Assembly (NCBI RefSeq): GCF_000970305.1
Contig: NZ_CP009517.1
Coordinates: 4,278,001 to 4,342,000, forward strand
Direction: 5' to 3'
DNA: 64,000 nucleotides
Origin: Methanosarcina barkeri 3
GTDB taxonomy: Archaea > Halobacteriota > Methanosarcinia > Methanosarcinales > Methanosarcinaceae
In this document: piece by piece, positions 1 to 64,000 of the stretch
How positions within the stretch are numbered: position 1 is the first letter of the stretch
How the letters are laid out: each line of letters begins with the position of its first letter
Position numbers and translations under genes: made by a program
The notes under the pieces: generated by a model
What the model saw: only the letters and a program-made list of their open reading frames with translations
Told to the model about the DNA's origin: nothing
The model's database searches: none

Positions 1-119
1 CTGATTCCTGCAAATAGAAGAGGAAAGAAGAATGTCATGAAAAGAAATTCTTTACGTTTTATCGTTTTCGTGAACTCGTGCCTTGCAACAATAAAGGTCT
101 TTTCGGGAAAACTATTCAT
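1..119 (-). CDS. ABC-2 type transporter permease, N-terminal part only
   Basis: The first ~39 residues of a protein that runs off the left edge of the window. It starts MNSFPEKTFIVARHEFTKTI and then enters a hydrophobic stretch (FLFMTFFFPLLFAGI), the usual beginning of an ABC-2/NatB-type permease: a short cytoplasmic amphipathic segment with a conserved R-H/R-E-F pattern, then TM1. Its ATG lies inside the last codons of the upstream ATPase gene (8-bp overlap), so the two are translationally coupled and form one exporter. Substrate unknown. The family call rests on these few residues plus the partner gene. Confidence 0.75.
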   Translation of the reverse strand, partial: MNSFPEKTFIVARHEFTKTIKRKEFLFMTFFFPLLFAGI

Positions 120-1023
120 TGGGAACACTCTCCAGGGTTTCGATAAAGATTTCATTCAGAGAAGGAAACGTTTTTTCAAAACGTGTTAGGTTTACTTTCC
201 GGACAAGTTCCTCAAGAAGAAGCTGGACACTTATCCCTTCCTCAGGGAAAAGTTCAACCGATTTTCCGTGTTCTATTATTTTCTTTATACCGGAAATTTC
301 CCGAATTGCGTTCAAGTTTCCTTTTTCTGCAAATTCTACAATTAGAGAATTTTTCCCATGCTCCTTCCTGATCTCGTCCACAGGGCCGTAAAGTACTCTC
401 CTGCCTTTACTAAGCATAAGGATCCTGTCACAAAGTGTCTGAGCCTGCTCCATCATATGTGTAGAGAGGACTATTGTTTTTCCTGATGCCTTGAGTCCCA
501 GAATTCTAACCATAACGGTCTTCGTGTTTACGGGGTCAAGTCCGGAAAAAGGCTCATCAAGGATTAAGAGTTCAGGTTCATGGATAATTGCCGAAAGAAA
601 CTGGATCTTTTGCTGCATTCCTTTTGAAAGCTCTTCAACTTTTTTGTTTTTATAATGATCTAATTCCAGGGATTTGAGAAGAGATTCGGCATTTAGACGA
701 GCCTGGTTTTCTGGCATGCCTTTAAGTTGTGCAAGGTAGACCAGCATATCCAGAAGTCTTGTTTTCTTATACAATCCACGTTCCTCAGGAAGGTATCCTA
801 TCCTGTTTTTTGCAGCAGGGCTCAGGAAATCCCCAAAGACACGTATTTCCCCTGAGTCCGGTCTGAGAATGTCAAGAAGAAGCCTTATAAGCGTTGTCTT
901 TCCTGCCCCGTTTGGCCCAAGGAGCCCGAAAATCTCGCCCTGCTTCACTGAAAACGATATATTCTCGAGAATATTTTTTTCTGAGAAAGATTTCGATACA
1001 TTTTCAAATTCTACAGCATGCAT
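112..1023 (-). CDS. ABC transporter ATP-binding protein (ABC-2 / NatA type)
   Basis: Cytoplasmic ATPase subunit of an ABC exporter. Numbered from the upstream ATG at 1038, it shows Walker A GPNGAGKTT (41-49), the ABC signature LSKGMQQ (137-143), Walker B LLILDEP (157-163) and the switch histidine in STHMMEQ (about 194). A C-terminal domain of ~80 residues (DUF4162-like) follows, as in the NatA/CcmA-like exporters. I prefer the ATG at 1023 (MHAVEFENV), because family members start directly with this strand; the ATG at 1038 adds only MYLIL. Neither has a clear Shine-Dalgarno site. The permease gene overlaps its 3' end. The stop is TAG, immediately inside the next gene's start, so pyrrolysine read-through is unlikely. 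The cargo cannot be told from the sequence. Confidence 0.92.
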   Translation of the reverse strand: MHAVEFENVSKSFSEKNILENISFSVKQGEIFGLLGPNGAGKTTLIRLLLDILRPDSGEIRVFGDFLSPAAKNRIGYLPEERGLYKKTRLLDMLVYLAQLKGMPENQARLNAESLLKSLELDHYKNKKVEELSKGMQQKIQFLSAIIHEPELLILDEPFSGLDPVNTKTVMVRILGLKASGKTIVLSTHMMEQAQTLCDRILMLSKGRRVLYGPVDEIRKEHGKNSLIVEFAEKGNLNAIREISGIKKIIEHGKSVELFPEEGISVQLLLEELVRKVNLTRFEKTFPSLNEIFIETLESVPNE

Positions 1024-1186
1024 TAAAATTAAATACATTCCAATACAGATAACTTCTTCGATATATTATAGAAACTACGAAGGAATTAAGAGCTGATTAA
1101 GCGTTTAAAAGCAGTTTTCCAGCATTAAAAGATATGGGAGTTCAATAGGAGAATTAAGGAGAATTAAGGAAAGTTCAGGGGATAGT

Positions 1187-1858
1187 ATGATACCAAAAGT
1201 AATTATTCACAACAGTATAAGTCTTGATGGCTCTACTACTGGCTTTGAAGCAAATATTGAAATTCACTACAAAATCCTTAGTAGTTTTCAGCCCGATGCC
1301 ATGATAGTCGGCTCGAACACTGCAAAAACCGGGACCCAGTTCTTCTGCGAAAAAATTCCTCCTGAAGAGGAATCAGACTTCAAGAAACCTGAAATTCAAC
1401 CGGATGATCCCAGGGCATACTGGCTGATTGCGGATTCGAAAGGAATCCTTGAAGGGTTAATGCATGTTTTCAGGCGTTCCGAATTCAGCAAAGATGCAAT
1501 CGTTCTGGTCTCGGAAAGGACCCCCGAAGCTTATATAAATTACCTTAAGGAAAGAAATTATGATTTCATCCTGACCGGAGCAGACCGTGTAAATATCAGA
1601 CAGGCACTGGAAATTGCAAATGAAAAGTATGGTTTTGAACTTGTAGTTTCGGACAGTGGAGGAGTGTTGAACAGTATATTACTTGAACACGGGCTTGTCG
1701 AAGAAATCAGCCTAATTCTTACTCCTGAAATTGTGGGAAAAAAGGGAACAAATCTTTTCAGAACTCTGGAGAAAAACGGTACTCGACTTGAACTTTTTAG
1801 AGATGAAATTGTGGAAAAGCAATATGTGCATCTGATGTACCGGGTTTTGAAAGAATAA
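1187..1858 (+). CDS. RibD C-terminal / dihydrofolate reductase-fold protein
   Basis: A 223-residue protein of the RibD_C/DHFR-like NAD(P)H reductase fold. The N-terminus IIHNSISLDGSTTGF is the usual first strand and substrate loop, MIVGSNTAKTG (about 41-51) matches the nucleotide-binding loop, and VVSDSGGVLNSILLEHGLVEEISLILTPEIVG carries the conserved GG and the late V.E..L...P pattern (read here in parts: GGVLNS, LLEHGLVEEI, LTPEIVGKKG). In archaea the canonical member reduces 2,5-diamino-6-ribosylamino-pyrimidinone phosphate in riboflavin synthesis. No rib genes are nearby, so this may be a paralogue with another pterin- or flavin-related substrate. The start ATG follows a weak purine-rich stretch. 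It is divergent from the ABC operon and separated from the next gene by about 1 kb. Confidence 0.8.
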   Translation: MIPKVIIHNSISLDGSTTGFEANIEIHYKILSSFQPDAMIVGSNTAKTGTQFFCEKIPPEEESDFKKPEIQPDDPRAYWLIADSKGILEGLMHVFRRSEFSKDAIVLVSERTPEAYINYLKERNYDFILTGADRVNIRQALEIANEKYGFELVVSDSGGVLNSILLEHGLVEEISLILTPEIVGKKGTNLFRTLEKNGTRLELFRDEIVEKQYVHLMYRVLKE

Positions 1859-1987
1859 AAAATTAAAAATATATTTTTTACAAACTTTTTTAAGAGCTTT
1901 TTCCTATCTAATCAATCCATTATAAGACTATGGTCATTTAGAAGGCTCATAACATTTTTAATATATAATTAGTAATAATGGGTTCCA

Positions 1988-2046
1988 TTTCAATTGAGTT
2001 CCCCTTTCAATTGGATTCCCTTTTCAATGGATTCCCCTTTCAATTT
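1988..2046. repeat. Short tandem repeat, ~17-bp unit
   Basis: Four successive imperfect copies of TTTCAATTGGATTCCCC, the last one cut short. It lies in the 1.05-kb gene-free stretch 1859-2908, which also holds two other unrelated arrays (2428-2525 and 2771-2832). Apart from these the stretch is A+T-rich and I see no RNA gene or convincing ORF in it. Confidence 0.85.
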
Positions 2047-2427
2047 CTGAGCAATAATCAAATAAGTCTTTTACCGTAAAGTTTCACGATAGATGAGGTA
2101 TTACAACCGATATAATTAACTTGAGAGAATTTCAGGATAAAACAAAATAACAAGCATAATAAAAGTGCTTGAAAGTCTTTCATGCTAATAACAAAATGCA
2201 AGTAATTCTCTTTTTATTTCGTAGTTAACACAGCCCAGGAACCAGGATAAGATAGTGCAAAATTTATATATTAGTTAGAATATTATTCCGCGCTTGTTGC
2301 CCCTTTCTGGAAAAATTGTTTTTAAGAAAGAAGTTCTGAGTAATAGTAAAAGCAGTAAACTCCTGCCGCTAAAAAACTCAATATCAAAATTTAACAGAAT
2401 ATATATTGTCCTCAGGGGAAAATTAGA

Positions 2428-2525
2428 TGAAATACGAAAATCAGGAGAAAACTAGCTGAAATACGAAAATCAGGAGAAAACTAGCTGAAATACGAAAATC
2501 AGGAGAAAACTAGCTGAAATACGAA
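2428..2525. repeat. Tandem repeat, 29-bp unit
   Basis: Three exact copies of a 29-bp unit (TGAAATACGAAAATCAGGAG plus AAAACTAGC) followed by a partial copy. The copies abut without spacers, so this is not a CRISPR. It ends about 380 bp before the Msr-type regulator gene that starts at 2909. Confidence 0.9.
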
Positions 2526-2770
2526 AAAAATCGTAAAGAAGATCACTAAAAAATAGAAAAGCTTAAAAACAATTTTAGGGGAAAGACATTGGAAGAAAGG
2601 AAGAGAAGTTGGGCAAAAAAATTTTAAAAAATGGAAAAAGATAGGGACATAGCTAAAAAAAGATATTTAAATTAAAGAAAGAAAGTGCTTTTTGGAAAAA
2701 AATATAAAGGATCAATTGAAAAATAGCGCAATAATGCTGCGAGAAGTTACTTCAAAGTTCTTCTGGAGAA

Positions 2771-2832
2771 AGAAAGAACTTTTACTAAAAGAACTTTTAC
2801 TAAAAGAACTTTTACTAAAAGAACTTTTACTA
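2771..2832. repeat. Tandem repeat, 15-bp unit
   Basis: Four copies of AAAGAACTTTTACTA head to tail, about 75 bp before the regulator gene start at 2909. Each unit contains the palindromic core AAAGAACTTT-like half sites, so it could also act as a protein-binding array; nothing else supports that. Confidence 0.85.
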
Positions 2833-2908
2833 ATTCAGACTGATTTCTGAAAAGAAATAAAGGGGAAATATCTCTTCTAAATATAAAATCCCGGGGAGAT
2901 GGAACAAA

Positions 2909-3694
2909 ATGAAAACATCACTTATTGATCTGGCGTTTCTTTCAGAAAAAAGAAAGGACGTATTACTCCTGCTTGAAGAAGGGCCAAAGACCGGAGACGA
3001 GATAAAAACAGCACTCAACGTAAACTCAACATCTATAATGCCCCAAATAAAAAAACTAAAAGAAGGACGCCTGATAGTACAGGATGATAGAAACACCTAC
3101 AAGTTATCTGAAATCGGAGAAATAGTAGTCGAAAAGATGGAGCCTTTATTGAATACCGTAAGGGTTTTTGAGGAAAATTACGATTACTGGACAAACCATG
3201 ACTTTACCGCAATTCCGGAATATCTCCTTAACAGGATTGACGAGTTAGGTAACTATTTCATGCTTGAACCCGACCTTAATCGGCTTTTCGAAATTCCTGA
3301 AGATTTTAGGAGTAATCTTCTGGAATCAAGGCACGTAAAAATGTTTCTTTCATATTTCAATCCTCTTCATGTTGAGATATACCTGGAACTTGCAAGAAAA
3401 GGGGCAGAAATATGCCTTATCCTGACAGAACCTGTTTTTGACAGGATGAAAAAGGATTACTACGAAGATCTGAAATTTCTTCTGGAATCAAAAAACATTG
3501 AGATTTATATCTGTGAAAAAAGCGTAACCTTGAAAAATGTAGTTACAGAGCGTTTCTGCTCACTTGTGCTTTTCGACAAGAAGGGAAAGTTTGACCATCA
3601 GCGTCTGATGAGCTTTGACGAGAGTGCATTGACGTGGTGCGAAGAACTCTTCTCATACTATAAAGATAGATCCACACAACTGGAAAACTTATAA
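2909..3694 (+). CDS. Msr-family winged-helix transcription regulator (FilR1 domain)
   Basis: 261 residues. The N-terminal ~80 residues form an ArsR-like winged helix (SLIDLAFLSEKRKDVLLLLEE, then PQIKKLKEGRLIVQDDRN as recognition helix and wing). The C-terminal ~170 residues are the FilR1-type domain that ends in the family pattern GKFDHQRLMSFDESALTWCE. It is the same family as the genes at 18367, 32577 and 33821 in this window. In M. acetivorans such Msr proteins are regulators of methanol and methyl-sulfide methyltransferase operons. This copy lies 8 kb upstream of mtaA and convergent with the response regulator at 3709; its own target is unknown. The ATG at 2909 follows a GGGGAGAT-type ribosome binding site and gives the N-terminus shared by the paralogues. 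Confidence 0.88.
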   Translation: MKTSLIDLAFLSEKRKDVLLLLEEGPKTGDEIKTALNVNSTSIMPQIKKLKEGRLIVQDDRNTYKLSEIGEIVVEKMEPLLNTVRVFEENYDYWTNHDFTAIPEYLLNRIDELGNYFMLEPDLNRLFEIPEDFRSNLLESRHVKMFLSYFNPLHVEIYLELARKGAEICLILTEPVFDRMKKDYYEDLKFLLESKNIEIYICEKSVTLKNVVTERFCSLVLFDKKGKFDHQRLMSFDESALTWCEELFSYYKDRSTQLENL

Positions 3695-3708
3695 CTACCC
3701 TTCTGAAG

Positions 3709-4086
3709 TTAAGATGGGTCTTCGCCCAAATATTTATCTATCAGAGCCCTGAACTTGTGAATATCTATAGGTTTGGAGACATAGTCCACGCAGCCCATTT
3801 CTATGAAATGTTCTTCACTACCTTTCATAGCATGGGCAGTAACCGCTATCACAGGGACATCTGCAGTCGCAGGATTTTTCTTAATTCGATCGAGAACCTC
3901 AAGTCCGTCCATCTTCGGTAACTGCATATCCAGCAGTATAATATCGAATTTTGTTTCAGCAAGACGCTCAAGAGCCTTTATTCCGTCCTCGGCTTTAGTT
4001 ATATTATGTCCGTAGAATTCCAGAAGGTCCAGGATCAGTTCCATATTCATGGGATTATCTTCGACAATCAGGATTTTTTTCATCAT
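3709..4086 (-). CDS. Single-domain response regulator (receiver only)
   Basis: 125 residues, a stand-alone CheY/DivK-like receiver domain with no output domain. Seen: the acidic pair in VEDNPMN near residue 10, the phospho-acceptor aspartate in DIILLDMQLPKMDG (about 53), the T/A switch VIAVTAHAM (about 82) and the lysine in YVSKPI (about 105). Its start overlaps the 3' end of the hybrid kinase gene by 32 bp, so it is its translationally coupled partner. A receiver without output suggests that it either passes phosphate on to another protein or acts by protein contact, a common arrangement in methanogens. Two adjacent start codons (Met-Met) are possible. Confidence 0.93.
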   Translation of the reverse strand: MMKKILIVEDNPMNMELILDLLEFYGHNITKAEDGIKALERLAETKFDIILLDMQLPKMDGLEVLDRIKKNPATADVPVIAVTAHAMKGSEEHFIEMGCVDYVSKPIDIHKFRALIDKYLGEDPS

Positions 4087-7000
4087 TACGCCTCTTCAGC
4101 ATAGATAGTTGTTTTATTTTATTAATTAACTCTTTTCTTCCAAAATTGCCTTTCTTTAGAATAGAAATAAGATGTTCTTGTAGCTCACTGTTCAATTCTT
4201 CGAGATTCTTCTCAGTAAATTCGCCAGAAGTGCACACGATAAGAGGAATATCTTTCGTGCGTACATCGTCCCTCATGCTGGATATAACGTCAAACCCGCT
4301 AACCTCCGGCATCATGAGGTCAAGAATCAGAATATCGGGCTGCTCTGAAAAAAGTTTCTGCAGGCCCTCTTTTCCGCTGTGAGCTTTTATAACCTTAAAG
4401 CCCTCGGGCTCAATCATCGAACTTAATAGTTCTATAGTATTTTCATCGTCATCTACTATAAGAACTTTAGGATATTCAAACCGGAACTTTTGGGTAATTT
4501 CTCTAAGAGAATTTACCAGTTCAGTTCTATTTATTGGCTTTGCAAAGGAGTAAGTAGCTCCCAGGGTAATTCCAAGCTCGTTATTGTTCGTCATGGAGAT
4601 AATAAGCACAGGTATAGAAGCCGTACAAGGGTCATTCTTTAGCTGCCTCAGGACAAGCCAGCCGTTGGTGTCCGGCAGGAAGACATCCAGAGTAATGATA
4701 TCAGGCTTCAGTTTCTTTGCAGCCTCTAAAACTTTTTTCCCATTATATAGAGTAGCTACACCATATCCTGTGTCCTTAAGTATAATGGAGAGAAGTTCGC
4801 TAGAATTTTTGTCATCGTCAACTATCAGAACAAGTTTCTGCTTACTATCTCCCTTTTCAGGAAGACAGATTTCGGGAAGCTCTACTTCTTCCTGCGAATT
4901 CTCGGCACTTTCGTTTATTGAAAAAGATGCTGCTTTATTCGTCTCAAATTCTATGATTACATCTTTGATTCCAATCTCACTGACTTTCCTGAACTCCAAC
5001 GGTTTCCTGAGAGGAAGTGAAAAGGTAAAGTTACTGCCCTTCCCTGGATCACTTTCAACCCAGATGTCTCCCTGATGCAAGTTCACGATTTTCTTCACAA
5101 GAGCAAGCCCAAGCCCTGTGCCACAATACTGCTTGGTTGATGAAGCATCAAGCTGGGTAAAGGGCTTGAAGAGCTTTACCTGGTCTTCAGCAGAAATACC
5201 TATGCCGGTATCTATAACCGAAATAAGCGCCCGGTTTCCGCTTTCTTTATAATATATAGAGACTTTTCCACCGTTAGGAGTAAATTTTATTGCATTACTT
5301 ACAAGATTGTAAAGGATCTGAATCAGGCGGCCTCTATCGGCTTCAAGCATTGTGGAGCCGGACTCTACATTAAAAGTTACTTCAAGGGATTTTACCTGTA
5401 TAAGAGGAGAGAAAACAGTTTTAACTTCTTCAAAAATAGAATTAACAAAAAATTCACTGTAGTGAAGTTCCATTTCCCCGGCTTCCACTTTTGATAGATC
5501 GAGAATATCATTTATAAGTGATAGCAAATTTTTCCCACTGGTAGAGATGTTGTTTACATATCGAAACTGCTTTTCGTTAAGCTCGCCAAAAACCTTTTCG
5601 AGAAGAATATCCGAGAAACCTATAATTGAATTCAAAGGTGTTCGCAACTCATGACTTACATTTGCAAGAAATTCGCTTTTAGCGCTGTTGGCTTTTTCGG
5701 CTTCAAGTTTTGCCTGAATTAGTTTTTCTTCCGAACGCCTGTGTGCGGTAATATCTAGTCCTGTTTTCAGGATTCCGGTAATCCTGCCGTCTTCGTCCTT
5801 TATAGGAATTGAAGTGACCGTCCAGACCTTTCCGTCCTGCGTAACTACTTCCCCGAACTCTTCATTCCCGGACTCCAGTACTTTCAACACCGGAGATTTA
5901 CCCGGGTTTTCTTTATATAAAATATACAGATCTTGATAACTGCGCCCTATAACGTCATCCATTTTCATGCCCATGTGATCAAGGGCTGCTTTATTTAGCC
6001 AAATTATCTTTAACTCTGAGTCCATGAAGACTACAAGCTCACTAAGAGAATCAAGGATTAATTTTTTTTCATGTTCCTGAGCTTTAAATTTATCAGAAGT
6101 AGTTCTCAAGCGGTCAAGTGTCTGGTTTATTCCCTCGGATAGCCTTGAGAGCTCGTCATCCCCATCCATATAAAATCGTTCAGAGAAATTTTCATTCATT
6201 CTTACTTTCTTCACGAAGTTATCAATTCTAACTATTCGGGATGCCACTTCCCTATCAAGAAGAAACTTGCAACTTGCCCCAATCATGAGGCCTGCGAAAA
6301 GAAGGAAAAACACCGTGTATCGGAGAGCCTTCTGACCTTCTGCATAGATACTGCTGTCCGCATCAGTTTGTATTACAATAGCCGGACTTCCGGAAAGATC
6401 CTCAAGCACGGAATAACAGGTAACATGCTCTCCAGTTACTGTATACTTGAAATTCGGATCAGAGTTTTCAAAAAAAGCCTGCCGAACGTCCGAAGATGAA
6501 TTGTTGAAACTGCAAAACGTAAATGAACTTCCTGTACTTTCCTGAACGGCTTCGATAAAGCTTGAATCAAGATATTTTCCAAGAATGATTGTACCTGAGC
6601 TTTCTTTATTATCTGGTGCAGAGAGTACAGGCTGAATGGAGATTATTACAGGGCTATTTTCCAGCAGAAACAGGCCATTTAAAGAAGTTTGAACCCTTTT
6701 AGAGAGGAAACTGCCATCATTAATTCTCTGACTGATTTCGGAAAGAGTGGAAGCACTAAGAGTGGAAGCGTTATTAGAGGGCTCAAGACCCGGAATTTCA
6801 GAGTACACAACATACCCTGACTTATTTACCAGAAAAATAAAATCACACTCACTGATGGAGAAGATGTCACCAAATTCAGTTTTATCGAAATTTTGAGGAT
6901 ACTGATTAAGCGTTAAACTCCTGACATCATCTCTTGAAGAGAGAGCAGAACTGGTTTTCTCAAGCTGTAGAACCTGAAAGTCAATCATGTTCTCTACCTT

Positions 7001-7141
7001 CTCTATGTTGTCAGTTGCCTCTTTTTCCTGTAAGTCGGAAAAACTGGAACCGAGAATGCTCTGAGACGCAAAAATAACAACCGAAATAAGAAGAGCAAAG
7101 ATGATATAGATAATAACGAGAATTTTTCTACTAACGTTCAT
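4055..7141 (-). CDS. Membrane-bound hybrid sensor histidine kinase (sensor-HAMP-PAS-HisKA-HATPase-REC-REC)
   Basis: 1028 residues. TM1 is near 8-28 and TM2 near 273-295, bounding an extracytoplasmic sensor of ~240 residues that resembles CHASE4/dCache domains (FIFLVNKSGYVVYSE near 101-115). Next come a HAMP-like linker (~296-350), a PAS domain (~355-470), HisKA with the phospho-accepting His497 in SHELRTPLNS, an HATPase domain with N and G boxes (NLVSNAIKFTPNGG, DTGIGI, GTGLGLALVK) and two receiver domains (LIVDDDKNSSELL with DIITLDVFLPDTNG; LIVDDDENTIELL with DILILDLMMPEVSG). The response regulator gene overlaps its 3' end. The ligand is unknown. No output regulator is linked, so the final effector is not visible here. 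The 515-bp gap upstream (7142-7656) carries its promoter region and an A+T-rich stretch. Confidence 0.93.
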   Translation of the reverse strand: MNVSRKILVIIYIIFALLISVVIFASQSILGSSFSDLQEKEATDNIEKVENMIDFQVLQLEKTSSALSSRDDVRSLTLNQYPQNFDKTEFGDIFSISECDFIFLVNKSGYVVYSEIPGLEPSNNASTLSASTLSEISQRINDGSFLSKRVQTSLNGLFLLENSPVIISIQPVLSAPDNKESSGTIILGKYLDSSFIEAVQESTGSSFTFCSFNNSSSDVRQAFFENSDPNFKYTVTGEHVTCYSVLEDLSGSPAIVIQTDADSSIYAEGQKALRYTVFFLLFAGLMIGASCKFLLDREVASRIVRIDNFVKKVRMNENFSERFYMDGDDELSRLSEGINQTLDRLRTTSDKFKAQEHEKKLILDSLSELVVFMDSELKIIWLNKAALDHMGMKMDDVIGRSYQDLYILYKENPGKSPVLKVLESGNEEFGEVVTQDGKVWTVTSIPIKDEDGRITGILKTGLDITAHRRSEEKLIQAKLEAEKANSAKSEFLANVSHELRTPLNSIIGFSDILLEKVFGELNEKQFRYVNNISTSGKNLLSLINDILDLSKVEAGEMELHYSEFFVNSIFEEVKTVFSPLIQVKSLEVTFNVESGSTMLEADRGRLIQILYNLVSNAIKFTPNGGKVSIYYKESGNRALISVIDTGIGISAEDQVKLFKPFTQLDASSTKQYCGTGLGLALVKKIVNLHQGDIWVESDPGKGSNFTFSLPLRKPLEFRKVSEIGIKDVIIEFETNKAASFSINESAENSQEEVELPEICLPEKGDSKQKLVLIVDDDKNSSELLSIILKDTGYGVATLYNGKKVLEAAKKLKPDIITLDVFLPDTNGWLVLRQLKNDPCTASIPVLIISMTNNNELGITLGATYSFAKPINRTELVNSLREITQKFRFEYPKVLIVDDDENTIELLSSMIEPEGFKVIKAHSGKEGLQKLFSEQPDILILDLMMPEVSGFDVISSMRDDVRTKDIPLIVCTSGEFTEKNLEELNSELQEHLISILKKGNFGRKELINKIKQLSMLKRRNDEKNPDCRR

Positions 7142-7532
7142 ACTTTAATCTCGGTGCTGAGCTTCGGGTTAATTAAGCCTGGAAATAGACTACAGTTAAG
7201 ACCTGGGTTAGAGTTTGCAGGGAAGTTTACAAGATATTATTAACAGATGAAATTAAATTGGAAACTATATAAAAGTTTTCTATATGCGTAAATAGCAGAA
7301 TATCAGTTTAAAGTCAAAATAAGTAAATAATAAAATTTACTTTGTCAATTAAATAATTAATAAAGGCTTTATATGAAAAAAAGATTCAAAAGTTGAATAT
7401 TAGTAAAATAGTACCAATTTGGGAATTCTTACGCTATTTGTTTGAGAATATATATTAAAAATGAGATAAAACATAGTGATGTAAAACGAAGCGATAAATC
7501 AAATTCACTTATATTTGCTGCCCTTACCGGCA
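7142..7532. other. Gene-free A+T-rich stretch upstream of the hybrid kinase
   Basis: No ORF with recognisable similarity and no RNA gene seen. It must contain the promoter of the minus-strand kinase gene. Several A/T runs could serve as TATA boxes and none stands out. It is followed by the tandem array at 7533-7644. Confidence 0.6.
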
Positions 7533-7644
7533 TTGTAACTTTTATCGTAAACCACATTCTTTGTAACTTTTATCGTAAACCACATTCTTTGTAACTTTTA
7601 TCGTAAACCACACTCTTTGTGACCCCTATCGTAATCCACACTCT
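7533..7644. repeat. Tandem repeat, 28-bp unit, four copies
   Basis: Four head-to-tail copies of a 28-bp unit beginning TTGTAACTTTTATCGTAAAC; copies 1 and 2 are identical, copies 3 and 4 carry point changes. It ends 12 bp before the stop codon of the P-type ATPase gene, so it lies in the 3' trailer of that minus-strand gene. No spacers, hence not a CRISPR. Confidence 0.92.
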
Positions 7645-7656
7645 TTGTAATTTTGA

Positions 7657-10506
7657 TTACCATTTAAGGTATCTGGTTGCCCAGCTTACATTCCTTCTCA
7701 AGAGGTATTTCCTCAACTCATCGATTCCGAGCAGTAAAATTGCAAAAGGAACAGCAATCAGTAAATATTTAAGATCGAGGGGAGAGGTATTAAAAATGAG
7801 ATTCGCAATCGGATTCCAAATAATTAATGCGAGAATCAGGAGTTCACTTACAATCCCTACCAGAACCGCACGATTACTGAATAAACCCATTGAGAAGACT
7901 GACTGATACCGAGTTCGGGAAGCAAAAACATTAGCAATCTGGCATATAACTACTGCTGAAAAGAAAGCGGTTATTGACTGCATGTAAAGGGGATTGTTGT
8001 TTGCAAGTTGCTCGCCAAAGCTCCAGCCTCCTCCATAGAGTACGGCAAAATAGCAGAAGAAGCCTGCAATAGCTTCTACAGGGCCCTTTACTGCGTAAGC
8101 TGTAAGGAGCAGGGGAGGAGTCAACAATTTTTCTTCTCTCGCCCTGGGAGGTCTTTTCATAATATCTCCTTCTCCTTTTTCTTTTCCCAGAGCAATCGCA
8201 GGCAACATATCCGTACCCAGATCGATTGCCAGGATAAGTTGTACAGGCATGGGAAGTGGAAGAGCAAAAAGGACGAAGGCTATGAAAGGCAAAATTTCAG
8301 GAATATTACTGGCAAGGATGTATACAATGAATTTTTTAATATTATCAAAAACCGTCCTGCCCTCCTCTACAGCATTCACAATCGTAGCGAAATTATCATC
8401 AAGGAGTACCATATCTGCAGCTTCACGCGCCACATCCGTGCCGCTGCCCATAGCAACTCCCATATCTGCATTTTTGATTGCAGGAGCATCATTGACCCCA
8501 TCTCCTGTCATGGTCACGATCTCCCCCTGAGACTGGAAGAGCTGTACGATTTTTAATTTTTGTACTGGCGAAGTACGAGCAAATACAATGCTCTGGTTTT
8601 TTAATCTTGAAGCAAGATCAGCGCGTGAGAGTGTTGCCAGTTCGTCTCCGGTAATAATCTCAAGGTTTCCAGCATTTGCAAGTCCCACATCCTTTGCTAT
8701 TGATTCTGCGGTGACCGGATGATCACCTGTGATCATGACAACTTTAATTCCGGCAGCATGACATCTTGCAATAGCCTCTCTGGCTTCGGGCCGCGGAGGA
8801 TCTACAATACCTATGAACCCCAGAAAAGTAAAGTCTCCTGTATACTCTTTTTGTTCATCTCCCTGCCTGTATGCAAGGGCAATTATACGCTCTCCCTTTT
8901 CTGCAAGTCTCAGGTGCCGGGCAAGAAGCTCTTTCTGCTCAACTTCACCCAGTTTCTTGATTCCTTCTGAAGCAAGGGCAGAACTGCACATTTTCACAAC
9001 TACTTCCGGAGCGCCCTTGAGATAAACTTCGAGTTTTCCTTCAGGAGTACGGCAGATAACTTCCATTCTTTTCGTAAGCGAATCAAAAGGAAATTCTTCC
9101 AACCTAGGATAATCATTCTTGAGATTTCTTATATCTTCCAGGCTATTTGCGAAAACGAGAAGGGCTCCTTCTGTAGGGTCACCGGTGTATCCAGGAGCAG
9201 AATCGCGAAGTTTTGCATTATTACAGAGCCCTGCAACTCTTATGAAAACAGATGGCAACTTTTCAGGGTCCCAGACAGGCTTTTCCAGAGCACAAAACCC
9301 TTCAGGACCTGGATCTGAAAATTTTTCCACAACAGCTTTGTTTGCCCTTTCTTCGGTCTCTTTCTCTGTAACTGTTTTCTTAGTGCTGGCAGGATTTTCT
9401 AGAACGAGACACTCAAAACCGACCATTATAGAGTTTACTGCCATTTTATTCTGAGTCAGAGTACCTGTCTTATCTGTACAGATAACCGTTGTCGAGCCCA
9501 GCGTTTCCACGGACTCAAGCTGCTTTATAAGGGCATTCCTCGAGGCCATTCGCTTGGAAGCAAGGCTAAGGGCAAGAGTGACTGTGGGCAAAAGCCCTTC
9601 TGGCACATTGGCAACAATAATTCCAATCGCAAAGATCAAGCTTGCAAGAAAAACATCCTGAAGAAGAAAAGCAAGTATAAAGAAAATTATTCCCAGGGAA
9701 ATCGCAATTGCAGATATGACTTTTATGAAATAATTTATTTCTCTCCTAATAGGAGTATCCACGCCTGAAGTCTGTTGTGTGAGCGTTGCAAGACTCCCTA
9801 TCTGAGTATCCTGTCCCGTAGCGAAGATGACAGCTTTTCCATTCCCGCTCTGTACTAGAGTCCCTGAAAAAACCATATTCCTGCACTCCAGCATATTTGG
9901 GTGAGTGCATTCAAGGGACCGAAGCTGAGGCTCGGATTCACCGGTAATAGCCGAATTGTCCACTTTAAGAGCATTGGTTTCAATCAGACGCCCATCAGCA
10001 GGGACCTTATCCCCTTCCTCAAGAAAAATGACGTCACCTACAACAAGCTCCGACGCCAGAATATCCCTTGCCTTTCCATCCCTGAGGACCCTGGCATGAG
10101 GCGGAAGAAGCTGCCGAAAACTTTCCATTGTTTTTTCAGCCTGGTATTCCTGTACGAATGTAAAGGTTCCATTAATGATTACAACGCCTAGTAGGGCAAT
10201 TCCTATATACAGATTTCCTTGCCCGGGGTCAAGATATTCTCCTATGAAAGAGAGAATAGATCCCACAGTTAACAGAATGGAGAATAAATTCCGGAATTGT
10301 CTGAGATACTTCTTTATTATGCTCTCTTTTCCTGTTTCTTTGAGAATATTGGCTCCACACTCTTTGAGCCGATTAGCAGCTTCCTGCTCGCTGAGTCCGT
10401 TTTCATCAACGTTTAGTTTTTCAAAAAATGCAGTAAGTTGAATGTTATGTTCGTTCCCCTGGGGTGAACACATTTTGTCGTTACTGCTAGTTAGATTCTT
10501 CCCCAT
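7657..10506 (-). CDS. P-type cation ATPase of the Na+/K+-ATPase-like (P2C) group
   Basis: 949 residues, an integral membrane pump with a single catalytic chain. Seen: N-terminal cation-ATPase domain, actuator motif AITGESEP, TM4 motif VANVPEGLLPTVTLALSLA, the phosphorylation site CTDKTGTLTQNKM, nucleotide domain KGAPEVV, and the hinge TGDHPVTAESIA and TGDGVNDAPA. The ion-binding helices read SNIPEILPFIAF (TM5) and LAIDLGTDMLPAIALGKE (TM6). These match animal Na+/K+-ATPase (SNIPEITPF, CIDLGTDMVPAISLAYE) much better than SERCA-type Ca2+ pumps, and the Asn, two Glu and two Asp positions are kept. No beta subunit gene is nearby. Transported ions are inferred, not shown. The ATG at 10506 follows an AAAGGGGAT ribosome site. 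Confidence 0.93.
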   Translation of the reverse strand: MGKNLTSSNDKMCSPQGNEHNIQLTAFFEKLNVDENGLSEQEAANRLKECGANILKETGKESIIKKYLRQFRNLFSILLTVGSILSFIGEYLDPGQGNLYIGIALLGVVIINGTFTFVQEYQAEKTMESFRQLLPPHARVLRDGKARDILASELVVGDVIFLEEGDKVPADGRLIETNALKVDNSAITGESEPQLRSLECTHPNMLECRNMVFSGTLVQSGNGKAVIFATGQDTQIGSLATLTQQTSGVDTPIRREINYFIKVISAIAISLGIIFFILAFLLQDVFLASLIFAIGIIVANVPEGLLPTVTLALSLASKRMASRNALIKQLESVETLGSTTVICTDKTGTLTQNKMAVNSIMVGFECLVLENPASTKKTVTEKETEERANKAVVEKFSDPGPEGFCALEKPVWDPEKLPSVFIRVAGLCNNAKLRDSAPGYTGDPTEGALLVFANSLEDIRNLKNDYPRLEEFPFDSLTKRMEVICRTPEGKLEVYLKGAPEVVVKMCSSALASEGIKKLGEVEQKELLARHLRLAEKGERIIALAYRQGDEQKEYTGDFTFLGFIGIVDPPRPEAREAIARCHAAGIKVVMITGDHPVTAESIAKDVGLANAGNLEIITGDELATLSRADLASRLKNQSIVFARTSPVQKLKIVQLFQSQGEIVTMTGDGVNDAPAIKNADMGVAMGSGTDVAREAADMVLLDDNFATIVNAVEEGRTVFDNIKKFIVYILASNIPEILPFIAFVLFALPLPMPVQLILAIDLGTDMLPAIALGKEKGEGDIMKRPPRAREEKLLTPPLLLTAYAVKGPVEAIAGFFCYFAVLYGGGWSFGEQLANNNPLYMQSITAFFSAVVICQIANVFASRTRYQSVFSMGLFSNRAVLVGIVSELLILALIIWNPIANLIFNTSPLDLKYLLIAVPFAILLLGIDELRKYLLRRNVSWATRYLKW

Positions 10507-11109
10507 TGAATCCCCTTTGTTATTTAATGCAATAAAAGAATAAGAATCACAAGAATAAGAAGCTTGACATAGATTACGAAAAATATCTCAAAATCCAAAG
10601 TTAGAGAGATAGCAAAGGAAAAGAGTAAATAAAGTAGAGAGGATTAAATTAATTCATTACCAGATCGGAACTAATCATTACCAGATCAGACCTGATTCAT
10701 TAATGGAGTAGAGTGAAAAAGTGGAGAACTCTATTATTATAAAAGCTGAACAATGAGGTCGAAATTTATGACCCTGTTTATTAAAAATATGGCAGAAAAA
10801 TATTCTTGACAAATAGCTTTTATAAGTTGTTAACTAAAAAAATGCCCGTACTCTAATGTAATCAAAGGAGCCTGAGAATTATTTTTAGTACCCTGCTTTC
10901 CATCTCTGCTCGGGCGCGATGGAAAAGGAGATTCAATTTATTGTTGATTTCCCAGGCAAAACCTATGATTTTAACTACATTTTGAAACTCTGGATTTTCC
11001 ATTCCGGAGCGTAAAACCTTTTGGATTTGAAAGGTCTAAACAATAATATTGTTAAGTAGACAATAAAATCCTAATAAAAAAAATAGAGATAATTTAGAAA
11101 GGTATGACC
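10507..11109. promoter_or_regulatory. Upstream region of mtaA: candidate promoter and leader
   Basis: About 600 bp without a gene. A good TATA-like box (CTTTTATAAG) lies at 10817-10826, which would start transcription near 10850 and give a leader of about 260 nt. Within that leader is a hairpin with 8-bp arms (10897-10904 / 10918-10925, TTTCCATC...GATGGAAA) around a G+C-rich loop, and a small inverted repeat AACAAT-AAT-ATTGTT at 11039-11053. Long structured leaders are a known trait of methanol methyltransferase transcripts in Methanosarcina. The transcription start is inferred only. Confidence 0.45.
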
Positions 11110-12129
11110 ATGAGCGAATTTACACTCAAAACGAGACTCTTAGCTGCCCTTGAAGGTAAGCCCGTTGACAAAGTACCTGTTTGCTCCGTAACCCAGACCG
11201 GGATTGTAGAACTTATGGACGAAGTTGGAGCTGCCTGGCCTGAAGCTCACACCAATCCTGAACTTATGGCAAAACTGGCAATCGCCAATTATGAACTTAG
11301 TGGACTTGAGGCTGTAAGGCTTCCCTACTGTCTGACAGTGCTTGTTGAAGCAATGGGCTGTCAAATCAATATGGGTACCAAGAACAGGCAGCCTTCTGTT
11401 ATAGAACACCCATATCCAAAAAGCCTTGACGACGCAGCCATCCCAGCAGACCTTCTGCAGAAAGGCAGAATTCCAGCCGTACTTGAAGCCATTAAGATTG
11501 TCAGGGAGAAAGTAGGTCCTGACGTGCCAATAATCGGAGGTATGGAAGGCCCGATTACAGTTGCTTCCGACCTGGTAAGTGTAAAATCCTTCATGAAATG
11601 GTCCATTAAGAAGACTGATCTCTTTGAACAGGCTCTTGATCTTGCCACAGAAGCTGCAATCGCTTACGCAAATGCGATGGTTGAAGCCGGTGCAGATGTT
11701 ATCGCAATTGCAGACCCTGTCGCTTCCCCTGATCTCATGAGCCCTGACACATTTAAACAGTTCCTCCAGTCAAGGTTACAGAAGTTCTCCTCCAGTGTTA
11801 ACTCCGTGACCGTACTCCACATCTGTGGTAAAGTTAACGCGATCCTCAGCGACATGGCAGACTGCGGTTTCGAAGGCCTCAGCGTAGAAGAAAAGATCGG
11901 TAACGCAGCCGAAGGGAAGAAAATCATTGGAGACAGGGCAAGATTAGTAGGAAACATTTCCAGTCCTTTCACTCTGCTGCCCGGACCTATTGACAAGATA
12001 AAAGCTGAAGCAAAAGTAGCTCTTGAAGGCGGAATTGATGTACTTGCACCAGGCTGTGGTATTGCACCTATGACTCCTCTCGAAAACATCAAAGCAATGG
12101 TTGCAGCAAGAGACGAGTACTACGCCTGA
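11110..12129 (+). CDS. mtaA: Methylcobalamin:coenzyme M methyltransferase, methanol-specific (MtaA)
   Basis: Cytoplasmic zinc enzyme that moves the methyl group from the corrinoid of MtaC to coenzyme M, giving methyl-CoM for methanogenesis. It is a UroD-family TIM barrel of 339 residues, full length for the family. The zinc ligands known for MtaA/MtaB-type CoM methyltransferases are visible as His-x-Cys in VTVLHICGKVN and the later Cys in LAPGCGIAP. I place the start at the ATG at 11110 (MSEFTLKTRL), because the ribosome site GAAAGGT at about 11097-11103 directly abuts the earlier ATG at 11104 but is well spaced from 11110. The next gene encodes the corrinoid activator. After the stop, a short GCC/GGC stem and a T-rich run (12125-12160) may end the transcript. 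MtbA/MtsA-type relatives are less likely given mtaCB in the same island. Confidence 0.95.
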   Translation: MSEFTLKTRLLAALEGKPVDKVPVCSVTQTGIVELMDEVGAAWPEAHTNPELMAKLAIANYELSGLEAVRLPYCLTVLVEAMGCQINMGTKNRQPSVIEHPYPKSLDDAAIPADLLQKGRIPAVLEAIKIVREKVGPDVPIIGGMEGPITVASDLVSVKSFMKWSIKKTDLFEQALDLATEAAIAYANAMVEAGADVIAIADPVASPDLMSPDTFKQFLQSRLQKFSSSVNSVTVLHICGKVNAILSDMADCGFEGLSVEEKIGNAAEGKKIIGDRARLVGNISSPFTLLPGPIDKIKAEAKVALEGGIDVLAPGCGIAPMTPLENIKAMVAARDEYYA

Positions 12130-12455
12130 AAAGGCACAAAAATTTCTTTATTTTTTTAAGAACACATTTCAGATATCTAAAACACTATATATCTAAAATT
12201 TTAGATTTCCTGGAATTGTGTTTTACAATATATTTTTTAATTTTGTTATGTGGAGTGAAAACTCTAAAGCCAGGCTCTGAAAAGCTATGGACTTTTAAAG
12301 GCTATGAACTGAAGAAGGTCATCCTGAACAAACAATTCAGTATAAATAGCTTTAGATCTTATTCAACATAATACTTATCTAAATATATTAAACTTAGAAT
12401 ACGTTTAAAACAGACAGATAAATAGATCTCAAACTTTTTTGGAGGAGGTTAAGGT
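12130..12455. other. Spacer between mtaA and the corrinoid activator gene
   Basis: 326 bp, A+T-rich, without an ORF of note. It begins with a T-rich run that could be the mtaA terminator and has several TATA-like boxes (for example around 12339-12346 and 12378-12386), so the activator gene could have its own promoter. Which box is used cannot be told. Confidence 0.45.
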
Positions 12456-14075
12456 ATGAGAATAGGAGTTGCAATTGACCTCGGAACCAGCGGTTTTAGG
12501 GCCCAGAAAATTGACCTGGAGACCGGGGAGATTAAAAAAACCGTCATAACACTGAGAAATCCCCTACCCGGAGCAAACGTAATGGATCACCTTGATTTTG
12601 CAATCCATTACGGGCTTGACAAAGCTCACGGTCTTTCGGCAACTGCGGTAAAAAATATTCTTGCTGAACTTGGAGTGAAACTGGCAGAAATGGAAAAATT
12701 TTCAATTTGCGGAAACCCAATTCAACTTTCCATTTTCCAGGGTATTCCAATCGACGATCTGGCATACGCCGGAGAGCGTAAAAAGCAAAAGTATCACATA
12801 GAAGAGCAAAACAGGGACGCTCGTATAATACCTCTAGCCGAAATAGAGGGATTTGAAGAAGCTACAAACTGCAAGTTATTTGTGCCCCCGGCAATTAAAC
12901 ATGAAGTCGGAGCCGATGCTCTTGCTCTCATTGTAAAGGCTGGCATGATTGAGAGCAATGAGATCGCAATTGCAACAGACTACGGCACAAATGCCGAAAT
13001 GGCTCTTAAAGCAAACGGTATTATATATACAGGATCGGCCGCAGCAGGTCCTGCTCTTGAAGGTCAGGAGATAGAGTGCGGATCAATTGCTTCTCCTCAC
13101 ACGATCTGTGATGTGGAGTTTGAGGGCAATAACCTGCGCTGCTATGTACTCGATCGGGATATGAATACCATCAAGGGAGATCTTGTAAATCCTAAAACCG
13201 GGGAAGTAGTGGAAAAAGGAGAGCTCACTGCAAAAGGCATCACAGGTACTGGAGTTATTGCCCTTATAGAGACAGCTATGAGAAATAAACTAATTGTGCT
13301 GCCGAAGATTCAGACCCCTGATGGAATTATTCACCTTCAGGACGAAGTAATATTTACCAATAAAGACCTTATCGCAGCCGGAAGAGCTATAGGAGCACTC
13401 AGGGCCGGGCATATAACTCTCTGTGCAGCTGCAGGCATAGACATGGAAGAACTGCAAACAGCTCACATGTCAGGCGCTGCAGGCACTTATATGGATGCTG
13501 CAAAAGCTCATAAGGTGGGAATGATCCCTTATAATGCGAGTTATGTTTCTCAGATAGGCAATACCTCTCTGACCGTTGCCAGGGAAATCCTGCTTTCAGA
13601 AGACAGGCTCTGGGAACTGCAGAAAATTGCAAAGGAAATAGTGGGCACCCACGTAATGTTTGCAACCTCTGAGGCTTTTAAGGAAGCTTATCTGCTGGAA
13701 CTTGCATACTGGAACGAAGGCATGGCTTTCAAGATGCTTCAGAAGTTCCTGAAAAAGAAAAAACTGCCCATGATTGGTGAGCCTTCCTCTATTCTCAAAA
13801 TTGACCGCCAGGTTGAAAGGGACATTCCCGTACTCGGAGAAGAAGGGCTTGAAGTGCTTGAAAAGGTCGGAACTTACCTTACAATGGTAATTGAGGATTG
13901 TGAAGGCTGTCATAAGTGCGTAAAAGTCTGTCCTAACGGAGCCCTAAGAATGGATGACAAGGGAACTGTAAAAATAAGGACCGATCTCTGTGATGGTGCA
14001 AATTGTCAGCGTTGCCTGCACGCCTGTCCTGATGATAGATTTAAGTGGGAAAACCTTACCGTGGCAGGAGTATAA
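12456..14075 (+). CDS. ramM: Corrinoid activation protein (RamM / methyltransferase activation protein, MAP)
   Basis: 539 residues. ATP-dependent reductive activator that returns the Co(II) form of the MtaC corrinoid to Co(I). The ASKHA-type ATPase part starts IDLGTSGFRAQKIDL (about 7-21), with a further phosphate loop ATDYGTNAEMAL (about 172-183) and GSAAAGPALEG. The C-terminus carries two ferredoxin-like cluster motifs, CEGCHKCVKVCP (from residue 482) and CDGANCQRCLHACP (to about 530), as in RamA of methylamine-using Methanosarcina. Its position right after mtaA marks it as the methanol-specific type (MAP in M. barkeri). The strong ribosome site GGAGGAGGTTAAGGT fixes the ATG at 12456. Confidence 0.93.
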   Translation: MRIGVAIDLGTSGFRAQKIDLETGEIKKTVITLRNPLPGANVMDHLDFAIHYGLDKAHGLSATAVKNILAELGVKLAEMEKFSICGNPIQLSIFQGIPIDDLAYAGERKKQKYHIEEQNRDARIIPLAEIEGFEEATNCKLFVPPAIKHEVGADALALIVKAGMIESNEIAIATDYGTNAEMALKANGIIYTGSAAAGPALEGQEIECGSIASPHTICDVEFEGNNLRCYVLDRDMNTIKGDLVNPKTGEVVEKGELTAKGITGTGVIALIETAMRNKLIVLPKIQTPDGIIHLQDEVIFTNKDLIAAGRAIGALRAGHITLCAAAGIDMEELQTAHMSGAAGTYMDAAKAHKVGMIPYNASYVSQIGNTSLTVAREILLSEDRLWELQKIAKEIVGTHVMFATSEAFKEAYLLELAYWNEGMAFKMLQKFLKKKKLPMIGEPSSILKIDRQVERDIPVLGEEGLEVLEKVGTYLTMVIEDCEGCHKCVKVCPNGALRMDDKGTVKIRTDLCDGANCQRCLHACPDDRFKWENLTVAGV

Positions 14076-14480
14076 CAGAAAGCAAAGAAATAAATAACGA
14101 GAGTGGACAGTCCGTAAACTGAAGTTTGCGGGCTTTCTGCCTCATGTTCAAGAGTGCAATTCAGAACTGTGAAATCCAAATGGGAATATCCGTTATTCAA
14201 GATAAATATTCAGTCGGGTTTGAGACCCTGAATGAGTTTTCGGATAATATTGTAACTATTGTGTTTGCAGCGTTTGTGTTTTCAGCGTACTTTATATATT
14301 TTGGTTTTGTTTTAATTTTTCTTATTTTTAATTCTCTATTTTGGCTTTCTGCTCATGCTTGAGTATTGACATGCCACCAGCTTGGAGTTCTCCAACACTT
14401 TTCCAACAGTTGAGAGTTTTTGATCCAGATTTATGGATTTTAGAGATAATTAAGTGCTTTAGTTTCCGGTATTAAGGTAA
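14076..14480. other. Gene-free stretch after ramM
   Basis: A+T-rich. A 78-codon reading frame (14126-14362) is present, but it has no ribosome site, is rich in Phe/Ile/Leu from A+T content, and resembles nothing I know; I do not call it a gene. A G+C-containing imperfect dyad just after the ramM stop (CAGTCCGTAAACTGAAGTTTGCGG, read as CCGTAAACT/AGTTTGCGG, 14111-14131) may be a terminator. Confidence 0.45.
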
Positions 14481-14770
14481 ATTTGGAACGATACCAAATA
14501 ATATTTGATAGATACCAAATTTTGCCTTAATGACCAGGATAATAAACAAACTGAGCAAACATTAATAAAACGAAAGAAAATGAATGTAGTAGTCAAAAAA
14601 CAAAGATCGACAAATAAATTCCTGTGATATCTTAGAATCCTTAAAACTCAGTAAATTTGGGAATATAAAAAAGATATGAATGACAATAATTTTTATATAT
14701 GCCAAATTTTATCAATAAAAATGATAAATAGGGCAGATAGGTCATCAAAAAAGTTTTTATACATACCAAA
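14481..14770 (+). promoter_or_regulatory. Cluster of ATTTGG / CCAAAT boxes upstream of the first CobW gene
   Basis: ATTTGG-N7-CCAAAT forms a perfect dyad at 14481-14499. A second, one-mismatch dyad, ATTTGA-N6-CCAAAT, follows at 14503-14520. Single boxes recur near 14654-14659 (ATTTGG), 14702 (CCAAAT after TATATG) and 14764 (ATACCAAAT). TATA-like sequences lie at 14691-14700 and about 14753-14763, and the CobW gene starts at 14910. The arrangement looks like operator sites around a promoter. The binding protein is unknown. Confidence 0.45.
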
Positions 14771-14909
14771 TTAGGAGAAAAAAGATATACTATGAGAGTA
14801 AAGAAGTTAAAGTCTAAATTTCGTAGTTAGAAAAATCGTGGAGATTTAAGGTTTCTATCTAAAGATAGAAAAAAACCATAAGTAAAAATGGAAGAGGAGA
14901 GGACAAAAA

Positions 14910-16259
14910 ATGGAAGTAGTTATTGTTGGTGGTTTCCTTGGAAGCGGGAAGACCACAACTGTCATCAATATGGGTAAATACCTGGCAGAAAAAGGAAAAA
15001 AAGTCGCCATCATTGTTAATGAGATCGGAGAAATAGGAATTGATGGAGATATAATAAAGAAATTTGGGTTTGATACCAAAGAGATCACAAGCGGATGCAT
15101 ATGTTGTACCCTAAAAATGGGGTTGAGAACAACAGTCAATACTCTCATGAAAGAGTATGAGCCGGATATCCTGATGGTCGAACCCACAGGAATTGCTTTT
15201 CCAAACTCCATTAAAAACGAATTCAAACTAATGAACCTTGGAGAGGAAGTTAAAGTTGCTCCCCTGATAACTCTGATAGATGGAAGCCGCTTCAAACACC
15301 TGATGAAAGAGATAAAGGATTTTGCCATGAGGCAAATCATAGATGCTGAGATCCTGGGCATAAACAAAGTGGACCTTATAGACTCACTTCAGATCCCCAT
15401 TCTTGAAGTTTCAGTCCAGCAACTTAACCCAACAGCTAAAGTTATCTTACTTTCAGGAAAAGACACCGGAGAAAGGTTCGAAAGCTTCATGCAACTGGTT
15501 CTTCCAGGAATAAAGAATATTCCAAATAAAACCAAAAAGGCAGAAGAAAACGAATCTACACAACAGTATGTTGAAAACTCAAACGATGCCTGTGAAGTTG
15601 AGAGTTCTGAAGGGAATTCTTCAAATGTTCCATATAATCATGGCGATTCTTTCAAGCATACTGTTGGCAGTTACTCTGTAGAGTATTCCTTAAAAGACGG
15701 CAGAAACCTTAATGAGGAAACTGCAAGAACCATTACAACCGAAATAATGAATAAAATAAAAGAAAAGGTCCTTAAACTTAATCCAGAATTCTTAGGTCAT
15801 ATCAAACTCTTCCTCGATAACGGATCGGAAACAGCGAAACAGAGCATTACAATATATAACGAAGAGCCACAAGAAGATATTTTCAAATCAAATGATGGAG
15901 CTATCCCGACATTCAAGGTCCTTTCAGCCATTTCAAAAGTTGAGAGAAAAGAACTTGAAAATGCCGTTAACAGCTCGGTTGAGGAAGCCTTTGAAAAAAT
16001 AGGAGTCGATGTTCATCAGGTAAAACACAGCCACGATCATGATCATCATCACGAACATGACCACCATCACGAACACGAACATGATGAAGAAGAACACCAT
16101 GGACACGATCATCACCATGACCATGATGAAGAAGAAGAATATCATGGACACGATCATCACCATGAGCATCGAGTAGATGAAATACATGAGCATCGAGTAG
16201 ATGAAATACATGAGTACCAGAGATTATGTGATTATCAGAGGTCGCATAGAATAAAATAA
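14910..16259 (+). CDS. CobW/G3E-family GTPase with His/Asp/Glu-rich C-terminus
   Basis: 449 residues, likely cytoplasmic metallochaperone GTPase. Walker A GGFLGSGKTT is at 7-16, NEIGEIGIDGD at 37-47 (switch), the metal-binding CxCC in SGCICCTLK (Cys63, 65, 66), VEPTGIAFP follows, and GINKVDL is the guanine-specificity NKxD. The C-terminal CobW domain (ETARTITTEIMNKIKEKVL, then FLGHIKLF) runs to about residue 370. It is followed by a tail of ~60 residues dense in His, Asp and Glu and by two copies of EHRVDEIH encoded by a perfect 24-bp repeat. Lying between ramM and mtaCB, it may deliver zinc to MtaA/MtaB or handle cobalt; that is inference. Strong ribosome site GAGGAGAGGAC before the ATG. Close paralogue of the gene at 16985. 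Confidence 0.9.
   Translation: MEVVIVGGFLGSGKTTTVINMGKYLAEKGKKVAIIVNEIGEIGIDGDIIKKFGFDTKEITSGCICCTLKMGLRTTVNTLMKEYEPDILMVEPTGIAFPNSIKNEFKLMNLGEEVKVAPLITLIDGSRFKHLMKEIKDFAMRQIIDAEILGINKVDLIDSLQIPILEVSVQQLNPTAKVILLSGKDTGERFESFMQLVLPGIKNIPNKTKKAEENESTQQYVENSNDACEVESSEGNSSNVPYNHGDSFKHTVGSYSVEYSLKDGRNLNEETARTITTEIMNKIKEKVLKLNPEFLGHIKLFLDNGSETAKQSITIYNEEPQEDIFKSNDGAIPTFKVLSAISKVERKELENAVNSSVEEAFEKIGVDVHQVKHSHDHDHHHEHDHHHEHEHDEEEHHGHDHHHDHDEEEEYHGHDHHHEHRVDEIHEHRVDEIHEYQRLCDYQRSHRIK
16168..16215 (+). repeat. In-gene direct repeat, 24-bp unit, two copies
   Basis: Two identical 24-bp units starting GAGCATCGAGTAGATGAAAT encode EHRVDEIH twice at the end of the first CobW protein. The length keeps the frame, so copy number can change without breaking the gene. 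Confidence 0.85.
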
Positions 16260-16439
16260 AAAACATCTGACTAGAGTAACACATCTCGATGGTCAGATTA
16301 CGAAAAACTGCATCTTGACCCAACGTTTCGGTCAGAATTTAGTAAGTAATATCATAAGAAATTGTAACTCAACGACTAAGCTTTCCAGTTATGTAAAACC
16401 CAATATAATTTAATTTTCTTTAACCTCCAAAAACAGCAA

Positions 16440-16489
16440 GGTGGTTTCTGTGCTCAGGTTTCCTCCAGACCGTTTACCTGGAAACCACC
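16440..16489 (+). terminator. Strong hairpin downstream of the first CobW gene
   Basis: Arms GGTGGTTTC (16440-16448) and GAAACCACC (16481-16489) are perfectly complementary. An inner stem CAGG/CCTG lengthens the hairpin after a 7-nt bulge. It lies 180 bp after the stop codon. No long T run follows directly, so it may be an RNA-stabilising or processing element rather than a classic terminator. Confidence 0.45.
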
Positions 16490-16508
16490 ATATCTTCTTA
16501 AGTATATT

Positions 16509-16596
16509 GAGTAAAGTTATAATATATGAGCAAAGTTATAATATATGAGTAAAGTTATAATGAATAAATTATAATATATGAATAAAATTATGATAT
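16509..16596. repeat. Tandem repeat, ~19-bp unit rich in TATA-like sequence
   Basis: Five imperfect copies of GAGTAAAGTTATAATATAT. Every unit holds a TATAATATA core, so the array is also a string of possible TATA boxes upstream of the second CobW gene. Confidence 0.85.
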
Positions 16597-16710
16597 GCTC
16601 AAATACTTGCTGTTTTACGATTTTTCATGCTAGTGCAGCATATCGAATACCTGTAGCCACATGCTTTCAGCCGAAGGTTCTAATAATGTTTTTAATTGCT
16701 TGTAGAGTTC

Positions 16711-16787
16711 AACCTAAATATGTGACTTCTTATGAAACATGTAACTTCAACCTGAATATGTGACCTTTTAATGAAATATGTAACTTC
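16711..16787. repeat. Direct repeat, 38-39-bp unit, two copies
   Basis: Two near-identical copies starting AACCTAAATATGTGACTTCT and AACCTGAATATGTGACCTTT, head to tail, about 200 bp upstream of the second CobW gene. Each unit itself contains two similar halves (ATGTGACTTC / ATGTAACTTC). The rest of the spacer 16260-16984 holds no gene. Confidence 0.85.
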
Positions 16788-16984
16788 TGAACATGAGATA
16801 AAATCGCTTTTCTTTATCTTCAAACTGTTTCTAGGGAACGGCTTAGAAATAAAGAAATATATTTAAGAATAGAGAAATTGACATTTATATCCCTGAGCTA
16901 AAGGTAAAGTTCTATACTAATTTTATAAAAGAAAGTGACAGAAATAGAAAACGGTAGAAAACGGTAGAAAACGGAGGAAAAAAA

Positions 16985-18289
16985 ATGGAAGTTATTGTTG
17001 TTGGAGGTTTCCTGGGAAGCGGGAAGACAACCACCATTATCAATATGGGTAAATACCTTGCAGAGAAAGGAAAAAGAGTTGCCATTATTGTGAATGAGAT
17101 AGGGGAAGTCGGCATTGACGGAGATGTGATAAAAAGGTTCGGGTTCGATACAAAAGAGATCACAAGTGGGTGCATCTGCTGTTCTCTGAAAGTAGGGTTA
17201 AGGGTAACAGTTACTTATCTTATAAACGAATACAAACCTGACATTCTCATGATCGAACCTACAGGAATAGCTTTCCCGAATATAATAAAGAAAGAAATAG
17301 AACTCATGAATCTTGGCGAGCAGGTAAAAATCGCTCCTCTTGTGACCCTGATTGACGGCAGCCGTTTCAAGCATTTGATGAAAGAAGTAAAAGAATTTGC
17401 CATGAGACAGATTATTGATGCGGAAATTCTAGGGATAAATAAAACAGATCTGATAGAACCTATCCGACTTCCAATACTTGAAGCCTCGGTCCAGCAATTG
17501 AATCCGAAAGCCAGGGTGGTCCTGCTTTCAGGAAAAGACACAGGCGAGAGCTTTGAGAACTTCATGCAATTGGTGCTTCCGGATCTTGAAAAGTTACCCG
17601 AAAAATCCATAAAAGCTGAAACAACGAAAGCTGAGATAACAGAAACCGAACCTTATAAAGCCGAACTTTCTACGCCTCAGGAAACCGAGAGTTCGATAGA
17701 AGCCTCAAAAGTAGGCAGTTATTCTGCAGAGTTCGCGGTTGAAAACGAAAACCTGAGTACTGAGGCTGCAAGGAAATTAACAACCGAACTGATGAACACA
17801 GTAAAAGCAAAGGTGCTGCAACTAAATCCCGAATTTATAGGGCATATTAAGCTTTTCCTGGACAATGGGTCAGAAACCGTAAAACAGAGCGTTACAGTAT
17901 ATTATGAAGAGCCCCAGGAAGATGTAATCAAATCAAAGGAAGGAGCAACTCCTACTCTCAAGATACTTTCAGCGGTCTCAAATGCTGACAAAGAAGCTGT
18001 TAAAGCCGCTGTGAATAGTTCGGTACACGAGGTCTTTGAGAGAAAGCAAATAAAAATAAACAAAATCGAACATGAACATAACCACGAACACGAACATAAT
18101 CAAGAACACGAACATAATCAAGAACACGAACATAATCAAAAACACGAACATAATCAAGAACACGAACATAATCAAGAACACGAACATAATCAAGAACACG
18201 AACATAATCAAGAACACGAACATAATCAAGAACACGAGCACCATGAAAAGCATAAGCATGGTGATCAAGAGGAAGAAATTAGTAAGTAA
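16985..18289 (+). CDS. CobW/G3E-family GTPase with EHEHNQ-repeat tail
   Basis: 434 residues, paralogue of the gene at 14910 and near identical over the GTPase domain. Walker A GGFLGSGKTT (6-15), NEIGEVGIDGD, CxCC in SGCICCSLK, IEPTGIAFP and GINKTDL (NKxD) are all intact. The linker is rich in Glu/Thr (about 205-245). The C-terminal CobW domain is present (EFIGHIKLFLD). The last ~70 residues are a hexapeptide repeat EHEHNQ encoded by an 18-bp tandem array, quite unlike the irregular His tail of its neighbour. His-rich tails in this family bind or store zinc/nickel/cobalt. Ribosome site GGAGG precedes the ATG by 6 bp. Probable role: metal delivery to the methanol methyltransferase enzymes (inference from context). 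Confidence 0.9.
   Translation: MEVIVVGGFLGSGKTTTIINMGKYLAEKGKRVAIIVNEIGEVGIDGDVIKRFGFDTKEITSGCICCSLKVGLRVTVTYLINEYKPDILMIEPTGIAFPNIIKKEIELMNLGEQVKIAPLVTLIDGSRFKHLMKEVKEFAMRQIIDAEILGINKTDLIEPIRLPILEASVQQLNPKARVVLLSGKDTGESFENFMQLVLPDLEKLPEKSIKAETTKAEITETEPYKAELSTPQETESSIEASKVGSYSAEFAVENENLSTEAARKLTTELMNTVKAKVLQLNPEFIGHIKLFLDNGSETVKQSVTVYYEEPQEDVIKSKEGATPTLKILSAVSNADKEAVKAAVNSSVHEVFERKQIKINKIEHEHNHEHEHNQEHEHNQEHEHNQKHEHNQEHEHNQEHEHNQEHEHNQEHEHNQEHEHHEKHKHGDQEEEISK
18068..18247 (+). repeat. In-gene 18-bp tandem repeat encoding EHEHNQ
   Basis: Eight copies of GAACACGAACATAATCAA (one begins AAA, giving Lys), flanked by two degenerate copies. All keep the reading frame. The near identity of the units at the DNA level points to recent expansion, because synonymous changes have not built up. 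Confidence 0.92.
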
Positions 18290-18366
18290 AACAAATTTTT
18301 CCTCATATTTTTATTGATCTGTTGACCCTCAGTTTTAACTGATCTTTATAGTCAACATTCATTGTT

Positions 18367-19140
18367 TTAATCGATTTTCGTAGAACGGTCTATATAATAC
18401 TGAGCCAGCTCATTGCCCCACTCCAGGGCACCTGGAGTAAAACTCGTGATCTTCCTGTGATCGAATTCTCCTTCTTTTCCGAAGAGTTTCAGCATCAGGA
18501 AATTATCTGTAACCATGAAAGAAGAAGGCCTTATTTTGCCGGAATATATATAAAGTGACACTTTATTTTCAAGCAACACATTATATTCTTCTTCAAAATC
18601 ATTTTTAAATCTGTTATACACTTTTTCATCAAGCATAAGGTGTACTTCGGCCCCGTTTTCCGCGCAGGTAGCATGAATCGACGGGCAATCAGGACAGAAA
18701 TAAGAGTAAAAGGATTTTATAGTTTTTGAATCATTCAGTCTGTCACGCAAATACCCTGGAAACTCGAAAATGTGGTCAAGATCAGGCTCGTCCAGGTTAC
18801 ATTTTTCCAACATATCTATTTTCTTAATTAAATGTTTTGGAATAGGAGACCGGTCATGCTTTGACCAGTAGTCCTTATTTCCGTCAAAAACGTCAAGAAC
18901 GGATTTAAGAGGAAGCATTTTCTCAACGATTACTGCCCCTATATCCGAAAGTTGGTAGATACTTCCTTTCTGCACTATCATATCCATATCTTTAAGTTTT
19001 TTAATCTGAGGCATTAGAGCACAGGAGTTTACGTTAAGAACTTCTTTTATCTCGTTAATATCCATCGGCCCGTTAGCTAACTGAACAAGAAGATTTTTTC
19101 TTTTTTCAGAGAAAAAAATCAGGTCTATAAGGGAACTCAT
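18367..19140 (-). CDS. Msr-family winged-helix transcription regulator (FilR1 domain)
   Basis: 257 residues from the ATG at 19140, which gives MSSLIDLIFFSEKRKNLL, the N-terminus shared with the other three family members here; an upstream in-frame ATG at 19185 would add 15 unrelated residues. The winged-helix domain (about 1-80, with LMPQIKKLKDMDMIVQ as the recognition region) and the C-terminal FilR1 domain ending EFDHRKITSFTPGALEWGNE are complete. It is the only minus-strand gene in the methanol island, convergent with the second CobW gene and divergent from the third. Family members in M. acetivorans control mtaCB-type operons, so mtaCB and the CobW genes are the likely targets (inference). 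A GGAAG ribosome site lies upstream. Confidence 0.88.
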   Translation of the reverse strand: MSSLIDLIFFSEKRKNLLVQLANGPMDINEIKEVLNVNSCALMPQIKKLKDMDMIVQKGSIYQLSDIGAVIVEKMLPLKSVLDVFDGNKDYWSKHDRSPIPKHLIKKIDMLEKCNLDEPDLDHIFEFPGYLRDRLNDSKTIKSFYSYFCPDCPSIHATCAENGAEVHLMLDEKVYNRFKNDFEEEYNVLLENKVSLYIYSGKIRPSSFMVTDNFLMLKLFGKEGEFDHRKITSFTPGALEWGNELAQYYIDRSTKID

Positions 19141-19284
19141 GTTTATCAGCTTCCAATTACTCATACATAATCTAAATCGGAACAAATTCGCCAGAATTTA
19201 CTCCTAAAATCTACCACGATCACGAAGCAGCACAGTTTCAGCCTTTAGTTAAGAGATGATGGGGAGTAAAAGCGTTTCATATCA

Positions 19285-19298
19285 ACGATACGTATCGT
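19285..19298. promoter_or_regulatory. 14-bp perfect palindrome upstream of the minus-strand Msr gene
   Basis: ACGATACGTATCGT is a perfect 14-bp palindrome, 145 bp upstream of the regulator start at 19140 and about 1 kb upstream of the plus-strand CobW remnant. It is more G+C-rich than its surroundings and is the sort of site a dimeric winged-helix protein would bind. Function unproven. Confidence 0.4.
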
Positions 19299-20229
19299 GT
19301 TAATCAGTATTAGAAGAAATTAAGACATTATCATTGCTTATTTGGACACTATCAGACATTATTCGTGTGCCAATGATAAAACGTTCTTGCCTTAAAAACG
19401 GAGAATAATGACTCTTCATTGTTTTGTGTGGATATCCTCATAATGTCCTCATAAAAAACCAAGGCGGTCTTGAATTGAAAATTATCTTATCCATAGAGAA
19501 TGACGAAGAGCCGAAATAATTTTCAGCCAGAAATAAATTAATGTTGTGAAGATTATATTTACTTTCTGATAATGCATAATATATATTGTAGAGATAATAC
19601 TTAAAGTATATTGAAAAAGAAAGCTCTTTTAGAGAGGCTATCAAATTACTCTAAAAAATCCAGATCTATTTAACCGTTTTTTGTGAAGATCTCCTATGTA
19701 TGTTCTTATCTAACCAGTTTTATGTTATTTTACTAGCAATCAAATCTAAGAAAACAGATACGTCTACGGATAGTGAAATAGAAGGTAAGTTTTATCAAAA
19801 TCCTAATTTGAAAATCTCTTAGATTTACACCGAATATTACAAGTGCTATTGACCTGTAAGCAGGGTTAATCTCTTCAAAGCTCTTCTCTTCAAAGCTCTG
19901 GATACTCAGGACTCCTTTAAATATGCGAATCAAGCCTTCAAATTTTTAATGCCCTTAAATATTTAATGACTTACTTTTTTCGAAATCACATAACTTTAAT
20001 CCCTCTTTTAATATTGGAAAATATAACGCGTTGGAAAATTCAGATAAGCATGAAATTTAAGGAAAAGCTTGTTTTTAAAAGGGGAAAATATTACACGTCA
20101 GTAAAAAAAGAATGTCGGTTAAGCTATATACAATTGAGAGAATATTTAATTGATAATCAGAGAGTCAAAATAAGTAATAATCTCTGGAAATAAATCCTGA
20201 AAAAACTCCTAAACCCCAGTTACAGTGTC
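19299..20229. other. Gene-free A+T-rich stretch between the Msr gene and the third CobW gene
   Basis: Only short frames occur (for example 19733-19933 minus and 19966-20193 plus). They lack good ribosome sites and have compositions expected of A+T-rich non-coding DNA. I see nothing firm. Confidence 0.45.
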
Positions 20230-20276
20230 ATGGCAATGTCTCGTCATTTTTCGATATTCTGTAGAGACATTGCCAT
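20230..20276. promoter_or_regulatory. 13-bp perfect inverted repeat just upstream of the third CobW gene
   Basis: Arms ATGGCAATGTCTC (20230-20242) and GAGACATTGCCAT (20264-20276) are perfectly complementary around a 21-nt loop, ending 50 bp before the ATG at 20327. It would form a strong hairpin in either strand's RNA. It may be a leader structure, an operator, or a scar of a small mobile element. Confidence 0.5.
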
Positions 20277-20326
20277 TATCCAGAGATTGATTCGGACTCT
20301 GCTTAACTTATGGAAGGTGTAAAGGC

Positions 20327-20995
20327 ATGAAATGTATACTAATCGGAGGCTTCCCGGGAAGCGGGAAAACCACACTGATAAGAAAGCTCGTCGAACACCT
20401 GGGAAAACAGGGGCAGAAAGTAGCAGTTATGGTTAACGAGATCGAAGAAATAGGAATAAATAATACTATCTCAAAAGGGGAGATTGAAACCAGGGAAATT
20501 ACAAGTGACTGTGTCTACTTTACCCTGAAAATCAGCATGGAACACACATTGAGAGATCTCATTTCATCTTATAGTCCGGACACTATTATAATAGAACCCA
20601 CAGGAATAGCTTTCCCTGGGCAAATAAAAAGAAATATTGAGAATATGAGAATCCCAGGAATAACTTTTGCCCCAATAGTGAATCTTGTGGATGCTGGGCA
20701 ACTGGGTCAAGAGACAGGCGAGCTGCAACATTTCATGAAAAATCAGGTAGGAGAGGCTGAGATCCTGGGTATTAATAAAGTCGAATTGATAAACAATCGT
20801 GAAGAGCTCCTGGAAATCTGCCTGTTCCTGCGCAAATTAAACCCTAAAGCAAGAATGATTCATTTTTCGGCTCGTTACGGAGGAGAAAATTTTGACAAAT
20901 TGCTCGAGTTGCTGGAAGAAAATAGCAGGAGAAAAGTGACTCTAGGCAAGAAAAACTCAATTCAAATGTCTGGAGTTTCGGTTTGTTCATCCTAA
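20327..20995 (+). CDS. CobW/G3E-family GTPase, truncated and lacking the CxCC metal motif
   Basis: 222 residues, covering only the GTPase half of the family (paralogues at 14910 and 16985 have 449 and 434). Walker A GGFPGSGKTT (6-15) and IEPTGIAFPG are intact. The metal motif, SGCICC in the paralogues, here reads SDCVYF, leaving a single cysteine, and the guanine-binding NKxD reads NKVE. The C-terminal domain is missing from the frame; pieces of it survive downstream at 21050-21359. A good ribosome site GGAAGGTG precedes the ATG, so it may still be made. I read it as a decaying copy, or possibly a metal-independent variant. Its direction and place suggest that it once belonged to the same CobW set. 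Confidence 0.75.
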   Translation: MKCILIGGFPGSGKTTLIRKLVEHLGKQGQKVAVMVNEIEEIGINNTISKGEIETREITSDCVYFTLKISMEHTLRDLISSYSPDTIIIEPTGIAFPGQIKRNIENMRIPGITFAPIVNLVDAGQLGQETGELQHFMKNQVGEAEILGINKVELINNREELLEICLFLRKLNPKARMIHFSARYGGENFDKLLELLEENSRRKVTLGKKNSIQMSGVSVCSS

Positions 20996-21049
20996 TTTGA
21001 AATTGCGCTACAGGAGGCCCATCGAAAAAGCAATTTTTGTTTCCGAGTA

Positions 21050-21359
21050 GATCCTGGAAAGCATAAGAAATCAGGCAGAAAAACTGAACTTTAAATTTGT
21101 GTCAGACCATAATTTCAATTCAAATCTAGAAAGCATAAGAGATAAGGCAGAAAAGCTGAATTCCGAATTCATAGGACACATTAAGCTTTCTTTCAGGCTT
21201 CAGGAAATAAAGATGCTTTCTGCAGTAACGTCCGTACCCACAGATGAGCTTATTAAAGCTGCAGATGGTAATAAGCAGACATCTGAAAGAAAGGCAACTT
21301 TCCTTCAAAAAGTGGAAAGAAAAAGGCCAGGCTATAGCCAGGCCACAATCATTTATTAA
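21050..21359 (+). pseudogene. Remnant of the CobW C-terminal domain, with an internal duplication
   Basis: A frame at 21099-21359 reads SNLESIRDKAEKLNSEFIGH and IKLS, then MLSAVTSVPTDELIKAA, matching pieces of the intact CobW C-terminus (VLQLNPEFIGHIKLF, KILSAVSNADKEAVKAA) but lacking the strands in between. Just upstream, 21050-21089 carries a second copy of the same segment (CTGGAAAGCATAAGAAATCA versus CTAGAAAGCATAAGAGATAA at 21126). The tail is therefore deleted in one place and duplicated in another. It belongs to the truncated gene at 20327. Confidence 0.7.
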
Positions 21360-21667
21360 GTTGAAAAGCTTTGGCCTTCCTTTACTGTTTTATTATTGTT
21401 CTTTTTTGGAATACTCTTCATAACGTTTTAAAGCCTTTGGTTTTGTAGTTTTGTTGTTGCAGCAGACCTGTTTTAACACATGAAAATAAAATAATTTTTA
21501 CATTGGAAACTTGATTATGGAAAATCAATCGTTTAATGATAGACTACCAATTTTGCTATTTTTGCAATATTTGCTAGGTTTTTTGTTCCATGCAAAACGC
21601 TTATTTTTAACTATTTTGTGACTTAAACCGATAATAGCTTCTATAGAACATTTAAGATATATGTTTC
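21360..21667. other. Spacer before the TBP gene
   Basis: 308 bp, A+T-rich, without a recognisable gene. A hairpin GGCCAGGCTATAGCCAGGCC-like dyad lies at about 21325-21344 inside the end of the CobW remnant (AGGCCAGGCTATAGCCAGGCC, arms GGCTATAGCC), a possible terminator. The promoter of the TBP gene should be here; no box stands out. Confidence 0.4.
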
Positions 21668-22222
21668 ATGGAGTATACAATAACTATAGAGAATGTGGTG
21701 GCATCCACTACCCTGGCGGAAGAGTTCGATCTGCAGAAGATTGAGGCAGGGCTGGAGAGAGCAGAATATAATAAAGCGAAATTTCCTGGCCTGGTCTACA
21801 GAATTGAGAGTCCAAAGGCTGCTTTTCTAATTTTCACCTCCGGAAAAGTAGTATGTACCGGAGCTAAGACTGTCAAAAATGCTAATATGGCCATAATCAA
21901 TCTGGCTAACACGCTCAGATCCATTGGCTGTGAGAAAATAAATCCAGAACCTGAGGTTCATATTCAGAATATTGTAGCCACCGCTGATTTGGAAACTAAC
22001 CTGAACCTGAATACCATTGTTATAGCCTTTGGTATGGAAAACGTAGAGTACGAACCAGAGGTATTTCCCGGGCTTGTTTACAGGCTAGGGGACCCCAAGA
22101 TAGTAGTGCTAATATTCAGCTCTGGCAAACTGGTGATCACAGGCGGCAAGTCTCCCGAAGATTGCGAGAAGGGACTGCAGGTTATAAAAAAAGAGTTTGA
22201 TAACTTAGGACTTCTTTATTGA
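21668..22222 (+). CDS. tbp: TATA-box-binding protein (paralogue inside the methanol island)
   Basis: 184 residues, a complete archaeal TBP made of two direct repeats of ~90 residues. Repeat 1: [16 protein letters not shown], then [19 protein letters not shown] and [10 protein letters not shown]. Repeat 2: [16 protein letters not shown], then [19 protein letters not shown] and [10 protein letters not shown]. The phenylalanines and the FPGLVYR strands that contact and kink DNA are kept. Acidic tails are absent. Methanosarcina species carry more than one TBP, of which one is the main factor; this copy, between CobW genes and mtaC, may be a special form. No strong ribosome site is seen before the ATG, so the mRNA may be leaderless or short-leadered. 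Function as a general factor is known for the family; a methanol-specific role is inference. Confidence 0.93.
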
Positions 22223-23485
22223 ATCTTTTTAAATTCGATAGTAAGAATGATGGGTTTTTCAGCCTGGCAAAGATAAGGACACCCAAGTAGGAAGAACGTT
22301 TCCGGTTTGAAAGTTTCCTATTGGGGACAGTTGCGGCATGGACATAGATAAATGATAAAGGAAGAATGTTTCCTGAAAAGGACAACCGCGACCGGTCACA
22401 CAAAAACTTTATATATGATAAAATGGTCATCGCCCCCTGTCAAGAAGCTGACCCTCAAATAGAGAGGTAAAGTACTCTTTCAGCTATTTGGAGAAAACTG
22501 ACTACGGATCAGCAGCAGAATTTCAAACAGTTATAAAGAGGCATACTTGATGAAAAATCCAATACAGAGATGGAATAACCTTCCAGGAAAATAGTTTGTC
22601 TCTGTTTAAAAAAGAGTTGAAAAACGGCAAAAAAACGAATCTGAATAAACTCCAGAGAGTTAAAAGATCGGAGTTATGAAAGCTCTCAAGCAGTTTCCAC
22701 CAAAAGCAAGAAATTAGGTGATTTCTGAGGAGAACTGAACAGGAGATTCACTTCACTTGTGTGCTTTCAAAAACATACTTTGATCATCCAATTTTTTGCC
22801 TTCTCAAATCTCCAGTAAGAAAACAAATCTACTTGATAACCTCCTCGCTCAAAGTAAAAACCTCCTTATCTTCACCTCCTGCAATAAAATCTCCTTTGAA
22901 TGGAAAATAATTGTCACATAAATTTTGATCTCATTGTTTAGATCAAAGAGGACAAAAAAATACTTCTTTTTAATAAAATCATTTGCAGAGAAAATTGAGA
23001 AGAGAATTATAAAATTATAACGATTCAAAAATTAGCATCGGTGAAGGTATATGCAATAAAATCTAACTGTGATCTGCAAGTGCATCCCGGAATACTAAAG
23101 GGAGTACACTTATCAGAATTAACTGGAAAAAAGATCATTAGAGCCAGGAAATGGAAAATAAAAAATATCTGGGCCTGGCAACTAAAGAGCTTTCTGAGAA
23201 GACTTAAAAACGGGAATAAAAACGGGAAAAATAACTCAAAAGCCTTTTCAGAAAGCTTGAAAAACGAGAGAAAGGATTGAAATCCAGCTTCTGAATAACC
23301 AGTACACCACTTAAAGTTATCTAGTTCCCCCAAATGGAAGGAATTCGATCTGGAGGTTTTCGAATTCTTTGACATTGTATTTAAGAAGTATCCGGCAAAA
23401 AAGCTTGAGAACTTCAGGGAGATGTAACTTGCAGGGTCAACGATCTGAGCAATCCGAGACCTTTTTGCTAAATGGAGGTTAAAAT
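22223..23485 (+). promoter_or_regulatory. Long upstream region and probable leader of mtaCB
   Basis: 1.26 kb without a convincing gene before mtaC. Two candidate promoters: AAAAACTTTATATATGA at 22402-22418, with a good TATA core at 22408-22415, and an A+T-rich box around 23005-23020 (AATTATAAAATTATAA). The first would give a leader of about 1 kb, the second about 450 nt; long leaders are known for mtaCB operons in Methanosarcina. A 79-codon frame with a GTG start (23041-23280) lies in the leader but has no ribosome site and a Lys/Asn-rich composition. It is more likely leader RNA than a gene, although a leader peptide is not excluded. Confidence 0.5.
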
Positions 23486-24262
23486 ATGTTGGATTTGAAA
23501 CTGGAAGACATCGACGGCATATTAGTACGCTACAACGTCGCCCTCGAAAAGGAAATGACCCCTGATGAAGCCGCAGAAGAGCTTTATCCAAAAGACGAAC
23601 TCATCTATCCTGTTGCAAAAGCAATCTATGAGGGAGAAGAGGATGACGTAGTTGACGCACTTCAGGCTGCAATCGATGCAGGCAAGAAGCCAATCGACCT
23701 TATCGATGATGCCCTGATGGTAGGAATGGGAGTTGTAACCCAGCTCTACGACGATGGTATCATTTTCCTCCCGAACGTTATGATGTCCGCTGATGCCATG
23801 CTGGCAGGTATTGACTTCTGTAAGAGCCAGACAACTGAAGTTCCCGAGCCAAAGGGCAAGGTTGTCTGCCATGTTGCAGAAGGCGACGTCCATGACATCG
23901 GAAAGAACATTGTTGCTGCCCTTCTGAGAGCAAACGGCTACGAGGTAATTGACCTTGGAAGAGATGTTCCTGTAGACGAAGTAATCGCTGCAGTTGAAAA
24001 AGAAAAGCCAATGATGCTCACAGGTACTGCTCTCATGACAACCACCATGTATGCATTTAAGGAAGTTAATGATAAGCTCCTTGAAAAGGGAATAAAACTC
24101 CCATTCGCATGTGGTGGCGGTGCTGTGAACCAGGACTTCGTGTCTCAGTATGACCTTGGAGTTTACGGTGAAGAAGCTGCAGACGCCCCCAAGATTGCTG
24201 ACGCAATCGTTGCAGGTACTACAGATATCACAGCATTAAGAGAGGAATTCCACAAACACTGA
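23486..24262 (+). CDS. mtaC: Methanol-specific corrinoid protein MtaC
   Basis: 258 residues, the corrinoid carrier of the methanol:CoM methyltransferase complex. The N-terminal helical cap covers about 20-110 and the Rossmann-like B12 domain about 122-250. The base-off corrinoid ligand is His136 in GDVHDIGKN, the same number as reported for M. barkeri MtaC; other cobalamin-loop parts are visible as MLTGTALMTTTM and CGGGAVNQDF. It takes the methyl group from methanol through MtaB and gives it to MtaA. The ATG at 23486 follows TGGAGGTTAAAAT. It ends 13 bp before mtaB, so the two are co-transcribed in the order C-B. Confidence 0.97.
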   Translation: MLDLKLEDIDGILVRYNVALEKEMTPDEAAEELYPKDELIYPVAKAIYEGEEDDVVDALQAAIDAGKKPIDLIDDALMVGMGVVTQLYDDGIIFLPNVMMSADAMLAGIDFCKSQTTEVPEPKGKVVCHVAEGDVHDIGKNIVAALLRANGYEVIDLGRDVPVDEVIAAVEKEKPMMLTGTALMTTTMYAFKEVNDKLLEKGIKLPFACGGGAVNQDFVSQYDLGVYGEEAADAPKIADAIVAGTTDITALREEFHKH

Positions 24263-24275
24263 GGAGGGAGCAAAA

Positions 24276-25661
24276 ATGGTAAAAAAATACACTTCAATGG
24301 CTTACGCTAACGCAGATGAACTAATTTTCGGAAATTCAAAGTTCCCTGTAAAAGCAGGGCTTGGCCTTGAAATCGGTGCAGGTTACACATCCCCCGAAGT
24401 TAACTATGCCCCAAGGCCTGGCGCCGGTGCATCCAAAGAAAAGCTCATCAAAGAGTATGAAAGGATCACCACTGATATTATGGCAAGAATGGTCCAGATC
24501 GGAGCTCCCTCTGTTGTACTTGAAACTGAACACGTTCAGCAGATGTCCAACAACCCATCCTGGGGAGGAGCTGTTGCACATGCCCAGAAGACCATCATGG
24601 AAGAATACCATGACGAATACGGCATAAAGTGTGCACTTCGTCACACAATTGGTGACATTCGTGAAGACCGCGACTACCTCCAGCTCAGAGGAGACAAGTA
24701 CAGCACCTTTATGGAAGCCTTTGAAGAAGTTGCCAACAATGGTGCAGACCTGCTTGCAGTTGAATCAATGGGCGGTAAGGAAGTCTTCGACTATTCTATT
24801 CTGAGAAACGACACTGCAGGTATTCTCTTCGGTATCGGTGTGCTCGGTAGCATGGACATGGAAATGGTCTGGTCCGACATTGCAGATGTTGCAAAGAAGA
24901 CCGGAACTGTAGCTTCTGGTGACACAGACTGTGCCCAGGCAAACACTGCAATGTTCATTGCAGGTGGTCTGCTTGACAAGAACCTTGCTCACACAACTGC
25001 AATTGTTGCAAGGGCAATCTCTGCAGCAAGATCCCTCTGTGCATATGAAGCCGGTGCAGTAGGCCCTGGAAAGGACTGTGGTTACGAAAACAGTATCATA
25101 AAGTCCATTGCAGGTGTGCCAATTACTCAGGAAGGTAAGACTTCAACCTGTGCCCACTCTGACCTGATGGGTAACATTGTCATGCAGTGCTGTGACCTCT
25201 GGTCCAACGAATCAGTTGAATACCATGGTGAATTCGGCGGTACCACTGTTCAGTGCTGGTCCGAGACTCTTGCATACGACTGTTCCATGATGAACGTTGC
25301 ACTTAAGACCGGAAAAGCAAAGGATCTCAGAGACATTCTCGTGCTCTCGGACAAATACAGAGACCCGCAGGGCTATGTGCTTGCCTATGACAACGCATAC
25401 AAGGTAGGACAGGCAATCGCAAAGGATGGAGAGAACAACTACCTCCGTGCAAAGAACGCAGCAATCGAATGTTGCAACATCGTCGAAGAAGGTGTCAACT
25501 CCGGCAAGCTCAGACTTACAAGATTCGAAACCAATGCTCTTGCAAAGGTTAAGGCTGACCTCGAAGCTCTCACCGACGATGCTGACAAGTTCATGAGCGA
25601 CAACCTGACAAAGTTCAAACAAGAAGTTGCAGTTTTCAAACCTGAAAACTACGGGCTCTAA
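24276..25661 (+). CDS. mtaB: Methanol:corrinoid methyltransferase MtaB
   Basis: 461 residues, zinc-dependent enzyme that activates methanol and methylates the Co(I) corrinoid of MtaC; cytoplasmic TIM barrel. The expected zinc ligands are visible as Glu163 in LLAVESMGG, Cys219 in SGDTDCAQ and Cys268 in GPGKDCGYE, one position off the published M. barkeri numbering (164, 220, 269). Full length for the family. GAGGAGGGAGC before the ATG is a very strong ribosome site. Codon use is strongly biased towards G/C-ending codons compared with the intergenic A+T background, as in highly expressed genes. A T-rich run just past the stop (25672-25691) may act as a terminator before the transporter gene. 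Confidence 0.97.
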   Translation: MVKKYTSMAYANADELIFGNSKFPVKAGLGLEIGAGYTSPEVNYAPRPGAGASKEKLIKEYERITTDIMARMVQIGAPSVVLETEHVQQMSNNPSWGGAVAHAQKTIMEEYHDEYGIKCALRHTIGDIREDRDYLQLRGDKYSTFMEAFEEVANNGADLLAVESMGGKEVFDYSILRNDTAGILFGIGVLGSMDMEMVWSDIADVAKKTGTVASGDTDCAQANTAMFIAGGLLDKNLAHTTAIVARAISAARSLCAYEAGAVGPGKDCGYENSIIKSIAGVPITQEGKTSTCAHSDLMGNIVMQCCDLWSNESVEYHGEFGGTTVQCWSETLAYDCSMMNVALKTGKAKDLRDILVLSDKYRDPQGYVLAYDNAYKVGQAIAKDGENNYLRAKNAAIECCNIVEEGVNSGKLRLTRFETNALAKVKADLEALTDDADKFMSDNLTKFKQEVAVFKPENYGL

Positions 25662-25715
25662 GCCCTAAACTTCTTTTTTTTGATTTTTTTTAGGAAATTG
25701 GCTTCAGGTGAAACC

Positions 25716-26300
25716 ATGAGCGAAAACGTAGGAACTGCTACCGTAATAGTTGACAAGACTGCAAATGCTGCCCCCCTTGGTTTTACCGGACTGGGCCTTG
25801 CAGCAGTCCTGTTAAGTCTGAGCTACATCGGGGTATACCCTGTAGAATCAATGATTGTCTCGATGGCAATATTTCTAGGTGGGTTCGCCCAGGTATTTGC
25901 AGGAATTATGTGCTGGAAAAAAGGAGATGTTTTCGCAGGGACTGCATTTTCCGCTTTTGGCCTATTCTGGTTCTCACTGGCAGGATTACTTATTATGCCT
26001 GCAATCGGATGGGCTGAAGCGTCGTCTGGAACTGCTATGGCCGCGTATCTCTTCATCTGGGGTGTTTATACCTTTGTTATGCTGATCGTTACTATGAAAA
26101 TAGGAGTCCGTGCCCTCCAGTTTGTCTTTGTTACATTATTTTTGTTATTTATATTGCTTGCTGTTGTAAACGCAACCGGCAGTACAGGGTTGCTTGTAAT
26201 AGCTGGCTATGTAGGACTTGTTATGGGCCTTGGAGCTCTTTATACAGCTCTTGGCATGGTAATGAATGAAATCCACGGGAAAACTGTAATCCCACTCTAA
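25716..26300 (+). CDS. AceTr / GPR1-FUN34-YaaH family membrane transporter
   Basis: 194 residues with about six hydrophobic segments. The family signature NPAPLGL near the N-terminus reads NAAPLGF here (TANAAPLGFTGLG). Bacterial and fungal members carry acetate/succinate or act as anion channels, and Methanosarcina members have been called putative acetate transporters. I choose the ATG at 25716 (MSENVGTATV), because CAGGTGA lies 5 bp upstream; the longer frame from 25680 starts in the T-rich run after mtaB. It sits 54 bp downstream of mtaB in the same direction, so it could be read through from the mtaCB promoter. A role in methanol-linked transport is inference. Confidence 0.85.
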   Translation: MSENVGTATVIVDKTANAAPLGFTGLGLAAVLLSLSYIGVYPVESMIVSMAIFLGGFAQVFAGIMCWKKGDVFAGTAFSAFGLFWFSLAGLLIMPAIGWAEASSGTAMAAYLFIWGVYTFVMLIVTMKIGVRALQFVFVTLFLLFILLAVVNATGSTGLLVIAGYVGLVMGLGALYTALGMVMNEIHGKTVIPL

Positions 26301-26471
26301 AATAGTAAAACAATCAGCATTTATTGAGTAAAACCTTGAACACCTGAAGAAAAAACCTGCACCAACCTCGAGAACTGTGTTAAATCCGTAAAACCGCAGG
26401 AATAAATATTAAAAAACAACCTAAAATATTAAAAATAGTAAAATATTAAAAACAGTAAAACATTAAAAAAC

Positions 26472-26637
26472 AGTGTAAAACAAAGTCTAAGGCAGGCATA
26501 GGTCTTAAGCCTGTGCTTGCCAATCCTCCCAATATAATTAAATCCAAAACTGCAAGAAACAGTAAAAACAGCGTAAAATAAAGTCTAAGGCAGGCATAGG
26601 TCAATAAGCCTGTGCTGCCAATCCTCCCAATATTATT
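26472..26637 (+). repeat. Two copies of a ~68-bp hairpin element
   Basis: Copy 1 (26472-26540) and copy 2 (26570-26637) are about 95% identical. Each holds a stem of GGCAGGCATAGG with CCTGTGCTTGCC (copy 2 lacks one T), which pairs over 12 bp with two G-U pairs, and is followed by CAATCCTCCCAATAT. They lie downstream of the transporter gene and are read on the same strand. They could be terminators, RNA-processing elements or a repeated intergenic element. The rest of the spacer to 26951 holds no firm gene. Confidence 0.8.
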
Positions 26638-26951
26638 GCATGAGTGGCTAACCTCTGCATTATGACCGCGTTATAAAATATAGGCACTTGAGTGCCTGTT
26701 TAATTTTTAGAAATAATATCGTTTTTGTTTTTACCAAGCCTTCTCAAAAAATGCTTGAGCGAAAACCTTTTGAGAAAAGGTTTTATCGAAAACCAGAGAA
26801 CCATTTAGATTTGAAAAACTTATCCCCTAACCCTATAGGCGTGATCAACCGGCTCAATGGTTGCAGCACAGCCTTTGTGAAAAAGGAATGATCGAAATAA
26901 AAAGATACGCTAGAAGGAAGATTGGAAGAACTAGTTAACGGTGAACTTCGA

Positions 26952-28130
26952 ATGCAAGCGGATAAAAAGCTTGACGAAACCCGCAATAAAACCCGCAATA
27001 AATCTTATTTGGGGCTTGCTTTGAGTTTGACATTGACACTTTTCAAGCTGCTAGCCGGGACTTTGGGAAATAGTACTTTACTTCTCGCCGATGCAGTTCA
27101 TTCTTTCTCCGAATTTATCAATGAGTGTACAAAATTTTTGGATTATTCTATTGGAAGCAAACCTGAGGATGAAAGTCACAACTACGGACATGGAAAAGTC
27201 ACAACCCTCTGCGTGGGAGCAGGGGCTTTAATTCTACTTTTTGCAAGTTTTCATACAATTTCTCTGAGTTCCGGAAAACTGCTCATGTTTTTGCAGAGTA
27301 AAGAGCCCGGAACTCCTGAAGTCACTGCACTCTATGCCGCAATTGCAGCCTTTGTATTAAGAAATATTATGGCTATCTTGATAGGAAATCCTGAAGTACA
27401 AGTTAAAGAGGTTTCCTCGAAAGATTATGTCCCCATAAAACACTTATCAATCATCCAGATAAAAAACCTATTAGCCATCCATATAAAACACTTATCAATC
27501 ATCCAGATAAAAAACCTATTAGCCATCCATATAAAATACTTATCAGTTGTCCCAGTGAAATACTTATTAGCTATCCCAATAAAAGAATTATTAGCCGTCC
27601 GGATAAAAAAGTTATTAGTTATTCCAATAAAAGATGTACTGATATTCGGCTTTGTTATTGCAGGCATAGGCTGCACGTTCCTACCTGAAAAAGGCTTTAA
27701 AATAGCTGATTCTTTCGTTGCACTTTTTTTAAGCCTCTATCTTCTTGAAACTTCAGGCAAACTTCTCTACAAGACTGCAAACGAGTTGATAGAAGCCTCC
27801 CTTGATGAGGAAAATAACCTTAGAATTAGGGAGATTATAGACAAAACCGAAAACGTCACAGGTTCCGGGGAACTTAAAACCCGCAGGATAGGAAAGAATA
27901 TAGCAATCAATGCTAGTGTCAATGTGAATAATTCCCTGAATGTTCTGGAAGCTGCAGAGATAGCAAACCTGGTAGAAGAGAGGCTGAAAGCATCTTTTAC
28001 GGAAGATATATACGTATTGATAAAAATCGAGCCCGTAGAAGTAGTGAATAAGAGTTTCAAAAACAAAGTAGATTTGCTAATGGGAAGACAGGAGAAAAGG
28101 CAAATTTATTTTAATAAAATAAAAACATAG
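26952..28130 (+). CDS. Cation diffusion facilitator (CDF)-like protein with a repeat-replaced middle
   Basis: 392 residues from the ATG at 26952, preceded at 7 bp by GGTGA; a TTG at 26922 after GGAAG is an alternative start. The N-terminal half is a normal CDF: TM1 SYLGLALSLTLTLFKLLAG, TM2 with the metal-site motif LADAVHSFSEF, then HNYGHGKVTTL and TM3. TM4 (ALYAAIAAFVLRNIMAIL) ends in DNA-encoded repeats (27435-27634) giving IKHLSIIQ / IKNLLAIH-like octapeptides. These take the place where TM5 with the second HxxxD/DxxxD half-site is expected. TM6 and the C-terminal cytoplasmic domain (NELIEASLDEENNLRIREII) follow. The transport site therefore looks incomplete, and the protein may be defective or may have changed function. 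It lies between the AceTr and hyuA-like genes. Confidence 0.75.
   Translation: MQADKKLDETRNKTRNKSYLGLALSLTLTLFKLLAGTLGNSTLLLADAVHSFSEFINECTKFLDYSIGSKPEDESHNYGHGKVTTLCVGAGALILLFASFHTISLSSGKLLMFLQSKEPGTPEVTALYAAIAAFVLRNIMAILIGNPEVQVKEVSSKDYVPIKHLSIIQIKNLLAIHIKHLSIIQIKNLLAIHIKYLSVVPVKYLLAIPIKELLAVRIKKLLVIPIKDVLIFGFVIAGIGCTFLPEKGFKIADSFVALFLSLYLLETSGKLLYKTANELIEASLDEENNLRIREIIDKTENVTGSGELKTRRIGKNIAINASVNVNNSLNVLEAAEIANLVEERLKASFTEDIYVLIKIEPVEVVNKSFKNKVDLLMGRQEKRQIYFNKIKT
27435..27634 (+). repeat. In-gene repeat: perfect 48-bp duplication plus degenerate 24-bp units
   Basis: 27435-27482 and 27483-27530 are identical, starting ATAAAACACTTATCAATCAT. They are followed by diverged 24-bp units that keep the pattern ATAAAA...TTA. 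The products are octapeptides of the form IK-x-L-L/S-x-x-x. The frame is kept throughout. Confidence 0.92.
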
Positions 28131-28314
28131 AAAAAATAAAATAATATGATAATAATGGTGTGAAAAAACGGATGTGAACTTTCCGGATATAGGTTTAAAT
28201 CGATACCAGACTTAAGAAAAGTATGAATTTTAACGATTGATAAGAAATTAATTACCTGAAATTAAGTAAATTTGAAAATACTGAAAATTATCTGGTTCGC
28301 AAAAGAGGTTGAAA

Positions 28315-30321
28315 ATGCACTACAGTCTTGGAATCGATGCAGGAGGCACTTATACTGATGCCGTTATCGTTAGGGACTCGGACGGATCTGTCATCGAATT
28401 CAGTAAAGCGCTTACTACTTATCCCGATCCACTCCCTGGAATGAAAAATGCTATTGATGCACTTACTCCAGAGTACCTTAAAGACATTAAACTGGTATCC
28501 GTATCTACGACCCTGTCTACGAATACTATCCTGGAAAGCACCGGGTTTCCAGTAGGGTTAATTATGGTAGGGGATTATGTGATTCCTGAGAAACTTCCTA
28601 CGGCTTACTGGGTGACAGTCTCTGGTGGGCATAACAATGACGGGGAAGAGTTACAGACTCTTGACATCGCTTCCGTAAAAGAATTTGCCCTAAAGGTAAA
28701 AGATAAGGTTTCTGCTTTTGCGGTTTCTTCATACTTCAGTAACCGCAACCCGGAACATGAGCTTGCTGTCAAAAAAGTAGTAAAGGAATTTACAGGGCAC
28801 CCTGTTGTTTGCGGACACGAACTTTCTCAGGATCTTGGAGCCTATGAAAGGGCTATAACTGCATTTCTTAACGCCCAGTTAATTCCTGTTACTCACAAAT
28901 TTATTCAGGCGATAGTCAAGGAATTTGAAATCAGAGGTATAAACGCAAACTTATTGATGTTGAAATGTGATGGGTCAGTGGTAGGGATAGAAGAAGCCCT
29001 GGAAAAACCCATTGAGACAATATTTTCAGGGCCTGCCGCAAGCCTTGTTGGGGCATCTCATCTGAGCAGGTTCAACACCTGTGCTATGATTGACGTTGGC
29101 GGTACGAGCACGGACGTAGCCATGATAGTGAACGGGCTTCCCCAACTTAGCAATATAGGTGCCGTTGTCGGAGGCTGGCAAACCCGAGTAAAAGCTATTC
29201 GTATGGAGACCTCTGCAACAGGGGGAGACAGTCATATCTGGGTAAAAGGTGATCGAATTTATATCGGTCCTCGTCGGGTAATTCCACTCTGTCGGGCTTC
29301 GGTCACTTACCCCGGTTTCAAGGAAAAACTGAAATTGAACAAGGTTGCAAAAGGGTATCTCTGTGAAAGCATCCAGGTAACAAAATTTTATGTCAGGACC
29401 GATTTCAAACCTATTGAACTGAAGGCCGGAGAGCGGGAAATCTACAGGCATATAGGAAAAGAGCCTGTTTCCTTCGGGGATCTGCTAATAGCCCTGAAAA
29501 AACGCCCAGCTCCATCTATTCTGGACTCATTAGTCCAGAAAAGGTTAATCCAATCAATAGGCTTTACTCCTACTGATGCCCTTCACGTGCTTGGAGAATA
29601 TACCGAATGGGATGTGGAGGCTGCAACAATTGGGGCTTCCATGCTTGGGAGAATACTGAAGCAGAGCCCGGAAACTTTCAGTGCGGAAGCAAAACGCAGG
29701 GTTGCACGAAATATTGCCGAAGACCTTATTGCTTATCTTATAGAAGGAATGCCAAGAAACGAGATTGATAGGGTTCTTCTTGGAAGGAACTTTACCCGTT
29801 TCAGAGTTGAAATTCCCGTAGTGCTTTTAGGAGGGCCCGTAAAGGCATACGTTGAGGATCTGAGAACCCTTATAAATGCTGATTTCATAGTTCCAGAGCA
29901 TGCTGAGGTTGGTAATGCTGTGGGAGCCCTTGTCGGAAAAGGAATTAAAAGAGTAGAGATTCTTATAAAAACAAAAGTCATTAAATCTCTTGAAGGTAAG
30001 GCTGAGAATATAGATAATGAGGCTCATGAGAAGTGTACTGCAGAAAATACTTTGCCGTATGAAACTAAAAATGAGTTCATTGTCTTTTCCCCATCTGAAA
30101 GAACGAAATTTGAAAGCTATCATGAAGCCGTTGAGTTCGCAGAAAAGCTTGGAAGACAGCTTGTTATGGACTACATGGTGAGTGCAGGACTTCAAAAGGA
30201 GAATATAAATATAGACGTAAGCCGGAAGCATCTAGCGCCAAGCGGCTGGACTGATGTGCCCCTGGAAACAAAACTTGTTTTCGTAGGAGTAGGAATCCCA
30301 AAAACTACGATTACAGCCTGA
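28315..30321 (+). CDS. HyuA-like (hydantoinase/oxoprolinase A family) ASKHA-fold protein, copy 1
   Basis: 668 residues from the ATG at 28315, preceded by AGAGGTTGA. The N-terminal ASKHA phosphate loop is LGIDAGGTYTDAVIV, then STTLSTNTILE; the second loop is AMIDVGGTSTDVAMI with FSGPAASLVGA. These are the ATP-binding elements of HyuA. No HyuB gene is present, and the nearest genes are methanol-specific, so hydantoin or oxoproline hydrolysis is unlikely. The C-terminus (~560-668) differs from HyuA and is shared with the copy at 30476 (LAPSGWTDVPLETKL / LSPPGWKHTPMETKI). Substrate unknown. A role as an ATP-driven helper of the corrinoid or zinc enzymes is possible; the RamM activator is itself an ASKHA protein. 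Confidence 0.8.
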   Translation: MHYSLGIDAGGTYTDAVIVRDSDGSVIEFSKALTTYPDPLPGMKNAIDALTPEYLKDIKLVSVSTTLSTNTILESTGFPVGLIMVGDYVIPEKLPTAYWVTVSGGHNNDGEELQTLDIASVKEFALKVKDKVSAFAVSSYFSNRNPEHELAVKKVVKEFTGHPVVCGHELSQDLGAYERAITAFLNAQLIPVTHKFIQAIVKEFEIRGINANLLMLKCDGSVVGIEEALEKPIETIFSGPAASLVGASHLSRFNTCAMIDVGGTSTDVAMIVNGLPQLSNIGAVVGGWQTRVKAIRMETSATGGDSHIWVKGDRIYIGPRRVIPLCRASVTYPGFKEKLKLNKVAKGYLCESIQVTKFYVRTDFKPIELKAGEREIYRHIGKEPVSFGDLLIALKKRPAPSILDSLVQKRLIQSIGFTPTDALHVLGEYTEWDVEAATIGASMLGRILKQSPETFSAEAKRRVARNIAEDLIAYLIEGMPRNEIDRVLLGRNFTRFRVEIPVVLLGGPVKAYVEDLRTLINADFIVPEHAEVGNAVGALVGKGIKRVEILIKTKVIKSLEGKAENIDNEAHEKCTAENTLPYETKNEFIVFSPSERTKFESYHEAVEFAEKLGRQLVMDYMVSAGLQKENINIDVSRKHLAPSGWTDVPLETKLVFVGVGIPKTTITA

Positions 30322-30475
30322 GAGGACAAAGTAAACTGGAATATCAGCAGCCGGATAATATAAACAGAAATATATATCTTGAGAATACCTTTACAATTCC
30401 GGATAAAAGGATGTACACAGCTAAAAAAAAGGATCTGAAATGTGTAACATAAAGTAAAAATGGGGCTGTTTTGAT

Positions 30476-32401
30476 ATGCAATATAGTCTGGGTATTGACG
30501 CAGGCGGAACCTGCACCGATGCTGTAATTTTAAGAGATTCGGACAGCCGGATCCTTGATACCAGCAAGGCAATTACTACCTATCCGGACCTTATGGTCGG
30601 AATTCGAAATGCACTTGATAAACTAAATCCGGAGTATCTTAGCAAAGTAAAACTGGTATCGGTTTCCACAACCCTGTCAACAAATACCATTCTCGAAAAA
30701 ACAGGGTATCCTGTTGGTCTGATTCTGGTAGGGAACTATACTGTCCCAAGAGAACTTCCAGCAGATTACTGTACTACTGTAAAAGGAGGGCATGACAGCA
30801 ATGGAGATGAGCTGCAGCCTCTGGACCTTACTGCCGTGGAACAGTTTGCAGTAAGCCTGAAAAAGAAAGTTTCCGCATTTGCGGTGTCTTCGTACTTCAG
30901 CACAAGAAACCCGGAACATGAGCTTAAAGTAAAGGAAATAATTCTTAAATTGACAGGGCATCCTGTGGTTTGCGGACATGAATTATCTCAGGAGCTTGGA
31001 GCTTACGAAAGGGCGGCTACCGCTGTCTTAAATGCCCAGCTAATTCCTATAACATACCAGTTTATTCATTCTATCACTGCCGAAATAAAGAAAAGAAACC
31101 TTGATGCGAAAATCTTTATGCTGAAATGTGACGGCTCGGTTATAGATATAAAAGGTGCAAAACTACGTCCCATTGAAACCATATTCTCAGGCCCTGCTGC
31201 AAGTATTAAGGGAGCTTCTTACCTTTCAGGGCTGGACACCTGTGCCGTAATCGATGTGGGAGGAACAAGTACGGATGTTTCCATAATAAAGAACGGAGTC
31301 CCTGAGCTTTGTGAGAAAGGAGCAGTTGTAGGAGGCTGGCAAACCCGAGTAAAAGCGATAAGAACAGAGAGTTCGGCAAATGGGGGAGATAGCCATGTGT
31401 GGTTTAAGAAATGCATCAGGATAGGCCCGAGAAGAGTTATGCCACTCTGCGTTGCTGCTGTACTGTACCCCCACTTTAAAGAAAAACTTGAAAACAATCC
31501 CGTGCCCTTAAGAACTATGCTCAGTGAGCATACTCAGCCTACAAAATTCTTTGTCAGCACCGGAGCAGACCCTATTAGTCCTACAGAAAGCGAGAAGAAG
31601 TTACTTGAGATTATAAAAGACGAACCTCTTTCTATTCACGAAATTTTAAATAAAATGAAGCGGTTTCCCTCTCCAGCAGTCCTTGATTCACTAGTTCAGC
31701 AACGTGTAATCCAGGCTATAGGCTTCACACCGACTGATGCCCTGCATGTGCTTGGGGAATATACCGAATGGGATGTGGAAGCTGCCCAGATAGGAGCAAA
31801 AAAACTTTCGCGTTTTACTCAAATGGGAATTCATGCTTTTTGCAAAAAGATAAAGCAGCAAGTTGCAAAAAATATGGTTTACAATTTGATGTCTTATATC
31901 ATGGAAGGCAGGGGAAAAGAAGGGATAAAGAAAATGCTGGAGGAAGATGTTCCTGTACAGTACAAATTAAATATTCCCATAGTCCTGCTCGGAGGCCCTG
32001 TAAAGGCTTATTATGAAGATATCAAGGCACTTATTGATGCAGAGATTATAGTTCCTGAGCAGGCTAGTGTAGGAAATGCAGTTGGAGCTCTAGTAGGAAA
32101 AGGAATTAAAAGAATTGAGATAATTGTAAGACCATCCTCAATGGAAAATCCAGACCAGAACTTCCTGGTATTTACCCCTGCAGGAAGGAAGAAGTTTGAG
32201 CAGTATCAGATGGCAGTAGAATATTCCTATAAAACTGGAGAAGAACTTATTCTGGACTCAATGAAAGATTTTGGACTTCCAGAAGGCTCAATAAAAATAA
32301 GCACAAGTATGGAATACCTTTCTCCACCTGGCTGGAAACATACGCCAATGGAAACAAAAATAACTTTTATAGGTGTCTGTACTCCGGGGGACTTAGTTTA
32401 A
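30476..32401 (+). CDS. HyuA-like ASKHA-fold protein, copy 2
   Basis: 641 residues, a tandem paralogue of the gene at 28315 with the same ATP-binding elements (LGIDAGGTCTDAVIL, STTLSTNTILEKTG, AVIDVGGTSTDVSII, FSGPAASIKGA) and the same C-terminal extension. The motif NGGDSHVWFKK and the HVLGEYTEWDVEAA segment are near identical between the two and may mark the active site. It starts at the ATG at 30476 after a weak GGGGCTG site, 154 bp after the first copy. Two diverged paralogues in a row suggest either a hetero-oligomer or two substrates. Not assignable to a reaction from sequence. Confidence 0.8.
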   Translation: MQYSLGIDAGGTCTDAVILRDSDSRILDTSKAITTYPDLMVGIRNALDKLNPEYLSKVKLVSVSTTLSTNTILEKTGYPVGLILVGNYTVPRELPADYCTTVKGGHDSNGDELQPLDLTAVEQFAVSLKKKVSAFAVSSYFSTRNPEHELKVKEIILKLTGHPVVCGHELSQELGAYERAATAVLNAQLIPITYQFIHSITAEIKKRNLDAKIFMLKCDGSVIDIKGAKLRPIETIFSGPAASIKGASYLSGLDTCAVIDVGGTSTDVSIIKNGVPELCEKGAVVGGWQTRVKAIRTESSANGGDSHVWFKKCIRIGPRRVMPLCVAAVLYPHFKEKLENNPVPLRTMLSEHTQPTKFFVSTGADPISPTESEKKLLEIIKDEPLSIHEILNKMKRFPSPAVLDSLVQQRVIQAIGFTPTDALHVLGEYTEWDVEAAQIGAKKLSRFTQMGIHAFCKKIKQQVAKNMVYNLMSYIMEGRGKEGIKKMLEEDVPVQYKLNIPIVLLGGPVKAYYEDIKALIDAEIIVPEQASVGNAVGALVGKGIKRIEIIVRPSSMENPDQNFLVFTPAGRKKFEQYQMAVEYSYKTGEELILDSMKDFGLPEGSIKISTSMEYLSPPGWKHTPMETKITFIGVCTPGDLV

Positions 32402-32576
32402 TAAATCGAATATTATTTATATATAAAAGTTAATTTAAACAGCTGGAGAAATATTCAATTTGGAAAAAACAGCAAGAGAAATACTCAATTTGAAGAAGAA
32501 CAGCCAGAGAACCAGCCTGCCGGAAAGAAGGATCGGCTACAACTGCAAGTTACTGAATAACAGGAAGTAAGAGAAC

Positions 32577-33362
32577 ATGGATTCTTCACTTATTGATCTT
32601 GTTTTCCGCTCCGATAAGAGAAAAAACCTTCTTATACTGCTGGATAGCGGCTCAAAAAATATTGACGAAATCAAGAATACACTGGACGTTACAGCTACCT
32701 CGATCCTCCCCCAGATAAAGAAACTGATCGATCATGACCTTATTGTCCAGGAAGACAGAATGTATAAACTCACAGTTCTGGGAGAATTCATTATCAAGAA
32801 GATAAAACCCCTAATAAGTGCTCTAGAAGTAATTGAGAAAAATAACTCATACTGGACAGGTCACGATCTGAACGCAATCCCACGCCACTTGCTGGAACGT
32901 GTATCCGAGTTAGGAGACTGTACCTTTATAGAGCCGGACCTTAATCACATATATGAACCTTCTCAAGAAATAATTGACAGCATGGCCAATGCAAAGCATG
33001 CTTCGACTTTTGCTTCATATTTCAACCCTGCCTATCTTCCCCTGTATGTTGAACTTGGCAGAAAAGATGCTGAACTTTCCCTGAATTTTACTCAATCTGT
33101 CTGGGACCATCTATCAAACGAACACTCAAATATGATAAATGAATTAATGGGTATGGATAATGTAAGCCTGTATGTTTCCAAAGAAGGAATAAAGCTTACT
33201 GAGATTACCGTGACCGATAGGACAATGTTGCTGGGTCTTTTTGATAAAAAGGGAAAATTCGACCAGCAATTCATTATAAGCTCCGAATCCAGTGCTCTTT
33301 TATGGGGCCAGGAACTGTTTGATTATTTCAAGAGGCTTTCCAGACAGGTAAATAAGATATGA
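32577..33362 (+). CDS. Msr-family winged-helix transcription regulator (FilR1 domain)
   Basis: 261 residues. The N-terminus SSLIDLVFRSDKRKNLL opens the winged helix and LPQIKKLIDHDLIVQEDR is the recognition region; the FilR1 domain closes with GKFDQQFIISSESSALLWGQ. It lies 175 bp after the second HyuA-like gene and is followed in tandem by another family member. In the spacer before it, a ~31-bp unit occurs twice (32440-32510, AACAGC...GAGAAATA.TCAATTTG). The ATG follows CAGGAAGTAAG. Tandem msr genes beside an mtaCB operon are the arrangement seen in M. acetivorans, where pairs act together on one operon; the same is likely here. Confidence 0.88.
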   Translation: MDSSLIDLVFRSDKRKNLLILLDSGSKNIDEIKNTLDVTATSILPQIKKLIDHDLIVQEDRMYKLTVLGEFIIKKIKPLISALEVIEKNNSYWTGHDLNAIPRHLLERVSELGDCTFIEPDLNHIYEPSQEIIDSMANAKHASTFASYFNPAYLPLYVELGRKDAELSLNFTQSVWDHLSNEHSNMINELMGMDNVSLYVSKEGIKLTEITVTDRTMLLGLFDKKGKFDQQFIISSESSALLWGQELFDYFKRLSRQVNKI

Positions 33363-33522
33363 AAAGATATAGATCTATATAATCCCTAACTACTTCTAAA
33401 ATATACTAATGTTTAAGTTAATGAGAGAAGTACGTCACAAAAACTGTCAGATAGAAGTTTTTTGGGAACTAATCAAAGGATAATAAAAATAATATATTTA
33501 CAAGTAATATTATGGTATTATG

Positions 33523-33579
33523 ATATATCACATATCATATATGATATTATGATATTATAATATATGATATGTGATATAT
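33523..33579. promoter_or_regulatory. 20-bp perfect inverted repeat between the tandem Msr genes
   Basis: Arms 33523-33542 and 33560-33579 are exact reverse complements (ATATATCACATATCATATAT / ATATATGATATGTGATATAT) with a 17-nt loop. It is made almost only of A and T. It lies 160 bp past the stop of one regulator gene and 240 bp before the next. It may be a terminator or an operator; many TATA-like cores overlap it. The rest of the spacer 33363-33820 holds no gene. Confidence 0.6.
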
Positions 33580-33820
33580 GATATTATGACACATAAAAAT
33601 GGTAATTTTCTTTGTATCGCAAGTATAAATCTCAAAAGCCCTCAAGCATGAACCCCAAAAAGAACCCTAAAAGAACCCCAAAACTCTCCCAACCCTGAAT
33701 TTCCTTATCCCAGCAAAAACTATAATGGCAAGGATAAAGGCAAAAAGTTCAGAGATTTAGTATAGAGATATATATGATGTCACATATAATAATAGGATGA
33801 GACCTAAGAGAGGGAATTAG

Positions 33821-34609
33821 ATGGATTCATCACTACTGGATGTTCTCTTTCTTTCAGAAAAAAGGAAAAATCTACTTTTGCTGCTTCTGGACGGACCCAA
33901 GAACATCGAAGAAATCAAAAGTACACTTGATGTCCGCTCGAGCCCAATAATGACCCAGATAAAGATACTGATGAAGCAGGACCTTATTGTTGAGAATAAC
34001 AGACTCTACAAACTTTCCAGTATAGGAGAGATTCTAGTTCCGAAGATGAAGACAATCCTTGAGACATTTAACGTTTTTGATAAAAACCACGACTACTGGA
34101 TAAATCAGGATATGACATCAATCCCTCCTGAGTTTCTCGATGAAATAGGAAAGCTTGGAAACTATATTGAAGTAAACCCTGACCGAAACCACGTGTTTGA
34201 ATATCCAAAAGAAGTTGTAAAACATCTGTCCGAATCTGATAAAGTGAGAATTTCATCCTCCTTTTTCCTACCTATCTATCCGTCCCTGTGCATCGAGCTT
34301 GCCGCAAAGGGCACGGACATAACTCTGGTGTTTACAGAATATGTTTATGATAGAATGCTCAATGACTACAAAAAGGAACTTGAACATTTCCTGAACCTGA
34401 AACATACCAAACTCTATGTCTGCAATAATAACAATATGAAAATTGCTTCAAGTATAGTCACGGAAAAGTTCATGGCACTCTCTCTCTTCTGCAATAGCGG
34501 AATTTACTACAATCATAACCTGGTAAGTTTTGATGAAAGCGCACTCAAGTGGGGAAAAAACCTTTTCGATCACTACAAAGGTATAGCAAGACCTATAACC
34601 AGAGTGTAA
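33821..34609 (+). CDS. Msr-family winged-helix transcription regulator (FilR1 domain)
   Basis: 262 residues. SSLLDVLFLSEKRKNLLLLL and MTQIKILMKQDLIVENNR form the winged helix; the FilR1 domain ends SFDESALKWGKNLFDHYKG. It is the last gene of the methanol island. The ATG at 33821 follows GAGAGGGAATT. It shares the whole length with the gene at 32577 but is clearly diverged, so this is not a recent duplication. Likely DNA target: mtaCB or an accessory gene of the island (inference from the known Msr proteins). Confidence 0.88.
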   Translation: MDSSLLDVLFLSEKRKNLLLLLLDGPKNIEEIKSTLDVRSSPIMTQIKILMKQDLIVENNRLYKLSSIGEILVPKMKTILETFNVFDKNHDYWINQDMTSIPPEFLDEIGKLGNYIEVNPDRNHVFEYPKEVVKHLSESDKVRISSSFFLPIYPSLCIELAAKGTDITLVFTEYVYDRMLNDYKKELEHFLNLKHTKLYVCNNNNMKIASSIVTEKFMALSLFCNSGIYYNHNLVSFDESALKWGKNLFDHYKGIARPITRV

Positions 34610-35227
34610 AAAATCAAGACATTAATTATTTCCATATCACTTTACTATGGAACATGTTTTTATTTTGTTCTTCAATTCGTGTTTTTTAGCCTCATCAATA
34701 AAAGGACACGCCTCCAATAGTTTAACCAGATCAATTTTTACTCTGTATTCGCTAAAGCAGTTCAGCATTTATTCAGGCGTCGAACCTTCCGTTATAAAAA
34801 AGGACTTTTGTCCCCCCTTCCAACCGATAAGAAGTAACCTTTGAGCTTAAACTCGTCTACCTCATTTTCGGAAGACTTTACCCATAAACTTCATGTCCAG
34901 AATGCCAGGTACACAGATTATATCGAAAATAGATCTTACAAACTTCAGCAGTACCTTTCATTGAAAGGAAATTAACTGGCTGAGCAGGTCTGCTCTGTGC
35001 TCGTTACGGAACCAAACTAAAAGATCATTATTAAAGTTTCAACTCCCGATAAGCATAAAGGATAATTTATAATTAAGAATAGATACCCTTATGGAGAACA
35101 CTTTTTAGGAAGACTCCTCAAAAGCTATTGTCATTATCTTTCGCTTCACATTTGCATTCTCTGCAGAACATGTCCCTTGCCTAAATCTCTACCTAAAGCA
35201 GTATATTAAGACAAAAAGGAGAAGCAA
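34610..35227. other. Gene-free stretch with a possible coding remnant
   Basis: One frame from about 34860 to 35070 reads plausibly protein-like in pieces (HVQNARYTDYIENRSYKLQQ; then, after a TAA, LAEQVCSVLVTEPN; then, after a second TAA, KIIIKVSTPDKHKG) but is broken by two TAA codons. I do not recognise the parent family. A 65-codon frame at 34647-34844 has no ribosome site and is rejected. Nothing else seen. Confidence 0.35.
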
Positions 35228-35370
35228 CAAAGAGGAGAATTAGCAAAGAGGAGAATTAGCAAAGAGGAGAATTAGCAAAGAGGAGAATTAGCAAAGAGGA
35301 GAATTAGCAAAGAGGAGAATTAGCAAAGAGGAGAATTAGCAAAGAGGAGAATTAGCAAAGAGGAGAATCA
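35228..35370. repeat. Tandem repeat, 16-bp unit, nine copies
   Basis: Nine head-to-tail copies of CAAAGAGGAGAATTAG, the last one altered at its end. It lies 68 bp downstream of the 3' end of the minus-strand tRNA-Arg gene. Units are identical, pointing to recent expansion. Confidence 0.95.
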
Positions 35371-35437
35371 ACGAAAAAATCAACAAAAAATCAGCAAAAA
35401 GAAAAATCAGCAAAGAAAAAAATCAAAATGAATTTAC

Positions 35438-35508
35438 GTCCCGACTGAGACTTGAACTCAGGTCTAAGGCTCCGCAGGCCTCAAGGATATCCACTACCCT
35501 ATCGGGAC
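35438..35508 (-). tRNA. tRNA-Arg (anticodon GCG)
   Basis: Read on the minus strand it folds as a tRNA. Acceptor GTCCCGA pairs fully with TCGGGAC. The D arm is GGGT/ATCC. The anticodon stem is GAGGC/GCCTT (one G-T pair) with the 7-nt loop CTGCGGA, giving anticodon GCG (Arg, CGC/CGU). The variable loop is AGAC, and the T arm CTGAG/CTCAG encloses the loop TTCAAGT. No intron. CCA is not encoded. 71 nt. Confidence 0.94.
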
Positions 35509-35681
35509 ACAAGCGAGCAACACTGATAAGCACATTCAAGGATATAAACTTTATTCTTCAAGAGACGACCTAACCCCTAATTCTCAGATCTGAGCTCGGC
35601 CCGGAAGTTGAAGAAAAAATCCTACTTCTCCGACATCACTATCAATAAAGATTAAATGCAACAAGTTCGTTTTTATAATTT

Positions 35682-36866
35682 ATGTCAATGACTATAGGAC
35701 TTGCAGGAAAACCCAATGCGGGGAAATCCACTTTTTTCAAAGCTGCTACACTTGCAGACGTTGAAATTGCAAATTATCCTTTTACAACTATCAATGCTAA
35801 TCATGGAGTTACCTATGTTCGAGTTGAATGTCCCTGCAAAGAGAAGGAAAAGAGATGCGGAAAGTGTGTGGACGGAGTGAGGCTTGTTCCGATTGATATA
35901 ATTGACGTTGCCGGACTTGTCCCTGACGCATACAAAGGAAGGGGACTTGGAAATACTTTTCTGGATGAACTCAGGCAAGCTCAGGCAATTATTCATGTAG
36001 TAGATGCCTCAGGTGGGACTGACGCCGAGGGCAATCCTGTAGATATAGGAGATCATGACCCTCTTGAAGATGTAGCTTTCCTGAATAGGGAAATCACAAT
36101 GTGGCTTTATGGCATTCTGGAAAGAAACTGGGTCAAGCTTGCCAGAAAAATTCAGGCTGAAGGGCTCAAACTCGAAGTAGTAATTGCAGAACAGCTTGCT
36201 GGAGCAGGAATAAGAGAGTCCCATGTTAGTGCAGCTTTAACAGAAACAGGGCTTGCAAGACTTGACCACGTTAAATGGAGCGAAGAAGACATGATCCGGC
36301 TCTGCGACACAATGAGAGAAATCAGCAAACCTCTACTTCTCGCCGCAAATAAAGCTGATATCGCTTCAAGAGAAAACCTGGACAGGCTTAAAGACCTTGA
36401 TAGAATAGTAGTCCCTGTAAGTGCAGCAGCCGAGCTGGCACTTAAGTCTGCAGCAAAAAACGGGCTCATTAAGTACAGTCCGGGAGACAGAAAATTTGAA
36501 GTGCTTGACGGGGACCTTACAAAAGCCCAGAAAAAAGGGCTCGAAGCTATTTATAAAGTTATTGAGAGGCTTGGCAGTACAGGTGTCCAGGAGTGCATAA
36601 ACAGGACTGTCTTCGAACTTCTAGATCTTATTGTTGTATATCCTGTTGAAGATGAAGGAAAATGGTCTGATAAAGTTGGGAATATGCTTCCTGATGCCTA
36701 CCTTATGAAAAGAGGATCTACCTGCCATGACCTTGCTTACCAGATCCATACTGATATAGGAGACCGATTTTTATATGCAGTAGATGCAAGAACAAGGCTC
36801 AGGCTTGGGGAAAAGCATGAACTGAAAAATGGTGATGTAATCAAGATTGTATCCACTGCAAAGTAA
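35682..36866 (+). CDS. YchF/Obg-related GTP/ATP-binding protein
   Basis: 394 residues, cytoplasmic P-loop protein of the YchF/OLA1 branch of the Obg family, involved in ribosome- or translation-linked control. Walker A GKPNAGKST (9-17), the switch DVAGLVPDAYKGRGLGN and the base-specificity AANKADI are clear. A Cys cluster CPCKEKEKRCGKC (about 51-63) is inserted early, probably a zinc site typical of the archaeal type. The C-terminus (~310-394, GSTCHDLAYQIHTDIGDRF) is a TGS domain. The start may be either of the two ATGs (35682, 35688); neither has a strong ribosome site, so a leaderless transcript is possible. It is divergent from the tRNA gene. Confidence 0.9.
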   Translation: MSMTIGLAGKPNAGKSTFFKAATLADVEIANYPFTTINANHGVTYVRVECPCKEKEKRCGKCVDGVRLVPIDIIDVAGLVPDAYKGRGLGNTFLDELRQAQAIIHVVDASGGTDAEGNPVDIGDHDPLEDVAFLNREITMWLYGILERNWVKLARKIQAEGLKLEVVIAEQLAGAGIRESHVSAALTETGLARLDHVKWSEEDMIRLCDTMREISKPLLLAANKADIASRENLDRLKDLDRIVVPVSAAAELALKSAAKNGLIKYSPGDRKFEVLDGDLTKAQKKGLEAIYKVIERLGSTGVQECINRTVFELLDLIVVYPVEDEGKWSDKVGNMLPDAYLMKRGSTCHDLAYQIHTDIGDRFLYAVDARTRLRLGEKHELKNGDVIKIVSTAK

Positions 36867-37015
36867 ACAACAAAATAATAACTTGATAAACCGAAAATGT
36901 TGTTATCCGAACAGGTAAATCGGAGCAGTTCTGGAAAGGACTGTGAAGTTAAAATGAAAAATAGAAAAGATGAAATAGTGGATTGCTTTAGCTTGTCAGG
37001 GAGGATATTTTCCAG

Positions 37016-37690
37016 ATGGATCTACGTTCTTTTGCATATCCGGTTTATGAGAGGTACCTGACCTGGCAAATAGCCAGGGAATTTTCAAATCTTCCCGGAC
37101 ATGTAGCAATCATACTCAAAGAAACTGACCTTTTTGACCCTGAAGGAATAGAGAGGCTCATATCTACACTTAGTATTTTTAGAAAATTCGGGGTTCAAAT
37201 CGTGAGCATCTATGTTGACATCCTGAAAACTGATCCGGCTTTGAAAGCCGAAGTCGCATCAACGCTCAAAGCACAGCTGGAAAAGAGCTTTTCTAGCCTT
37301 CCTGCTGGCGCAGGTTATAGAATTTATGGAGCTGACGGAGAGGTAAATAGCACTGCTCCTGGAAAGGACTTTTTTGTTTATGTATCATTGGGATTTGGAG
37401 GAAGAGATGAAATTATGAGGGCTGTACTGACGATCCTTTCCAAAGTTGAAACAGGAACTGTCAAGCCTGAAGAGGTGGATGAAAAAATGCTCGAATCTCA
37501 TCTCCTTGTCAACCACGAACCTGATATCATGATTCGTTCTGGAGGGCAGAATCTTTCGGATTTTCTGGTTTGGCAGTCAGTTTATTCGGAACTTTATTTT
37601 ACAGATGTTAACTGGAAAGATGTACGAAAGGTCGACCTGTTGAGAGCTATGAGGGACTTTCAGAAAAGAAAGAGAAGATACGGAAGGTGA
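37016..37690 (+). CDS. cis-Prenyltransferase (UppS/Rer2) homologue without the catalytic DGNR motif
   Basis: 224 residues. The C-terminal half has the family motifs DIMIRSGGQNLSDFLVWQ and SELYFTDVNW. The N-terminal half keeps HVAIIL, but the next positions read KETDLFDPEG where active enzymes have MDGNRRWA, so the catalytic Asp and the Arg/Asn that bind the diphosphate are absent. This resembles the non-catalytic NgBR/Nus1 partner of eukaryotic cis-prenyltransferases. It may therefore be a partner subunit of a separate active enzyme for dolichol-type lipid carriers. The ribosome site GGGAGGATA precedes the ATG. The next gene (37736) follows closely. Confidence 0.82.
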   Translation: MDLRSFAYPVYERYLTWQIAREFSNLPGHVAIILKETDLFDPEGIERLISTLSIFRKFGVQIVSIYVDILKTDPALKAEVASTLKAQLEKSFSSLPAGAGYRIYGADGEVNSTAPGKDFFVYVSLGFGGRDEIMRAVLTILSKVETGTVKPEEVDEKMLESHLLVNHEPDIMIRSGGQNLSDFLVWQSVYSELYFTDVNWKDVRKVDLLRAMRDFQKRKRRYGR

Positions 37691-37735
37691 GTTGAGCTGG
37701 AATCCGGACAAAAGCGCGAAAATCTTCGCTATGCA

Positions 37736-38230
37736 GTGATTGTATGCCCAAAATGCCGACAGCATGCCCAGATAATAGAAACTGGAAAAAAAACACTAAA
37801 ATGCCAGAATTGCGGTGCTCTCCTGCAAACCCGAAAATTGAGAGTATTTCACTTCTCCGAAGATCTTGAAGATTCAGTGCTTTTTCGAACTCGTCTGCAA
37901 GCTGAAATATCAGGAAAAGGCAGAAAAGACTTTTCACTGGATTTTTCCTCCACCGAGTCTGAACCTTTAACCCCTGAAGTTAAAACTCCCGTAAAAGAAC
38001 TTAAAGTTTCAGAAAAAAATCCTTCCAGATTCCTTCCTGCAACAAAAGACCCAAAATTAATTCTTCTCAAAATTTTAAAAACTACAGGTGGGAAAATAGA
38101 AAAAGAAGAACTTCAACAGAAAGCCTTTGAAAAAGGAATAACTCAAGAGAAATTTGAAACAATTCTCAAAAACCTCCTGGAAACAGGAGAACTTTACTCT
38201 CCTCAACCAGGAATTATAAAAATTGTATGA
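37736..38230 (+). CDS. Archaeal zinc-ribbon / winged-helix protein (DUF5817-like)
   Basis: 164 residues. CPKCRQHAQIIETGKKTLKC and QNCGAL form a CxxC...CxxC zinc ribbon at residues 4-27. A charged linker follows, and residues ~105-160 (DPKLILLKILKTTGG, then GITQEKFETILKNLLETGEL) look like a winged helix. The only start in the frame after the upstream TGA is the GTG at 37736. The preceding codons (NLRYAVIVCPKC) look coding too, so the true start may be a rarer codon further up. It follows the prenyltransferase-like gene by 45 bp and is probably in one operon with it. Nucleic-acid binding is likely; function unknown. Confidence 0.7.
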   Translation: MIVCPKCRQHAQIIETGKKTLKCQNCGALLQTRKLRVFHFSEDLEDSVLFRTRLQAEISGKGRKDFSLDFSSTESEPLTPEVKTPVKELKVSEKNPSRFLPATKDPKLILLKILKTTGGKIEKEELQQKAFEKGITQEKFETILKNLLETGELYSPQPGIIKIV

Positions 38231-38674
38231 AATATCAATAATTTCAACACAAACCCCACACAAACTAATAACTAACCCAGAACTCGACAACCAGATCGAA
38301 CAGGGAAGATCCAATTCAAACGGAACAGCCACTGAAAACACGTAAATTAGCAACTTTTAAAATTAGTCCATCTGAGTGAACCAAAAACATTCTATATCGA
38401 AATTAGTTCTCCTTAACAAACTGAAAAATAATCTTTCTTACCCATTATTCAGTCCTCTTGAGCGAAGCGAAAGAGGCAACATGCTCCCGAAGCGCAATTT
38501 AGGAGATAAAATATATTAACTACAAAAAGATTTACTATAATTGAATATAAAAAAGAAAAGAATCTATTTCAGGCAAGCTAAAAGATATAGTGTTTGCTCG
38601 AAAATGTTTGAAGAGTATAGAATTTTGTCATGATTGCAGATAATGTTTTATCATAAAGTATAACGGTGTTAAAC
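38231..38674. other. Gene-free stretch before nrpR
   Basis: About 440 bp, A+T-rich. One hairpin with arms CCTCTT (38454-38459) and AAGAGG (38471-38476) around GAGCGAAGCGA is seen. No clear NrpR-type operator (spaced GGTA/TACC or GGAA/TTCC dyad) was found by eye. No gene. Confidence 0.45.
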
Positions 38675-39646
38675 ATGATGGATCCGCAAATTGAGCGAAA
38701 ACTCATTGAAATTATGAGGGTGATTCACGAAAGTGACAAGCCTATAGGTGCCCGGGCAATAGCTGATGAACTTAATAACCGGGGCTATGATATAGGAGAG
38801 CGGGCTGTCCGCTACCATCTAAGGATCCTGGACGAGAGAGGGTTCACAAGCAAGCACGGGTATGCAGGACGTACACTTACCGAGCTTGGAGAAAGGGAGA
38901 TGAATGAAGCCCTCATAGCAGATCGCTTTGGTTTTGTAATATCCCGAATAGAAGAGATGGCTTTCAGGACCTCATATAACCCCGAGACCAACGAAGGAGT
39001 AGTGCCTGTAAATATTTCATACTTTGATAAGGATGATTTGGAAACTGTTATTGAAATTGTTTCATACACTGCACACGAAGGATATATGATAAGCCCAAGA
39101 GTGAGAATAATCGAAGAAGATGAAGAGCTGTTTTCCCTGCCTCCCGGAAAAATCGGAATAGCTACGGTCTGCAGCGTTGCTTTTGACGGGCTCCTTCTCA
39201 AAGCGGGCATCCCTGTAGAACCTGCCTACGGTGGGATTCTTCAAATCGAAAATCGAAAACCTGCACGGTTTTCAGATTTGATTTCCTACAGTGGAACCTC
39301 AATTGATCCCATACAGATTTTCATGAGCAGAAGAACCACTTCTGTCCTCGACGTACTTGAAAAGGGAGAAGGCAAAATCCTTGCCAATATTCGGCAGATC
39401 AATTTATCAGCTTACGAAAGAGCCAGAGAAATTATGGAAAAGGTAGAAAAAGTTGGCCTTGCAGGTTATTTTCCTCCGGGAGAAGTAGGTGAAACCCTAC
39501 TTGGAGCGCCTATCGAAACCGGGAAGTTCGGGATTGCAATCGTAGGAGGCATTAACGGCATCTGTGCCCTTGAAGAAACCGGAATTAAAATCAAGACGAA
39601 TCCTGTTTCTACTGTTATGGAATATAAAACCATGACAGAAATCTGA
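38675..39646 (+). CDS. nrpR: Nitrogen-regulation repressor NrpR (NrpRI type)
   Basis: 323 residues. The N-terminal winged helix (about 5-75: RKLIEIMRVIHESDKPIGAR, then AVRYHLRILDERGF) binds DNA. One NRD/DUF128 effector domain (about 90-320: PVNISYFDK, GKIGIATVCSV, AYGGILQIENR, GETLLGAPIETGKFGIAIVGG) senses 2-oxoglutarate. Methanosarcina splits NrpR into NrpRI (winged helix plus one NRD) and NrpRII (NRD only); this is NrpRI. It represses nitrogen-fixation and glutamine-synthetase genes when nitrogen is ample. I take the ATG at 38675, with GGTG 6 bp upstream; the GTG at 38666 and the ATG at 38678 are alternatives. An MBL hydrolase gene follows 9 bp later. Confidence 0.92.
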   Translation: MMDPQIERKLIEIMRVIHESDKPIGARAIADELNNRGYDIGERAVRYHLRILDERGFTSKHGYAGRTLTELGEREMNEALIADRFGFVISRIEEMAFRTSYNPETNEGVVPVNISYFDKDDLETVIEIVSYTAHEGYMISPRVRIIEEDEELFSLPPGKIGIATVCSVAFDGLLLKAGIPVEPAYGGILQIENRKPARFSDLISYSGTSIDPIQIFMSRRTTSVLDVLEKGEGKILANIRQINLSAYERAREIMEKVEKVGLAGYFPPGEVGETLLGAPIETGKFGIAIVGGINGICALEETGIKIKTNPVSTVMEYKTMTEI

Positions 39647-39655
39647 GGAAACCCG

Positions 39656-40318
39656 ATGTTCAGGCTTACTGTTATCTATGACAACAAAACCGGTCAGGGC
39701 TTTACAGGAAGCTGGGGTTTTTCAGCTCTCATTGAAACTAGTCATGAAACCCTTCTTTTTGACACCGGGTGGGATGGACTTCTCCTCCTTAGACATATGA
39801 AGAGGCTCAATATTGACCCAGAAGGTGTCGGAAAACTGATTCTCTCTCACCAGCACTGGGACCATATCGGAGGTCTTCCTGAGGTTCTTCAGGCAAATCG
39901 TGGGCTTGAAGTCTATGTTCCTGCTTCTTTTTCGGAGAATCTTAAAAGAGAAATTGAGAAAAGAGCGATTCTTACCGAAATAAAAGAGTCTGTAGAAATC
40001 TCTCATGGTATCAGGAGTACAGGAGAACTCGGAGACAAAATAAAGGAGCAGGCGCTTATTCTGAATACGGGAAACGGATCTTACGTACTTACAGGCTGCG
40101 CTCACCCCGGAATTTCCACAATCCTGGATACTGCCAGTCAGTACGGAAAAGTAAAGGGAATTTTAGGAGGGCTTCACGATAACGAGGAGTTTGAAAGGCT
40201 GAGAGGGATGGAACTCATAGCAGCAGGGCATTGTACTGCTCATAGAGAAAAAATAAAAGAAATTTTTCCGGCGAGTTTTGTAGAAATTGAAGTCGGTCTG
40301 CGCATTGATCTGGAATAA
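39656..40318 (+). CDS. Metallo-beta-lactamase-fold hydrolase (COG1237, dihydropterin-type)
   Basis: 220 residues, cytoplasmic MBL-fold protein. Metal ligands: SHQHWDHIGG (HxHxDH, about 61-70), the later His in LTGCAHPGI (about 149-157), GGLHDN and GHCTAH. It resembles the archaeal family annotated as 7,8-dihydropterin-6-methyl-4-(beta-D-ribofuranosyl)aminobenzene 5'-phosphate synthase, a pterin step in methanopterin synthesis. The annotation of this family is broad, so the substrate is open. The ribosome site TGAGGAAA overlaps the nrpR stop, and the ATG lies 9 bp past it: clearly one operon with nrpR. Confidence 0.85.
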   Translation: MFRLTVIYDNKTGQGFTGSWGFSALIETSHETLLFDTGWDGLLLLRHMKRLNIDPEGVGKLILSHQHWDHIGGLPEVLQANRGLEVYVPASFSENLKREIEKRAILTEIKESVEISHGIRSTGELGDKIKEQALILNTGNGSYVLTGCAHPGISTILDTASQYGKVKGILGGLHDNEEFERLRGMELIAAGHCTAHREKIKEIFPASFVEIEVGLRIDLE

Positions 40319-40450
40319 ATTGAAAGACTCTAAAGAATCAAGAGCTCCTGTTTTAGAAATTTTACTTTATATTCCTGTATCTTAAGTTCATTTAATTAAT
40401 TTCTGGGTTTTAACTCTTTAATTTTAAAAATTACAGGAAATTTACAGAAA

Positions 40451-40637
40451 GTTTACAGAAAGATTATAGAAAGTTTACAGAAAGATTATAGAAAGTTTAC
40501 AGAAAGATTATAGAAAGTTTACAGAAAGATTATAGAAAGTTTACAGAAAGATTATAGAAAGTTTACAGAAAGATTATAGAAAGTTTACAGAAAGATTATA
40601 GAAAGTTTACAGAAAGATTATAGAAAGTTTACAGAAA
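40451..40637. repeat. Tandem repeat, 22-bp unit, eight full copies
   Basis: Eight identical copies of a 22-bp unit beginning GTTTACAGAAAGATTATAGA plus a partial ninth, with related half units just before (from 40431). It lies in the 540-bp spacer before sufC; the remaining spacer shows no gene. No spacers between units, hence not CRISPR. Confidence 0.95.
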
Positions 40638-40857
40638 TTAGTAAAGAATCTATAGTTAGAAATAGAATGTCCTATAAAAAGAATGTAGTATTTGGTGGGA
40701 AATAACGGAAGGTGGGAAAAGACGCTAAAATTGTCCGGCTCTTGATGTTTTTCCAGCCATCTAAAGTGAACTTTGAACAAATTTATTTCAAGCATTATTT
40801 TTTCAAACGGACAAAAAGTAGAGGGGAATCGTATTAAAAGTGAGATAAAGGGAGAAA

Positions 40858-41607
40858 ATGTCAATGCTAAAAATAGAAGATCTGACTGTAGAGGTAAACG
40901 GAAAACTTTTGCTTCATGACGTTAACCTCGAAGTCAAAAAAGGATATACTAATGTGCTTTTTGGGCCAAACGGAGCCGGAAAGTCAGCTCTGATGAGAAC
41001 AATCATGGGTTTCAGTGAGTACAGAGTTGTGAAAGGTAGAATTCTGTTTAACGGGACAGATATTACCGGGCTGCCAGTAGATGAACGAGCCAGACTCGGA
41101 CTTGGAATTATGATGCAACGCCCTCCAGATATGTCCGGAATTAAACTGAAGGACCTTGTAAAGGTACTATCGAAAGAAACTAAAGATCCAGAGACTCTTG
41201 CCAAGAATCTAGATATGAAACGCTTTATGGACAGGGATGTGAATGTGGGCTTTTCGGGAGGAGAAATTAAACGTTCAGAACTTCTGCAGCTTGCAGCCCA
41301 AAATCCGAGCCTTTACCTACTTGACGAACCTGAATCAGGAGTGGACCTCGTAAGCATAGAACAGGTAGGAATGACAATTAAGGGACTGCTTGAAGAAGGG
41401 CTGAGTTGCCCTGGCGAGAGTTGCGAGAAAGGTAAATCTGCCCTCATAATCACCCACACAGGCCAGATTCTTGATTATGTAAACGCAGATAGGGGATACA
41501 TCCTTTGCAATGGAACGGTTATGTGTTCAGGAAACCCCCTGAAGATGCTGGAAGAAATAAAGAGTAGAGGGTATGAGGAGTGTATAAAATGCAGACTGAT
41601 GAAGTGA
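40858..41607 (+). CDS. sufC: Fe-S cluster assembly ATPase SufC
   Basis: 249 residues, ABC-type ATPase of the SUF Fe-S assembly machine, cytoplasmic. Walker A FGPNGAGKSA (about 36-45), signature FSGGEIKRSE (about 129-138, the SufC-type variant of the ABC signature) and Walker B LYLLDEPESGVD are intact. The late histidine is in LIITHTGQILDY. Archaea often have only sufC-sufB, which build the minimal scaffold; that is the case here. The ATG at 40858 starts MSMLKIEDL; a second ATG is at 40864. The partner gene starts inside its last codons. Methanogens depend heavily on Fe-S proteins, so this is a housekeeping pair. Confidence 0.95.
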   Translation: MSMLKIEDLTVEVNGKLLLHDVNLEVKKGYTNVLFGPNGAGKSALMRTIMGFSEYRVVKGRILFNGTDITGLPVDERARLGLGIMMQRPPDMSGIKLKDLVKVLSKETKDPETLAKNLDMKRFMDRDVNVGFSGGEIKRSELLQLAAQNPSLYLLDEPESGVDLVSIEQVGMTIKGLLEEGLSCPGESCEKGKSALIITHTGQILDYVNADRGYILCNGTVMCSGNPLKMLEEIKSRGYEECIKCRLMK

Positions 41608-42812
41608 ACCTGAAAAAGCGCGCTGAAAGCGCAGTCGAGAAAAAAGCAGCCTTTGGAAAAGATATAGAGCTGGAAAAATTTGAGGAAGGTTCCAGAGTTA
41701 GCAGGCCTATAGAAGACCTCCAGACCCTTGACGAAGAAAGCAAAAGAACACTTCTTCAGGTAGGAGTAGTACCCAGTGAAGAAGGTCGATCAGGCAGTCT
41801 GCTGGTGCTTGATAATGCAGTATCGCATTCTTCCCTGAAAGACAAAAATGTAGAACTTATGTCTACCCAAAAAGCCCTGGAAAAATACGAATGGCTTAAA
41901 GATTACTCCTGGAAACTTGTATCTGTTGATACTGATAAATATACGGCAAAAACTTACCTTGAAAATGCGGATGGATACTTTATCCGGGTGCCTGCTGGAA
42001 AGAAATCGTCCTTGCCAGTTCAGACATGCCTTTTGCTTGGTAGAGATAAAGTTTTCCAGACCGTACATAACATTGTGATAGTCGAAGAAGGCGCCAGCCT
42101 TGACATAATTACAGGTTGTACGGCTAAAAAGGGAGTGGAAGAAGGTTTGCACCTGGGAATTTCTGAGATGTACGTAAAAAAAGGAGCTACCCTGAACTTC
42201 ACAATGATTCACAACTGGGCTGAGCAGATAGGGGTCAGGCCAAGGACAGTGATTAAAGTCGAGGAAGGAGGAACCTACGTAAGCAACTACATCTGCCTGA
42301 AACCTGTCCGTTCTGTGCAGACATATCCGACTGTCAAACTTGAGGGAGAAGGAGCAGTGACCAGACTGAATACTATAGCTATTGCCCATTCCGGTTCCGA
42401 ACTGGATCTAGGAAGCAGGGCGATATTCAATGCACCTGGCACGAAAGCTGAGCTTATATCAAGGACAATTACAATCGGCGGAAGAATAGTTGCAAGAGGA
42501 GAAATGATAGGCAATGCAAAGGGAGCAAAAGGACACCTTGAATGCAAAGGACTTGTCCTTACCGACAAAGGAAGCCAGCTTGCAATCCCAATCCTTGAAG
42601 CAAACGTAGATGATGTAGAACTTACTCACGAGGCAGCCGTTGGAAAAATTGCTAAAGACCAGGTGGAATACCTTATGGCAAGAGGCCTAACCGAAGATGA
42701 AGCTGTAGGCATGATTGTGCGTGGGTTCCTGGATGTTGGAATAAGGGGAATTCCGGAGGAACTGAAAAATGAAATCGAAAATACGATTTCACAGACAGCC
42801 TTTGGAATGTAA
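41589..42812 (+). CDS. sufB: Fe-S cluster assembly scaffold SufB (SufB/D family)
   Basis: 407 residues, SufB/SufD-fold beta-helix protein that binds nascent Fe-S clusters with SufC. The conserved core is clear: HNIVIVEEGASLDIITGC, GATLNFTMIHNW, GGRIVARGEMIG and LTHEAAVGKIAKDQVEYLM, with the last conserved segment FLDVGI. I choose the ATG at 41589 with GGAG 8 bp upstream; the GTG at 41580 would add three residues. It overlaps sufC by 19 bp, indicating translational coupling. Downstream hairpin at 43024. Confidence 0.95.
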   Translation: MQTDEVNLKKRAESAVEKKAAFGKDIELEKFEEGSRVSRPIEDLQTLDEESKRTLLQVGVVPSEEGRSGSLLVLDNAVSHSSLKDKNVELMSTQKALEKYEWLKDYSWKLVSVDTDKYTAKTYLENADGYFIRVPAGKKSSLPVQTCLLLGRDKVFQTVHNIVIVEEGASLDIITGCTAKKGVEEGLHLGISEMYVKKGATLNFTMIHNWAEQIGVRPRTVIKVEEGGTYVSNYICLKPVRSVQTYPTVKLEGEGAVTRLNTIAIAHSGSELDLGSRAIFNAPGTKAELISRTITIGGRIVARGEMIGNAKGAKGHLECKGLVLTDKGSQLAIPILEANVDDVELTHEAAVGKIAKDQVEYLMARGLTEDEAVGMIVRGFLDVGIRGIPEELKNEIENTISQTAFGM

Positions 42813-43023
42813 CTCTAAACGAATGTACCCTGAATAGAATATAGGATATATCCAATTTAAAAAAGAGGCCATAGATATAATTTAAAAAAGAAGGCTTGAA
42901 AAAATAGTCTCAGTTAACGTCAAACAAGAGTATAGAAAAGAACTGAAGAATAAAGCTTCTTCAGACCAGAATATTCCGGAACTTAGCGTGTGAAGCCGGC
43001 AGGGGGAAAATTGGGTGTATAAA

Positions 43024-43053
43024 ACCGGCAGGGAAAAGGAGAAACCTGCCGGT
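43024..43053 (+). terminator. Hairpin after the suf genes
   Basis: ACCGGCAGG (43024-43032) pairs perfectly with CCTGCCGGT (43045-43053) around a 12-nt A/G loop and is followed by CCTTTATT. A half copy, GCCGGCAGGG, lies about 30 bp upstream (42995-43004). The rest of the spacer 42813-43436 shows no gene. Confidence 0.6.
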
Positions 43054-43436
43054 CCTTTATTGAATGTTTGTGGATTTTAATGAGCTAAATATAAGAAGAA
43101 TAGGGTTTTCCTATGAAAAAGAAAGCCTTAAAGTTTAATCTGCTCATTAAACCTCAGTTCACAAATTAAGAAGGAAGTATAAAAATGTTTACGTAAAGGC
43201 CGTGAATGATTAAGATAATAGAAGTTATCAGATAAACATCTCATTTTTTGAAGACATAAAGAAGGGACTTTACTTGCACTCTACTTCAATTTCACACTAT
43301 TTTAATTGTACTCCACTTTTTGGTCGTCTATCATTTGTTGACTGATATTATTCCTAAATAATGAAATAAAGCTTTTTGATTTCACTTTTCCAGCCATTTT
43401 GTCTTTTCATAAAACTATCGCAATGTAAGTTAATAA

Positions 43437-43838
43437 ATGCAAGCGGAATTAGTGTTTAACTTATGTCATCAAAACATCAATCGTATATTAGTGAACAACC
43501 CCTCAATTGATAATCAGAGTATTTTAGGTAAATTTAAGAAGACCTCTGTTTCCATTCCTCTAGATCTAGTTGCCTTAATTGATGCTCAGCCAATGAAACA
43601 ATCCCAGGTTGTGGTTGAATCTCTTAGATTCTACTTCTCAGATGCCAGGATTAAATTGGCAGAATACCAGCGGAGTATTTCAGAGTATGAAAAGAATTAA
43701 GATCGAAAAAAGTCGGATTATCTCTTGTAACAAAAAGATGAAAAAATACTCCAATTAGAAGAAGCTGCGAATCAGAAAGAGGCTGAACTTGAAGATAAAT
43801 CAAAGAAAAAGAGTAAATGGAAATTTTGGAAAAAATAA
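43437..43838 (+). pseudogene. Broken gene with two in-frame UAA stops (ribbon-helix-helix-like N-terminus, coiled-coil tail)
   Basis: The frame opens with an ATG at 43437 and reads KKTSVSIPLDLVALIDAQPM, then SQVVVESLRFYF, a pattern like a ribbon-helix-helix DNA-binding domain. It hits TAA at 43698 and again at 43728, yet the same frame goes on to 43838 with a coherent charged tail (KDEKILQLEEAANQKEAELE, then SKKKSKWKFWKK). The unbroken product would have been about 131 residues. Both stops are UAA, so pyrrolysine does not explain it. A second, worn copy of the tail lies at 44493-44548. The first 87 codons could still be translated alone. Parent family not firmly known. Confidence 0.65.
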
Positions 43839-43923
43839 ATAGCAATGAGATTCTCAGTAATTAAAGCAACACACTGTGTTATGTATATATACATCATATA
43901 CCCATTATATATATGTGGTATCT

Positions 43924-44184
43924 ATGGTACAAGCTAAAATAAATATCAGCTCGCATTCTAACCAGTTATTGAACATTGTAAAAGCTAAGTACAATTTAAA
44001 AGATAAGAGCGCAGCTATCGACTTAGTTATGTCTCAGTATGAAGAAAAAGTTCTTGAACCTGGATTTAGTCCAGAATATATCGATAGATTAGACAAAATA
44101 AAGAAAGGAAAGCATATATTTGTAGGCAGTATAGATAATTTTGATGAAATCATAGATGACGCTGTTGATGATAAAGATGACTGA
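43924..44184 (+). CDS. RelB-like antitoxin (DUF2683-type)
   Basis: 86 residues from the ATG at 43924 (MVQAKINISSHSNQLLNIVK); the longer frame from 43876 adds residues drawn from the TATA-rich promoter zone. The N-terminal half looks like an RHH/Phd-like DNA-binding fold (KYNLKDKSAAIDLVMSQYEE), and the acidic C-terminus (SIDNFDEIIDDAVDDKDD) is typical of the toxin-binding part. It overlaps the toxin gene at 44177 by 8 bp. Likely autoregulated through the TATATATA-rich promoter at 43880-43915. Confidence 0.78.
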   Translation: MVQAKINISSHSNQLLNIVKAKYNLKDKSAAIDLVMSQYEEKVLEPGFSPEYIDRLDKIKKGKHIFVGSIDNFDEIIDDAVDDKDD

Positions 44185-44443
44185 TGCCTACGATTTAATT
44201 TTTAGCGATGCATTTATAAGTTCAGTCAAAAGAATTCAGAAAAAAGATAAAAAGTTATATGAGAGCATTAAGCGCAAGACGAGTGAAATAGTTAATAATC
44301 CCCATAGATATAAAAATCTAAGATATGATATGAGCGGCTTAAGCCGTGTTCATATTGGGCATTTTGTCTTGTCTTTTTCGATTGACGAAGAAACGAAAAC
44401 CGTTACTTTAGAAGATTTCGAGCATCACGATAACGCATACTGA
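44177..44443 (+). CDS. RelE/ParE-family toxin
   Basis: 88 residues from the ATG at 44177 (MTDAYDLIFSDAF); upstream ATGs at 44156 and 44168 are in frame. The RelE fold is recognisable: FSDAFISSVKRIQKKDKKLY, then NNPHRYKNLRYDMSGLSRVHIGHF and LSFSIDEE. Members cut mRNA on the ribosome or block gyrase; the basic residues and the R-V-H-I-G segment match the RelE side. It forms a type II toxin-antitoxin pair with the overlapping upstream gene. Flanked by two copies of the broken-gene tail. Confidence 0.82.
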   Translation: MTDAYDLIFSDAFISSVKRIQKKDKKLYESIKRKTSEIVNNPHRYKNLRYDMSGLSRVHIGHFVLSFSIDEETKTVTLEDFEHHDNAY

Positions 44444-44492
44444 TATATGTCTTTAATCCCGAGATCTCTCCCTATTTTCTCCCTACTTTTAT

Positions 44493-44548
44493 CCTTAGAA
44501 GAGAAATCGAAGAAAAAGAGTAAATGAAAAATCTTGGAAAAAATAAAA
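44493..44548 (+). pseudogene. Second worn copy of the coiled-coil tail
   Basis: The sequence CTTAGAAGAGAAATCGAAGAAAAAGAGTAAATG-like (here cut into CTTAGAAGAGAAATCGAAGA and AAAAGAGTAAATGAAAAATC) aligns with the end of the broken gene at about 43788-43838. It has a TGA where the other copy has TGG. With the first copy it brackets the RelBE-like pair. Confidence 0.65.
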
Positions 44549-44551
44549 ACT

Positions 44552-44766
44552 GTGTATTCTCCTAGCTATGAATACCCTAAACAAGCCTATGAAAGGGACC
44601 CGGAAGTTTTGCATCTGTATGTTAAAGACATAAGAATTCTAACCCCTAAGTCAGGCAAGGGCATGATAACTTAATAAGTATGAGGCATTACCAAGGACTT
44701 GTGTTTTCTGATGATGAACTACGGGATATTAAGAAAAAGTCGACTGCATGGGGAATAGTAAAATAA
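44552..44766 (+). pseudogene. Two short coding remnants
   Basis: 44552-44674 is a 40-codon GTG-started frame (YSPSYEYPKQAYERDPEVLH, then LYVKDIRILTPKSGK). 44680-44766 is a 28-codon ATG frame (MRHYQGLVFSDDELRDIKKK). Both look protein-like for A+T-rich DNA, but neither has a ribosome site and both are too short for known families. I read them as left-overs of accessory genes. The rest of the gap 44444-44925 holds nothing clear. Confidence 0.35.
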
Positions 44767-44925
44767 AACAGCAAACCGCAAAAATAAACAAATTTTATCT
44801 CAAATCTATGCATAAATTGGAGTTAGCTTAATAACCTAAAAAGCGAAATAATTTTAGGATAGAATAAACTCAAGTACAGTCTCAAACATTAAATTCAAGT
44901 ATTGAAACCTCTAAATGAGTAATAG

Positions 44926-45237
44926 ATGAGCAATCTTACCCCGATTTACCAAAAAAGTATAAGAGATTTGAAATCCCTCCTTATAGAGTTTTTCAAAGAA
45001 GAAAACGTTATTGTAATACTTTTTGGTTCGCGAGCAAGAGGGGATTATAGTAGAGTTTCGGACATAGACATTGGAATTCTTCCAAAAAATAGATTGGACA
45101 GGAAAAAACTGGTCTTATTGAAAGAAAAGATTGATAATCTTAATTTTCCCTATACTGTTGATGTGGTAGATCTTTCCAAAGTCTCGGAAGTTTTTAGAGA
45201 AAAGGCACTTAGAGAGGGTATTGTTTGGAAAAGTTAA
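44926..45237 (+). CDS. Minimal nucleotidyltransferase (MNT), MntA-like antitoxin
   Basis: 103 residues. The nucleotidyltransferase signature is complete: LFGSRARGDYSRVSDIDIGI (GSRARG plus the metal-binding DID) and the third acidic residue in YTVDVVDLSK. In pairs of this kind the MNT protein adds AMP to the HEPN toxin and so neutralises it. The start of the HEPN gene lies within its last codons (13-bp overlap), the standard MNT-HEPN order. The ATG at 44926 has only a weak purine run upstream. Confidence 0.88.
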   Translation: MSNLTPIYQKSIRDLKSLLIEFFKEENVIVILFGSRARGDYSRVSDIDIGILPKNRLDRKKLVLLKEKIDNLNFPYTVDVVDLSKVSEVFREKALREGIVWKS

Positions 45238-45620
45238 GGCTTAGATCTGAAACTGCAATGAAAGCATTGAGAACTTTAGAAGAAATTGTTGATGAACCCT
45301 ATTCAACAATAGTAAGAGATGCCTCAATTAAAAGATTTGAGTACTCATTTGATATTTTCTGGAAAGTTATAAAAGATTATCTTCGAATTAAGGAAGGCAT
45401 TGAGTGTGCTTCACCTAAGTCTTGCTTTAGAGAAGCATTTAAAGTAGGTATACTTTCTGAGGAAGAAACTGTAAAAGTTCTTGAAATGACTGACGATAGA
45501 AATCTCAGTACTCATACTTATGATGAAGAAACTATAGAAGAAATCTACCAACAAGTCAGAGATTACTGGGAGCTGATGGACAATATTTGCAAGCGAATTG
45601 AATCTTCAAAAAATCACTAA
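45225..45620 (+). CDS. HEPN-domain protein (HI0074/HepT-like toxin)
   Basis: 131 residues, all-helical. The HEPN active-site motif R-x4-H is seen in DDRNLSTHTYDEE near residue 91-96. FEYSFDIFWKVIKDYLR is the conserved helix of the HI0074 (nucleotidyltransferase substrate-binding) family. It starts with TTG at 45225, after GAGAGGGTA, inside the MNT gene. As a putative RNase toxin it would be held in check by the MNT partner. Together with the RelBE-like pair this makes two toxin-antitoxin modules within 1.7 kb. Confidence 0.87.
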   Translation: MEKLRLRSETAMKALRTLEEIVDEPYSTIVRDASIKRFEYSFDIFWKVIKDYLRIKEGIECASPKSCFREAFKVGILSEEETVKVLEMTDDRNLSTHTYDEETIEEIYQQVRDYWELMDNICKRIESSKNH

Positions 45621-45927
45621 CAAACACATGAAGTATATTAAAATTATAAAGCTCATAGGTTTTTACACAAAATACGCAGGTTTTACTATAAAACCTGTGC
45701 ATAAAAGACAAAGTTAATTTTACAGAAATTATACAACATTACCATTGATTATTTTAATTAATAATATTATTAATTAAAATAATCAATTAATAATCTCTTT
45801 TTTTCTCTTTTTTCGGAGTTTTTCCATTTCCCCCATTTTGGTTTCTATCATTAGTACATATTTATATATATATATTTATAGATATGTTTTATATATAAAT
45901 TCCTGACAACGGTATAAGCAGGGCAAT
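45621..45927. other. A+T-rich spacer with strong TATA-like sequence
   Basis: No gene seen. An A+T-only dyad around 45752-45790 (ATTATTTTAATTAATAATAT and its near complement, AATTAAAATAATCAATTAAT) and a TATATATATATTTATA run at about 45872-45888 lie upstream of the small ORF at 45928 and may be its promoter. Confidence 0.45.
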
Positions 45928-46128
45928 ATGACTATCACAATAGAGGGTGAGGCGTTCCCTCTAGAGGTTATAAACGCTAATGGGGGAGGGGGCGACAAAG
46001 AGGATAAAGGGTTTGGAGCCAGCGGTCAGATTCCGTATCCTCCAGATGACCCAAGCACTTCAACCGGTCCGGCAGTTCAGATCTATGATCCAGTAACAAA
46101 ATCTTATTCTGATTATAAGGGGAAGTAA
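45928..46128 (+). CDS. Small Gly/Asp/Pro-rich protein of unknown function
   Basis: 66 residues: MTITIEGEAFPLEVINANGG, then a Gly/Lys/Asp run, then PYPPDDPSTSTGP and AVQIYDPVTKSYSDYKGK. No transmembrane segment, signal or family that I recognise. The composition (Gly, Pro, Asp, Ser) is unlike random A+T-rich translation, which would favour Lys, Asn, Ile and Phe, and a TATA-like box lies 40-55 bp upstream; these two points favour a real gene. GCAGGGCAAT before the ATG is a weak ribosome site. It stands alone between the HEPN gene and the winged-helix gene. Confidence 0.5.
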   Translation: MTITIEGEAFPLEVINANGGGGDKEDKGFGASGQIPYPPDDPSTSTGPAVQIYDPVTKSYSDYKGK

Positions 46129-46358
46129 AAACGGTTAAGTTGGGGTGGAGAAAACCATTCAACAAAACAATGCAGGGACACTTTTTAGTCTCTTTGTAGT
46201 CTCTTTGAGAATGCTTTTAGTTTTCTGCCGGTCTGTAAGGTTAAAAACACACTAAAAAGGCAGTACTTCCTATTTTTGACCGGTGAGTACAGTACTTGGC
46301 ATTGTATATATACTGCGGCAATAATATTACAGTACTGTAGTGCTTTAGAGGGATTGGA

Positions 46359-46718
46359 ATGATAGACTTTGCCTGTAAAGAGTTCAAAATTGAAGATGTG
46401 ATCAAGTGTGCCCTTAACCTTACAAAGGCTGACCTTAAGGTTATGAAGTACTTTTTGAATGAAAAAGAACAATGGGTTGACACTGAGTTTCTTTCAAAAA
46501 TCTTGAAGCTGGATATTTCAACAATCCAACGTTCCGTCAAAAAGCTGCATGAAAAAGAAATTCTGCAAAGGTCGCAGCAGAACCTGGACGGAGGCGGTTA
46601 TGTTTTCAAGTATAAGGTCAACTCAAGGGCTAAAATAAAAAATATCATAATGAATGTAGTGAACTCCTGGGCTGACCGGCTTGGGCAGGAACTTGACAAA
46701 TGGGAAAATGGAGGCTAA
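46359..46718 (+). CDS. Winged-helix transcription regulator (TrmB/MarR-like)
   Basis: 119 residues. Residues ~20-90 form a winged helix: TKADLKVMKYFLNEKEQWVD, the recognition helix DISTIQRSVKKLHEKEIL, and the wing RSQQNLDGGGYVFKYKV. A C-terminal helix (AKIKNIIMNVVNSWADRL) probably mediates dimer contacts. It ends 6 bp before the NapH-like ferredoxin gene, so the two are one operon and the regulator likely controls it. A GGGATTGGA ribosome site precedes the ATG. Similar small regulators in Methanosarcina respond to redox or sulfur signals, but that is not visible here. Confidence 0.82.
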   Translation: MIDFACKEFKIEDVIKCALNLTKADLKVMKYFLNEKEQWVDTEFLSKILKLDISTIQRSVKKLHEKEILQRSQQNLDGGGYVFKYKVNSRAKIKNIIMNVVNSWADRLGQELDKWENGG

Positions 46719-46724
46719 TTCACT

Positions 46725-47342
46725 TTGCTCAAAATAACACCTTACCTGGGAATTATAGTTCTTATCGTTTCCATAGGAGGGCTCTGGTACCCTGTACTTG
46801 GGTACTTCATGCTGCTGATTTTTGCAGCAATCTTCTTAATTAGTCCTTTCAGAGGTAGATGGTTCTGCGGAAACCTCTGTCCCAGGGGAAGCTTTGTTGA
46901 TTTCTGGATCAGCAAAATATCAAGGAAAAATAAGATACCTGCCACTCTGCGCTCCCTGTGGATTCGTATACCGATATTTTTCCTGTTAATGGGATTTATG
47001 GGATACAGGATAGTAAACACCATCGGAGGCCTCAATACCTTTGAGAAAATCGGCATGATTTTTGTAACTATGTGCCTGGTGACAACTGCAATCGCAACCC
47101 TTCTGGGCAGTTATCTGAGCCCGAGAACCTGGTGTTCCTTCTGTCCTATGGGAACAGCTCAACGCCTGCTTGGTGGTAAAAAGTATCCTCTTAAACTAGA
47201 AAAGGAAAAATGTATTAATTGCAAGAAATGTGAAAAAATCTGTCCGATGCAACTCAAAATCCGTCAGGAAGATTCAAAGCCTGATTGTATTAAATGTGGG
47301 CGCTGTGTGGATGCCTGTCCTAAAGATGCCCTAAAATTTTGA
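46725..47342 (+). CDS. NapH-like membrane protein with two 4Fe-4S clusters
   Basis: 205 residues. Four hydrophobic segments. The NapH-type CxxxCP motifs are FCGNLCPRG (about 45-53) and CSFCPMG (about 138-144) at the membrane face. Two ferredoxin motifs stand at the C-terminus: CINCKKCEKICP and CIKCGRCVDACP. NapH/MauN/PreA-like proteins pass electrons between membrane quinone-type carriers and soluble partners; here methanophenazine or ferredoxin are the likely carriers (inference). It starts with TTG at 46725 after GGAGG, 10 bp upstream, and is coupled to the winged-helix gene. Confidence 0.85.
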   Translation: MLKITPYLGIIVLIVSIGGLWYPVLGYFMLLIFAAIFLISPFRGRWFCGNLCPRGSFVDFWISKISRKNKIPATLRSLWIRIPIFFLLMGFMGYRIVNTIGGLNTFEKIGMIFVTMCLVTTAIATLLGSYLSPRTWCSFCPMGTAQRLLGGKKYPLKLEKEKCINCKKCEKICPMQLKIRQEDSKPDCIKCGRCVDACPKDALKF

Positions 47343-47356
47343 ATTTTTATTATCGT

Positions 47357-47458
47357 TAACTTACGTTGTCTATTAACTTACGTTGTCTATTAACTTATGT
47401 TGTCTATTAACTTACGCTGTCTATTAACTTATGTTGTCTATTGACTTGTATTGTCTAG
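47357..47458. repeat. Tandem repeat, 17-bp unit, six copies
   Basis: Six copies of TAACTTACGTTGTCTAT with single-base changes, directly after the NapH-like gene. The rest of the 326-bp spacer to 47668 has no good gene; a 63-codon frame (47451-47642) starts inside the array and is rejected. Confidence 0.92.
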
Positions 47459-47668
47459 TGATTTCTATCACTTATCGTTATTACTTATCTGTATGATAAA
47501 AATGAAATGGATCTGGCCCAACATAAGAAGTATTATTATTCATCACTTATATAGTAAAATACAGGGGAGCCGGAAAGCACTTCCGAAATTTGACTTTGTA
47601 TTACAAGATGTGCATACTGGAAGGTACCTACAAATTAGTTAAATCAGGAGAGAAAAAGGAGAAAAAAC

Positions 47669-50600
47669 ATGACAAGCCGTGTACCGGAACTTTCGGAAAT
47701 CCAGAAAAAAGAAATCTCCGAACTCTTTGGGGAATATGTCAATCTTGACAAACGGGAATGCCACTACTATAATCACGATATGGGAGCTTTACCTCCACTT
47801 GTTAAGAAAGTAATTGGAAATACCGATCCTGCAGCTGTTGTAAAAATTCGGACCGAGGAGGACGCAGTAAAGCTCCTTAAGTTTGCAAATAGGCACAAGA
47901 TTCCGGTTGTACCCCGCGCAGGAGCCTCTTCAGGGTACGGAGGAGTAATCCCGACAAAGGGAGGAATAGTTGCCGATGTTACACCGCTGAATAAGATCAT
48001 AAGTATCAACCCCGAAGGGCAGACAGTGGTTGTTCAGAGCGGTATGATCTGGGAAAAGTTGGAGAGGAAACTAAAGGAAAACGGGCTTTCGGTAAGAGCA
48101 ATTCCTTCAAGTGCTCCTTCTTCGACAGTTGGGGGCTGGCTGGCTCAGAGCGGAGCAGGTTACGGAAGTTATGAGTTTGGCTGGGGCTACGAGAGCATGG
48201 AAAAGGCCAGAGTTGTGCTTCCCACAGGGGAAATTCGGGAGTTTTCAGGCCCTGAACTGAAAAAATTAGTCGGGACAATGGGAACCATAGGCATCGTTAC
48301 CGAGATAACCCTGAAAGTCCAGAAATTTGAAGAGAGAAAAGCGGTTTCTGCCAGTTTTCCAAGCGCTTCAGCTCTGAAAAAAGCGGTAGAAGATATAAGA
48401 AGAAAGAATATTCCTCTCTGGTCGATTTCTTTCCTGAACCCCGAATGGGCGGATATGAAGAACAAAGCACCCAGAAAACTCCACTACGGAGAAATTGTGG
48501 ATAAAGACAGGCCCATGCTGCCAGTCTCTTACGTTTCAACTTTTATGTACCCTGCTTCCAGGGACGTCTCAGGCCTGAAAGAAGCAATCGAAAATGCAGG
48601 TGGAAAAATCCTCCCGGAAGAGATTGCAAAATACGAGACCGATGAATGGTTTAAGTCCATGAAAGTAAAGAGGCTAGGTCCTTCGTTTATCCCTGCGGAA
48701 ATCCTGGTGCCGCTTGAGAAAATGGACAAAACTTTTGAAGAAATCGGGAAGAAAATAAAATTGCCTGTACTTACCGAAGGCATGGTTATAAATGATGGGT
48801 ATGTGGTTCTCCTCTGTTTCATGCGCCACTCGGAGCGCTCCTTGCTCTTTAATACAGCCTTTGCTCTTTCCCTGAGCATTTTAAAAATTGCAGAGGAAAA
48901 CGGCGGAAGGGCTTATTCCTCAGGGCTTTTCTTCGCTTCAAAGAAAAAAAGTGTCTTTGGAGAAAGGCTTGCTGAAATCGAGTCTCTGAGAACGGAAATT
49001 GATCCTGACGGGGTTATGAACCCTGAAACCCTGGAAGGAAAAGGACTCCTGAACACTGCCGTATCAGTGGGCTCTTCCTTTGAACCTCTTGGCAGGATAG
49101 CCGGAAACATGTCAGGAATTGGCAAGGTCTCCTTCAAAGACGAAAAGGAAATCCCCGCAGAAGTCGCAGAACTTGCCTACTCCTGCTCCCAGTGTGGTTA
49201 CTGTGTGAGCGAGTGCGACCAGTACTATGGCAGGGGTTGGGAGTCACAGTCACCTCGTGGGAAATGGTTTTTCATCAAAGAATACCTGGCAGGTCGGGAA
49301 AAGCTGGACCAGAGACAGACAAATACTTTCCTCGGCTGCACTACCTGCCAGATGTGTGACTCTCGCTGTGAGCTTGATATGCCAATTGAACATGCCTGGA
49401 TGACCATGCGTGGAAAACTGGTTGAAGAAAAGAAAAAGATGACCTTCCCTCCCTTTGAGATCATGGCTGCGAGCCTCCTTAAAGAGAGGAATATCTGGGC
49501 AAATTACAGAAAAGACCGCGATAAATGGATTCCGGAGGATATCAGGGCAAAAATTAAGGATAAAGCTGAATACGCCTATTTTGCAGGCTGCACAGCCTCT
49601 TTTGTTGAAAATGACGTAGCTATAGGTGCTGTCCGCATGCTTGATGATGCAGGAGTAGAGTTTACAAGTCTTTTAGACAAGGAAGCCTGCTGTGGAATTC
49701 CTATGCTTGTTGCCGGAAGATGGGATGTTTTTGAAAAAATAATGAGAATGAATGTCTCTAATATGAAAAAGAAAGGTGTAAAAACCGTAATCACTTCCTG
49801 CCCTGCATGCTGGCTGATGTGGCATACGGTCTATCCCCAGTGGGCGAAAAAGCTGGGAATTGAGTACGGGCTTGAGACAAAGCACTACTCTGAAGTACTT
49901 GTTGATCGCCTCGATGTCCTCAAGCCAAAGTTCAAACAGCCTCTCGATAAAGTTGTAGCCTGGCATGATTCCTGCCACCTTGGCAGGGCAGGAGGCGAAA
50001 TATATGAGCCTCCCAGAGAACTGCTTAAAGCTATACCAGGAATAAAGTTCAGAGAACTTGAATACAACCGGGAAAGAGCTCACTGCTGCGGTTCGGTTGT
50101 GAGCCTTATAGCCGAACCGCCGGTTGCATACAAACTGGGAGATATTAGACTCCAGGAAGCCCTTGATGTCAAAGCCGACATTATTGCAGCACTTTGTCCG
50201 TGCTGTATATTCCAGTTCCGCGTGGCAGCACAGGAAAATAACCTTAATATCCAGGCTCAGGATCTGGGAGCTCTTGTAGGCAGAAGTCTTGGATATAACA
50301 TCCCTGACTCAACCTCCTATACTCTAGAATCGTGGGTTCCATTTGAAAAAATGATCTCCCTTATGCAGCCTGAGAATATGACTGATCTGATGGTTGAACT
50401 CATGCCTCAAATGATGGCTGCTATGCCAGCACCGCTTCAGACGATGATGAAGATGGTCAAATACGCGCCTGGTATGGACGCCATAATGAAACCTATGATG
50501 CCGGTTATGATGCCCAGGCTCATGCCGCTGGTTATGCCGAAAGTTATGCCTGACATGCTCAAAGCTGTAGAAAAGAGAGTTCCCATGCCTGATTACATGA

Positions 50601-50716
50601 GGGAGCAGCTCCCTGACCTCATGCCGAAGGCTATGGATAACTTGATGCCGAATATGCTTCCCGAGCTTATTCCATTACTTACTCCACGCATGATTGAGTA
50701 TATAAAAACGCATTAA
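47669..50716 (+). CDS. FAD/Fe-S oxidoreductase (GlcD-GlpC fusion) with Met/Pro-rich tail
   Basis: 1015 residues. FAD_binding_4 domain (~45-225; PRAGASSGYGGVIPTKGGIV) and FAD-linked oxidase C domain (to ~460) form a GlcD/D-lactate-dehydrogenase-like part. Two 4Fe-4S motifs follow, CSQCGYCVSECDQYYG (from about 509) and CTTCQMCDSRCELDMP. Then come two CCG domains, with KEACCGIPMLVAGR and HDSCHLG...HCCGSVVSL, as in GlpC and HdrB. The last ~120 residues hold about 28 Met and many Pro in an LMPxxMP rhythm, which the family normally lacks. Likely oxidises a 2-hydroxy acid or similar substrate and passes electrons to a soluble or membrane carrier. It may work with the NapH-like protein 330 bp upstream. 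A good ribosome site AAAGGAG precedes the ATG. Confidence 0.9.
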   Translation: MTSRVPELSEIQKKEISELFGEYVNLDKRECHYYNHDMGALPPLVKKVIGNTDPAAVVKIRTEEDAVKLLKFANRHKIPVVPRAGASSGYGGVIPTKGGIVADVTPLNKIISINPEGQTVVVQSGMIWEKLERKLKENGLSVRAIPSSAPSSTVGGWLAQSGAGYGSYEFGWGYESMEKARVVLPTGEIREFSGPELKKLVGTMGTIGIVTEITLKVQKFEERKAVSASFPSASALKKAVEDIRRKNIPLWSISFLNPEWADMKNKAPRKLHYGEIVDKDRPMLPVSYVSTFMYPASRDVSGLKEAIENAGGKILPEEIAKYETDEWFKSMKVKRLGPSFIPAEILVPLEKMDKTFEEIGKKIKLPVLTEGMVINDGYVVLLCFMRHSERSLLFNTAFALSLSILKIAEENGGRAYSSGLFFASKKKSVFGERLAEIESLRTEIDPDGVMNPETLEGKGLLNTAVSVGSSFEPLGRIAGNMSGIGKVSFKDEKEIPAEVAELAYSCSQCGYCVSECDQYYGRGWESQSPRGKWFFIKEYLAGREKLDQRQTNTFLGCTTCQMCDSRCELDMPIEHAWMTMRGKLVEEKKKMTFPPFEIMAASLLKERNIWANYRKDRDKWIPEDIRAKIKDKAEYAYFAGCTASFVENDVAIGAVRMLDDAGVEFTSLLDKEACCGIPMLVAGRWDVFEKIMRMNVSNMKKKGVKTVITSCPACWLMWHTVYPQWAKKLGIEYGLETKHYSEVLVDRLDVLKPKFKQPLDKVVAWHDSCHLGRAGGEIYEPPRELLKAIPGIKFRELEYNRERAHCCGSVVSLIAEPPVAYKLGDIRLQEALDVKADIIAALCPCCIFQFRVAAQENNLNIQAQDLGALVGRSLGYNIPDSTSYTLESWVPFEKMISLMQPENMTDLMVELMPQMMAAMPAPLQTMMKMVKYAPGMDAIMKPMMPVMMPRLMPLVMPKVMPDMLKAVEKRVPMPDYMREQLPDLMPKAMDNLMPNMLPELIPLLTPRMIEYIKTH

Positions 50717-50756
50717 TTATTGTTAAACGAAAACTTAATATCAATTAGTACGTGAG

Positions 50757-50828
50757 ATCTCACTAATAATTAATATCTCACTAACAATTAATATCTCACT
50801 AACAATTAATATCTCACTAACAATTATA
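50757..50828. repeat. Tandem repeat, 18-bp unit, four copies
   Basis: Four copies of ATCTCACTAACAATTAAT (first and last slightly changed); a related fragment follows at about 50843-50858. It lies in the convergent spacer between the FAD/Fe-S gene and the MFS gene, in which no other feature is seen. Confidence 0.92.
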
Positions 50829-50980
50829 TTAAAAGTTCATACATGAGATCTCACTAAAATTTTTATAGCTCTTAATATAGTTTATTGATTTTTAAATGAG
50901 TACATTATTGGATGAAAAAACACTAATCAGTGAGTTCATTCAAAAGTTAAGGATTGTAAACATATTTTTGAATTGAGATC

Positions 50981-51028
50981 ATTAGTAAGTTAGATCATTA
51001 GTAAGTTAGATCATTAGTAAGTTAGATC
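50981..51028. repeat. Tandem repeat, 16-bp unit, three copies
   Basis: Three exact copies of ATTAGTAAGTTAGATC and a diverged fourth that runs into the stop codon of the minus-strand MFS gene. Confidence 0.92.
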
Positions 51029-51029
51029 A

Positions 51030-52256
51030 CTAGTCAGTTGAGCGTCCCAATTTATTTGCATGTAAAAGCTCTGGAAACAGCTTCATCCATAGAACTGCAA
51101 TGACTATCGAACCGATTCCGCCAAGTAACACAGCAGGTACAACTCCAAACAGGGAAGCTGTTAACCCTGATTCAAATTCACCAAGTTGATTAGATGTACC
51201 TATAAACATGGAATTTACGGCATTTACCCTGCCTCTCATATTATCCGGAGTTTTCAATTGTATCAATGTTAAACGGACAACTACACTTATCACATCAGAT
51301 GCACCTAACAACACAAGTGACACAAGTGATAAAAGAAAAGAAGTTGATACGGCAAAAATTATTGTGAAAACTCCAAAAAGCATCACTGCGATAAACATTT
51401 TCAGACCTTCGTTTTTCTTTAAAGGCTGCTTTGCCAAAAAAGCAGACGTTATCAATGCACCTATGGCAGGTGCTGAACGTAATATTCCCAAACCTAAAGG
51501 CCCGATTTTTAAAATGTCACTGGCATAGACAGGCAGTAACGCTGTCGCACCACCGAATAATACTGCAAAAAGGTCAAGGGAAATTGCCCCAAGTATAGCA
51601 GGTTTGCTTCTGATGTAAGTTATTCCTCCGAATATTGAGTTTGTGGTTACTTGCTGTGAGTTTTGAGACTTCTCTATTATTGAAACGAAGAGAATAATCA
51701 CACTTGTCACCAATGTTAATATGCCTGCTGCAGAGTACACAACTTGGGGACTTAATGCATAAAGAATTCCTCCAATAGCTGGGCCTATAATGAATGCAAG
51801 CTGAGATGTAGAGGCTGATAAAGCAGCTACCTCCGGAAAAACTTCCTTACTAACGACATTAGGCAGCAATGATTGCATTGGCGGGCTTTGAAAAGCATTG
51901 GCTGTACTTATGAAAAAGATAGTAACGAGAATTCCCTCTTCGGTAATTGATCCGATATGGCTTTCGTAAGCAAGCAGAAAAATCCCTATACTTTCTACAA
52001 TTTGACTGAAACAAATTATCAACTTTCGATCATAGCGGTCAGCTGCATAACCGACTATAAGAGTAAACAGAAACATAGGTAAAAACTGAACTAATCCGAT
52101 AAGTCCCAGATAGATAGGTTTCTGAGTAATTGAATAAATTTGCCACCCTACAGCAATGGTTAACATTTGAAAAGCAATTGAAGTTGATACACGGGCAGCT
52201 AATAAGATTACTAAGGATCTGTTATGTAATATCGGCGGAACTTTAAGCGAGAACAT
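51030..52256 (-). CDS. Major facilitator superfamily exporter (EntS-like)
   Basis: 408 residues with about twelve hydrophobic segments, inner membrane. The MFS loop 2-3 motif is seen as GYAADRYDRKLI (about 64-75). ALSASTSQLAFIIGPAIGG (helix 5, motif C-like) and LRSAPAIGALITSAF fit the EntS/DHA3 group of exporters, which handle macrolides, siderophores and other small molecules; substrate unknown. No linked regulator. The ATG at 52256 gives MFSLKVPPILHNRSLVILL. Codon use and composition are A+T-rich compared with the thermosome gene next door, which may hint at horizontal transfer, but weakly. Confidence 0.9.
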   Translation of the reverse strand: MFSLKVPPILHNRSLVILLAARVSTSIAFQMLTIAVGWQIYSITQKPIYLGLIGLVQFLPMFLFTLIVGYAADRYDRKLIICFSQIVESIGIFLLAYESHIGSITEEGILVTIFFISTANAFQSPPMQSLLPNVVSKEVFPEVAALSASTSQLAFIIGPAIGGILYALSPQVVYSAAGILTLVTSVIILFVSIIEKSQNSQQVTTNSIFGGITYIRSKPAILGAISLDLFAVLFGGATALLPVYASDILKIGPLGLGILRSAPAIGALITSAFLAKQPLKKNEGLKMFIAVMLFGVFTIIFAVSTSFLLSLVSLVLLGASDVISVVVRLTLIQLKTPDNMRGRVNAVNSMFIGTSNQLGEFESGLTASLFGVVPAVLLGGIGSIVIAVLWMKLFPELLHANKLGRSTD

Positions 52257-52834
52257 TAGATTGACTCCTTCTCTCGGCTACACCTTATTTTTTGTGAATT
52301 ATAAAAAGGTGACGTGATAGCAGGTCCTGATAGGAAGTGAAAATTTACCCGGATTAAAGGTAACTGAAACCTTTACGTATCAAAACGATTGCGTTAGCTT
52401 ATACCAAGTTGTTTACCCATAACTCGGGAAATACTATCCAAAGCCAGAAGGGTATGCAGTATTAGGCTAATAGGAGAATGACTGGGGATAATGTACGTTC
52501 TCAACAGAACGAACTTGGGTCTCCAGGTTAATGAATCCTGGAACAAGGAATGAGACAGGAATGAGACAGGAATGAGACAGGAATGAGACAGGAATGAGAC
52601 AGGAATGAGACAGAAATAATACTGCTGGAATTTATCTATCTGTAAAAATAGTTCGGAGAAGGCATTAAAAGGTTCAGTAGGCTCCATTTTTCGGATTCAG
52701 GACCTGTGCTCCAGAGTAATTCTTATATAGAAGTGCTTGCATTAAGAATAGGAAAATACGCACAAAGGTAACGTGCTCAGGAATACAACTAATAAAAATC
52801 ATAAAAATTCATATCATTGAAAGGAGATTAAAGC
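52257..52834. other. Divergent spacer between the MFS and thermosome genes
   Basis: 578 bp carrying both promoters and a tandem array at 52546-52611. Possible TATA sequence for the thermosome gene at about 52723-52730 (TTCTTATATAG). A 97-codon minus-strand frame (52394-52687) runs through the array and is rejected. Confidence 0.45.
52546..52611. repeat. Tandem repeat, 11-bp unit, six copies
   Basis: Six exact head-to-tail copies of AGGAATGAGAC. The unit length is close to one helical turn, so the array would present the same face of DNA repeatedly. It is about 220 bp upstream of the thermosome start. Confidence 0.95.
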
Positions 52835-54469
52835 TTGGCAGCACAACCGATCTTTATTTTAAGGGAAGGCAGCAAGAGAACCCATGGTTCCGATGCCCAG
52901 CATAACAATATTATGGCCGCAAAGGCAGTTGCTGAAGCGGTAAGAACCACTCTTGGACCCAAGGGTATGGACAAGATGCTTGTAGACTCCATGGGTGATG
53001 TTGTTATCACCAACGACGGAGCAACAATCCTCAAAGAAATGGACATCGAGCACCCAGGTGCAAAGATGATCGTAGAAGTAGCCAAGACCCAGGATGCCGA
53101 AGTAGGTGACGGAACAACCACTGCAGCCGTACTTGCAGGGGAATTCCTGACAAAGGCAGAGGACCTTCTTGAAAGTGGAGTCCACCCAACAGTAATTGCA
53201 AGCGGCTACAGGCTTGCAGCAGATCAGGCTACAAAAACAATCGATACCATTACTATCAGTGCATCTCCCGAGGATACAGAAACCCTCGAAAAGATTGCAG
53301 CCACAGCCATAACAGGAAAGGGTGCAGAGGCTCAAAAGGAACATCTTTCCAGGCTTGCAGTGAAGGCCGTTACGGCAGTTGCTGAGAAAAGCGAAGATGG
53401 AAAGATCACTGTGGATATCGAAGATGTCAAGGTGGAAAAGAGACCCGGCGGAAGTATTAAAGATTCCGAAATTATTGAGGGTGTAATTGTTGACAAAGAG
53501 CGTGTCCACCCAGCCATGCCCGAAGTAGTGGAAAACGCAAAAGTTCTCCTCTTAAGCGTGCCCATAGAGCTCAAGAAGACCGAAACAAAAGCTGAAATAA
53601 AGATCACCACTCCTGACCAGATGCAGCTCTTCTTAGACCAGGAAGAAGCAATGCTTAGGGAAATCGTTGATAAGGTAATCAACACAGGCGCAAACGTTGT
53701 CTTCTGTCAGAAGGGAATTGATGACCTTGCCCAGTATTACCTGACAAAAGCAGGAATCTTTGGTATGCGCAGGGTGAAGAAGAGCGACATGGACAAACTT
53801 TCCCGCGCAACAGGTGCAAAAATTATCACCAGCCTCGATGAAATTGAGGAGTCCGACCTTGGTTATGCCGGTCTCGTGGAAGAAAAGGACGTTACAGGCT
53901 CAAGAATGACCTTCGTTACAGGCTGCAAGGACAGCAAGACAACCTCAATTCTTCTGCGCGGCGGAACCGAGCATGTCGTGGAAGGACTTGAAAGAGCCCT
54001 TGAAGATGCTCTCAGAGTAGTTGGTGTTGCTCTTGAAGACCAGAAGATTGTTGTAGGTGGCGGCTCCCCAGAAATTGAACTGTCCCTAAGGCTCAAGGAA
54101 TATGCAGCAACCCTCAAAGGTAGGGAGCAGCTTGCTGTAATGAAATTCGCCGAGTCTCTTGAGATTATTCCCAGCACCCTTGCAGAAAATGCAGGGCTTG
54201 ACCCGATCGATATGCTTGTGGAAATGCGCTCCCAGCACGAGAAAGGAAACAAGCGTGCCGGACTCAATGTTTACACTGGCAAGATCGAGGACATGTTCGA
54301 AAATAACGTTGTCGAACCTCTCAGGATTAAGACTCAGGCAATCAATGCAGCTACAGAAGCCGCAATTATGGTTCTCAGGATCGATGATGTGATTGCCTCA
54401 TCCAGTGCAGCAGGTAAAGCAGGTCCGGGAATGGGTCCAGGCGGCGAAATGCCTGAAGATATGATGTAA
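52835..54469 (+). CDS. Thermosome subunit (group II chaperonin)
   Basis: 544 residues, cytoplasmic archaeal chaperonin that folds proteins with ATP. The ATP-binding motifs [18 protein letters not shown] and [11 protein letters not shown] (about 38-66) and [13 protein letters not shown] (about 92-104) are intact; [19 protein letters not shown] is the second part of the equatorial domain. The C-terminal tail [15 protein letters not shown] is the usual flexible Gly/Met end. It starts with TTG at 52835 after AAGGAGATTAAAG. It ends at a clear hairpin/T-run terminator. Methanosarcina species have several thermosome genes; which subunit this is cannot be told here. Confidence 0.96.
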
Positions 54470-54499
54470 TAAAGATATAACGTAATATTTTAGTATAAA

Positions 54500-54540
54500 T
54501 CCGGGATTGCCGGAAGTTTCCAGCTTCCCGGACTTTTTTT
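54500..54540 (+). terminator. Terminator after the thermosome gene
   Basis: Arms TCCGGGA (54500-54506) and TCCCGGA (54526-54532), followed by C and seven T. An alternative inner pairing GGAAG/CTTCC exists. It lies 31 bp past the stop codon. Confidence 0.75.
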
Positions 54541-54739
54541 AATTCGAGATATTTGGGATAAACTCTCCATAAGTTATAATGAGTTGTATTCAGATCTCTT
54601 AGGAAATAATTCATAGCCAGAATTTCTAAAACCAAAAAAATCAAAAAAATTTAAAAATTTAAAATTTAAAAATGGCGTTTTTGAGTTATTTATACCGAAT
54701 GTTGCTGAATTGCTAAAATGAATGGTTTAGTAAAAATTG

Positions 54740-55129
54740 TTATCTGGCTTCATAGCAGGAAATTTCCCTGGCGTCTACCCGGATTGGTTTCCCAAGCTCG
54801 CTTGAAATAACATTTCTTACCCTTGCCATACATCTACACTGAAGCTGGATACGGGCTGACACAGATTCTCGTTCTTCAACGTAGAAATCATTCGAATTGA
54901 CGATGGAATGAACCGAAATCTGCTTCTGTACAACTTTTGCTATGAGACCCTGAGTCCCATCCATGAGATCCTGAAGGCTGGTAGATGTCAGGAGAACATT
55001 ATCTCCTACATTGAGCCCGAGTACTCCTACGAAATTTTGAGGACTCCGAATCTCAAGAGTCCTTAGATGGTGTTTCTTCAGGACCTCGATAAGAGAATCA
55101 GCAATTCCTGTTAACGCGATGTACTCCAT
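54740..55129 (-). CDS. DUF473 family protein
   Basis: 129 residues, an archaea-only family without known function. The features are a beta-rich N-terminus (EYIALTGIADSLIEVLKK), the segment LRTLEIRSPQNFVGVL with GLNVGDNVLLTST, and a C-terminus with CRCMARV. The start ATG at 55129 follows GGGTGATCC, an exact match to the 16S rRNA anti-Shine-Dalgarno complement. It lies 4 bp after the PAC2 gene, so it is in one operon with it. Small size and strict linkage suggest a role connected with the proteasome chaperone, as an inference only. Confidence 0.85.
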   Translation of the reverse strand: MEYIALTGIADSLIEVLKKHHLRTLEIRSPQNFVGVLGLNVGDNVLLTSTSLQDLMDGTQGLIAKVVQKQISVHSIVNSNDFYVEERESVSARIQLQCRCMARVRNVISSELGKPIRVDAREISCYEAR

Positions 55130-55133
55130 GGGA

Positions 55134-55880
55134 TCACCCGTACATTGGGAACTCCTTTTTTACTTCTCCTTTCTGCTCCGCAGTCTGAACATCTTCAGCA
55201 AGCCTCTGAAGTTCGACCTCTATACGTTCGGCCTGCTCTATAAGCCGAACTGTGCTTATTGAAAGTCCATATAGCTCGTTTAAAACATCAATGACAGCAG
55301 AAGCAGCTCTTGGGTCAGGATTCTGAGTTCTGGTAGCACCAAGCAGGCTAAATGCAGGAATTCCACGCAGCAAACATTCAGCCATGACACTTCCAGAAAT
55401 CCCGGAGATAGTTCCCATCTGGAAAACCTCTACCTTTTCCTTGATTCTGTTCAGCATTTCCTGAGTGGTGGCTGCCCCGAAGACCTTATGCCCCCCGTCC
55501 ATAATGGCAATTCCTGCAATGGAAGCAATTTCTTTTACGTTAATAGACTCAGCCCAATCTACGAGAGCATTGCTAACATCGTAGGAAACAGTGTGACTGA
55601 TAGGAATATCGGAAATTACAACAATCAAGTTATGTTCCACATTTTCATAAATCCTCACAGGCATATTTATAAGTCCCTCGTAAAGCACTGCAATCGAAGG
55701 GAAATACCTGGATTCGATAGAACCAATGTATTCCATTTTCAATTCTTCTATCATATGCTGACTTGCAATATTCCCCACAAGCCCGATTCCGGGAAAACCT
55801 TCAATCAAAATAGGATTTTTTGATTGCACAGGTTTAGTAATAATCTTCACGTCATTATTGTCATAATCTGTATTTGACAA
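55134..55880 (-). CDS. Proteasome assembly chaperone family protein (PAC2)
   Basis: 248 residues. The PAC2 domain starts PILIEGFPGIGLVGNIAS (about 23-40) and continues to SGSVMAECLLRGIPAFSLLG. The archaeal members (PbaA/PbaB) are ATP-independent chaperones linked to proteasome assembly or other complexes. The C-terminus (VRLIEQAERIEVELQRLAED) is a predicted coiled coil. It starts with TTG at 55880 after GAGGTGG. Upstream gene of a two-gene operon with DUF473. Confidence 0.88.
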   Translation of the reverse strand: MSNTDYDNNDVKIITKPVQSKNPILIEGFPGIGLVGNIASQHMIEELKMEYIGSIESRYFPSIAVLYEGLINMPVRIYENVEHNLIVVISDIPISHTVSYDVSNALVDWAESINVKEIASIAGIAIMDGGHKVFGAATTQEMLNRIKEKVEVFQMGTISGISGSVMAECLLRGIPAFSLLGATRTQNPDPRAASAVIDVLNELYGLSISTVRLIEQAERIEVELQRLAEDVQTAEQKGEVKKEFPMYG

Positions 55881-56278
55881 GTAACCACCTCAGCGAAATA
55901 CAACCCCTATCATTATATCTAAACTAATCCTAGATAAACAAGCTTCTCAGCAGTTCAGGTCTACGCTACTTCCTGAACTGCATAACATGAAATTTACAAT
56001 TGATCCAGAGCTTTATCCACCATAACCCTCTTTTTGTTAAAAAGAGAATCTTTTTAATATATATGTTTTCTCCTGATAGGAAAACGTAACTTTAGTAAAA
56101 AATAACAAAAATTAGACTTTTTATCTCAGATAGAGAATATAATGGAGTCATAATTCTATAAAAGATACAAAGGAAAAAATGTAATAGATAGGAAAAGATT
56201 AAAAGAGTTTATGAAAAGAAACGATCGAACAGAATAAATAAAAAGATGTATTCGAGTACGGTAAAATAGTTCATAAAA
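55881..56278. other. Gene-free divergent spacer
   Basis: About 400 bp of A+T-rich DNA between the PAC2 gene and the array before the pyruvate-kinase-like gene. A TATA-like run (TTTAATATATATG) lies at about 56052-56064. No gene seen. Confidence 0.4.
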
Positions 56279-56386
56279 AGAGACATCCAAACACTATGAG
56301 CTAATAGAAAGAAACACCCAAACTGTGAGCTAATAGAAAGAGACATCCAAACACAATGAGCTAATAGAAAGAAATCCGAACACAGG
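56279..56386. repeat. Tandem repeat, ~30-bp unit, three and a half copies
   Basis: Units of the form AGAGACATCCAAACACTATG plus AGCTAATAGAA. The last partial unit carries the GGAGG ribosome site of the next gene, so the repeat has spread right into the translation start region. Confidence 0.88.
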
Positions 56387-56397
56387 AGGAAAAACTC

Positions 56398-56985
56398 ATG
56401 GAAAAACATATTCTCTATTTTGACAACGTAGGAGAGTCAAATACTGACGCTGTTATTGAGGCGGCAGCAAAAAGGGCGGCAGAACTTCAGATATCCCATA
56501 TTGTGGTAGCAAGCACCAGCGGAAAAACCGCACTAAAAATGGCAGAGGCTGTAAAAGACAGTCATATAAAGGTTATTGGAATAAGCCACCAGTACGGGCA
56601 GGATAAGAAAGGCGAATGGGAAGTGGAAGAGGAATGCAAAAAGAAACTTGAAGAACTTGGGGCGGTAATAACCACTCAGTCCCATATATTCTCAGGAGTC
56701 GAACGTTCAATTACAAAGAAATTCGGCGGATTTTCCAGAGTAGAAGTAATTTCGGACGCTCTAAGATCTCTTTTTGGAAAAGGTTTTAAGGTAGCCATTG
56801 AGGTCGCAGTTATGGCAGCTGACTCAGGCCATATCCCGGTTTCCGACAACACAGAGATTATAGCAATAGGAGGCACAAGGCATGGTGCAGACGTAGCTCT
56901 GGTACTCAGGCCAGCCCACAGCGGAGATTTTTTCTCCCTTCAGGTTCGGGAGATTATTGCCATGCCACGAGTTAAAGAAGACTGA
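56398..56985 (+). CDS. Pyruvate kinase alpha/beta (C-terminal) domain-like protein
   Basis: 195 residues that match only the C-terminal allosteric domain of pyruvate kinase. VVASTSGKTALKMAEAV is the usual phosphate-binding loop and EIIAIGGTRHGADVALVLRP the late strand. The catalytic barrel is absent, so it cannot be a pyruvate kinase. Such stand-alone domains are common in methanogens and may bind phosphorylated metabolites. GGAGG 11 bp before the ATG. It is likely monocistronic. Function unknown. Confidence 0.85.
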   Translation: MEKHILYFDNVGESNTDAVIEAAAKRAAELQISHIVVASTSGKTALKMAEAVKDSHIKVIGISHQYGQDKKGEWEVEEECKKKLEELGAVITTQSHIFSGVERSITKKFGGFSRVEVISDALRSLFGKGFKVAIEVAVMAADSGHIPVSDNTEIIAIGGTRHGADVALVLRPAHSGDFFSLQVREIIAMPRVKED

Positions 56986-57031
56986 GGCAAGAAAAAGTAG
57001 AAAAAATCAGGTGAAATATAAAGAAAAACGT

Positions 57032-57174
57032 ATGGGAAACGTAAATGGGAAACGTAAATAAGAAACGTAAATGAGAAACGTAAATGGGAAACGTAAACGA
57101 GAAACGTAAATGAGAAACGTAAATGGGAAACGTAAATGGGAAACGTAAATGGGAAACGTAAATGGGAAACATAA
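57032..57174. repeat. Tandem repeat, 13-bp unit, eleven copies
   Basis: Eleven copies of ATGGGAAACGTAA with a few G-to-A or C changes. It lies between the pyruvate-kinase-like gene and tgtA, where nothing else is seen apart from tgtA's promoter region. Confidence 0.95.
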
Positions 57175-57304
57175 GTCCTTGATATTGGTGATTCAACTTT
57201 TCATTTAAGATTGATGAAGAAGCTCAGGTGATTTACTGGAATTATCCTGGCTTCTCACTATTCCCCAAAGATAGATATATCTGAGAGACATCTATAACGC
57301 CGGC

Positions 57305-58792
57305 ATGTCAGCAATATTTGAAATTCTCGACAAGGACGCAGGTGGCAGGATAGGAAGACTCAGGACTCCCCATGGGACTGTTGAGACACCTACCGTTATG
57401 CCTGTGATTAATCCAAATATCCAGCTTATATCCCCGAAAGAAATGCGGAACTTCGGGGCAGAGATTTTGATTACTAATTCCTACATTATTTACCGCAAGG
57501 AAGAACTGAGAAGTATCGCCCTGGAAAAAGGGCTACATGAGCTCCTGGGTTTTGATGGACCAATTATGACGGATTCAGGTTCTTTCCAGCTTTCCGTATA
57601 TGGGTCCGTCGAAGTTACGAATGAGGAAATTCTCGGGTTCCAGCAAAAGATAGGAAGTGACATTATTGTACCGCTGGACATCCCCACACCCCCTGATGTT
57701 CACTACCGACGGGCTGAAGAGGAACTTGCAATTACAGCCGAACGCCTGGAAGCGGCACGCAAGTTCATCCAGGGCGAGCAGCTTCTTGCAGGGCCAGTTC
57801 AGGGTTCGACATATCCTGAACTGAGGGAAAAAGCTGCTTCCCACCTGAAAGACCTTAATTTTGAGGTTTATCCTCTTGGAGCAGTTGTGCCTCTCATGGA
57901 GGCCTACCGTTATGCCGAACTTGTTGATGTGATTGCTGCGTCTAAAAAAAGTCTCTCTCCGGCTGCCCCTGTCCATCTTTTTGGAGCAGGCCACCCAATG
58001 ATGTTTGCCCTTGCGGTAGCCATGGGCTGTGATCTTTTTGATTCGGCAGCTTATGCTCTTTACGCAAAAGACGGGCGTTATATTACTGTAAACGGGACTT
58101 ACCATGTGGAGAAACTAAATTATCTTCCCTGTTCCTGTCCTGTCTGTTCAAAGTACACTGCAGATGAACTGAAAAAAGCCAATAACCGGGAAGAACTTCT
58201 TGGAAGGCATAACCTTTATGCAACTTTTGCCGAAATCCGGCTTATCAAACAATGCATAAAAGACGGAAAACTGCTTGAACTTGTAGAGCAGCGCTGCCGT
58301 TCTCACCCTAAACTTCTGGACGGGTTAAAAAAGCTTTATACTCATTCTTCCTGGCTTGAGCAACTTGATCCGGCTACAAAAGGTACTTTCTTCTATTGCG
58401 GGCCCGAGTCCTCTTTCCGTCCTGAGGTCCTGCGTTTTGGGAAACGACTTAATAGATTTAGCCTTCAAGGTTCGGTAATTATTAGAGCAAGTCCGATAAA
58501 AGGAGAGAAAGATTACGACCAGGTCCTTACTTTCAAAGCGCCTTTTGGAGCATTTCCAATTGAAATGGAAGAAGTGTATCCTTTCAATGCTGAAGTCCCA
58601 AAACTTCCGGATTACGAATCACTCAATACAGCTCTTTCAAACACTCTTAAACTGATCGACTTAAACCCAGAAGCTGAATTTACTTTTATCTGCGAAAAGG
58701 AGTTCAGACATCCTTTAATTGAAGAAATAAGCAAAAGAGCAAAACTGGTATACAGGGAAGACTGGAAAAAAGAACAAATTTCAGAGAGCTAA
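57305..58792 (+). CDS. tgtA: Archaeosine tRNA-guanine transglycosylase (TgtA)
   Basis: 495 residues. Swaps guanine-15 of tRNA for preQ0, the first step to archaeosine. The TIM barrel carries the substrate Asp in MTDSGSFQLS (about 93-95), GPVQGSTYPELR and LGAVVPLMEAYRY. The zinc site is CSCPVCSKY (about 277-285) with a later His in ELLGRHNLYA. A C-terminal part (~350-495) follows without an obvious PUA domain, which fits the split of this enzyme in Methanosarcina, where the PUA part is encoded by a separate gene. No clear ribosome site is seen before the ATG at 57305, so the mRNA may be leaderless. Confidence 0.94.
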   Translation: MSAIFEILDKDAGGRIGRLRTPHGTVETPTVMPVINPNIQLISPKEMRNFGAEILITNSYIIYRKEELRSIALEKGLHELLGFDGPIMTDSGSFQLSVYGSVEVTNEEILGFQQKIGSDIIVPLDIPTPPDVHYRRAEEELAITAERLEAARKFIQGEQLLAGPVQGSTYPELREKAASHLKDLNFEVYPLGAVVPLMEAYRYAELVDVIAASKKSLSPAAPVHLFGAGHPMMFALAVAMGCDLFDSAAYALYAKDGRYITVNGTYHVEKLNYLPCSCPVCSKYTADELKKANNREELLGRHNLYATFAEIRLIKQCIKDGKLLELVEQRCRSHPKLLDGLKKLYTHSSWLEQLDPATKGTFFYCGPESSFRPEVLRFGKRLNRFSLQGSVIIRASPIKGEKDYDQVLTFKAPFGAFPIEMEEVYPFNAEVPKLPDYESLNTALSNTLKLIDLNPEAEFTFICEKEFRHPLIEEISKRAKLVYREDWKKEQISES

Positions 58793-58797
58793 TTAAT

Positions 58798-58897
58798 AGC
58801 ACTTCAGATTATATAGCACTTTAGATTATACAGCACTTCAGATTATACAGCACTTCAGATTATACAGCACTTTAGTTATACAGCACTTTAGATTTTG
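58798..58897. repeat. Tandem repeat, 17-bp unit, six copies
   Basis: Six copies of CAGCACTTCAGATTATA with changes, beginning just 5 bp past the tgtA stop codon. Confidence 0.92.
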
Positions 58898-59036
58898 TAA
58901 GTTTTTCATACTTAAAGAATCAAAACTTGCCTCAAAAGAGATAAAAAGGAAACTTTTTTGAAGTGCAACCATTTATAAATTACCTGCAAAGAACCCTCTA
59001 AACAGGGAAAGAGCTGAGTTATAAAGTGAATATAGG

Positions 59037-59099
59037 GCTTTCAAGCTCATACAGAAACTTTTAAGCTCATACAGAGACTTTCAGCTCATACAGAGCTTT
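59037..59099. repeat. Tandem repeat, ~20-bp unit, three copies
   Basis: Three imperfect copies of CTTTCAAGCTCATACAGAGA immediately upstream of the UbiA-family gene. The array ends about 20 bp before its ribosome site. Confidence 0.85.
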
Positions 59100-59128
59100 C
59101 GTACAAACTAGAAATATAGGTGAAATTA

Positions 59129-60070
59129 TTGTCCCTTACAGCAAGAATCGGTGAACTGAGTCCTTATCTGCGGCTGTTGAGACCCGAACTCTACTACATG
59201 GACCTTACCCTACCTGCCTCAAGTGCAATCCTTGCTTCATACCTGGCTACCGGAGGACTTCCTGAGCTTCTCCCCTTCCTGATCGCGGTAATAGGTGGCT
59301 TTGCAGCCATTACAAGTTCATACGTTTTCAATGACTGCTGTGATATCGATATCGATACGATCAACCTGCCTGCTCGTCCCTTACCCTCTTCTAAAGTGTC
59401 AAAGAGTTCTGCACTCATTTATACTATATTTTTATTATTAATTGCGGGAGCAGCAGCGACTTACCTGAACCCTGAATCTCTTGTAACCCTTATTATTGCA
59501 GCTGCGGTTATCACAATATATTCAATCTTTGCAAAAAGGAATACTTTCCTCAGTTTTTTGCCAGTAGGTATTTCCTATGGACTTGTACCTGTTGGTGTCT
59601 GGCTCGCCTTTGACCCTGCAGGTCTCCTGAAAGGCAGTGACGGAGTAATTCTCCCTTTGCCGGCTATTTGCTTCGGGCTAATGATATGCGTTACGGACTG
59701 GGCTTTTACCCTTGGAGGAGTTTCCAGAGACGTGGAAGGGGACAGATTGAAAGGCGCTCCAACGATGCCAGTAACTTTTGGAATCCCCTTTACTGCCAGA
59801 TTCGTTACGTTCTGGTGGATTGTCGGAGTTATCGCTTCACTAATCATAGGTTGGTCAGCCCATCTTGGACCTGTATACTTTGCAGGAGCCCTTACTTCAG
59901 GACTCTGGATGCTTACGCAGTGTCTTGATTTCATCAAACATCCTACTCCCGATAGAGGTGGCAAGCTCTTTCTTAATGGTTCAAACTACAGAGCGATTAT
60001 GTTCGGGTCAATGATTTTTGACGTAATACTATGCATTTATGTAGGGAGTTATACCTCCATTCTCTGGTAA
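59129..60070 (+). CDS. UbiA-family prenyltransferase
   Basis: 313 residues, about eight to nine membrane helices. The two Asp-rich motifs are YVFNDCCDIDIDTINLPARP (NDxxDxxxD form) and, later, GVSRDVEGDRLKGAPTMP (DxxxD). UbiA enzymes join a polyprenyl chain to an acceptor: glycerol phosphate in archaeal lipids, or the ring of a quinone. I choose the TTG at 59129, because AGGTGA lies 5 bp upstream; the GTG at 59120 overlaps that site. The next gene is a geranylgeranyl reductase and then a radical SAM protein. The acceptor could be a lipid or the phenazine ring of methanophenazine (inference). Confidence 0.85.
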   Translation: MSLTARIGELSPYLRLLRPELYYMDLTLPASSAILASYLATGGLPELLPFLIAVIGGFAAITSSYVFNDCCDIDIDTINLPARPLPSSKVSKSSALIYTIFLLLIAGAAATYLNPESLVTLIIAAAVITIYSIFAKRNTFLSFLPVGISYGLVPVGVWLAFDPAGLLKGSDGVILPLPAICFGLMICVTDWAFTLGGVSRDVEGDRLKGAPTMPVTFGIPFTARFVTFWWIVGVIASLIIGWSAHLGPVYFAGALTSGLWMLTQCLDFIKHPTPDRGGKLFLNGSNYRAIMFGSMIFDVILCIYVGSYTSILW

Positions 60071-60085
60071 AACAGGTAGAGAAAA

Positions 60086-61243
60086 ATGGATGCGGATATT
60101 ATTGTAATAGGGGCATCTCCTGCAGGGCTAATGGCTGCAAGGAACGCCTGTGAGAAAGGAGCAGCGGTCCTTATACTGGAAAAAAAAGAAAAGATAGGAT
60201 ATCCTCCCCATCCTGCAAATTCTTTTTTCAAAGGAATGTTAGATAAATGCGGAGAAAAGGCAGACCCGTCTTATGTTGTGCATTATCTTAAAGGCATGAA
60301 GATTATTTCCCCATCAGGAAGAACAGTTGAGGTTGAAGCTCCAGGATACGCTATTGATAAAACGGCTTTCGACAGGTTTTATGCAGAGAAAGTAACGAAA
60401 ACTGGCGTAGATCTTCGAACAGGAGTGAAAGTGCAGGATATCCGGAAGGAAGGAGATAAATTTACTGTTGACACATCTGCCGGAGTATTTACCTCAAAAC
60501 TGGTTATTATTTCCGACGGTATAAATTCAAAAATGGCTTCCCTTGTGGGCCTGAAGACAATGAAGCATCCTGAAGATATTGCCTGGGGAATTGAACTGGA
60601 TATCAGAAGTCCAGGACTCGGTAAACCAAAGATGTTTGAGTATTATATAGGAAATCATGCTCCAGGCTGGAAAACTACATATTCTCCAAGAGGAGGCGAC
60701 AATGCCGCAATCGGAGCTTATGTACGCAGGTGTGGAACCGACGCAACGCCTTACCTTAACGCCTGGGTTGAAAATTTCAAAAAGCTTAAAGGGCTCGAAG
60801 AACTTGAAGTTGTAAGAAAACTTTCCGGAGGAGACCCTATAGTGACCCTTCCAAAGGAGTACATAGCAGATGGGATAATGGTTGTTGGCGGGGCTGCAGG
60901 TCAGTCGGGAATAGGCTATGCAATGAGGGCAGGCCAGATATGCGGAGATGTCGCTGCAAATGCCATAAGTAAAAGAGATGTCTCAAAATCCTCTCTCTTA
61001 GCATACCAAAAGAGCTGGAGAAAAGAGTTTCTGGCCGAACACTACCTGGGTCGAATAGGGCTTGAGACTCTCAGAAAAATGACGGATAGAGAAATTGATG
61101 AGATGACTAAGGTCTTTGAGAAGGAAGACCTCTCATTCATTCATGGAAGTTCAGTTGAGCAGTCTATGCAGGTTTTTGCGTTCATGCTGAAGAAAAAACC
61201 CTCTGCAATCTTAAAGTGCAGGGCGTTCCTCAGGAATAGATAA
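60086..61243 (+). CDS. Geranylgeranyl reductase family flavoprotein
   Basis: 385 residues. The FAD-binding N-terminus is DADIIVIGASPAGLMAARNA (GxGxxG variant with Ser-Pro-Ala) and the second FAD motif is GIMVVGGAAGQSGIGYAMRAGQICG. The YxWxFP-like region is not obvious; PPHPANSFFKGML carries what may be a modified substrate pocket. The family saturates isoprenoid chains of archaeal lipids or respiratory quinones with ferredoxin as electron donor. The start ATG follows GGTAGAG, 15 bp after the UbiA gene, so they are one operon and probably act on the same prenylated product. Confidence 0.87.
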   Translation: MDADIIVIGASPAGLMAARNACEKGAAVLILEKKEKIGYPPHPANSFFKGMLDKCGEKADPSYVVHYLKGMKIISPSGRTVEVEAPGYAIDKTAFDRFYAEKVTKTGVDLRTGVKVQDIRKEGDKFTVDTSAGVFTSKLVIISDGINSKMASLVGLKTMKHPEDIAWGIELDIRSPGLGKPKMFEYYIGNHAPGWKTTYSPRGGDNAAIGAYVRRCGTDATPYLNAWVENFKKLKGLEELEVVRKLSGGDPIVTLPKEYIADGIMVVGGAAGQSGIGYAMRAGQICGDVAANAISKRDVSKSSLLAYQKSWRKEFLAEHYLGRIGLETLRKMTDREIDEMTKVFEKEDLSFIHGSSVEQSMQVFAFMLKKKPSAILKCRAFLRNR

Positions 61244-61311
61244 ACTGAAATTTAATAATAGCAAAAGAGAACGAAATATGGACATTATCAAATGCCAGGT
61301 ACAGGAACAAT

Positions 61312-62451
61312 ATGCAATACGATTTCTATAAAAGCCCTCTTTTTAGAGTTTATACTGAGATCGAAGACGGACGCATGAGGATGAAAACCAGCGGGGCTGC
61401 ATCTATCCTTATTAGAAAAACTCTTGAGAAAAACCTCTCAATCTTTGAAGGTGAAAAGCCTGCAAAAGTCGAAGCCGACCGGCTCATATGCTCGACCTGG
61501 ATGCCCCCGGTGCCAAGCAAGGGTTTTGACCGCCTGGTAAAAAGCCAGGTATTTTCTATACTGGGAAAAATGATTCCGGACCAGGTAACTATTTCTGTTA
61601 CTGAAGAATGCCCTAATAACTGTATTCACTGCGCTCTACCTGACACGAAAAACCGGAAAAAGCTTACTCCCGAAATCGTAAAATCTACAATCGACCAGGT
61701 GCTCGAAATGGGTACAACCTTCTTGATCTTTGACGGAGGCGAGCCCCTGACCTACCCTGACCTGGAAGAATTGATAAGGTACGTAAACCCTGAAAAAGCG
61801 ATTACAGGTATGTTCACCTCAGGAGTAGGGTTGACTGAAGAACGAGCCAGCAACCTGAAAGAATCTGGCCTTTATTCTCTAACAGTAAGTTTCGATAGTG
61901 CGTATGAAGATAAGCACGATCATGTAAGGGGTAGAAAAGGAGTTTTTAAAAGCGCGGTTGAAGCTGTCAAAAACGGAATTAAGGCAGGACTGCTTGTGAA
62001 TATATATGTGGTACTTTCCAGGGACAATGTGAACGAGCTTGAAGAACTATATGCTCTTTCATCGGAACTTGGAGTCCATGAACTCTCCTTCTACGAAATA
62101 GTCCCTACGGGCAGGTGGATGGACCATGCATCTGAAATCATGACCCCAAAAGACATGAGAAAATTTGAGAATTTCGTGTCCGGAGCCAGGGAGAAAGAAG
62201 GCCCAAGAATATTTCCTATCCCTCAGGTCATGAAGACAACAGGCTGCATGGCAGGCCGGAAGTGGCTCCATATAACTCCGGAAGGAGATATTCTACCCTG
62301 TGCCTGTATCCCGATTCCTTATGGAAACGTCCATAGAGACAGGATAAAGGATGTCTGGAAAAAGATACGGGAAGATCCTGCATATAATGCAAAGTGCTGC
62401 CTTATGAGAAACCCCGAATTCAGGGAGAAGTACCTGAAGCTTTCAGAATAA
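61312..62451 (+). CDS. Radical SAM / SPASM-domain protein
   Basis: 379 residues. The radical SAM cluster motif is CPNNCIHC (CxxxCxxC, about 99-106). The SAM-binding GGEPL (about 143-147) and the later GxIxPC-type segment TPEGDILPCACIPIPYGN with CCLMRN form a SPASM-like auxiliary cluster region. The ~95 residues before the cluster motif form an N-terminal domain rather than a simple start, as in heme-d1/AhbC-type and some peptide-modifying enzymes. Third gene after UbiA and the reductase, so it could modify the same prenylated ring compound; the reaction is unknown. The start is supported by AGGAACA before the ATG. Confidence 0.85.
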   Translation: MQYDFYKSPLFRVYTEIEDGRMRMKTSGAASILIRKTLEKNLSIFEGEKPAKVEADRLICSTWMPPVPSKGFDRLVKSQVFSILGKMIPDQVTISVTEECPNNCIHCALPDTKNRKKLTPEIVKSTIDQVLEMGTTFLIFDGGEPLTYPDLEELIRYVNPEKAITGMFTSGVGLTEERASNLKESGLYSLTVSFDSAYEDKHDHVRGRKGVFKSAVEAVKNGIKAGLLVNIYVVLSRDNVNELEELYALSSELGVHELSFYEIVPTGRWMDHASEIMTPKDMRKFENFVSGAREKEGPRIFPIPQVMKTTGCMAGRKWLHITPEGDILPCACIPIPYGNVHRDRIKDVWKKIREDPAYNAKCCLMRNPEFREKYLKLSE

Positions 62452-62726
62452 ATTGAGGGCGACTATTGAAAGTTTCGGAATAAAGTGTGAAGAAAGTTAT
62501 AGTTCTGCTATTAGAATTCCTTTCTTAAACTAACAAAGTGATAGCTAACATAGCTTGAGCTGTCTGGAATATAGTCTAGAATATAATAGCAAAGTACAGA
62601 ACAGCTAGTCAAACAAAAACAAAATGTACAACAATACAGGATGGAATGAACCCAAAAAATAGGGATGCAGGTAAATATACCTGCAACGGAAATTAAAACT
62701 TTTCAGCTAATTGTTTATGAGACAAA

Positions 62727-63584
62727 TCAGACTAAACCGGACCTCTGAAGAGTCATAAGGTCTTCGGTAGTGAGTTTTGCTCCGCCCTTGAACTTTTCGA
62801 AGATGGATTTAGCATCCTTCTGAAGTTCGGACTTGACAACGCGGGATTTCCCTTCTTTGTCTTTCTTCTTGAGCTTGAAGATTTCTTTGTCAAGGTCCCG
62901 GATTTCCTTCTGGGCATTGATGAAAGCCTTATGCTGTTCGTCAGCTGCTTCCTGGGCTTTTACAAACTCTCTGTGGGCAACGTCAGACTCTGCCCTGGTT
63001 TTGTCAGCCTCTTTGAAAGCTGCAATCATCTTTTCATGATATTCCTGAGCCTGTCTGGCGTACTCGGCCAGTTCAGTATGGAATTCTGAAGCTTCATCTC
63101 GGATTTTCTGGGCTTCGTCCAGGAGATCCTTTAGTTCGGAGTTGCTCTCGAGCTGGACTTTTTTGACATGATACTGCTTTTGGAGCTGAGTGATCTTCCC
63201 AACGAGTTCCCTTTCCTTGCTTGTACTCAGGACTTCAGTCTGCTGGGCAAATTCAAGGCGATCAATATCTTTTCTCAGAGCTTTGATCGAAGGGCCACCC
63301 ATATTGCTCTGCTTCCTGATGGAGTCAGCCTTTGAGAAAAGCTCGTTTGCCTTAGCATTAGTGTCATCGCGCTTATTCTTGTATTCGCTGACCTTTTCAT
63401 TAATTTCATCCCTGAGGACTTTTAGTTCCTGGGCTTCATTAATAAGGTCTTTTGTCTTCTTGTTCAGGTCGTTACGCTTTGCAGCGAGTACACTGGCCTC
63501 TGCGTTTAAAGAATTCCTTTTTTCCTTGGCTTCCTCAGAAATGTCTTTCAAATCTGATCTTTTTTTCTGCAGTTCCTTTAGCAT
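62727..63584 (-). CDS. Archaeal coiled-coil protein (COG1340 type)
   Basis: 285 residues, almost wholly predicted as long coiled coil rich in Lys, Glu and Ala (heptads such as KKRSDLKDISEEAKEKRNSL), with a short C-terminal globular end (AKSIFEKFKGGAKLTTEDLM). No catalytic motif. Members of this archaeal family are frequently encoded beside the phosphoserine phosphatase gene, as here. The ATG at 63584 follows GGAGGCACAAT. The role is structural and unknown; an SMC-like action is sometimes suggested by the fold only. Confidence 0.87.
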   Translation of the reverse strand: MLKELQKKRSDLKDISEEAKEKRNSLNAEASVLAAKRNDLNKKTKDLINEAQELKVLRDEINEKVSEYKNKRDDTNAKANELFSKADSIRKQSNMGGPSIKALRKDIDRLEFAQQTEVLSTSKERELVGKITQLQKQYHVKKVQLESNSELKDLLDEAQKIRDEASEFHTELAEYARQAQEYHEKMIAAFKEADKTRAESDVAHREFVKAQEAADEQHKAFINAQKEIRDLDKEIFKLKKKDKEGKSRVVKSELQKDAKSIFEKFKGGAKLTTEDLMTLQRSGLV

Positions 63585-63633
63585 CTCTTATTGTGCCTCC
63601 CGATCCAGCAAAAAAGCTGGCATTTTAGTAGCT

Positions 63634-64000
63634 CTATTGTTCGATGTCGACATGCTGTGCCTGATTACAACATTGATAAGAAAGAGATTCAAGAACAGGG
63701 ATAACGGCTTTAAGATCCTTTTTTATTATGACCACGTCCGCATATTCCCTCAGGATGGGCTTGGGATTGAAAGCTATGGCAAAACCTGCTCTCTCAAAGA
63801 CACAGGCGTCGTTTGCGCCGTCCCCGACAACTACACATTGCTCTGGCCGAACCCCATTTAGTCGGGTGAGTTCTTCGAACACCTTTGCTTTGGAGTCGCT
63901 CTGTGTTATTGGGCCGACAACTTTGCCTGTAAGGCAGCCGTCTTCCACAAGCAGTTCGTTGGAAACAATGAAATCAATGCCAAGCATTTTGCCTATTGTA
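63634..64000 (-). CDS. serB: Phosphoserine phosphatase (SerB), C-terminal part
   Basis: The last ~121 residues of a HAD-family phosphatase that continues beyond the right edge. Seen: MLGIDFIVSNELLVEDG, GPITQSDSKAKVFEEL (with the Lys of motif III), CVVVGDGANDACVFERAG (motif IV) and FNPKPILREYADVVI. These are the standard SerB segments. An internal ATG at 63987 is not the start, because the frame stays open upstream. It catalyses the last step of serine synthesis. The coiled-coil gene lies 49 bp downstream in the same direction. Confidence 0.9.
   Translation of the reverse strand, partial: TIGKMLGIDFIVSNELLVEDGCLTGKVVGPITQSDSKAKVFEELTRLNGVRPEQCVVVGDGANDACVFERAGFAIAFNPKPILREYADVVIIKKDLKAVIPVLESLSYQCCNQAQHVDIEQ

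Follow-up and report, generated by a model that had tools for sequence, protein, structure and literature searches.

Does the expansion of a repeat within a membrane transporter remove its metal site? This question is raised by a gene of the cation diffusion facilitator (CDF) family in the window, a stretch of 64,000 nucleotides (G000:C1:4278001-4342000) from the single-contig, 4.56-Mb genome of Methanosarcina barkeri 3, whose nearest named relatives are Methanosarcina spelaei and Methanosarcina sp. UBA11020. The original prediction proposed that octapeptide repeats had invaded the gene in frame and filled the place of the fifth transmembrane helix (TM5), which carries one half of the metal site.

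A CDF-family gene in a methanol methyltransferase cluster

The gene (26952-28130, + strand) encodes a 392-aa protein and starts at an ATG (26952) preceded by a GGTGA (26940-26944), both of which are common to most orthologs. The protein matched Pfam Cation_efflux (PF01545, 1.3e-19) and ZT_dimer (PF16916, 6.6e-14) and scored 123.6 bits against TIGR01297 of NCBIfam (cut-off 82.35), while the best PDB match of its six-helix fold in Foldseek was YiiP (5vrf, E 1.6e-14). Homology and fold thus place it in the CDF family, as had been proposed.

The gene lies in an mtaCB cluster. Upstream are mtaC and mtaB (23486-25661, +), the methanol corrinoid protein and methyltransferase genes, assigned by NCBIfam equivalog models over their cut-offs, and a GPR1/FUN34/YaaH acetate-transporter-like gene (25716-26300, +) supported by a profile match and synteny. 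Downstream are two hydantoinase/oxoprolinase-like genes (28315-32401, +), the first of which (28315-30321) was called by Pfam and the second (30476-32401) by its similarity to the first. The resulting order, mtaC-mtaB-yaaH-CDF-hyuA-hyuA followed by two FilR1/Msr-type regulators, is kept around the CDF slot in the ortholog loci that we read, and three COG0523/CobW-type GTPases and a RamA-like activase are found further upstream in the window. Archaeal COG0523 proteins have been reported to cluster with the Zn-dependent mtaA/mtaB (PMC2770081). In M. acetivorans, the mtaCB2 locus consists of MA4391-MA4394, followed by the hydantoinases MA4395-4396 and msrDE, and repression of HdrED raises MA4394 together with mtaCB2 (PMC11619418). 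From its slot between mtaB2/MA4393 and MA4395-4396 we infer that MA4394 is the CDF ortholog, and from the same gene order we take L055 of genome G001 to be MA4394; unlike the window protein it lacks a repeat array and has an Arg at position 50 and a Ser at the TM5 Asp position.

Other repeats were observed in this neighborhood. The CobW/COG0523 genes at 14910-16259 and 16985-18289 carry His-codon-rich tandem arrays at their 3′ ends (16032-16214 and 18068-18237; for example, 9.4 copies of an 18-bp unit coding for EHEHNQ), and a 98-bp direct repeat (1.8 copies, 90% matches) occupies 26458-26637, between the yaaH-like and CDF genes.

Position of TM5 and of the conserved domains

We built an AF2 model on 51 CDF sequences (mean pLDDT 77), which superseded an earlier run on 18 close orthologs (mean pLDDT 56.7). 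The model places TM1 to TM6 at residues 2-38, 42-68 (27075-27155, +), 81-114, 124-144 (27321-27383, +), 226-241 (27627-27674, +) and 247-280 (27690-27791, +). The repeats fall in the TM4-TM5 loop, with a pLDDT of about 30-50 over most of their length, and TM5 follows them with a pLDDT of about 90. The alignment with intact CDFs led to the same position: the stretch IPIKDVLIFGFVIAGIGCTFL lines up, ungapped, with HHRSDAFSSxxTMIGIGxAxFL of the intact paralogs, and the GIG anchor (238-240) puts the canonical H-HRS-D on I224-PIK-D228. We used this ungapped anchor instead of the MAFFT localpair alignment, which in some rows placed the repeat gap inside HHRSD. TM5 was therefore not replaced, although the HxxxD motif is indeed missing from it: I224 (27621-27623) stands for the His and D228 (27633-27635) matches the canonical Asp. 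No other [HDE]xxx[DEH] pattern was found in TM3-TM6 of the window protein.

Alignment of the orthologs showed that the site B residues in the TM2-TM3 loop, D73, H76 and H80 (27168-27191, +), are retained; the Asp and the first His are present in 22/22 full-length orthologs and the second His in 20/22. The C-terminal dimerization domain (ZT_dimer; 27807-28037, +), supported by Pfam, the selection analysis and the AF2 model, is usually the most constrained part, and the His of the known CTD metal site seem, by eye, to be absent from the window protein. The frame of the C-terminal tail (28068-28130, +) differs from that of the orthologs owing to a 1-bp difference near 28068 in the DNA alignment with L041, and the shift falls after the dimerization domain. 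YiiP/FieF shares with the window protein the closest fold, the site B residues and the dimerization domain, but has a complete site A, which the window protein lacks.

Loss of the membrane metal site A

In TM2, the alignment with intact paralogs identified H50 (27099-27101) and E54 (27111-27113) as the ligand positions, in H50-SFS-E54 where the canonical motif is HSLSD. The half-site is thus not the DxxxH-S read here originally; what remains is H50 with E54, the Asp being already a Glu. We then compared the 22 full-length orthologs (18 in Methanosarcina and four in the sister genus g5). Read from the GIG anchor, the first TM5 position is neither H nor D in any of the 22, and the second is D, E, S, G or N. 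In TM2, HxxxE is confined to the window protein, L041 and L042; the other orthologs have RxxxE or RxxxD, and most combine the Arg with a TM5 devoid of acidic residues. Congruently, the published CDF signature over TM2-TM3 (PMC1868760) matched 0/22 members of this clade and 16/16 intact relatives, so that the window protein departs from a canonical transporter both in this signature and in TM5 (I224xxxD228 in place of HxxxD/DxxxD).

The absence of the TM5 half-site does not follow the repeats. Fifteen of the 22 orthologs have no extra unit and all of them lack the HxxxD; the orthologs with one (L047/L049), two (L044) or three units (L043/L045/L046) likewise lack the TM5 His. When the columns of the repeats and of the TM2 site were left out of the tree, the degenerate proteins form a single clade (100/100) on a long stem (0.9), as expected after a loss of constraint, and its sister (100/98) is L096 of G035, a genome of genus g4, which is intact (HSFSD, HHRTD) and occupies the same gene slot. 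Because an intact syntenic protein is the sister of the degenerate clade, a single loss of the metal site, in the ancestor shared by Methanosarcina and g5, preceded the repeats. The change was from HxxxD to RxxxE/D in TM2 and from HxxxD to xxxx[D/E/S/G/N] in TM5. The window protein and its two closest relatives form a trio nested among R50 orthologs, so their H50 (CAT) appears to have reverted from Arg (CGN).

The nearest CDF paralog in the window's own genome (L002, C1:3051461-3052345) has DHRSD in TM5, a DxxxD, where its relatives have HHRSD. DxxxD in TM5 is the pattern published for Mn-CDFs.

Origin of the octapeptide array

TRF detected a 24/48-bp tandem array at 27435-27618 (score 219). 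Read in frame, it consists of eight 24-bp units (27435-27626, +; aa 162-225) coding for (I/V)KxL(L/S)xIx. The perfect 48-bp duplication and the kept frame that had been described were both confirmed: units 1-2 (27435-27482) are identical to units 3-4 (27483-27530), and the period-48 identity spans 54 positions from 27435. A ninth and last unit, IKDVLIFG (aa 226-233; 27627-27650), is formed by the first eight codons of TM5. Counting this TM5 start as one, the window gene has nine units, L041 ten and L042 nine, while L043, L045 and L046 have three, L044 two, and L047 and L049 one; with one genome per species, the number thus varies between species (1, 2, 3, 9, 10).

A search of the repeat DNA against its own genome gave short matches only, the best being 23 bp in unrelated non-coding sequence, and a dispersed element was rejected on this result. 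Since the last unit is the TM5 start itself, local tandem copying of the N-terminal end of TM5 explains the array better than an invasion. Stepwise copying of the first 24 bp of TM5 is the simplest reading of the unit numbers: in the lineage of the window species these eight codons would have gone from one to two or three and then to nine or ten units, and the TM4-TM5 loop would have grown by a segment that is basic, moderately hydrophobic and nearly unconstrained. The pN/pS of the units was 0.78 between the window gene and L042 and 0.71 among the window units, without a significant synonymous excess, in a small test that concerted change could distort; on these values, we read the array as evolving close to neutrally. 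An in-frame repeat taken alone is ordinary. Another array, long and non-coding, was seen at 1200-1460 of L070, with short units of gctaatttggaa followed by aggagttagtttg-like ones.

Selection outside the repeats

Outside the repeats, the pN/pS of the window trio was 0.20-0.30 (P 7e-4 to 6e-7). Other ortholog pairs gave about 0.2 and the intact paralogs values near 0.1, the dN/dS of the CDF orthologs being about twice that of the intact paralogs, and the synonymous excess was significant in many species pairs. The gene is under purifying selection outside the repeats (dN/dS about 0.2) and is retained in this way in most of the species that have it, and the fold, the site B residues and the dimerization domain have been kept despite the loss of site A.

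Remnants of the gene occur in the same slot in L048, which has an internal deletion, and in L059 and L060, with about 70 recognizable codons. The gene is dispensable, as several members of the genus have no copy or only these relics.

These results allow three readings of the locus to be weighed together. That the repeats invaded the gene, replaced TM5 and so destroyed the metal site would account for the missing HxxxD and for units sitting where TM5 is expected to start, but TM5 is present after them in both the alignment and the model, the repeat lacks genomic copies apart from short matches, and the 15 orthologs without extra units also lack the motif; we rejected this reading on the evidence of selection, the tree and the model and find it barely credible. 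A decaying pseudogene in the methanol cluster would explain the lost ligands, the truncated copies and relics in G012, G018 and G029, the C-terminal frameshift of the window copy and the in-frame TAGs of six orthologs. It was rejected on the same three kinds of evidence and is very improbable, given the selection described above, frames that are open in most species and the transcript of MA4394, which responds together with mtaCB2 (PMC11619418). Selection for the repeat as a functional membrane-surface or metal-binding loop, comparable to the His-rich TM4-TM5 loop of ZnTs, is somewhat less improbable but still unlikely: the array sits in that same loop, is basic, contains four His and keeps its frame across nine or ten units in three species, but its His are not conserved between species, its pLDDT is low and neither pN/pS value reveals significant constraint. 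The TM4-TM5 loop is cytoplasmic in CDF proteins.

Putative role of a CDF protein without site A

With a gene retained by selection after the loss of its ligands, we lean slightly towards a protein kept as a dimeric membrane partner in the zinc supply of MtaB, which would no longer serve as an ordinary metal/proton antiporter. It may act as an auxiliary subunit of an intact CDF or as a metal-sensing or metal-handling scaffold. Its place among the methanol genes suggests that the presumptive metal is zinc and that the protein would help, together with the COG0523 GTPases encoded nearby and a putative partner, to provide it to the zinc enzyme MtaB; we give such an auxiliary or scaffold role about an even chance. 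A sensor is weakened by the seeming absence of the CTD metal-site His. Intact CDFs, candidate heterodimer partners, are present in the same genomes.

In the CDFs that have been assayed, substitutions at these ligand positions abolish or impair function (for example, the ZitB variant H53R and the Asp-to-Glu exchange in TM5 of CzcD, ZitB and PtdMTP1; PMC1868760). ZnT6, in which two ligands are missing, is believed to serve ZnT5 as an auxiliary protomer (PMC7949119), and Zrg17-like proteins have TxxxS/T in TM5 (PMC1868760). Like ZnT6 (SLC30A6) and yeast Zrg17, the window CDF lacks site A ligands, conserves the dimerization domain and has been kept; those proteins, however, are eukaryotic, act with ZnT5 or Msc2, and have neither a link to a methanol cluster nor an octapeptide array.

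Alternatively, the protein could still transport metal through a modified site A, in the manner of ZnT9, with H50, E54 and D228 binding the ion in the window subclade. ZnT9 has V/IxxxD in TM5 and is regarded as a zinc transporter (PMC11335279), and the window protein shows the same TM5 pattern (I224-D228), a His apparently regained among R50 relatives, and a retained fold and site B, so it could still bind metal. But ZnT9 (SLC30A9)-like CDFs keep the HxxxD of TM2, where the window protein has Glu for Asp and most orthologs Arg for His; these orthologs, with no acidic residue in TM5, are under similar selection, and the TM2 D to E change left CzcD worse than an empty vector (PMC1868760). We therefore consider a ZnT9-like transporter possible but on the unlikely side. 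For the family as a whole, with mostly Arg in TM2, a partner or scaffold that does not transport is the better fit.

Eukaryotes are known to have CDF subunits that do not transport. If the partner role holds, this would be a prokaryotic lineage with a single loss of the site and with a living syntenic ortholog, still intact, as a control, and the role of such proteins could be tested in the genetically tractable Methanosarcina.

In-frame TAG codons

In all four g5 orthologs (L092-L095), the TM2 codon for the Ser that adjoins the former ligand Asp is an in-frame TAG (RSF-TAG-D); the matching Ser is TCG in L058, one step from TAG. Purifying selection is strong on the 274 codons after this TAG (P 5e-7 to 1e-12) and weaker on the 48 codons before it. 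PylS is encoded in all four genomes, so that the g5 orthologs combine an in-frame TAG, conserved downstream coding and the pyrrolysine machinery gene, and the TAG is likely read through as pyrrolysine. Reinitiation at an ATG downstream may occur instead. Internal stops of any kind were absent from 189 copies of eight neighboring genes, but the six genes with TAGs probably represent two events and the Fisher value on them thus overstates the evidence.

Among the papers searched, none paired pyrrolysine with a cation diffusion facilitator, and the main texts of two published pyrrolysine gene predictions name no cation transporter. Thg1 of M. acetivorans has pyrrolysine outside the methylamine methyltransferases (PMC2933860) and, like the g5 CDFs, carries its TAG in an ordinary gene, but in one species, whereas the g5 TAG is the same codon in four species and lies within TM2 of a membrane protein. 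Readthrough would place a pyrrolysine, conserved between species, in the membrane protein of g5 and would extend the use of this residue to a membrane transporter homolog. The joint proposal, in which the site-A-less CDF of Methanosarcinaceae, an archaeal counterpart of ZnT6, helps to deliver zinc to MtaB as a regulatory or scaffold subunit, and the g5 proteins carry a TM2 pyrrolysine beside the former ligand, is rather doubtful as a whole.

The TAG of the Methanosarcina orthologs L054 and L057 is an event separate from that in TM2. It is located in the dimerization domain, at the position of window aa 351, where relatives have GAA, CAG, CAA or AAG.
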